Part shown: positions 1 through 27,865 of the stretch, in pieces
How the letters are laid out: each line of letters opens with the position of its first letter
How positions within the stretch are numbered: the stretch's first letter is position 1
Virus record (IMG/VR): IMGVR_UViG_3300036715_000585
Coordinates: 1 to 27,865 of that record
Strand: one strand, 5' to 3'
DNA from: a virus
DNA length: 27,865 bases
Translations under genes and position numbers: made by a program
The notes under the pieces: generated by a model
Database searches by the model: none
Seen by the model: only the letters and a program-made list of their open reading frames with translations
Told to the model about the DNA's origin: nothing

Positions 1-2004
1 GTTGAAGCAGCGCACCTTGCCAACCAACCCGTCGCCGCAAAGGCGGAGCAGGACGCACAAGGAGCCTACAACGATTTGCGCTTCGGTAAGCCCATTAAAG
101 ATGCGAATGGCAATATCACCCAGCAAGGCGGATATTTACAGCTTCAGAGCAAGGATGCACTCGCGCCTGATCCGAATACTGGGCTGTCACTCGAACAAAC
201 CTACACAGGCAAGCTCAAGGAAGCATTAGGCACGATTGAAGCAGGATTAACCAATGATGACCAGCGTGCAATGTTCCGCGCGCAAACTTCCAATATGCTT
301 CCAAGTTTTCAGGGGCAATTGCAACAGCACGTATTTCAACAGCAGGATGTATATACCAAACAGTCTAACCAAGGCGCGGCTGAAATGGCAGCGGAAACAG
401 CAGCGCTTAACTATAACAACCCAAAGATAGTTGATGAGCAGGTTAAAAAGGCGCAGCAAGCAGCATATTACCAGACGGTACATGACGGCATACCTGGTGA
501 CATGCAGACCAATGCTATCAAAACAACAGGCAGCGCTATCTATGCTAAGGTAATCTCTGCGGCGCTGGATAACAACAACCCGATGTACGCCCAGGCTTAT
601 TATGAGACGCATAAAGGCGACATGACTGCCAATGATTCGCTGGCTGTACTCGGTAAACTCAATACACAGGTAAATGCACAAACTGCCATGGGCGTTGTGA
701 ATGCAACTACCCAGCACTTCGCTACCCAGATACAGCCTAACGATATAACACGGCTACAGGGTGTAGTACAAAATCTGGAAAGTGCTGGCAATCCAAACGC
801 TGTTGGCAAGTTCATCCCAGGGCAAGGCACTGCAAAAGGCAGCATGCAGGTAATGGATGCAACCAATGCTAATCCAGGATACGGGGTTAAACCCGCTCAA
901 GATAATAGCCCTGCTGAACGCGCACGTGTGGGTAACGATTACATTGTTGCGCTTGTACAGAAGTATGGTGGGATAGATAAAGGCTTGGCGGCATATAATG
1001 CAGGACCAGGTGCATTAGAGGCCGCAATCAAAGCTGATCCTAACAACTGGCTTGCGCACATGCCCAAGGAAACACAAGCCTATGTCAATAAGGGTACAGC
1101 GATGTATCAGTCAGGCGGCGGCGCTGCGCCATTTCCAACTGAACTTGATTTTGTATATCATGCAATATCACAGCTACCTGCTACGGCTAATCCGCAACTT
1201 GTATCGCTAACCCAAACACAAGCAGTGCAGCAGTACGCGATGATAAAGCAAGCGCATAAGGATCAGGGTGAACAGGCATTGCAACAAGCGCAACAAGCAC
1301 TCATCGCCAACGGTGGCCAGCTTAACGCATTGCCACCGTCTGTAATCACTAACCTTGCTGCAGTTAACCCTGGGTCGGTAGACGGGCTTACTGCATTTGC
1401 TAAAGCAGTTAACCCTGCGACTAAAGATCAGGTAGTTACGGATCAAAAAGCCTTTGCCATGGCGGTTACTTATCCAGCTGAATTAGCCAAGATGAGTGAT
1501 GCAACGTTTGCAGGATTCCTTAAAACAAACTTCTCACCTTCTGATCAAGAGAAAATATCAAAACTTCGTGCAGGGGTAATTAACGGCACTACAGACACAG
1601 GTATCGGTAGCATAAACTTTACCACGATGAACAAGGTGCTATCAAATCGCTTAACAGCTTACGGTATATCACCACCCAAACCAAATGCTTCTGATGATGA
1701 TAAGCAACGATGGGGAACAATTCAGCACTTTGTCACCGACGACATTATGGCTGCGCAGCGTGATATAGGACACAAGCTCACGCCAGATGAAGTCACTCAG
1801 CACATCGATCATTTATTCATGACCAACATCAATTTCAGAAACTGGTATGGATCATCCGAACAGACAACTATGATGACGATTAAACCAGGCGATATTCCAA
1901 GCGGTGATGCCGATGCTATCAAAGCATCATTTGCCAAGCGTGGATTAAACAATCCTACCAACGATCAGATATTACGCGCCTACTGGAAAAGCCATGCCAA
2001 ATAA
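1..2004 (+). CDS. Virion protein with lytic transglycosylase (SLT) domain, 5' partial
   Basis: The frame is open to the left edge, so the true start lies outside the window; the first usable internal start is a TTG at 76. Counting from 76 (642 residues), an SLT-type lysozyme fold spans about residues 228-345. It has the catalytic-type Glu in the ESAGNP motif at E235, a GSMQVM segment and the AYNAGPG motif from A306. These are the hallmarks of family-1 lytic transglycosylases, which cleave the glycan strand of peptidoglycan. The flanks are long, Gln/Ala/Asn-rich and helical. The context (immediately upstream of a giant ejection protein, overlapping it by 11 nt) suggests an internal or tail-tip virion protein that opens the cell wall during DNA entry, like T7 gp16 or PRD1 P7 in role. 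The enzymatic domain is well supported; the virion location is inferred from context. Confidence 0.85.
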   Translation, partial: VEAAHLANQPVAAKAEQDAQGAYNDLRFGKPIKDANGNITQQGGYLQLQSKDALAPDPNTGLSLEQTYTGKLKEALGTIEAGLTNDDQRAMFRAQTSNMLPSFQGQLQQHVFQQQDVYTKQSNQGAAEMAAETAALNYNNPKIVDEQVKKAQQAAYYQTVHDGIPGDMQTNAIKTTGSAIYAKVISAALDNNNPMYAQAYYETHKGDMTANDSLAVLGKLNTQVNAQTAMGVVNATTQHFATQIQPNDITRLQGVVQNLESAGNPNAVGKFIPGQGTAKGSMQVMDATNANPGYGVKPAQDNSPAERARVGNDYIVALVQKYGGIDKGLAAYNAGPGALEAAIKADPNNWLAHMPKETQAYVNKGTAMYQSGGGAAPFPTELDFVYHAISQLPATANPQLVSLTQTQAVQQYAMIKQAHKDQGEQALQQAQQALIANGGQLNALPPSVITNLAAVNPGSVDGLTAFAKAVNPATKDQVVTDQKAFAMAVTYPAELAKMSDATFAGFLKTNFSPSDQEKISKLRAGVINGTTDTGIGSINFTTMNKVLSNRLTAYGISPPKPNASDDDKQRWGTIQHFVTDDIMAAQRDIGHKLTPDEVTQHIDHLFMTNINFRNWYGSSEQTTMMTIKPGDIPSGDADAIKASFAKRGLNNPTNDQILRAYWKSHAK

Positions 2005-5000
2005 TTATGATGATGCAGTGGGTTCAGTGCTGGGCAAAACAGCTGGCACGATACGTAACAATGTAAGTCTTGCGGCAAATAGCAACCCCGCGGCAGAAGC
2101 GCAATACCAGCACCTAGCCGCGCTCACCAACACACCAGTAGAAACCGTCCGCAATATGCCTGACGTGGCTAAACAGCAAGCTGCTATGCAATCAGTAGAT
2201 GCGGACGGGATAGCTACTAATTTCCCGCACCTGGCTAACTTTCTGTCTGACGCAGACAAGGCACGACTGGTACACGATAGCATTCCGCAGATGGCAGCTG
2301 TTGAAAAGACATTGCAGCATCCAGCCGCCGCACCCGTAGCAGATACTGGCTTCAACTGGAAAGACGAACTGGCAAATATTCCCTCCGAAGCTATTAAGGG
2401 CTTAGGCGGTGCATACAACAAAGCTGCATCAGGTGTAAATACCGTTCTAGGTGCTTTCCCAGTTATGTATGACAAAGCAACTGGTGGATCAGCGGAGTCT
2501 GACTGGTGGTTTAAGAATATGGTAGCGCCACGTGATGAAGCGCAGGCGGTTTTCAAAGCTGACCCACGGGCTGGATTGCCAGGAAAACTGGCAAACGCAA
2601 CGGGCAATCTTGTAGGTATGCTGTCACAGATTACCCTGTCTGGTACTGGCGCAGCGGCGGGTGCTGAATCTACAGCCGCATCAACTGTACCAGGTGCAAT
2701 TGCTCAAACCGTTGAACACGGTACCAAGTCTATGCTATTCCCTGCGCTCAATGACGCGGTGGATACAGGGAAGAAAGTTTATGCGCAGACTGGTGATGCT
2801 AATGCGGCGATGAAAGCCGCTCAAGCTCAGTACCTATCAACGTCTGCTATGGGCGTTATACCCATGTCAGCCCCAGGCAGGCTTGCTGCTAGATTGGCAG
2901 GCGGTGCCGCTTCTGGACTTGCGACAGGCGAAGCTTCACGCAACTTCATGAATGCTGAAATGCCCGATTCGATGCAGCAGTCATTTAACACCGATGATGC
3001 AATAATATCTTCACTGACGGGTAGCATACTAGCTGCACACGCAGCACACGGCAATGCAAACCCTGGCGGCCTCAGAGATGTACTCACTAAGCATTATGCA
3101 GATATTGCAGCCGCAGAAAAGGCCCAGGACGATCACACTATATTATCTGCATTAAGCCAGCAAGCAGCGGCTAACCCACTACGTGAACGATCACCAGATC
3201 AGTTTCACCAGTTCGTTGAGGATGCCAGCGAAAACGGTCATATCACAGCTGTGTATATTGACGCTCATACATTAAATAATGTATTCCACCAGTCAGGTGC
3301 AGATGCGCTTGATATTATGGCAAAGATGCCTGACATTGCTGGTCAGATGCATGAAGGGATTGAAACTAGCGGCACTATCAAAATACCAACTGCCGACTAT
3401 GCAACCTATATAGCAGGAACACCGTTAGATGCTGCGATTTTGCCGCACCTGAAAACTGACCCTGCTGGCAAGACTAAAGCTGAAGCAGATCAGTTTAATG
3501 CAAATCAGATTGAAGAATTGCGCGCGCACGCGCAGGATATTGTCAATAAGCATGTAGAACAGACAGAAAATGAAGCGGATAGCAAAGCCGTATATGACAA
3601 GATACTAGGGCAACTTGACGCTACGAAGCGCTTCACGCCAGACGTTAACAAGATATACGCAACAATAGCCCATGCTCACTACATTACCCGCGCTGAACAG
3701 ATGGGAATGAAGCCCAGCGAATTACTTGAACGCTATCCATTAAATGCCGTTGCTGAACGCATGGGCGGTGCTGCATTTAATCAAGGCGACATGGAGCCTA
3801 GAGAAAGCATAAGCCAAAAAGACTTGGCTCAATTAGATAAAGATTATGCAGAAGCATTAAAGAATGGTGATGATGCTACTGCAAGCAAAATAGTTTCCAA
3901 AGTAGCAAGTGCGCGCGGTTATGTGCAAGATGTATCAGGCACAAGGATGGATCACACCGCACCAACTAATGATGGCTATAGTTCGCCCCTACATGACTTA
4001 TCAAGCATCTATCCAGATGATATTTATTCACATAATGCAACTCGATATTATGGCGATGGAACACACTATGATCGTGACTCAATCGCAACGATGCAAAGGG
4101 TTAAAGGTAAGCCAGATGCAGATGTGAAGTTATATCGTGCTGTACCTAAAGGTGTTAAGGATACTAAGTTGCGTGTTGGTGATTGGGTATCTATATCTAA
4201 AGGATATGCAGAAGAACATGGCAAAGCTAATATAAATGGCCCATACAGGATTATCACTGATACGGTAAAAGCAAAGCACGTTTTTACGGACGCAAACTCA
4301 ATCCATGAACAAGGTTTTGATGATGGTAAAAACTATGCTTATAAAGATACGAAAAACAACCGCAAACTATTTGATACGGTTGTAACTGATCCTGAAACAG
4401 GAGAGGTTGTACCACCATCAAAACGATTTAATTCGCGTTCGTATAATGAGTACTATCAATCAGGTGCCAAAAACCGCGGCGCGTACAACCCCGAAACAGG
4501 GACTATCGCCCTGCTCAAGGATGCTGACCTAACCACTTACCTGCATGAGCTAGGCCACCACTTCCTTGAAATAAACATGGATATGGCTGGTCGCAGTGAT
4601 GCGTCTGAATTAGCTAAGAAAGATACAGACATACTGATTAAATGGTTTGGCGTGGACTCAATCGAAGCATGGCACAATCTGGATTTTGAGGAAAAACGCA
4701 GCTACCACGAACAGTTTGCACGGGGGTTTGAAGCCTATCTAATGGAAGGCAAAGCGCCAAACGTAGAACTGCAAGGTATATTCTCGCGTTTCAAGTCGTG
4801 GTTTCTCAATGTATACAAATCCTTAACAGCGCTAAATGTGGAACTCACGCCAGAAGTGCGCAGCGTAATGGATCGTATGCTGGCCAGTGAGGAATCTATC
4901 AAGAGCGCTGAACAGGTGCGCGGGTATGAGCCGCTATTCAAGTCCGCGGACGATGCAGGCATGACTCCTGAGCAATGGGCTGATTACCAGCATACTGCAT

Positions 5001-8000
5001 CCGAAGCAACAGACACAGCCGTGGAGGAAATGCAGGGCAAGTCCATGCGCGACATGAAGTGGCTATCTGGCGCAAAGAGTAAAGTGCTTAAAGCATTGCA
5101 GGAAGAAGCCGCCAGCGCGCGCAAAGAAATTAATAATCAAGTATCCGATGAAGTTGATAATAAACCGATATACCAAGCAATGCACTGGCTAAAGCGCGGT
5201 GAAATGACCGGCCATGACGGTGAGCTCATTAAGGCTGACAAATGGTTCAAACTTGATATCGATGCGCTGAAAGAAATGTACCCTGAAACTATGCTGAGCC
5301 GCCCTAATATCGATGCACTCGGTAAAGGCAAGTACGGTATGGCTGGCAAGGACGGACTGAATCCTGATCTTGTTGCTGAGATGTTTGGCTTTAGTTCTGG
5401 TGATGAGCTTGTCCGTACTTTACTTGAAACGCCTCCACGTAAGGAAGTGATCGAGGGGATGACTGACCAGCGCATGCTGGAAGAACACGGCGAACTATCA
5501 ACATCACAAGGGATAGAACGCGCAGCTGAGGCTGCAATACACAACGAGGCCAGGGCGCGTTTTATGGCTACAGGGTTGAAGATACTTACTAAGTCGCCAG
5601 TTCCTGTTCGCCATATTACCCAGGCAGCTAAGGAGGCTGCGGAATCAGCTATTGCAAACAAGAAGATTCGGGATTTGAACGTGCGCATGTATTCAATCGC
5701 AGAAGCACGTGCAAACCGTAATGCAATTAAAGCAGCACCAAAGGATACACGCGCTGCGGCTGTTGAGCAACGGGCAGCACTACTTAATAACCAACTGGTG
5801 CGCGCAGCAACGGATGCAGTTGAGGATGTCCGTAAGGGCAAGAACTTTCTTGAAAAGTATAATAAGGATTCAGTATATAAAAGCTTGGATGCTGACTATG
5901 TAGACCAGATACATGCACTGCTAGAACGGTTTTACCTGCGCTCTGGGCAATCTCTCAAGGCTATCGACAAGCGGGCAACCCTAGCCGCATGGATGAAGTC
6001 GCAGCAAGAAATGGGCTTAGAACCAGATATCCCGCCAGCGCTTGAAAACGAAGCGCTGCGTAAGTCATACAAAGATATGACAGTAAGCGAATTTCGTGGG
6101 CTAGTCGATACCATCAAGCAGATCGATCACCTTGGGCGCTTGAAGCGCAAACTACTTACAGCTAAAGACCAGCGTAGTTATGAAGCCGCACGTGATGAAA
6201 TCGTAAGCAGTATTCATGAGCATGCTGGAAACCGCACAGCAGATACCCGCACACCGACAACTAACATTGGGCGGACGATACAAGGGTTACGTCAGTTTTG
6301 GGCGGCTCACCTCAAGCCCATTATGCTAGCTAGAACGATGGATGGTGGTAAAGACGGTGGTCCGATGTGGGAATACTTCGTGCGTAATGCCAATGATAAA
6401 GGCAATATGGAAACGACCATGCGTTCCGATGCCACTAGGCAGCTATCAGAAATACTCTCGCCGATATTCAAACTTGGCATGATGGGCGGAAAAGGTAAGT
6501 ATTTCAAAAGCATAGACCGCAGTCTTAATCGTGAATCACGCCTGGCTATCGCATTGAATATGGGAAACGATGGGAATATCCAGCGACTACTTGGCGGCGA
6601 GAACTGGACGCGTGCACAAATCGAACCCGTATTGCACTCATTAACAGCTGAGGAATGGCATGCTGTTCAGGCGATATGGGATCACTTTGAATCATACCGC
6701 CCACAAATCGCAGCAAAAGATCGCCGCGTCTATGGCAAAGAACCTGACTGGGTTGAACCCACTCCATTCACTGCACATACAGCGGATGGCAAAGCTATTG
6801 AAATGCGCGGCGGATACTACCCTATCAAATACGATCCAGCCGCTAGTCAGCGCGCCGAAGATCATGCTGACGCAGAAGGTGCAAAGCGCCAGTTGCAAGG
6901 GGCTTATACCTCTGCCACTACCCGCCGTAGCTTTACCAAATCACGCGTGGATGAGGTTACAGGTCGGCCGCTGTTGTACTCAATGTCGGGTTTATATTCT
7001 GGGGTAAATGACGTTATACATGACTTGTCCTGGCATGAATGGCTAATAGATGCAAACCGCTTGCTGCGCTCAAAATCAATTGATGGTGCTATCCGCGAGC
7101 ACTATGGCCCAGAAGTAAAAACGCAATTCAAGGACTGGGTGAAAGATATTGCAGAGGGTGAACGCGGTGCGAATGGCGCTGGCGAGGCCATGTTAGGGAA
7201 ACTCAGACAAGGCGTAAGCGCGGCAGGTCTAGGATTCAATCTGGTAAGCGCATTGATGCAGCCGATAGGTATTACCCAGTCTATCACCCGATTGGGTGCA
7301 GGATGGGTTGGCAAGGGTTTAACACGGTACATAACGCACCCGTTCGATGCAATGCGCGATGCCAACAGCAAAAGCGAATTCATGGCGAACCGTTCACGTA
7401 CACGTTTCCGCGAGCTGAACGAATTACGCAACAAAGTGCAGGATGAAAGCCCCGCCATGGCCGCAGTGCATGGCAGCGCGTATTTCCTCATGATGCGGAT
7501 GCAGCAGATGGTTGACGTACCGACCTGGTGGGGTGGTTATGAAAAAGCGATTGCTGAGGGTAATGATGAGCCACGCGCTGTCGCACTAGCAGATCAGGCG
7601 GTAATAGACTCGCAGGGTAGCGGCATGACTAAGGATTTGTCTGCTATCGAGCGCGGTGGACCGTTTCAAAAACTGTTCACAACCTTCTACTCGTTCATGA
7701 ATACCCAGCTTAATTTAGGCGTTACTAGCGCTATGACACGTAGTAAAGGGCAGATGGCGATTGATTTTCTCATGCTATCCGTAGTTCCGACAGTCATGGT
7801 GCATGCTCTGAAATCTGTACTTATGCCAGGCGGGGGTGATGAGTGGGATTTGGAAAAACTATCAAAGCGATTGTTAGCTGAGGAAATTGATAACTTAATG
7901 GGGCTGATGATGGTGGTTCGTGAGTTTTCAGAAGCTGCTAAAACGATTTCAGGCGCAAACGATTTAGGGCGTGACTATACAGGACCAGCTGGACTTAGAA

Positions 8001-8209
8001 TGATATCTGATGTAGGTAAACTCGCTCAGCAAGCGCACCAAGGTGAATTTGATACTGGATTCCGCAAAGCAGCAATAAACGTAACGGGCGATATGTTTGG
8101 CCTACCATCAGCACAGTTGAATCGAACTATTACGGGTGTCCAGGCGTTGCAGGATGGAAAGACTAATAACCCTATGGCAATTGGATTTGGTTACCAAGAG
8201 CAGCATTAG
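1994..8209 (+). CDS. Giant polyvalent ejection protein with ART-like and zincin domains and LPD38-like C-terminus
   Basis: This 2,071-residue protein starts at an ATG inside the end of the transglycosylase gene. Visible modules: an Ala-rich N-terminus; an ADP-ribosyltransferase-like module (about 615-800) with candidate R-S-E residues R715, S733/S735 and E772; and a zinc metallopeptidase motif HELGH (H851, E852, H855) with candidate third ligands E906 or E913 in a HEQFARGFEAYL block. Long charged helices follow (about 970-1450), then a GGYYPI motif and a hydrophobic C-terminus (about 1740-2060) with the FQKLFTTFYSFMN signature I associate with LPD38 of large phage polyvalent proteins. Such proteins are thought to be packaged and injected with the DNA to act on host defences; that role is inference here. 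No vRNAP motifs were recognised. The gene ends in TAG. The ART-like segment is more AT-rich than its surroundings, suggesting an acquired module. Confidence 0.85.
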   Translation: MPNNYDDAVGSVLGKTAGTIRNNVSLAANSNPAAEAQYQHLAALTNTPVETVRNMPDVAKQQAAMQSVDADGIATNFPHLANFLSDADKARLVHDSIPQMAAVEKTLQHPAAAPVADTGFNWKDELANIPSEAIKGLGGAYNKAASGVNTVLGAFPVMYDKATGGSAESDWWFKNMVAPRDEAQAVFKADPRAGLPGKLANATGNLVGMLSQITLSGTGAAAGAESTAASTVPGAIAQTVEHGTKSMLFPALNDAVDTGKKVYAQTGDANAAMKAAQAQYLSTSAMGVIPMSAPGRLAARLAGGAASGLATGEASRNFMNAEMPDSMQQSFNTDDAIISSLTGSILAAHAAHGNANPGGLRDVLTKHYADIAAAEKAQDDHTILSALSQQAAANPLRERSPDQFHQFVEDASENGHITAVYIDAHTLNNVFHQSGADALDIMAKMPDIAGQMHEGIETSGTIKIPTADYATYIAGTPLDAAILPHLKTDPAGKTKAEADQFNANQIEELRAHAQDIVNKHVEQTENEADSKAVYDKILGQLDATKRFTPDVNKIYATIAHAHYITRAEQMGMKPSELLERYPLNAVAERMGGAAFNQGDMEPRESISQKDLAQLDKDYAEALKNGDDATASKIVSKVASARGYVQDVSGTRMDHTAPTNDGYSSPLHDLSSIYPDDIYSHNATRYYGDGTHYDRDSIATMQRVKGKPDADVKLYRAVPKGVKDTKLRVGDWVSISKGYAEEHGKANINGPYRIITDTVKAKHVFTDANSIHEQGFDDGKNYAYKDTKNNRKLFDTVVTDPETGEVVPPSKRFNSRSYNEYYQSGAKNRGAYNPETGTIALLKDADLTTYLHELGHHFLEINMDMAGRSDASELAKKDTDILIKWFGVDSIEAWHNLDFEEKRSYHEQFARGFEAYLMEGKAPNVELQGIFSRFKSWFLNVYKSLTALNVELTPEVRSVMDRMLASEESIKSAEQVRGYEPLFKSADDAGMTPEQWADYQHTASEATDTAVEEMQGKSMRDMKWLSGAKSKVLKALQEEAASARKEINNQVSDEVDNKPIYQAMHWLKRGEMTGHDGELIKADKWFKLDIDALKEMYPETMLSRPNIDALGKGKYGMAGKDGLNPDLVAEMFGFSSGDELVRTLLETPPRKEVIEGMTDQRMLEEHGELSTSQGIERAAEAAIHNEARARFMATGLKILTKSPVPVRHITQAAKEAAESAIANKKIRDLNVRMYSIAEARANRNAIKAAPKDTRAAAVEQRAALLNNQLVRAATDAVEDVRKGKNFLEKYNKDSVYKSLDADYVDQIHALLERFYLRSGQSLKAIDKRATLAAWMKSQQEMGLEPDIPPALENEALRKSYKDMTVSEFRGLVDTIKQIDHLGRLKRKLLTAKDQRSYEAARDEIVSSIHEHAGNRTADTRTPTTNIGRTIQGLRQFWAAHLKPIMLARTMDGGKDGGPMWEYFVRNANDKGNMETTMRSDATRQLSEILSPIFKLGMMGGKGKYFKSIDRSLNRESRLAIALNMGNDGNIQRLLGGENWTRAQIEPVLHSLTAEEWHAVQAIWDHFESYRPQIAAKDRRVYGKEPDWVEPTPFTAHTADGKAIEMRGGYYPIKYDPAASQRAEDHADAEGAKRQLQGAYTSATTRRSFTKSRVDEVTGRPLLYSMSGLYSGVNDVIHDLSWHEWLIDANRLLRSKSIDGAIREHYGPEVKTQFKDWVKDIAEGERGANGAGEAMLGKLRQGVSAAGLGFNLVSALMQPIGITQSITRLGAGWVGKGLTRYITHPFDAMRDANSKSEFMANRSRTRFRELNELRNKVQDESPAMAAVHGSAYFLMMRMQQMVDVPTWWGGYEKAIAEGNDEPRAVALADQAVIDSQGSGMTKDLSAIERGGPFQKLFTTFYSFMNTQLNLGVTSAMTRSKGQMAIDFLMLSVVPTVMVHALKSVLMPGGGDEWDLEKLSKRLLAEEIDNLMGLMMVVREFSEAAKTISGANDLGRDYTGPAGLRMISDVGKLAQQAHQGEFDTGFRKAAINVTGDMFGLPSAQLNRTITGVQALQDGKTNNPMAIGFGYQEQH

Positions 8210-8222
8210 ACGGTGCACGTAC

Positions 8223-8263
8223 CTTGTAAGTATGCCTCGATAATCAGAGCATCTTACAAGGAG
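8223..8263 (+). promoter_or_regulatory. Hairpin overlapping the SD of the tail fibre gene
   Basis: CTTGTAAG (8223-8230) and CTTACAAG (8253-8260) are perfect inverted repeats. Inside them ATGC/GCAT and TC/GA can also pair, with two single-base bulges, giving about 14 bp closed by an 8-nt loop. The right arm ends within the AAGGAG SD (8258-8263) that serves the TTG start at 8271. The stem could limit translation of the fibre or mark an RNA processing site. There is no T-run after it, so it is not a standard terminator. Confidence 0.5.
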
Positions 8264-8270
8264 CGCAACC

Positions 8271-9764
8271 TTGACCATATCAAGCACTACTCGAAAAGCT
8301 GGACCATATACAGGAAATGTAGTTACTACTGCGTTCCCTTTTTCATTCAAGGTGTTTGCCACGTCAGATGTAGTAGTTGTGCAGACTGATTTGTATGCTG
8401 TGGAAACAACTCTGGTATTAGGTGTTGATTACACGGTTACGCTCAACAGCGATCAGGATTCTAACCCTGGTGGAACAGTGAACATGATCGTTGCCCCTAC
8501 TGCTGGATACCTGATAACGCTAACCAGTGCGGTTCAAAATCTGCAATCCGTGGTACTGACCAACGGCGGCGGCTTCTATCCGCAAGTTATCAGTGATGTA
8601 TTTGATCGATTGACTATCTTAGTACAACAAGTCGCTGAAAAAACTAGCAGAGCTTTAACTGTTTCAATCTCAAGTGGAGCATCTACAGCATTACCGCATC
8701 CAGTCGCAAACAACCTGCTTGGTTGGGACGCTCTGGGCGCGTCTATCATCAATTACGCTGGTATGGCTTCGGCGGCGGTATCTTCAGCAATGGCCCCAAT
8801 TGTATCAGCTGCAACAACGGCAGCCGCTCGGGTAGGTTTAGGTGCTGCAGCTTCTGGGGCAAATACTGACATAACTTCGCTTGCTTCACCATCATTAGGG
8901 TCAGCCACGGCGACAACGCAATCCGCTAGTGATAATAGTGCAAAAGTAGCGACTACTGCATTTGTTGCTGGAACACAAACCGCAGCAGACGCACGCTACG
9001 CAGGCGCAATGCCAAACTTCACTGCGTCAACTGCATCAGCTCTAATATACGCATCGCTCGGAACTGGCAAAGTAGATTTCCGTAATGCTGTACTGACTAA
9101 CGGTACTCCTGTTGAGTACAACGTAACCAGCACATTAACGCTTGCAATGAATAGTACTGCTGCATCATTAGGTGCAACAACAGCAGTTGCTACATCTCTA
9201 ATTTACGCAATTGTTTATAATGCAGGTTCACCACAATTAGCTGTTTGTAATTTGACTGGCGGATTACAGCTTGACGAAACCAATCTAATTACTACAACTG
9301 CAATTGGCTCAGGCTCTACTGCTGTAAATGTGTGGTACTCAGCTACCGCAATTACTACAGCGTCTCAGTATAGAATTGTCGGGCGAGTAGATGCTACATG
9401 GACTAGCGGTACTGGTTGGTCTAGTCCTACATTAGTTCAGCCAGTTGGAGTCGGTGAGGCTGTGGCTGGAATGAGCAGCATTGGTTATGGGCAAAAATGG
9501 CAGCCTGTTACTAGAACGAGTGGAACAACTTATTATAACACCACAAGTAAACCGATCTTGTTAAAAGTGGATGCTACTTCTAATGCCACTGCTCAATCCG
9601 GATGCACACTTTTGATTGATGGGGTTTCGGTCGGATGGATATGTGGCCAAGATGCCGCTGGTGGCGCTACTTATATTACAGTTGGAACAGCAATCATCCC
9701 GCCAGGATCTTCTTACAGTGTGACAGACTCAGCCGCAACCCACGTTGCTTATGAACTTCGTTAA
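8271..9764 (+). CDS. Tail fibre protein, T7 gp17-like N-terminus
   Basis: The 497-residue protein starts at a TTG preceded by AAGGAG with 7-nt spacing, immediately after a hairpin. Residues about 1-125 (STTRKAGPYTGNVVTTAFPF ... FYPQVISDVFDRLTILVQQV) match the virion-attachment domain of T7-type tail fibres. Around residues 212-235 a SASDNSAKVATTAFV segment resembles the short phage fibre repeat. The rest is Thr/Ser/Ala/Gly-rich beta-structured sequence, expected to be the trimeric shaft and receptor-binding tip. It recognises the host surface. No intramolecular chaperone, lyase motif, or reverse transcriptase/variable repeat pair was seen nearby. The N-terminal assignment is strong; the receptor and any enzymatic activity are unknown. 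Confidence 0.85.
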   Translation: MTISSTTRKAGPYTGNVVTTAFPFSFKVFATSDVVVVQTDLYAVETTLVLGVDYTVTLNSDQDSNPGGTVNMIVAPTAGYLITLTSAVQNLQSVVLTNGGGFYPQVISDVFDRLTILVQQVAEKTSRALTVSISSGASTALPHPVANNLLGWDALGASIINYAGMASAAVSSAMAPIVSAATTAAARVGLGAAASGANTDITSLASPSLGSATATTQSASDNSAKVATTAFVAGTQTAADARYAGAMPNFTASTASALIYASLGTGKVDFRNAVLTNGTPVEYNVTSTLTLAMNSTAASLGATTAVATSLIYAIVYNAGSPQLAVCNLTGGLQLDETNLITTTAIGSGSTAVNVWYSATAITTASQYRIVGRVDATWTSGTGWSSPTLVQPVGVGEAVAGMSSIGYGQKWQPVTRTSGTTYYNTTSKPILLKVDATSNATAQSGCTLLIDGVSVGWICGQDAAGGATYITVGTAIIPPGSSYSVTDSAATHVAYELR

Positions 9765-9775
9765 AGGATAATAAA

Positions 9776-10189
9776 ATGGCACTATGGATAGACAGCAACA
9801 ACCAAGTACACGACGATATGGACGGCGCAGCTTTATCAATACCAAGCTGGCCTCAAGGCATGTCACCATATATACCTCCACCAGTTGCACCTCCTACGGC
9901 AGCAGAAATATTTGCACAAACAGAGGCTACTTATAATCAAGCAGTGCAAGCCTATATTGTTTCTATCGCACAGAAAAAAGGCTATCGTGATGACGTAAGT
10001 TGCGCTAGTTACTTCAATGACCCGCATCAGCCATTTGCATCAGATGCGCAAGCATTTGTGCCATGGCGTTCTAGTGTATGGCTACAATGCTACACAGATT
10101 TGGCAGCAATTAAGGCTGGAACTATGGCTATGCCAGCGAGTCCAGCAGCATATATCTTGACTTTGCCAGCAGTTCCAGCGTGGTTCTAA
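9776..10189 (+). CDS. Small fibre-associated or tail protein, function unassigned
   Basis: The 137-residue product starts 11 nt after the fibre stop, with AGGATAATAAA before the ATG. It begins MALWIDSNNQVHDDMDG, followed by a Pro-rich linker (about 35-50, IPPPVAPPTAAE) and a helical C-terminal half ending in PAWF. This layout is common for small proteins encoded directly after phage tail fibres, some annotated as fibre assembly chaperones. I infer a fibre accessory or chaperone role from position and architecture only; no catalytic motif is present. Confidence 0.7.
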   Translation: MALWIDSNNQVHDDMDGAALSIPSWPQGMSPYIPPPVAPPTAAEIFAQTEATYNQAVQAYIVSIAQKKGYRDDVSCASYFNDPHQPFASDAQAFVPWRSSVWLQCYTDLAAIKAGTMAMPASPAAYILTLPAVPAWF

Positions 10190-10190
10190 T

Positions 10191-10481
10191 ATGAAACAGC
10201 GTCTACTTTTAATCATTCTTTCCATAATCGGTTTTGCTGGTGTTGCGCTTTCTATATTGTGGATGATACCAGCAATCCTATTTTCACCGTCAGGAACGAG
10301 AGCATGGAAGATCATCGTTGCATACGACACGCTAGCTAATTCAGCAACGGGTGGCGACGATGGAGAAACAGTCAGTGCTAGGGCGTATAAAGCCAGCTTG
10401 GTAGGTAATCTCTATGGCTGTTATCTGTGCAAGTTTCTCAACTGGCTACAACCTAATCATTGCGAAGATAGCATAAAATAA
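10191..10481 (+). CDS. Small membrane-anchored protein of the lysis region
   Basis: This 96-residue protein starts two bases after the previous stop. Residues 5-34 form one long hydrophobic segment suitable for a membrane anchor. The remainder is soluble with a conserved-looking pattern: AYDTLANSATGGDDGETVSARA and a terminal CYLCKFLNWLQPNHC, in which a Cys-x-x-Cys is followed by a further Cys. Proteins of this pattern recur next to phage lysis genes, but I know no established function. It is not a spanin lipoprotein (no lipobox). The CDS is confident; the role is unknown. Confidence 0.7.
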   Translation: MKQRLLLIILSIIGFAGVALSILWMIPAILFSPSGTRAWKIIVAYDTLANSATGGDDGETVSARAYKASLVGNLYGCYLCKFLNWLQPNHCEDSIK

Positions 10482-10494
10482 AGGAATAAACATA

Positions 10495-10749
10495 ATGGAT
10501 CAGCAGCAGCTTTTTAACTATGTAATAGCAGTAACAGGCGCACTTGGTGGGTGGTGGATGAAAGCCATGTGGGAAGCGCTAAAGGATTTGCAAAAGGCTG
10601 ATAAAGATCTAACGGATAAGGTCACTGCTATCCAGGTGCTGGTAGCAGGCGAGTATGCAACACGTGCCGATTTCAAGAGCTTGAGCAATGCAATTTTTAC
10701 CAAGCTGGATAGAATTGAGGACAAGCTCGATGCGAAAGTGGATAAATAA
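10495..10749 (+). CDS. Small membrane protein with C-terminal coiled coil
   Basis: The 84-residue product is preceded by AAAGGAATAAACATA before the ATG. Residues 8-25 are hydrophobic (FNYVIAVTGALGGWWMKA) and may span or dock to the membrane. The rest is a heptad-like charged helix (LKDLQKADKDLTDKV ... LDRIEDKLDAKVDK). It overlaps the endolysin start by one base (TAATG), so it belongs to the lysis cassette. It could be a pinholin-like or holin-modulating protein, or an anchor; size and topology do not decide this. Confidence 0.65.
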   Translation: MDQQQLFNYVIAVTGALGGWWMKAMWEALKDLQKADKDLTDKVTAIQVLVAGEYATRADFKSLSNAIFTKLDRIEDKLDAKVDK

Positions 10750-11234
10750 TGAGCAACTTTGACAAAGCATTTACAGATTTAATCGGTAATGAGGGCGGAT
10801 ATTCAAATAATCCTAACGACCCAGGCGGAGAAACCAACTGGGGTATCACCATAGCGGTTGCACGTGCAAACGGGTACACAGGCGCTATGCAGGATATGAC
10901 GATGAGCTATGCTAAGACAATCTATGCGCAGGCGTACTGGCTAAGTGCATTTGATACCCTTGCCTATCCTGTTGCTTTCCAGCTTTTTGATGCATCTGTA
11001 AATAGCGGATTATCACAGGCAGTGCGATGGTTGCAGCGTGCGCTTGGGGTAGCGGATGACGGTATATTCGGCAGCATAACACTAGCGGCTGCGCAGGCTA
11101 TGGACCCGCTGAAACTTGTATTGCTATTCAATGCAAGCAGACTTAATTTCATGACGCAGTTATCCACATGGCCTATGTTTGGCAAAGGATGGGCTCGGCG
11201 TATTGCAAATAACTTAATAAAAGGGGCTGCGTAA
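10749..11234 (+). CDS. Endolysin, GH108-type lysozyme
   Basis: The 161-residue enzyme has the glycoside hydrolase 108 signature at its N-terminus: E15 in NEGGYSNNPNDPGGETNWGI is the expected catalytic acid. A small C-terminal peptidoglycan-binding domain (about 90-160) contains LQRALGVADDGIFGS and a conserved NASRLNFMTQL segment, typical of PG_binding_3. It hydrolyses the glycan backbone of peptidoglycan at the end of infection. There is no signal peptide or SAR-type N-terminal anchor, so it should depend on the holin encoded next, which overlaps it by one base (TAATG). Full-length for the family. Confidence 0.9.
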   Translation: MSNFDKAFTDLIGNEGGYSNNPNDPGGETNWGITIAVARANGYTGAMQDMTMSYAKTIYAQAYWLSAFDTLAYPVAFQLFDASVNSGLSQAVRWLQRALGVADDGIFGSITLAAAQAMDPLKLVLLFNASRLNFMTQLSTWPMFGKGWARRIANNLIKGAA

Positions 11235-11806
11235 TGGAATGGAAAGATATAGCGAATACAGTTGGCAAAGCTGCCCCGATACTGGGCACCCTGCTTGGCG
11301 GCCCTGCTGGTACAGCTATCGGTGCGCTGGTTGCATCGGCACTGGGTACAGCAGCCACGCCCGACGCAGTTAGCCAGGCGATGCAAACTAATCCTGACGC
11401 GGCTGTGAAACTTGCACAGATAGAAGCGGATCAGAAGATTAAGCTATCTGAACTGGCAGCGGATCAGGCCAAGGCACAAATCGCCGCATCAGCACAGTCA
11501 ATAACTGATATAAATAAAACCATGCAAGCTGAAACAGCCAGCGAGCACTGGCCTACTTATTCCTGGCGGCCGTTTATTGGCTTCTGTTTTGGCTTACTTG
11601 GAATGACGGCTGGCGTTACCGCAGCGATTAGTTATATTGGGGTGATGTTCTTCGGGGTAAAGCCTGACGTACTTGGTCAATTACCTGCACTGATTGGATC
11701 AGAAGCTGCAGTCATGGCCACTATGGCACCAGTTCTGGGGATAGCTTCTTACTTCCGTGGAAAGATGCAGGCAGACCCAAACATACCGACCAACAATATT
11801 GGGTGA
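11234..11806 (+). CDS. Holin, 3-TM type (GTA holin family)
   Basis: The 190-residue protein has a Gly/Ala-rich hydrophobic N-terminal segment (about 12-42), a charged helical middle (about 55-95), then two membrane segments (about 113-140 and 157-174). The SWRPF motif at 110-114 just before the second segment is typical of the 'holin of 3TMs' family described from gene transfer agents and many phages. It would form inner-membrane lesions that release the endolysin. It is the last gene of the rightward late block; no Rz/Rz1 spanin pair was recognised downstream or nested. Confidence 0.85.
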   Translation: MEWKDIANTVGKAAPILGTLLGGPAGTAIGALVASALGTAATPDAVSQAMQTNPDAAVKLAQIEADQKIKLSELAADQAKAQIAASAQSITDINKTMQAETASEHWPTYSWRPFIGFCFGLLGMTAGVTAAISYIGVMFFGVKPDVLGQLPALIGSEAAVMATMAPVLGIASYFRGKMQADPNIPTNNIG

Positions 11807-11839
11807 TGGCAGCATTTAGGAGGTCATGCCTGAAAAGAA

Positions 11840-11863
11840 TTTAATGGTTAGTTATGCATTAAA
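11840..11863. terminator. AT-rich inverted repeat between convergent operons
   Basis: TTTAATG (11840-11846) and CATTAAA (11857-11863) form a perfect 7-bp inverted repeat with a 10-nt loop. It lies where the rightward lysis operon and the leftward accessory operon meet and overlaps the stop codon of the leftward gene. The stem is weak and has no long T-run, so a bidirectional terminator role is only a suggestion. Confidence 0.25.
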
Positions 11864-12257
11864 ATTGTTGCGCATACATTCCACTAAACGAAAATCCGAT
11901 TACTCTGCTACGCTGTGCAGTATTATCACGCGCAGGTTTATCTAGCAGATTAACTATTGTTCGATTAGCGGATAATAATATTTTATTGTTTTTATCATTA
12001 AATGTTTTATTTGCAAGTTCAAATCTCTGCTTTTGCACATTATCTGTGCTCATTGTTACATCAACCAACGCAGTGTAATAACTCGGCCGTTTGTCACTGC
12101 GGGATAACTCGCCGTTAGTCACCATCCACGAAAGCGGCCATTGTGGATTTTCAATACAGCACATTTCTCCTATTTGCCTATATGTCATCTTTCCATGCTT
12201 ATTAAGTACATCAAGTATTTTCTGACGTTCAGCTTGCGCTCTAATTCCTCTGGTCAT
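11859..12257 (-). CDS. Small winged-helix-like DNA-binding protein
   Basis: From the ATG at 12257 the product is 132 residues. The N-terminal 60 residues (RAQAERQKILDVLNKHGKMTYRQIGEMC) read as a helix-turn-helix with a following wing-like stretch around PQWPLSWMVTNGELSR. The C-terminal half is polar and unrecognised. The start is uncertain: in-frame ATGs also exist at 12269 and 12326, but the upstream 20 residues overlap a better-looking small gene in another frame, so I prefer 12257, with GAGG about 12 nt upstream. It is the last gene of the leftward operon. A transcriptional regulator is plausible; it is not recognisably a CI repressor (no peptidase domain). Confidence 0.6.
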   Translation of the reverse strand: MTRGIRAQAERQKILDVLNKHGKMTYRQIGEMCCIENPQWPLSWMVTNGELSRSDKRPSYYTALVDVTMSTDNVQKQRFELANKTFNDKNNKILLSANRTIVNLLDKPARDNTAQRSRVIGFSFSGMYAQQF

Positions 12258-12399
12258 CTTCGTAATCATCCTCACTGCGTTTGTCCATATCCATTTCTTC
12301 CTGCAATTCTCTCCTACGGTACTCATCTTCTTCTCGCTTCATTTCTAAGCGCTGAAGTTCGTCGTAGCTTCCAATTAACTTCCATGATTCGTGCGACAT
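12241..12399 (-). CDS. Small highly charged acidic protein (52 aa)
   Basis: A short reading frame from an ATG at 12399 to a TAG at 12241 encodes 52 residues beginning MSHESWKLIGSYDELQRLEM and continuing with an unbroken charged helix rich in Glu, Asp and Arg (EYRRRELQEEMDMDKRSEDD). It fills the gap between the two-TM protein and the winged-helix gene and overlaps the latter by 17 nt. The sequence is strongly protein-like, but no good SD is seen; a TATAAT-like hexamer lies just upstream. Function unknown. Confidence 0.5.
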   Translation of the reverse strand: MSHESWKLIGSYDELQRLEMKREEDEYRRRELQEEMDMDKRSEDDYEDDQRN

Positions 12400-12416
12400 A
12401 ATGGTTTCATTATAGG

Positions 12417-12602
12417 TTACTTAATACCACATGTGATCAGGTAGTTGGCAGATGCCACTATCACTACAAACAAGGTAAGTGTTAGCGACATTTTAGAAAA
12501 GGTCGCTACCCACTCTCGTGCCTCCTCAGAAAGATTACGATACATAGAGTACAATACGGCGATACTTGATACTATCAAGACTGATGCTATTACTATAGAC
12601 AT
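12417..12602 (-). CDS. Small two-TM membrane protein (61 aa)
   Basis: The 61-residue protein has two hydrophobic segments (about 3-20 and 38-57) joined by a charged amphipathic loop (RNLSEEAREWVATFSK). AAAGG about 10 nt before the ATG serves as SD. Small two-TM proteins of phage early operons can be superinfection-exclusion or membrane-targeting factors, but nothing here identifies the role. Confidence 0.6.
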   Translation of the reverse strand: MSIVIASVLIVSSIAVLYSMYRNLSEEAREWVATFSKMSLTLTLFVVIVASANYLITCGIK

Positions 12603-12621
12603 ATCATGTTACCTTTCATAA

Positions 12622-13083
12622 TTATTCCATGCCTCGTGGGGCATATTGATTTCCCAATCTCAGGTTGTTAATCGCTTCTCTCACGTGCTTCTTTTTGTAC
12701 CTACTAAACTCGGCTATTATTTCCCTGTCCGACAAGTAGTGATGGGTTTTCAGCTTGTGGGCTGCAATAAATTCCTCTACCTCGTCTTGAATGTTTTGAA
12801 GTTTCTCTAGTCTAGTTAACTTCATTTCAACCTCTACTTCCCTAGCTAGTTCTTTTCGCTGCAATTCATTTTGGAGTAGCAAACCTTCTAGCTTACTATC
12901 TAGCACAATAAGATCCTGATCTATGACCACAAGTGAATCTTTAATTTTTCGTAGATTCCTAACCTCCGAAGCAAGAACCATACATACTACGCGCCATCCT
13001 TTTGACCCTTCGTGTAATGACATTCCTTGCACACACTCATCTGCAATCTCTAATGCCTCGTCTACTGTCATTTTCACTTGCAT
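12622..13083 (-). CDS. Helical accessory protein, unknown function
   Basis: The 153-residue product starts at an ATG preceded by GGAATAATT, directly after the stop of the Cys-rich small gene. The sequence is almost wholly helical, with a central coiled coil (about 45-105, KIKDSLVVIDQDLIVLDSKL onward). The C-terminal basic segment (SDREIIAEFSRYKKKHVREA) looks like an HTH-type or nucleic-acid-contacting helix pair. A second ATG at codon 5 (MTVDEA) is an alternative start. No family recognised. Confidence 0.6.
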   Translation of the reverse strand: MQVKMTVDEALEIADECVQGMSLHEGSKGWRVVCMVLASEVRNLRKIKDSLVVIDQDLIVLDSKLEGLLLQNELQRKELAREVEVEMKLTRLEKLQNIQDEVEEFIAAHKLKTHHYLSDREIIAEFSRYKKKHVREAINNLRLGNQYAPRGME

Positions 13084-13085
13084 AA

Positions 13086-13226
13086 TTATTCCGTTCTAAA
13101 AATTTGAATACGTTTACTCGGCTCATATTGACTGCAATTTGTACAGGTGTATATAGCTCCGCATCTATTGTTGCACCACATGAAATGAATGCACTGGCGG
13201 CAATCTAGTAGAATACTAACTTTCAT
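13086..13226 (-). CDS. Cys-rich small protein, probable zinc ribbon (46 aa)
   Basis: A short frame from ATG 13226 to TAA 13086 encodes 46 residues with Cys at 9, 12, 18, 22, 28 and 31 (DCRQCIHFMWC, CGAIYTCTNC). The paired CxxC motifs suggest one zinc site. GGAATAAATC precedes the ATG at good SD distance. Its stop lies 2 bases before the next gene's ATG, and it exactly fills an otherwise empty 146-base gap in the operon. I infer a zinc-binding protein; partner and role unknown. Confidence 0.6.
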   Translation of the reverse strand: MKVSILLDCRQCIHFMWCNNRCGAIYTCTNCSQYEPSKRIQIFRTE

Positions 13227-13229
13227 GAT

Positions 13230-13586
13230 TTATTCCTTATACTCTGGTGCTGCGGATATCATAGCTTTGTAACCACGAATAACAAGATTCCGTAGTTGAT
13301 TAACAACTACAAATGAGCATAAATCTGCCAACTTCTTATAAGACTTATAATAACTATCCGATTGCTCTAAACATCCCGCCTGAATACTTAGCTCATCTGG
13401 ATCAATAGGAACAAGTTTCCAGCCATTAGGCGCTTCAATCACATCTTCGATCATTGCTCTTAGTTTATCTACCTCTGCGACATGTGCAGTAGCATTGTTA
13501 TCATTTTCGAAATCGTACTGAACTTGCACGTATGATCTGGAAACTTCACCGACCTGCTCCATAATTTTATTCATTATTATACTCAT
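13230..13586 (-). CDS. Conserved-type phage protein with GWKLVP motif
   Basis: The 118-residue product begins at an ATG preceded by AAAGGTTAAGCT. The N-terminal half is a charged helix; the C-terminal half contains APNGWKLVPIDPDELSIQAG and ends in YKAMISAAPE. This 'GW-x-LVP ... AG ... Y-x-AM-x-AAP' pattern recurs in small early proteins of many proteobacterial phages and is often fused behind variable coiled coils. No biochemical function is established to my knowledge. Confidence 0.65.
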   Translation of the reverse strand: MSIIMNKIMEQVGEVSRSYVQVQYDFENDNNATAHVAEVDKLRAMIEDVIEAPNGWKLVPIDPDELSIQAGCLEQSDSYYKSYKKLADLCSFVVVNQLRNLVIRGYKAMISAAPEYKE

Positions 13587-13589
13587 AGC

Positions 13590-14035
13590 TTAACCTTTCA
13601 TTTTTTCAAGTTGTGATTTGACGAAAGCTCGGCACTCATTACGCACTATTTTCTCAAGTGCAACATCTACATTATCATCCATCTCAAGGTTAGGTTCATC
13701 GTTATTAACCCACTTCACAAGCTCGGTTGGTATCTCTTGTGCTGGCTTAGGTTCGGCGTAGAGATTACAATAACCATCGCCCCCTATTACAACATCCGTG
13801 AAAAAAGAATCTTCCCAATCAATACCTCTGTCAGTAAGAACACCAATTGCTTCTGCTGTCGCAGTCGCGCAAGCTCGGCTTCAAGCTCTTTGTTGCGCTG
13901 TTCAAGCTCTGCGTTGCGCTGGATGATTTGGGCTACATCAGCATACTTGCATAGGTCGTCTGTAGTTATCTGCGACTTTTCTGACCTTGAGAAAAGCCCA
14001 ATGTGTGTTAAAATATACCGCTTAATCTCTCTCAT
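13590..14035 (-). pseudogene. Coiled-coil accessory gene split by a -1 frame break
   Basis: The ATG at 14035 overlaps the upstream stop as ATGA and opens MREIKRYILTHIGLFSRSEK, leading into a coiled coil (QRNAELEQRNKELEAELARL). The frame then degenerates into a hydrophobic tail and stops at 13787. The -1 frame opens at about 13880 and runs to TAA at 13590 with clearly protein-like, acidic sequence (EAIGVLTDRGIDWEDSFFTD, then YAEPKPAQEIPTELVKWVNN). Joining them near 13862 gives 148 residues that fill the space to the next gene. One missing base near CTGCGACAG would explain it; so would a programmed -1 shift, but no canonical X-XXY-YYZ heptamer is present, only a T6 run at about 13801-13807. Function unknown. 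Confidence 0.6.
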
Positions 14036-14631
14036 AGTGAATACCCATCCAATACTTTTCCAGTTAGTCGGTATGCAATGATGTCTGCACTGCACTTAGT
14101 ATTAACCCAAATCATTTCACTAGCTTTGGCAGGTGGAGTAGTTATACGGCTATCGCGCAAACAAACATCATACTCAAGTCCATCTGGAATGGGGCATTTA
14201 CCACCTATCCAGATAGTCCATGGTTGGTATGGCGCTATCTGCACGTTACTTGGGCTAATTGCGAATACGTCTGAGTTTCTACGCGCAGTTTTCGAGGTTG
14301 CACCAGCCATAAAAAAATACACTCTGCCGCTATTAAACGAACTAAAGTAGCGGTTAACTGTTGCTCCGTCTAGACTTAGTATAAGAAGTGTATCAACTGG
14401 CAGTTTAGCCCAGTCAATCTGCTTCACTACTGACTTCATGCGTATGGATGTAATATTGTGTAGGTGATGACCACTACTAGAATATGTATGTATGTGTTTT
14501 CCTAACTGCACTACAACTTGTTCGAATATATCAGCCGTTGGTCTGTACGCTATAAACTCTACTGGATTTCCTCCCGTCGTTTCAATCGGTTCACCATCAA
14601 TTGATCGTTGTAAATCGAATTCATTATTCAT
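14032..14631 (-). CDS. Phage accessory protein of unknown function (199 aa)
   Basis: The 199-residue protein has a strong SD (AAGGAGTAATAAA before ATG). It contains the segment IDWAKLPVDTLLILSLDG and a second half with WTIWIGGKCPIPDGLEYDVC, W-V-N-T-K and DIIAYRL near the C-terminus. The 'W-x-GG-x-CP-x-P ... DIIAYR' pattern is shared by many small phage early proteins. An internal repeat of the IIAYR/FIAYRP type (positions about 27 and 186) suggests two related modules. No catalytic site is identified. Its stop overlaps the start of the next (broken) gene. Confidence 0.65.
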   Translation of the reverse strand: MNNEFDLQRSIDGEPIETTGGNPVEFIAYRPTADIFEQVVVQLGKHIHTYSSSGHHLHNITSIRMKSVVKQIDWAKLPVDTLLILSLDGATVNRYFSSFNSGRVYFFMAGATSKTARRNSDVFAISPSNVQIAPYQPWTIWIGGKCPIPDGLEYDVCLRDSRITTPPAKASEMIWVNTKCSADIIAYRLTGKVLDGYSL

Positions 14632-14643
14632 TTTATTACTCCT

Positions 14644-14925
14644 TCATTTATTCACGTATGGGTCTTTCATAGATTTAATATTTCCATACAAATCTTGTGC
14701 TTTTCTTAGGTCTTTACGCGCTAAGTCAATTTTTTCCTGAGCTTTTGACAATATAAATCTATGTGCTTCTTGCTATGTGTCAAAGTAGCTTAAACAAGCA
14801 CCTATTTTTTTCTCCTTAATATATTTATTAAGATAAATACTAATAGTTACATACGCGCTAGTTTCACTGATAACTAAAACTTTTGTTATTTTTTTATTGT
14901 CAATAACTTTGAATTTTTCAATCAC
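14644..14925 (-). pseudogene. Small phage protein interrupted by in-frame amber codon
   Basis: A GTG start at 14925, preceded by GAGGTGAG, begins a 50-codon frame (VIEKFKVIDNKKITKVLVIS ... GACLSYFDT) that ends at TAG 14775-14773. The same frame continues for 42 sense codons as QEAHRFILSKAQEKIDLARK and onward to TGA at 14644, just before the SD of the next gene. The two halves read as one protein (93 residues with TAG at position 51): the 'SYFDT-x-x-EAH-x-F' junction is what similar phage proteins look like. Either an amber mutation or readthrough. No start with an SD is present for the second half. Confidence 0.6.
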
Positions 14926-14929
14926 TTAC

Positions 14930-15097
14930 TCACCTCTTCAAAATCTTTTCTATAAGCCATGCCATTAACAAACTATCAATTTTCCAAATATTGATAGTTA
15001 ATTCAATTGCCGTTCGCCAATCTTCACTCCGCAAAGCATCTTCACGCTTACGTTGTATCTTTGACATGTCTTGCATGATTTCACTGTAATCTTTCAT
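14930..15097 (-). CDS. Small helical protein (55 aa)
   Basis: The ATG at 15097 overlaps the upstream stop as ATGA; the frame closes at TGA 14930, five bases before the next GTG start. The 55 residues (MKDYSEIMQDMSKIQRKRED and a C-terminal hydrophobic helix WKIDSLLMAWLIEKILKR) read as an amphipathic helical protein. Translational coupling on both sides supports it as a real gene. Function unknown. Confidence 0.55.
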   Translation of the reverse strand: MKDYSEIMQDMSKIQRKREDALRSEDWRTAIELTINIWKIDSLLMAWLIEKILKR

Positions 15098-15288
15098 AAT
15101 CCACTTCTTATAGCAAAAGAATAAATTGTGTTATGCATTCCATCTTGCTTATCGCAAACTTTTGCACAATCTTCAACACACGCTTCCCATGACATCATTG
15201 CAACTACTCGTGCATGTTCTTCATGATCTTCATCATTTTTTGGAACTATGCTGCTTCCAATTTCTTCCCACCACTCACTAAATATCAT
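15094..15288 (-). CDS. Small phage protein with EWWEE / DEDHEEHAR motif
   Basis: I place the start at the ATG at 15288 because AGGAG sits 6 nt upstream of it, whereas it abuts the earlier ATG at 15294. The 64 residues include FSEWWEEIGSSIVPKNDEDHEEHARVV and two Cys around CVEDCAKVC. This small acidic family is frequent in phage early operons and has no known function. The stop overlaps the next gene's ATG. Confidence 0.65.
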   Translation of the reverse strand: MIFSEWWEEIGSSIVPKNDEDHEEHARVVAMMSWEACVEDCAKVCDKQDGMHNTIYSFAIRSGL

Positions 15289-15301
15289 TTTCATCTCCTA
15301 G

Positions 15302-15324
15302 TGGCGCACCACGTAGATGCGCCA
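15302..15324. repeat. GC-rich hairpin downstream of ssb
   Basis: TGGCGCA (15302-15308) and TGCGCCA (15318-15324) form a perfect 7-bp stem with a 9-nt loop in the 45-base gap after the ssb stop. It lacks a T-run on the transcribed strand, so it is more likely an RNA-stability or processing element than an intrinsic terminator. Confidence 0.4.
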
Positions 15325-15333
15325 TGGCACTTG

Positions 15334-15768
15334 TCAAAAAGGAATGTCGTCATCCATATCTTCAAAACTTGGAACACTTGGTTTACGCGCTGCTTGCTCT
15401 TCCAATTGTTTATTTTCAGATTGATCACCCTTGGATTTGCTTCCTAACATTTGAATTTTGTCGGCAATAATCTTAGTTGAATATCTCTCAATACCTTCTT
15501 TGTCAGTGTATTTGTCTGTTTTCATGCGTCCAGATACAAACACCTGAGAACCTTTTTCTAAATACTTTCCGCAAATTTCGGCAAGTTTCCCAAATACGGA
15601 AACGTTAATCCATTCAGTAGACTCTTGCTTTTCACCATTTTTATCTTTCCATTGGCTGCCTATTGCTATGCTAAAACTAGCTATTGCGTCACCGCTTGGC
15701 ATGTATCTGGTTTCTATATCCTTACCAATTCTGCCAATAAAATTACATTGATTTAAGTCGTTTGCCAT
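15334..15768 (-). CDS. ssb: Single-stranded DNA-binding protein
   Basis: The 144-residue protein has the complete bacterial-type SSB OB fold (about 5-108; FIGRIGKDIETRYMPSGDAI, ESTEWINVSVFGKLAEICGK, VSGRMKTDKYTDKEGIERYS). A short linker leads to the acidic tip DDDIPF, the docking peptide for SSB-interacting proteins. It coats single-stranded DNA during replication and RecT-mediated annealing. The SD AAAGGAAAAATA precedes the ATG. Its place directly downstream of the exonuclease and RecT supports a recombination module. Confidence 0.95.
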   Translation of the reverse strand: MANDLNQCNFIGRIGKDIETRYMPSGDAIASFSIAIGSQWKDKNGEKQESTEWINVSVFGKLAEICGKYLEKGSQVFVSGRMKTDKYTDKEGIERYSTKIIADKIQMLGSKSKGDQSENKQLEEQAARKPSVPSFEDMDDDIPF

Positions 15769-15782
15769 TATTTTTCCTTTAG

Positions 15783-17387
15783 TTATGCTACGTGTTGTAA
15801 ATTATGTGAAGCCTGGTACTTAACGAACTCAACTAAAATTGCACGAATCTTATTCTTGTCATTTCCAAACTCGCGTGTAGCCATAAAGGTACTGATTGCA
15901 TCCTGATTATCAATAAATATAGCCTTAGTATCAACTGGCTGAACAACTATCATAGACTGCGCTTCAACAACAACGGGCTGGTTGATATTTACCTTTAATT
16001 CGCACTCGATCTCGCTAATTTTCGTAAGCCGCTCAATTTCAGCAGCAACCTTTGCATCAGCTTCTGCTTGTATTGCTACGCGCTGCGCATCAACCTTGGC
16101 AGCTTCTGCTACTTTATGCGATTCAATACGTGAAGTAACAAGCAAATCAAAATCATCGCGCTGCTTAGTTATAATCTGTTGCAAGTCTGAAAATAGGAAT
16201 TTATATTCTTCCACTGTTCGCATTGCATCTAGTTTGTTGCGATAGTCACTTGCCAAAATATCGGCTTCTGATTTTGCATTAGCTAATACTGTACTAACTG
16301 CATCATGCCATGCTGATAACAAGCGCTTTCCTTTCATTGCGCCAGAAAAATCAGGTGATGATAGATTTAATCGTATTGGCTTAATTTCATTTTCCAACAT
16401 ATTGATGTAGTCTGCATATTCAGATTTTGCTGAGTTGATAATAGCCAGCTTCTTAGCTTCTTTTTCAGCTGCAACATCTTTTTCCAGCTTTAATGCTGTC
16501 ACGCGCAAATCTTCGTGCCATGCGTCTATCATACGTGCAGCTTCACCAATGGTAACTGTCTGTTCAAGCATCTGAGCTTTTGCCAGCTTCAACTTGTCGC
16601 ATGTTTCGCGGAACTGCTTTGCAGCAGCTTCTGCATTACTAAAGTCTTGATCAGTGATAAGTGCAATTGCTCGTACTTCTGCTAATTTTTTAGTCAGAGC
16701 TTCGCCAAATTCGCGCATGTTGCTAGTAGTGATCTCGCCTTGTGCTTGGATGAAAAGAGCAGGTAATTCAATCACTACATTAGCCTTGGGCGCTTCAACG
16801 ATCACTGCTGGCACGTATGTAGCCAGATCCTTTTCAAACTGCACCCACCCTGCTTGTATCTGCTTACGCAACTGCATATCTGGTTCATACCAGACGATAA
16901 CCTTTTCAACTAGAACATCATCGTCATCAAAACTGCTCGCCATAAATAAACATTTATCAGCGCCAGATATAAGTAATTGCTGTTCCATTTGTACGCGGTA
17001 CATTGCTGGCAAGTCGCTTTGTGACTTAACTTGGCGCAGGTCGTTGTTTAGCGTCTTATGCTCAAAGCATATATTCTCTGCCATTGTTAGTCCGTCAAAG
17101 CTGGCTGATAGCTTTCCAAGCGTACCTGTGACTGGGAATAACTCCTCGCCCACGATACCTTCGGCTATTGGTCGTGCTAATGCTTCAAGCCTATGACCTT
17201 TATCAAATCGGCGCTGTGTCGCTACGTCCACCTCTGGCACAATACCTGTTGCCAGTTCATGCATAAGCTGTGTTAGTGTCTTGTATTTCGATACACCCAT
17301 CATTGCGGGTGCGTCAGACGCATTGAAGTGTGCTGATCTGTGTGTGTGCCATTCTGGCGTGCCTTGCTCTACGTTTACGATATTCAT
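15783..17387 (-). CDS. YqaJ-type phage exonuclease with long coiled-coil extension
   Basis: The 534-residue protein carries a lambda-exonuclease/YqaJ-fold nuclease in its first 200 residues: GTPEWHTHRSAHFNASDAPA, GHRLEAL (E68), SFDGL (D98), EHK (E109, K111) and QMEQQLL, the D-ExK core plus family motifs. It should resect double-stranded ends 5'-3' to feed RecT. Residues about 220-470 are helical and Lys/Glu/Ala-rich, an extension absent from lambda Exo (about 226 residues) but common in this phage subgroup. The start overlaps the RecT stop (ATGA), so the pair is translationally coupled. Confidence 0.9.
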   Translation of the reverse strand: MNIVNVEQGTPEWHTHRSAHFNASDAPAMMGVSKYKTLTQLMHELATGIVPEVDVATQRRFDKGHRLEALARPIAEGIVGEELFPVTGTLGKLSASFDGLTMAENICFEHKTLNNDLRQVKSQSDLPAMYRVQMEQQLLISGADKCLFMASSFDDDDVLVEKVIVWYEPDMQLRKQIQAGWVQFEKDLATYVPAVIVEAPKANVVIELPALFIQAQGEITTSNMREFGEALTKKLAEVRAIALITDQDFSNAEAAAKQFRETCDKLKLAKAQMLEQTVTIGEAARMIDAWHEDLRVTALKLEKDVAAEKEAKKLAIINSAKSEYADYINMLENEIKPIRLNLSSPDFSGAMKGKRLLSAWHDAVSTVLANAKSEADILASDYRNKLDAMRTVEEYKFLFSDLQQIITKQRDDFDLLVTSRIESHKVAEAAKVDAQRVAIQAEADAKVAAEIERLTKISEIECELKVNINQPVVVEAQSMIVVQPVDTKAIFIDNQDAISTFMATREFGNDKNKIRAILVEFVKYQASHNLQHVA

Positions 17388-18412
17388 TCTTCCGCCTCCA
17401 TTTCTGCTAAAAATTCACTGTGGTCAATTTCAACTAAACTCGGTTTATCTGCTAACGCATAAATCATCGCTTTTTGCTCTATTGTAATGCTGTGCTTAGA
17501 TTCAATAGTTGCAATAATGTCGTCAGGCGTTTTCTTACATGCTGCAATTAGCTTTCCCCATGTGTCCAAGTTTTCATTAAGTTTCTCATCAGTATAGGCT
17601 GGCTTAGTTTTAACTTCTGGATCTGCTAGCACTTCTTGATCATCCTCATTAACAGGAATCCACTCGCCAGCAATAGCATCATTCACATTCAGACCTTGGC
17701 TACCTGTAGCTGCCGCATTATCTAGTTCAACAGCACGTGACAATTCGGTACTCATCGGCATGTATTTCAGAACTTGCAACAAAACAACCTTACGCGCATA
17801 CATTTCCATGTTTTCATAAGCATAGTGTTTATCACCAACCTTGTTATATTTTTGCAGATGACGCTTAACACGTGCAATTGACCATACCTCAGTGATTGCG
17901 GTATCTGATCCTTTTACTTTCCCGCAGGCATAAACATGAGTAGGCTCACCCTCTCCATGCATATCTCCAGGTATGTGAGTGCATTTAGGATCATCGCCTA
18001 ACTGGTAATCAAATTTGTCACCAGCGAATACCGCACCTGTCCATACTGAAGCCTGTCCAGATCTGGATACCAAATCAACTAAACCCTTCCAGCCAGGTAT
18101 AAATTGGCATTCCCAAGTTTTTTCCCATACATTGCCTACTTTTTTATTCTTTGCATAAGGAAGCAGGTAAGCTCTACCAAGCGTATCTGGTTCAAGTCCA
18201 AGTTGTGCGGCTTGAATAACGGCGGCAAATACACTGCGAGGATCGCATTCAGCAAGTTTTGGTGTACGACGAAATGCCGTTAGTGCAATGCGGCTCATTC
18301 TGTCGCCATTCAGGTGAGCAGGAAGCGCACGCTGAATCTCTGGTAGAAATGATTTAAGCATTGCTGGAAAATCTTTTTGTTGACGATCTTGTGATGTAAC
18401 TGATGTGCTCAT
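17384..18412 (-). CDS. recT: RecT-family single-strand annealing protein
   Basis: From the ATG at 18412 (GAGAGG about 7 nt upstream) the product is 342 residues. The RecT core is clear: FLPEIQRALPAHLNGDRMSR, SVFAAVIQAAQLGLEPDTLG, YLLPYAKNKK, CQFIPGWKGLVDLVSRSG and YARKVVLLQVLKYMP. The family promotes annealing and strand exchange between homologous single strands and works with an exonuclease, here encoded next. The C-terminal about 100 residues are acidic and variable. A TTG 15 nt upstream is an alternative start but lacks an SD. Confidence 0.95.
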   Translation of the reverse strand: MSTSVTSQDRQQKDFPAMLKSFLPEIQRALPAHLNGDRMSRIALTAFRRTPKLAECDPRSVFAAVIQAAQLGLEPDTLGRAYLLPYAKNKKVGNVWEKTWECQFIPGWKGLVDLVSRSGQASVWTGAVFAGDKFDYQLGDDPKCTHIPGDMHGEGEPTHVYACGKVKGSDTAITEVWSIARVKRHLQKYNKVGDKHYAYENMEMYARKVVLLQVLKYMPMSTELSRAVELDNAAATGSQGLNVNDAIAGEWIPVNEDDQEVLADPEVKTKPAYTDEKLNENLDTWGKLIAACKKTPDDIIATIESKHSITIEQKAMIYALADKPSLVEIDHSEFLAEMEAEE

Positions 18413-18455
18413 TTTATGTCCTCTCAATCTTTTTTTGCTTCAAAAATCCCATATT

Positions 18456-18611
18456 TCATATCATCCACCCTAACGCCACGCAAACAATGACCACAACAAC
18501 TATTGACCAAAATATCGCCTTGAATAATGGCGTATTATCTGGGTCTGGCTGAAAATCATTACGTGTGTAACGTCCGCTTTGTTGCGTTATACCGTATTTA
18601 CCTTTGTACAT
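18456..18611 (-). CDS. Small single-TM protein, first gene of leftward operon
   Basis: The ATG at 18611 has an excellent SD (GAAGGAG, 7-nt spacing), preferred over the earlier in-frame ATG at 18653, which lies inside the promoter. The 51 residues comprise a basic/polar N-terminus (MYKGKYGITQQSGRYTRNDF) and a C-terminal membrane segment (about 31-50). As first gene from the leftward promoter it is expressed early. Its position resembles lambda kil/N-region small genes, but no function can be assigned. Confidence 0.65.
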   Translation of the reverse strand: MYKGKYGITQQSGRYTRNDFQPDPDNTPLFKAIFWSIVVVVIVCVALGWMI

Positions 18612-18640
18612 TTTTACACTCCTTCGCTCGTTGAAATTTG

Positions 18641-18649
18641 CAACAGTTG
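18641..18649. promoter_or_regulatory. Candidate operator palindrome CAACAGTTG
   Basis: The 9-bp perfect palindrome CAAC-A-GTTG is centred close to the predicted start point (about 18647) of the leftward promoter and overlaps a TTGACA hexamer facing right (18647-18652). It is a plausible binding site for the Cro-like protein encoded at 18772. No second copy was noticed in the intergenic region. Confidence 0.35.
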
Positions 18650-18653
18650 ACAA

Positions 18654-18682
18654 ATATTAAGCCATCTAAATTAAATAAGCAA
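18654..18682 (-). promoter_or_regulatory. Leftward early promoter (sigma70-like)
   Basis: On the minus strand TTGCTT (18682-18677) and TAATAT (18659-18654) are separated by exactly 17 bp, in an AT-rich stretch. They match the -35 and -10 consensus at 3/6 and 4/6. Transcription would begin near 18647, 36 bases before the first leftward gene. This is the analogue of lambda pL by position. Confidence 0.5.
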
Positions 18683-18712
18683 CACTTTTTTAATAAAAAT
18701 AAAACAATCTAA

Positions 18713-18771
18713 TTCCGCAATATTAAAATATAGGTTATGATATAGTTGAAACTTAACTTAAAGGAGATAAA
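18713..18771 (+). promoter_or_regulatory. Rightward early promoter region and SD
   Basis: TATGAT (18736-18741) matches the -10 consensus at 5/6, but no good -35 lies 16-18 bp upstream (TTCCGC at 18713 is poor), so the promoter may be weak, activated or regulated. Alternatively the TTGACA at 18647 with a weak TTAAAT downstream could start a longer transcript. AAAGGAGATAAA before the ATG at 18772 is a strong SD. Confidence 0.4.
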
Positions 18772-18978
18772 ATGGATTTATTGGCCAACAAAATTATTGA
18801 CGCAATTGGCGGAACAAATGCTACGGCTAAAATGATGAATAAGTCTGCCGCCGCGATAAGCCAGTGGCGAAGAAACTCAATTCCTGCAGACTGCCTGGAG
18901 TTGATAAGATACAGAAAGCCTAAAATTTATAAAGCTGTCATGGCTGAAATTGAAACATGCCAACAGCATCAACAATAA
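18772..18978 (+). CDS. Cro-like HTH repressor
   Basis: The 68-residue protein is mostly one helix-turn-helix: IIDAIGGTNATAKMMNKSAA followed by AISQWRRNSIPADCLELI. This is the GG-x-x-x-x-A pattern and 'SQW ... IP' recognition-helix end seen in phage Cro and YdaS-type proteins (P22 Cro-like). It is the first gene of the rightward early operon, facing the leftward promoter, as cro does in lambdoid phages. It likely binds the intergenic region to turn down early transcription. No CI partner is encoded in the window. Confidence 0.8.
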   Translation: MDLLANKIIDAIGGTNATAKMMNKSAAAISQWRRNSIPADCLELIRYRKPKIYKAVMAEIETCQQHQQ

Positions 18979-19012
18979 CTATTATTATTCCATCACTGGA
19001 TTAGGGTTATAT

Positions 19013-19924
19013 ATGAGCAAGCGAAGATTCGCCATGGTTTCCGAGGCAATGCTATCAGATGATAGGCTGACAGGTCGACAATTCAAAGTTCTTTGTGCGT
19101 TGCGCTTGTTTGCAAGTTCAGACACAGGAATTGCGCACCCTAAAAGATCACAATTAACTGAGTTAATAGGGGTGTCTGAGAGTAAGATCACTGACGACAC
19201 TCGCGCACTAGAATTGTTTGGATGGATCACAAGATCAGGTGATGGTGGGAGGTCAACATCTAATGTTTATGTGATTTTTGATGAGCCAACAAATGTTATA
19301 AAACATACACCAAAACAGGGTGCATTAACACACCCCAAAACGGTAGAGGTTAAAACAAATAAACCTACCCCGAAACAGGTATTAACCTACCCCGAAATGG
19401 GGTGTAAACCTACCCCGAAACGGTGTACTAACCTACCCCGAAACGGGGTATGGCAAGTAACAGACCATAAACAGACCAGTAACAGACCAGTAACAGACCA
19501 TTTGCAAACCACACCTGCAACCGCTGTCGCAGTTGCTGCCAAAAGCAAGGTTTTATCTGATAACGAAAAACAGGTTTGTCGAGAAACTTGGCAGGCATAC
19601 TCAACAGGATATTTTGAACGCTACGGAATCGAGCCAGTTCGCAATGCTAAGGTTAGTAAACAGGTTGTTGATTTTTGCAAGCGAGTACCTCAATCAGAAG
19701 CCCCAAGTATCGCAAGATTCTTTGTTGCAAGTAACTCATCGTTTTACGTTGGCAGGGGACATCAGTTTGGTAATCTGCTTGCCGATGCTGAAAAAATGCG
19801 CACCGAGTGGGCTACTGGACGAAGCATGACAACAGCCACAGCACGTCAGATAGATTCAACACAATCTAATTTTAACGCTATCGAACAAGCGTTATCCATG
19901 TCGGCAGAAAGGAAACTAGCATGA
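19013..19924 (+). CDS. Phage replication initiator (lambda O-like) with internal iterons
   Basis: From the ATG at 19013 the protein is 303 residues; an in-frame ATG at 18950 would overlap the Cro-like gene and is disfavoured. Residues about 5-90 form a winged helix (LTGRQFKVLCALRLF, RSQLTELIGVSESKITDDTR, ELFGWITRSGDGGRS), the DNA-binding half of lambda O/DnaD-like phage initiators. The central part (about 98-175) is low-complexity and Thr/Pro/Lys-rich because the DNA there is a repeat array. The C-terminal half (about 185-300) would contact the helicase loader. Architecture and gene order (Cro-like, O-like, partner) match lambdoid phages. It overlaps the next gene as ATGA. Confidence 0.8.
   Translation: MSKRRFAMVSEAMLSDDRLTGRQFKVLCALRLFASSDTGIAHPKRSQLTELIGVSESKITDDTRALELFGWITRSGDGGRSTSNVYVIFDEPTNVIKHTPKQGALTHPKTVEVKTNKPTPKQVLTYPEMGCKPTPKRCTNLPRNGVWQVTDHKQTSNRPVTDHLQTTPATAVAVAAKSKVLSDNEKQVCRETWQAYSTGYFERYGIEPVRNAKVSKQVVDFCKRVPQSEAPSIARFFVASNSSFYVGRGHQFGNLLADAEKMRTEWATGRSMTTATARQIDSTQSNFNAIEQALSMSAERKLA
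19303..19453 (+). repeat. Iteron array, putative replication origin
   Basis: Four copies of ACCTACCCCGAAA begin at 19363, 19385, 19408 and 19431 (periods 22, 23, 23). Two degenerate copies precede them, starting at 19303 (ACATACACCAAAA) and 19328 (ACACACCCCAAAA). Each unit is a quasi-palindrome; the last is a perfect TACCCCG-AAA-CGGGGTA. Position inside the O-like initiator gene matches the lambda origin design, where iterons bind O. Confidence 0.7.
19460..19500 (+). repeat. Four 11-bp tandem repeats next to the iterons
   Basis: ACAGACCA occurs at 19460, 19471, 19482 and 19493, exactly 11 bp apart, with spacers TAA, GTA and GTA. The period is about one helical turn, so identical faces would be presented to a protein. 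The array begins about 7 bases after the last iteron and is probably part of the origin. Confidence 0.65.
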
Positions 19925-20595
19925 GTACAGAAACCATTATCCGAGCTTTAGGGGTAACAGCCGAAGCAATGGGGCAGCAGATAAGCCCAGCAGGTTTGCT
20001 GATGATGGCCGATGACTTGAACAGTTATGGCGATGAATCTGTTTTGCAAGCGTTGACGCTGGTTAGACGCGAATGCAGGCGATTAACTGTTGCTGACGTT
20101 GTTGACCGAATTCAATCTGCCGATGGTAGACTAAACTCCGATGAAGCGTGGGCAAATTCCATGCTTGCAAATGATGAGGCTGAAACTATAGTTTGGACTG
20201 AGGAAGAATCACAAGCATTCTGGATAGCAAGACCATTGCTTGAAATAAATGACCGCACAGGGGCAAGGATGGCTTTTCGCAATGCTTATGACAGGTTGTG
20301 TTCCGAAGCTCGAAAAAATCGCAAGGCGGCTGTTTGGAGTGTTTCTGAGGGGTGGGATATTGACCGCAGAAGATTGGTTATTGAATCGGCGGTTCAAGTT
20401 GGTCGATTAAGTGCGAGTTATGCGCGTGGCTTGTTGCCTCCGCCCGAAGCAAGCCAAGAGCGAATAGGAACTGTTTTATCACTGGTATCAAACAACGGAC
20501 TATTAACCGATAAAGCTGCAACCGCATTAGATCGAGAGATCGCAAACAAACGTTTAGCCGAGATAAAAAAAATGCTAAAAAAAGGAGCTGCATGA
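19921..20595 (+). CDS. Probable replication partner / helicase-loader-type protein
   Basis: The 224-residue product begins at an ATG overlapping the initiator stop (ATGA). It has no Walker A motif, so it is not a DnaC-type ATPase. The N-terminal region (MGQQISPAGLLMMADDLNSY, then LQALTLVRRECRRLTVADVV) is helical and resembles the small helical domain seen in phage replication partners that act on loaders or primase. A Trp-rich central region and basic C-terminus (KRLAEIKKMLKKGAA) follow. By position it is the analogue of lambda P; this is inference from order, not from a motif. Confidence 0.6.
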   Translation: MSTETIIRALGVTAEAMGQQISPAGLLMMADDLNSYGDESVLQALTLVRRECRRLTVADVVDRIQSADGRLNSDEAWANSMLANDEAETIVWTEEESQAFWIARPLLEINDRTGARMAFRNAYDRLCSEARKNRKAAVWSVSEGWDIDRRRLVIESAVQVGRLSASYARGLLPPPEASQERIGTVLSLVSNNGLLTDKAATALDREIANKRLAEIKKMLKKGAA

Positions 20596-20834
20596 TGAGC
20601 GCATTACTTCCAAAGATGCTTCCAGGAACGAGTAAAAATCATTCGCAATGTGCGTTCCTACTGATGGAGCGCGAGGCTAACGGTGAAAAATTATCATATT
20701 TAAGCAAAAAGTAGTGGCGTGAAGTTTTTTGGTATGACGCGCTAGTGAGCGCAAGAGCCGCACGCGATGCAATCATACTTTATGGTGATGATAACTGGCT
20801 AGTTATACCTAAGTTTTTAGGAGTCGCAGCATAA
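20595..20834 (+). pseudogene. Small phage protein interrupted by in-frame amber codon
   Basis: The ATG at 20595 has AAAGGAG 7 nt upstream. The frame encodes 39 residues (MSALLPKMLPGTSKNHSQCA ... LSYLSKK), meets TAG at 20712, then continues for 39 sense codons (WREVFWYDALVSARAARDAI ... KFLGVAA) to TAA at 20832-20834, where it overlaps the next gene as TAATG. The second half is fully protein-like, has no start codon of its own with an SD, and its end is coupled to the next gene. Either an amber mutation or readthrough; function unknown. Confidence 0.6.
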
Positions 20835-20995
20835 TGCTACCCGTACAAGACGCAGCATCGTTTCTAATCGCGAGCAAAACAAAAGAATACCGCCGTGAGT
20901 GTTTGGATTACTGGAAAAATTTACACGGTGATGAGTATTCCGACAAGGTCGAGCGCATGGTTATGAAAATTTGGAAAGGTCGTAAACGTGGATGA
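20834..20995 (+). CDS. Small basic helical protein (53 aa)
   Basis: The ATG overlaps the previous stop (TAATG), with AGGAG about 10 nt upstream. The 53 residues (MLPVQDAASFLIASKTKEYR, then LDYWKNLHGDEYSDKVERMV and a basic tail KIWKGRKRG) resemble short phage proteins with a 'REYLDRVE...' helix pair that sit near replication genes. The last 8 bases overlap the GTG start of the zinc-finger gene. Function unknown. Confidence 0.55.
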   Translation: MLPVQDAASFLIASKTKEYRRECLDYWKNLHGDEYSDKVERMVMKIWKGRKRG

Positions 20996-21191
20996 ATTTG
21001 ATAGAGCAAGTGATTTAGAGCAGAAGTACCGAGATGCGGCAATCAGCCAAACCCATTCCACGGCAGTAAAGCTGGCGTATTCAGGCCAGTGCTACAACTG
21101 CCAGGAGCCACTAGATGCTGGCTTATTTTGCGATACTAATTGTCAGAGAGACTGGCAAAAAAGAATGGATGCGAAGCATGGCAAAAATTAA
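20988..21191 (+). CDS. Small zinc-finger protein
   Basis: A GTG start with GGAAAGG about 8 nt upstream gives 67 residues. C35, C38, C48 and C52 (CYNCQEPLDAGLFCDTNCQR) form a CxxC-x9-CxxxC zinc site followed by a basic WQKR helix. This treble-clef-like motif is seen in short phage proteins and in DksA/TraR-like zinc fingers, though the acidic tip of DksA is missing. It may bind RNA polymerase or nucleic acid; this is inference. Confidence 0.65.
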   Translation: MDEFDRASDLEQKYRDAAISQTHSTAVKLAYSGQCYNCQEPLDAGLFCDTNCQRDWQKRMDAKHGKN

Positions 21192-21639
21192 ACAGAAGAA
21201 AGTTTCGGCAATGGGTGGACTTGGTGCGATAGTCGGCGCACGGCAACTGACTGACGACCAGCGCACTGATCTAAACATACACAATCACATGGCGCTGGAA
21301 AACCTGCTAAACGGCGGCGGCTTGCGTGATTTTGAAATTATCGCGGCATTATCTAATTTGACGAAAGTGATCGATGATAAGTATTTTCACAGCAAGAAAT
21401 CAGAAGATATAGAAGAATCCAAATCGCATATTAAAACCGCGTATGAGCTATCTAAAAATCGCGGCGTGTATTTTCTTACGTCAGACGCGATTAGAGCCGC
21501 AAAGGAGCTGATAGCATTGCACGATGCTCAGTTGCATATGATAACGCAACGCGAGATGCGGGAAGCTGTTGCAGAAACGCAAAGACTTGAAAAAGTAGAG
21601 CGGAAGACCGATAAACAAAACAGCGATTTATCTTTTTAA
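21178..21639 (+). CDS. Helical phage protein of unknown function
   Basis: From the ATG at 21178 the product is 153 residues, overlapping the end of the zinc-finger gene by 14 nt. A basic start (MAKIKQKKVSAMGGLGAIVG) is followed by helices (NIHNHMALENLLNGGGLRDF, LSNLTKVIDD) and a C-terminal coiled coil (REMREAVAETQRLEKVERKT). An alternative TTG/ATG upstream at 21115 lies inside the previous gene and is unlikely. Related helical proteins sit near phage DNA-metabolism genes; no activity is known to me. Confidence 0.6.
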   Translation: MAKIKQKKVSAMGGLGAIVGARQLTDDQRTDLNIHNHMALENLLNGGGLRDFEIIAALSNLTKVIDDKYFHSKKSEDIEESKSHIKTAYELSKNRGVYFLTSDAIRAAKELIALHDAQLHMITQREMREAVAETQRLEKVERKTDKQNSDLSF

Positions 21640-21653
21640 TTTGAAAGTAAATA

Positions 21654-21791
21654 ATGTATAAACTTACTTGGTCATACGGTGGCATAGAACTAGAGAAAAT
21701 AGTAAACGAAGCCGCGTTAAATGCGGCTATCGACGAATTGCTAATGACAACTAGCATTGTTATTGTCGAGTTGATGAAAGATGATAAATGA
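21654..21791 (+). CDS. Small protein (45 aa) coupled to the methyltransferase
   Basis: The ATG at 21654 opens 45 codons (MYKLTWSYGGIELEKIVNEA, then LNAAIDELLMTTSIVIVELM) ending at TGA 21789-21791, which overlaps the methyltransferase ATG as ATGA. The SD is weak (GAAAG). Short beta-helix-beta proteins of this size are common in phages. The exact coupling makes it likely real. Confidence 0.55.
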   Translation: MYKLTWSYGGIELEKIVNEAALNAAIDELLMTTSIVIVELMKDDK

Positions 21792-22816
21792 ACGTACTAT
21801 CATGCTTCGACGGTATGTCGTCAGGTCAGATAGCACTGAACCGTATCGGCATAAAGCCAGATATTTATTACGCTGCTGAGATAGATAAATATGCTATCCA
21901 AGTCACGCAGCGCAATTACCCTGACACCGTGCAGCTAGGAAGCGTATTGGACTGGCAAAGCTGGAATATAGACTGGGCTAGTATTGACTTAGTGACTGGC
22001 GGGTTTCCATGTCAGGCTTGGTCAGTAGCAGGTAAAGGACTAGGCGACAAAGACCCACGCGGAGCATTGTTCTGGACGTTCCTGTACATTATTAAGAATG
22101 TGATGGTACATAACCAAAATGCTAAATTCTTGATGGAAAACGTCAAGATGAAGCATGAATTTGAGCAGTACATCACGCACCACACTGAGCAAGCGTTGGG
22201 GCATGTACAAAAGACGCTAATTAACTCGGCACTGGTATCTGCCCAAAGCCGCCAGCGTTATTACTGGACGAACTTTGCGGTGTCGCAACCAGCGGATAAA
22301 GGAATTGTTATGGCTGATATTCTCGAAAGTGAAGTTAGCGACATCTTTATATCACAAACACCAAAAAATCATGATGGAGGTAATCAACTAAACCCAGATT
22401 ACAAATCGCAAGCCAATACGATACATCTGGTGGAAGGAAAAGCGCCGACTATCTGCGCAGGAACGCATGGATATGCACTAGGGCATATTCCAGTATGCGG
22501 TGCGATTAGAGGGCGTTATATTGTTGACGGCAAGCGGCAGGACCACAAGCTGAAAACCGCAGGACTAACAGAGCAACGACTTGAGGTTAGACAAGACGGG
22601 AAAACAAATACACTAACCACGGTGCAAAAAGATAACGTGGTGGTTTATTCCGGCATTCGCTATCGTAAGCTGACACCCGTAGAATGCGAAAGATTACAGA
22701 CAGTACCCGATAACTTTACTGACTGTGTAAGCAACACGCAGCGATATAAGATGATTGGCAATGGCTGGACGGTTGATGTAATCGCTCACATACTAAAAGA
22801 CGGATTAAAACAATGA
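21788..22816 (+). CDS. DNA (cytosine-5) methyltransferase
   Basis: The 342-residue enzyme shows the C5-methyltransferase motifs in order: motif I VLSCFDGMSSGQIAL for AdoMet binding; motif IV GGFPCQAWSVAG with catalytic C75; motif VI ENV; motif VIII QSRQRYYW; motif IX RKLTPVECERLQTVPDNF; and motif X RYKMIGNGWTVDVIAHI. The target-recognition region (about 190-290) is unusual and short. It transfers a methyl group to cytosine C5 in an unknown target sequence. No restriction enzyme is adjacent, so its role is probably self-protection of phage DNA against host restriction. The FDGMSSGQIAL form is typical of phage orphan enzymes. Confidence 0.9.
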   Translation: MNVLSCFDGMSSGQIALNRIGIKPDIYYAAEIDKYAIQVTQRNYPDTVQLGSVLDWQSWNIDWASIDLVTGGFPCQAWSVAGKGLGDKDPRGALFWTFLYIIKNVMVHNQNAKFLMENVKMKHEFEQYITHHTEQALGHVQKTLINSALVSAQSRQRYYWTNFAVSQPADKGIVMADILESEVSDIFISQTPKNHDGGNQLNPDYKSQANTIHLVEGKAPTICAGTHGYALGHIPVCGAIRGRYIVDGKRQDHKLKTAGLTEQRLEVRQDGKTNTLTTVQKDNVVVYSGIRYRKLTPVECERLQTVPDNFTDCVSNTQRYKMIGNGWTVDVIAHILKDGLKQ

Positions 22817-23097
22817 CCACAAACATCAAGATCATCTCATCTGAATGCTATGCCCTAACAGATAACGCTATCAGACTAATGGCCAGCGCACCAAACAGCA
22901 TAGGCAGGATGGAGATTGTGCAATATGTACAAATAGGCCGTGTTTATGCCGATTCGGTGCTGGACGGAAAGCGATTATATGTTGATGTGATAACGGGTAG
23001 CATATTTGACTGCAACGGGGTATCTATTGACGGACTAGGCAAGCTGGACATGAGTACGTTAAAAATAACAATAAAAAGGATGTGCTGGCGTGGATAA
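22813..23097 (+). CDS. Small protein downstream of the methyltransferase, unknown
   Basis: The 94-residue product begins with an ATGA overlap. It reads as a small mixed alpha/beta domain (IKIISSECYALTDNAIRLMA, IGRVYADSVLDGKRLYVDVI, GSIFDCNGVSIDG) with a basic C-terminus. No family recognised; translational coupling suggests co-expression with the methyltransferase. Confidence 0.6.
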   Translation: MTTNIKIISSECYALTDNAIRLMASAPNSIGRMEIVQYVQIGRVYADSVLDGKRLYVDVITGSIFDCNGVSIDGLGKLDMSTLKITIKRMCWRG

Positions 23098-23163
23098 AAT
23101 CTGATGATTCACGGACAGCTAACCCAATGGCGTACAATAACAGGCGCAAGGATGAGCAAGACG

Positions 23164-23556
23164 ATGAGTAAACAGACGTTTAGGTTAGTACATGACGAAG
23201 CGCGGCGCAGGGCTATTCAAGCAGTTAAAGATGCCCCAGATGGATATATCGTCACAGTATCAGAGCCGACACGCAATTTAGATCAGAACGCCGCATTGTG
23301 GGCGATGCTCACAGATATTAGTCGGAAAGTTGACTGGTACGGCAATAAACTAAGTCAGGAAGAATGGAAGTCGGTATTCAGCTCGGCTTTAAAAAAGCAA
23401 AAAGTAGTGCCTGGCCTAGATGGCGGGTTTGTAGTTTGTGGTCAGGCCACGTCAAAGATGACAAAATTAGAGTTCAGCGAATTGCTTGAGTTAATTGCAG
23501 CGTTCGGCGAAAATAATGGGGTAAAGTTTAATAACGCTTGGAAAGGTGAGCAATGA
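23164..23556 (+). CDS. ninB: NinB-like recombination protein
   Basis: I place the start at ATG 23164 (MSKQTFRLVHDEARRRAIQA), which matches family N-termini; in-frame ATGs at 23152 and 23104 are alternatives. The 130-residue product has the NinB signatures PDGYIVTVSEPTRNLDQNAA, LWAMLTDISRKVDWYG, LSQEEWKSVFSSALKKQ and LEFSELLELIAAFGENNGV. NinB (lambda Orf) loads recombinase onto SSB-coated DNA in place of RecFOR, which fits the RecT/exonuclease/SSB set encoded on the other strand. It is the first of the nin-type genes here. Confidence 0.9.
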   Translation: MSKQTFRLVHDEARRRAIQAVKDAPDGYIVTVSEPTRNLDQNAALWAMLTDISRKVDWYGNKLSQEEWKSVFSSALKKQKVVPGLDGGFVVCGQATSKMTKLEFSELLELIAAFGENNGVKFNNAWKGEQ

Positions 23557-23783
23557 TTATTCCAGAATGGATAATGGAACTAAAGCAAAATAGCCTTTTG
23601 AATAGCAAGGAAGTCGCGGGATTGATGGGAATAACAGTTAATGCATTAGATAAAAGGATTGCAAAAAACAGTTTCCCCAAAGCTGATGCAAGCATCAAAA
23701 ATATTATGTTTGGAGTAAACCGAAATACCAGAAGTTACTGGCATGTAAAAACAGTTATAAATCACATGAAATCACTATCATGA
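23553..23783 (+). CDS. Small HTH protein (excisionase/AlpA-like)
   Basis: Coupled to NinB by ATGA. The 76 residues contain SLLNSKEVAGLMGITVNALD as a MerR/AlpA-type helix-turn-helix, followed by KRIAKNSFPKAD and a possible wing ending in a SYWHVKTVINHM helix. It could be a transcriptional regulator or a recombination-directionality factor; with no integrase in view, the former is more likely. Confidence 0.65.
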   Translation: MIIPEWIMELKQNSLLNSKEVAGLMGITVNALDKRIAKNSFPKADASIKNIMFGVNRNTRSYWHVKTVINHMKSLS

Positions 23784-23968
23784 ATAAATCATCAGTAATG
23801 GCAGCTTTAGCTATGGTATTACATTCCGTTATCAGTGTGTTTATACCAAAAACAATTAAAGCAAAGATCAAGAAGCGCAAGGATGATTACGAACTGGATA
23901 ACTACAAGTTGCGCCTAGCTGTTGCAAAGCGTGAGCGTAATGATAACAAACGGGTAACAAGAGCATGA
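23780..23968 (+). CDS. Small protein with hydrophobic N-terminus and basic tail
   Basis: Coupled to its neighbours by ATGA at both ends. The 62 residues have a hydrophobic stretch (about 6-22, VMAALAMVLHSVISVFI) and a highly basic helical tail (KTIKAKIKKRKDDYELDNYK, then KRERNDNKRVTRA). It may anchor to the membrane or be an RNA-binding peptide. No family recognised. Confidence 0.5.
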   Translation: MNKSSVMAALAMVLHSVISVFIPKTIKAKIKKRKDDYELDNYKLRLAVAKRERNDNKRVTRA

Positions 23969-24258
23969 GCAAAATCACGCAATCAGCTCGTAATCAGCCG
24001 TGTACAGTTCGTTTGCCGTTTGTTTGTAACCGTGATGATAGTACAACTGTATTCGCCCATCTTAGCGGTATTAGGAATGGTCATGGAACGGGTATAAAAA
24101 CGAATTTTGGCGCTTACGCCTGTTCAAGTTGCCACGATGCGCTAGATGGTCGTGTGAAGTCGATGCATTCTAAAGATTATTTGAAACTTGTTCACTTGGA
24201 AGCAGTGATTGAAACTATGTCGATATTGCATGATAAAGGTTTGGTGAAAATAGCATGA
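23965..24258 (+). CDS. DUF1364 / YbcO-type nuclease
   Basis: The 97-residue product begins MSKITQSARNQPCTVRLPFV and carries C13, C21, an AHLSG motif with H32, and CSSCHDALDGR (C53, C56, H57). This pattern matches DUF1364/YbcO, a small HNH-like nuclease family of lambdoid nin regions. Expected to be a metal-dependent, structure-specific DNase involved in recombination. Full-length for the family; ATGA overlaps both neighbours. Confidence 0.8.
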   Translation: MSKITQSARNQPCTVRLPFVCNRDDSTTVFAHLSGIRNGHGTGIKTNFGAYACSSCHDALDGRVKSMHSKDYLKLVHLEAVIETMSILHDKGLVKIA

Positions 24259-24752
24259 AAAAAATGGGTTTTACTCACGATGATAGCGGTGAAAAGAATG
24301 TCGATTGGTACACGCCAAAATCAATTTTTGACGAATTAGGAATAGAGTTTGATTTAGACCCGTGACAGCCAATAGGCGGAGTTCCTTGGATACCTGCAAA
24401 GAAGTATTATTCTATTGAAGATGATGGACTAGTTCAAGATTGGGAAGGTAATGTATGGCTTAACCCGCCATACGGTAAGGAAACAGGGAAATGGCTTAAA
24501 AAGATGGATAGCCATAGGAATGGTATTGCATTATTGTTTTCGCGTACAGATTGCAGATGGTTTCATGATTATGTTGCTAATGCGGATAGTATTTTGTTTC
24601 TAAAAGGGCGTGTAAAATTTGTTGATGGGTTAGGGGTTTCAAAAGGAAGTGGCGCAGGTAGCGGCTCTATGCTTGTGGCTTGGGGAACAAAAAACGCCCA
24701 CGCGTTAAATAATTGCTCCGATTTTGGAGTAAATATGTATTTCGATGAGTAA
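24255..24752 (+). pseudogene. Phage DNA N6-adenine methyltransferase (Dam) interrupted by in-frame TGA
   Basis: Coupled by ATGA to the upstream gene. The frame reads MKKMGFTHDDSGEKNVDWYT ... EFDLDP, then TGA at 24363 (codon 37), then QPIGGVPWIPAKKYYSIEDD ... and a full C-terminus to TAA 24752, 165 residues in all. The catalytic NPPY is intact at residues 70-73, after VWL. In this family, as I recall it, the position after FDLDP is typically Cys or Ala, so TGC to TGA is the simplest route. It would methylate adenine, protecting DNA. As written, only 36 residues are made unless UGA is read through or translation restarts at the internal ATG 24504, which would lack the catalytic motif. Confidence 0.75.
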
Positions 24753-24758
24753 ATAAAT

Positions 24759-25136
24759 ATGATAACAATTAGATTACCCTACCCCGTATCAGCAAATAAA
24801 TACTGGCGTACAATGGTTACAAAAGGGCATGCCGTTACTTATGTTAGTGCAGAGGCTAGGTCATATAAGCAGGCAATATCGTGGATAGCGATAGCGGCAG
24901 GAGTACGACAAATACATGAGCATGTCGCGCTGAAGATAGTGCTTCATCCAAAAACAACCAAGTATGGTGACGCATCAAAAAAATGCTTGGACTTGGATAA
25001 TTCAATAAAAGTTACATGTGACGCGCTGAATGGAATTGCATACAACGATGATAGCCAAGTAAAGCGGATTGAAGCGGAGTACGGCGAGCCTGTTAAAGAC
25101 GGCGGAATGACGGTGACTATTGGGGCTATGCCATGA
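24759..25136 (+). CDS. rusA: RusA-family Holliday junction resolvase
   Basis: The 125-residue enzyme has the RusA signature: an N-terminal IRLPYPVSANKYWR and the acidic active-site cluster D78, D80, K84, D88 and D97/D98 in CLDLDNSIKVTCDALNGIAY followed by NDDSQVKRI. It cleaves four-way junctions during replication and before packaging, completing the recombination set with NinB, RecT and exonuclease. All expected catalytic residues are present. Confidence 0.93.
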   Translation: MITIRLPYPVSANKYWRTMVTKGHAVTYVSAEARSYKQAISWIAIAAGVRQIHEHVALKIVLHPKTTKYGDASKKCLDLDNSIKVTCDALNGIAYNDDSQVKRIEAEYGEPVKDGGMTVTIGAMP

Positions 25137-25177
25137 CCATGCCAGCTTACATGTTAGATATTCAGGAGGTGAGATGA
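25133..25177 (+). CDS. 14-codon mini-frame coupled on both sides
   Basis: ATG 25133 overlaps the RusA stop (ATGA) and the frame ends at TGA 25175-25177, overlapping the next ATG, also as ATGA. It encodes MTMPAYMLDIQEVR. Because it carries the next gene's AGGAGGT SD within it, translation through it could regulate that gene. It may be a coupling peptide or the stub of a lost gene; chance is not excluded. Confidence 0.3.
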   Translation: MTMPAYMLDIQEVR

Positions 25178-25353
25178 GTATTAAGAATGTTGATGTACTA
25201 CCAAAAGCAGCAAGGGAAGCATTGATTAAGGCAGCAGAAACACCTGTAACAAAACATGATCCACTAGCACGGCGCAAAGCAGTTGATCGCGCTATCGAGT
25301 GGGTCAAATACCAATATCCAGACTATTTTGAAAAGGAATTACCATGGCTTTAA
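25174..25353 (+). CDS. Small helical protein (59 aa)
   Basis: The start at ATG 25174 is decided by an AGGAGGT SD 5 nt upstream. The 59 residues (MSIKNVDVLPKAAREALIKA, then DPLARRKAVDRAIEWVKYQY and a C-terminal YFEKELPWL) form a small helical protein with basic repeats. Unknown function; overlaps the next gene by 10 nt. Confidence 0.65.
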   Translation: MSIKNVDVLPKAAREALIKAAETPVTKHDPLARRKAVDRAIEWVKYQYPDYFEKELPWL

Positions 25354-25556
25354 TCGTTATAACAATTCGTGATACTGACAGAGGCGTTGCGGTTCAATTG
25401 CAGGATGAGCCAAAAGTCACTGAAGCACAAACTGATTTTACGCCAGCACAAACGATGGGCGCAGTTGCACTCAATGCAATTCATAAAGAGCTGAACTCAA
25501 AAGAAATGAATAAGCCGAGACTGATCGTTGTAGGCGCTGACGAAATGCCAGGTTAG
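25344..25556 (+). CDS. Small phage protein (70 aa), unknown
   Basis: ATG 25344 has AAGGAATTACC upstream, inside the end of the previous gene. The 70 residues begin with a beta-hairpin-like MALIVITIRDTDRGVAVQLQ and continue DEPKVTEAQTDFTPAQTMGA, then a helix and a final strand (RLIVVGADEMPG). Similar short proteins sit before phage terminase genes. Function unknown. Confidence 0.6.
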   Translation: MALIVITIRDTDRGVAVQLQDEPKVTEAQTDFTPAQTMGAVALNAIHKELNSKEMNKPRLIVVGADEMPG

Positions 25557-25560
25557 CAAA

Positions 25561-25797
25561 ATGAATATCCTAGTCGGCGTGAGTGAAAAAGGTTTGCGTG
25601 TTGGTGAGTATCATCCAAATGCGAAACTTACAAATCGTGAAGTCGATATTTTGCGAGATTTGCACGAGTCAGGTTATGGATATAGAAGATTAGCAAAGAT
25701 GTTCGACATAGGAATTACAACAGCACGAAAGTATGTAAAGTGCGAGCTGCGATCTCAGTGCGTGCACCATTTCAAAACGGTGCACTTTGATGACTGA
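25561..25797 (+). CDS. Small HTH protein upstream of terminase
   Basis: The 78-residue product has an N-terminal HPNAKLTNREVDILRDLHES and a recognition-helix region GYGYRRLAKMFDIGITTARK, a homeodomain-like/Hin-type HTH common just upstream of phage terminase. It may regulate late genes or bind near the packaging site. Stop is TGA followed directly by TAG. Confidence 0.7.
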   Translation: MNILVGVSEKGLRVGEYHPNAKLTNREVDILRDLHESGYGYRRLAKMFDIGITTARKYVKCELRSQCVHHFKTVHFDD

Positions 25798-25811
25798 TAG
25801 GAATTTATAGT

Positions 25812-26294
25812 ATGGCTACGAAGAAGAAAGCAGGAAGACCGACTTCATTTAACAAAGATATTGTTGATATAGTCTGCAAACGGTTAGCTGCTGGTGAAAC
25901 TTTGCGAGGTATTTGCAGGGATGAGAATATGCCACACGAAGCAACATTTCGCACATGGTTGTTAGATGATAAAAATGGAGTTTACACGCAATACGCGACA
26001 GCAAGGGATATTGGCCTTGATGTTATGGCCGATCAGTTGCTTGACATTGCAGATGATAGTTCAAACGACACATTTCAGACTGAAGATGGAACTGAACGGA
26101 CTAATCAGGAAGTTATAGCAAGGTCACGATTGCGAGTTGATACACGCAAGTGGTACTTGTCAAAGTTGGCACCTAAACGTTATGGAGATAAGCAATCAGT
26201 TGAGCTATCTGGAAATCTAACATTATCAAGTATGAGTGATGAAGATATTCTGGCTGAGTTGGCTGCATTGAAACTAACTGTTAAAGATGAGTGA
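25812..26294 (+). CDS. terS: Terminase small subunit
   Basis: The 160-residue protein has an N-terminal HTH (AGRPTSFNKDIVDIVCKRLA, then TLRGICRDENMPHEATFRTW), a helical oligomerisation core and the motif WYLSKLAPKRYGDK typical of Sf6/P22-like small terminases. It recognises the packaging site and feeds DNA to the large subunit. It overlaps the large subunit gene by 8 nt. Confidence 0.88.
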   Translation: MATKKKAGRPTSFNKDIVDIVCKRLAAGETLRGICRDENMPHEATFRTWLLDDKNGVYTQYATARDIGLDVMADQLLDIADDSSNDTFQTEDGTERTNQEVIARSRLRVDTRKWYLSKLAPKRYGDKQSVELSGNLTLSSMSDEDILAELAALKLTVKDE

Positions 26295-27852
26295 TCAAGC
26301 AACTAATGAGCGTGCAAAGTTAGAACGCGCCCTACTTCTTGCGCGTGAGATGAAGCGCCGCCACCCTTGGAAACCACTGCATGGACCGCAGACTCTAGCT
26401 TACGAGAGCCAGGCGGATATTATCGGGTACGGCGGTTCAGCTGGTGGCGGAAAAACTGATTTGGCCTGCGGTAAAGCAATCACGAAACACAAGCGCGTGC
26501 TGATTGTGCGACGAGAGAAAGCGCAGACAGAGGGTGTAGTGCAGCGCTTAACTGAGATAGCGGGATCATCTAATGGGTATAACTCACAAAAGGGTGTATG
26601 GCGTTTACCTGTCGGCACTGAGCCGTTAATCGAGTTCGGCGGACTTGATAACCCTGGTGACGAAAACCGCTGGCAAGGCCGAGCGCACGACTTGAAGCTG
26701 CTCGAAGAAGTCGCTGAGATGCGCGAAGCACAAGCGCGATTCGTGATGGGATGGACACGATCAGCGGATCCTACTGTCAAGCCGCAAGTCTTGATGACGT
26801 TCAATCCTCCAACTAAAGCCGAAGGCCGATGGGTAATCGCATTCTTCGCACCATGGCTGGACGCAAAGCATCCCAACCCTGCAAAGCCTGGCGAGCTTAG
26901 ATGGTTCACTACCATAGGCGGTAAAGACGTAGAAGTACCTGATTCACGTAGCTTTGTGCTCGGTGGTGATGGTGAGTATCTGTACGACTTCAATCCAGAT
27001 GATCACAAGCAAGAGAATATCCTTACTCCGAAGTCGCGCACGTTCATACCAGCGCGGGTAACTGACAATCCATATTTGATAGGCACGGGCTATATGTCAA
27101 CGCTTCAATCTCTACCTGAGCCGCTGCGCTCACAAATGCTGTACGGTGACTTCAATGCAGGTATCGAGGACGATCCTTGGCAGGTTATACCAACCGCGTG
27201 GGTAGAAGCCGCACAGGCGCGATGGATTAAGCCAGCACAATTAGCACCCATGGATGCGTTGGGCGTTGACGTTGCGCGAGGCGGTAAAGACAACACTATC
27301 ATCGCACGCCGTCACGGCATGTGGTTTGATGAGCCGCTAACCTACACTGGTGCAGCAACGCCAGACGGCCCCTCTGTTGCGGGCTTGTGTATTGCTGCCA
27401 TGCGCGACGCAGCACCCATCCACATCGATGTGATTGGTGTAGGTGCTAGCCCGTATGACTTCCTCAACTCAGCTAACCAACAAGTGGTTGGCGTAAACGT
27501 ATCAGAGAAGTCACTGGCAACAGACAAGTCAGGGCGGCTAAGGTTTTTCAATCAGCGATCTGAGTATTACTGGAAAATGCGCGAGGCGTTGGATCCGTCA
27601 AACAATACTGGAATATTCTTGCCGCCGAACAAGCAACTATTAGCGGATCTGTGCGCACCAACGTGGGAATTATCAGGCAGCGTTATCAAGGTAGAAAGCC
27701 GCGAGGGTATTATCAGTCGCATTGGTAGATCGCCTGACTGGGCTAGTGCATACATGCTTGCTCTGATCGATACGCCAAAGCGTGCTAAGTTGTTGGGTGG
27801 TGCACGTACTAAAAGCAGAATGGTGGATTATGACCCTTATTCAAGCAAATAG
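26287..27852 (+). CDS. terL: Terminase large subunit
   Basis: The 521-residue motor has a Walker A GGSAGGGKTD (49-58), a Walker B-like LKLLEEVAEM (136-145, acidic E140/E141), a following coupling segment ending in TFNPPT, and an RNase H-like nuclease domain starting at LGVDVARGGKDNT with D328 and D335. It pumps DNA into the prohead using ATP and cuts the concatemer. Complete, ending in TAG; portal and head genes should follow outside the window. Confidence 0.95.
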   Translation: MSDQATNERAKLERALLLAREMKRRHPWKPLHGPQTLAYESQADIIGYGGSAGGGKTDLACGKAITKHKRVLIVRREKAQTEGVVQRLTEIAGSSNGYNSQKGVWRLPVGTEPLIEFGGLDNPGDENRWQGRAHDLKLLEEVAEMREAQARFVMGWTRSADPTVKPQVLMTFNPPTKAEGRWVIAFFAPWLDAKHPNPAKPGELRWFTTIGGKDVEVPDSRSFVLGGDGEYLYDFNPDDHKQENILTPKSRTFIPARVTDNPYLIGTGYMSTLQSLPEPLRSQMLYGDFNAGIEDDPWQVIPTAWVEAAQARWIKPAQLAPMDALGVDVARGGKDNTIIARRHGMWFDEPLTYTGAATPDGPSVAGLCIAAMRDAAPIHIDVIGVGASPYDFLNSANQQVVGVNVSEKSLATDKSGRLRFFNQRSEYYWKMREALDPSNNTGIFLPPNKQLLADLCAPTWELSGSVIKVESREGIISRIGRSPDWASAYMLALIDTPKRAKLLGGARTKSRMVDYDPYSSK

Positions 27853-27860
27853 GGTTTGCC

Positions 27861-27865
27861 ATGCT
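27861..27865 (+). CDS. Start of next gene (probably portal), 3' partial
   Basis: ATG at 27861 is preceded by AGGG at a suitable distance, 8 nt after the terminase stop. Only five bases are present. In phages of this type the portal protein follows terL, so that is the expected product; nothing in the sequence itself shows it. Confidence 0.3.

What the first reader, a model, noticed from the sequence alone, without database searches (positions are those of the whole stretch)
3790..4450. ADP-ribosyltransferase-like module inserted in the giant ejection protein
Residues about 615-800 contain R715 (YRAVPKG), a S733-x-S735 motif in GDWVSISK and E772 in HEQGFDDG, an R-S-E-like arrangement. The preceding helical segment (LDKDYAEALKNGDDATASKI) is a familiar linker of phage polyvalent proteins. 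Hand counts of four 60-base lines here give 32-43% GC, against 48% in the line at 4681 and 62% at 2521, hinting at an acquired module. An injected ART could modify host defence or transcription proteins.
Basis: partly seen in the sequence, partly recalled or inferred. Interest (0 to 1): 0.6.

Follow-up and report, generated by a model that had tools for sequence, protein, structure and literature searches.

The report
Swappable ADP-ribosyltransferase-like cargo in phage protein
A giant phage protein that is probably injected into bacteria carries, in a slot where its close relatives carry other enzymes, a small unrecognised domain that looks like an ADP-ribosyltransferase, a kind of enzyme phages use to reprogramme their host.

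Summary
It belongs to a large phage family with no Pfam or NCBIfam model; PHROGs calls it 'ParB C-terminal domain', which I could not support. R715 and E772 are invariant in 14 relatives found by plain similarity and in 102 non-redundant members. AlphaFold gives a confident compact fold; no PDB match is significant alone, but nearly all structural matches are ART-superfamily enzymes. The domain fills a cargo slot (residues 594-827, nt 3773-4474; 39.6% GC against 49.4% in the rest of the gene). Relatives 79-81% identical after the slot carry one or two ART-PolyVal domains there; Bordetella phage BPP-1 carries a PBECR1 nuclease; a few relatives have an almost empty slot. The preceding helical linker introduces ART-PolyVal-type domains in many other phage proteins. 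Best reading: a swappable R-S-E-type ADP-ribosyltransferase effector, delivered with the ejection protein and acting on a host macromolecule. Activity, delivery and target are inferred. It is not AcrIF11-type and not a Pfam ART-PolyVal.

The parts
1994..8209 (+). Giant polyvalent/ejection protein, 2071 aa, homologue of Bordetella phage BPP-1 Bbp10
   Evidence: 61.7% identity over residues 818-2069 to BPP-1 Bbp10, 38.9% over 383-597, 35.6% over 5-107; LPD22 Pfam domain at residues 25-110; phrog_9880
3773..4474 (+). Variable cargo slot (residues 594-827) between the conserved 'RAEQMGMKPSELLERYPL' segment and the zincin-like domain
   Evidence: Flanks conserved, content replaced in relatives: ART-PolyVal in L141, L142, SR18, ctEw122, DC33; PBECR1 in BPP-1; PBECR5 in Carin1; near-empty in L159, L160, L162; GC 39.6% against 49.4%
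3833..3931 (+). Helical hairpin linker (residues 614-646), a cargo adaptor that elsewhere introduces ART-PolyVal-type domains
   Evidence: Helices in the AlphaFold model at model residues 2-9 and 13-26; pattern scan and classification of what follows it
3926..4330 (+). R-S-E ART-like domain core (about residues 645-779)
   Evidence: Conserved family, AlphaFold pLDDT 86.6 and 91.3, ART-dominated structural neighbours
4136..4138 (+). R715, candidate NAD-binding arginine in the first core strand
   Evidence: Invariant; in model strand 96-104
4190..4198 (+). S733-I-S735, candidate S/T-x-S motif in the second core strand after the invariant D730-W731
   Evidence: 733 is S/T in 98/102, 735 is S/T in 67/102
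4307..4309 (+). E772, candidate catalytic glutamate at the start of the last core strand
   Evidence: Invariant in 14/14 and 102/102; start of model strand 158-161
4331..4432 (+). C-terminal extension (residues 780-813, YAYKDTKNNRKLF...PPSKRFNSRS) shared with only a few polyvalent-protein members
   Evidence: Conserved in L002 and L004, absent from stand-alone members; low model confidence
4544..4564 (+). Zincin-like metallopeptidase motif HELGHHF (residues 851-857) directly after the slot
   Evidence: Sequence; region conserved in BPP-1 Bbp10 and viral relatives
1..2004 (+). Upstream ORF with an SLT lytic transglycosylase domain (5' end cut by the window), the expected neighbour of an ejection protein
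   Evidence: PF01464 E=4.3e-10; same order as BPP-1 bbp11-bbp10

Best explanation
The stretch is a compact R-S-E-type ADP-ribosyltransferase-like effector domain, mounted on a common helical linker in an exchangeable cargo slot of a giant virion/ejection protein of a BPP-1-like podovirus. Most likely the giant protein is packaged in the virion and enters the cell with the DNA. There the domain would bind NAD+ through R715 and the S/T motif and use E772 to transfer ADP-ribose onto a host macromolecule, favouring takeover or countering defence. Shown here: the domain family, its conserved residues, the predicted fold, the slot and its exchange, the linker's usual partners, and fusions to head proteins and other ARTs. 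Inferred: NAD use, ADP-ribosyl transfer, delivery into the cell, and the target (host proteins judged likeliest by analogy with T4 Alt/ModA/ModB).
For: R715 and E772 invariant in pattern-free relatives and in 102 members. Spacing is tight in most members: R to S/T mostly 16-18 residues, S/T to E mostly 37-41. AlphaFold models of two members are confident and place R, S/T and E on successive core strands. All six top Foldseek hits for the window model are ARTs (Vis, ExoS). VIA-align rows at Z>=2: 25 of 26 for the window model and 26-28 of 29 for an independent member are ART-fold structures (KptA/Tpt1, Vis, ParT, PARP14, ExoS, Arr, C3 and others; CNFy, IcmQ and TreX counted from general knowledge). 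The slot in relatives 79-81% identical after the slot carries ART-PolyVal, and in Caulobacter phage SR18, ctEw122 and DC33 too. The linker motif in 122 other occurrences is followed within 45 aa by a [YFW][HR]GT ART-PolyVal-type start in 43, with ART-PolyVal elsewhere in the protein in 20 more and this module in 5. Family members are fused to ART-PolyVal (11/71), MuF (4/71), portal and head-protease domains. Literature: ARTs are the commonest protein-modifying domains of polyvalent proteins and many phage ARTs are head-packaged (PMC5512222, PMC9503650).
Against: No single PDB match is significant (best Foldseek E 0.05-0.17; VIA Z at most 5.4, which the tool warns can be a common arrangement). 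No Pfam or NCBIfam ART model matches. Profile comparison with T4 ModA/ModB is only suggestive: R-to-R register, score within the top ~2% of 242 decoys. S733 is replaced by A in 4/102 members. There is no E or Q two residues before E772, as in ExE/QxE ARTs. The closest single structures are KptA/Tpt1, which act on nucleic acids. Catalytic geometry was not measured (coordinates not available). Virion packaging of this protein was not shown.
Confidence: 0.78

Rival explanations
1. The domain has the ART fold but modifies or repairs nucleic acid or nucleotides (KptA/Tpt1-like or DarT-like) rather than a host protein.
For: The best single structural matches of both models are KptA/Tpt1 enzymes (Z 5.0-5.4).
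Against: KptA belongs to the H-H-h clade (PMC9503650), while this family has an invariant R and E; Z differences under 1 are ties; the aligned part is only ~75 residues, the common core of the fold.
Confidence: 0.15
2. The domain is an ART-fold NAD+ hydrolase or a binding-only pseudo-enzyme that depletes NAD+ or docks to a partner, without transferring ADP-ribose.
For: An IcmQ domain (NAD-binding, ART-like by general knowledge) is among the structural matches; the S/T motif is imperfect in some members.
Against: Invariant R and E across very divergent phages argue for catalysis.
Confidence: 0.12
3. It is a ParB C-terminal DNA-binding domain, as the PHROG label of phrog_2579 says.
For: PHROG annotation, E 4e-35.
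Against: No ParB Pfam match in the window protein or in the 10 family proteins tested, among them Myrna gp78 and Pumpkin gp129, which are annotated 'ParB C-terminal domain'. In 71 full-length ORFs one ParB_N match occurs, below its cut-off and ~850 residues from the module. The structural matches are ARTs.
Confidence: 0.03
4. It is a structural or linker segment of the ejection protein with no enzymatic role.
For: It lies inside a virion-type protein.
Against: It is dispensable (near-empty slots) and exchangeable for known enzyme domains, and it occurs as stand-alone genes.
Confidence: 0.04

Closest known systems
ART-PolyVal (PF18760), ARTs of phage polyvalent proteins
   Same: Same slot in near-identical giant proteins, same helical linker in front, same kind of giant carrier protein
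   Different: No Pfam match and no detectable profile similarity; R-S-E-type residues instead of the H-Y-D described for polyvalent ARTs (PMC5512222)
T4 Alt, ModA and ModB (phage R-S-E ARTs)
   Same: R-S-E clade arrangement; Alt is head-packaged and injected, ModA/ModB are made in the cell, as the stand-alone members here would be
   Different: Only suggestive profile similarity; this domain is much shorter (R to E 57 residues)
AcrIF11 (anti-CRISPR ART)
   Same: Small ART of a mobile element that acts on a host defence protein
   Different: H-F-H-D, diphtheria-toxin-like site (PMC12421852), not R-S-E
KptA/Tpt1 tRNA 2'-phosphotransferase
   Same: Best single fold match of both models, Z 5.3-5.4, rmsd 2.6-2.8 over ~75 residues
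   Different: Different active-site clade (H-H-h); lacks the virion and polyvalent context
phrog_2579 'ParB C-terminal domain'
   Same: This family itself: the window and all 91 aligned members match it
   Different: The ParB label was not supported by any test here
PBECR1/PBECR5 nucleases of polyvalent proteins
   Same: Occupy the same slot in BPP-1 and Carin1
   Different: Unrelated nuclease fold by Pfam assignment

Membership tests
ART superfamily, R-S-E clade | Conserved arginine in the first core strand | tested here: met
   R715 invariant 14/14 pattern-free and 102/102, in model strand 96-104
ART superfamily, R-S-E clade | S/T-x-S motif in the second core strand | tested here: met
   733 S/T 98/102, 735 S/T 67/102; strand at model 117-119. 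Alanine at 733 in 4 members
ART superfamily, R-S-E clade | Catalytic glutamate at the start of the last core strand | tested here: met
   E772 invariant in both sets; model strand 158-161
ART superfamily, R-S-E clade | ART fold | tested here: inconclusive
   No significant single match, but 25/26 and 26-28/29 of VIA rows with Z>=2 are ART-fold structures
ART superfamily, R-S-E clade | NAD+-dependent ADP-ribosyl transfer | not testable with these tools
   Needs biochemistry
ExE/QxE subgroups of R-S-E ARTs | E or Q two residues before the catalytic glutamate | tested here: not met
   Position 770 is I/L in 68/102; window has I770-H771-E772
ART-PolyVal (PF18760) | Match to the Pfam model | tested here: not met
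   No match of the protein or the record; the same model matches slot contents of relatives at E ~1e-20
ART-PolyVal (PF18760) | H-Y-D active site | tested here: not met
   R instead of H at the Y-[H/R] position of strand 1
AcrIF11 | H-F-H-D catalytic set | tested here: not met
   Residues from PMC12421852 against the alignment
T4 Mod/Alt family | Profile similarity | tested here: inconclusive
   hhalign aligns R with R; score 20.0-23.5, within the top ~2% of 242 decoys
ParB | ParB/sulfiredoxin-type domain in the same protein | tested here: not met
   No ParB match in the window protein or in 10 family proteins; 1/71 sub-threshold and distant
Phage polyvalent proteins | Giant multidomain protein with LPD domains, a zincin and effector cargo | tested here: met
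   LPD22, HELGHHF motif, cargo slot; no Pfam model matched the zincin itself
Phage polyvalent proteins | Packaged in the virion and injected | not testable with these tools
   Inferred from homology to BPP-1 Bbp10, annotated in the structural cassette, and the SLT neighbour

The most novel reading that the evidence does not exclude
A large, so far unnamed R-S-E ART family (mislabelled as ParB) is one of the interchangeable warheads of a standard 'cargo bay' in BPP-1-like ejection proteins. Cargo is mounted on a common helical linker next to a zincin that may cut it free in the host, so phages swap injected effectors by cassette exchange while the delivery part stays the same.
Probability: 0.4. 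Interest if true: 0.75.

Novelty: new variant of a known kind. Interest (0 to 1): 0.56.

Why it matters
ART cargo in polyvalent proteins is known, but this family has no Pfam or NCBIfam model and carries a misleading PHROG label, although it occurs in well over a hundred phage records, including stand-alone genes in well-studied mycobacteriophages. That makes its activity directly testable in laboratory phages of Mycobacterium smegmatis. The exchangeable slot also suggests a simple way to find unknown injected effectors: collect whatever sits between the conserved YPL segment and the zincin.

Tried and rejected
Single-protein scans for the window module in viral contigs and genome contigs found nothing, and the first alignment was too diverse for the search for related loci; a reverse-complemented gapped DNA pattern then worked. 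Pfam, NCBIfam and PDB sequence searches gave no relative; the weak streptococcal exotoxin row (E 0.4-0.6) covers only ~30 residues and was treated as chance. Profile comparison with one ART-PolyVal slot sequence found nothing. T4 ModA/ModB relatives from viral contigs were near-identical copies, so no deeper Mod profile could be built. ParB was rejected. AcrIF11-type was rejected on active-site residues; AcrIF11 did not appear among the structural matches, which by itself proves nothing. Kinship by genome was not available for a virus record.

Full report
THE OBSERVATION. ORF 1994-8209 (+) encodes an intact 2071-aa protein. GC of the slot 3773-4474 is 39.6%, the minimum for that length in the gene, against 49.4% for the rest; GC3 is 27% against 46%. 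Low GC alone is weak evidence, since ~15% of such stretches in the window are as low.

THE DOMAIN FAMILY. No Pfam or NCBIfam model matches. PHROGs gives phrog_2579, 'ParB C-terminal domain', at 4e-35. tblastn finds 171 phage records and two Arthrobacter plasmids: stand-alone ~129-aa proteins in mycobacteriophages, a 145-aa protein in Vibrio phage VH7D between the translation repressor and DNA polymerase genes, fusions in Rhodococcus and Gordonia phages, and giant proteins. In 14 such relatives R715 and E772 are invariant, with H654, P657, D730, W731 and Y738. Across 102 non-redundant members R715 and E772 are 102/102 and 733 is S/T in 98. The pattern itself selected for R715 and D730-W731, not for E772.

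FOLD. AlphaFold on 91 sequences gave mean pLDDT 86.6 for the window protein, and above 90 through most of the domain. An independent member (L057) gave 91.3. The order is helices, strand with R, strand with the S/T motif, helix, strand, short strand, strand with E. Foldseek finds no significant PDB match, but the top entries are ARTs (Vis, ExoS). VIA-align rows with Z>=2 are ART-fold in 25 of 26 and 26-28 of 29 cases, led by KptA/Tpt1 (Z 5.3-5.4, ~75 residues). Counting CNFy, IcmQ and TreX as ART-fold rests on general knowledge. In the viral library the strong hits are family members; weaker ones include ModB and ART-labelled proteins. hhalign against T4 ModA/ModB puts R715 on the Mod arginine, with a score in the top ~2% of decoys: suggestive only.

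THE SLOT. The giant protein is homologous to BPP-1 Bbp10 (61.7% over 818-2069), which lies in the structural gene cassette after an SLT endolysin gene; the window has the same order. Between residue ~594 and ~827 homology stops in every relative. Slot contents by Pfam: PBECR1 nuclease in BPP-1, ART-PolyVal in Caulobacter phage SR18, ctEw122 and Limnohabitans phage DC33, PBECR5 in Cobetia phage Carin1. Among 64 IMG/VR relatives with both flanks, the slot ranges from about zero to 1627 residues; 24 contain ART-PolyVal and 7 PBECR5 by small home-made profiles (3 have both), and none has the window's module. The two nearest relatives, 79-81% identical after the slot and 86-91% before it, carry one and two ART-PolyVal domains. 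L159, L160 and L162 run almost directly from the YPL segment to the zincin. This is cassette exchange at a fixed position, so 'inserted module' is right, and 'exchangeable cargo slot' is a better description.

THE LINKER. The hairpin 'DxxYlxAVxxGDMExAQxMVdeAAkxaGY' precedes the module in the polyvalent-protein members. In 122 pattern hits elsewhere, 43 are followed within 45 residues by [YFW][HR]GT, the usual ART-PolyVal start, 20 more have ART-PolyVal in the protein, and 5 have this module; several of the 54 'other' cases also look like HG[S/L] starts. So the same adaptor carries both kinds of ART-like cargo.

CONTEXT OF THE FAMILY. Among 71 full-length ORFs, partners are ART-PolyVal (11), MuF (4), portal, head maturation protease, LPD23, zeta toxin and an ADP-ribosyltransferase exoenzyme domain. 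In L055 two ART-PolyVal copies lie apart from the module; L113 joins portal, module and MuF. This is the head-packaging context that PMC9503650 describes for phage ARTs.

MECHANISM. Inferred: the protein is packaged, enters with the DNA, and the domain uses NAD+ to ADP-ribosylate a host macromolecule. Protein targets are judged likelier than nucleic acid because of the R-S-E residues and the Alt/Mod analogy; the KptA matches keep a nucleic-acid target open. The adjacent zincin might release the cargo; nothing here tests that.

NOVELTY. ART cargo in polyvalent proteins is known (PMC5512222, PMC9503650). New here are an unmodelled R-S-E-type family with a misleading label, and the demonstration that it sits in an exchangeable slot. 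Whether the supplementary alignments of PMC9503650 already contain the family could not be checked.

Noticed in passing
window 3773-4474 and loci L141-L220: Cargo slot of BPP-1-like ejection proteins varies from near zero to 1627 aa; 36 of 64 relatives have slots not assigned to ART-PolyVal, PBECR1, PBECR5 or this module (5 of the 64 slots are under about 20 aa), so unknown effectors may await there.
   Followed up: partly
L033:6661-9129 and L047:409-1226: The R-S-E module occurs as two to three tandem copies in one ORF (L033) and in two adjacent ORFs (L047).
   Followed up: no
L003, L013, L014 (mycobacteriophages); phrog_2579: Stand-alone members in mycobacteriophages are annotated 'ParB C-terminal domain', 'ParBc domain' or 'ParB-like nuclease'; no ParB Pfam match was found in those tested, so the label looks like mis-transfer.
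   Followed up: yes
L008:2998-3432: In Vibrio phage VH7D (T4-like) a stand-alone member lies between the translation repressor gene and the DNA polymerase gene.
   Followed up: no
window 4544-4564: HELGHHF zincin motif directly after the slot, in a region conserved across relatives but not matched by any Pfam model in this protein.
   Followed up: partly
window 21788-22816: C5-cytosine DNA methyltransferase gene (PF00145, E 8.5e-41) in the early region.
   Followed up: no
window 15783-18427 (-): YqaJ-type exonuclease and RecT recombinase pair on the minus strand, followed downstream (15334-15768) by an ORF that looks like a single-stranded DNA-binding protein by eye.
   Followed up: no
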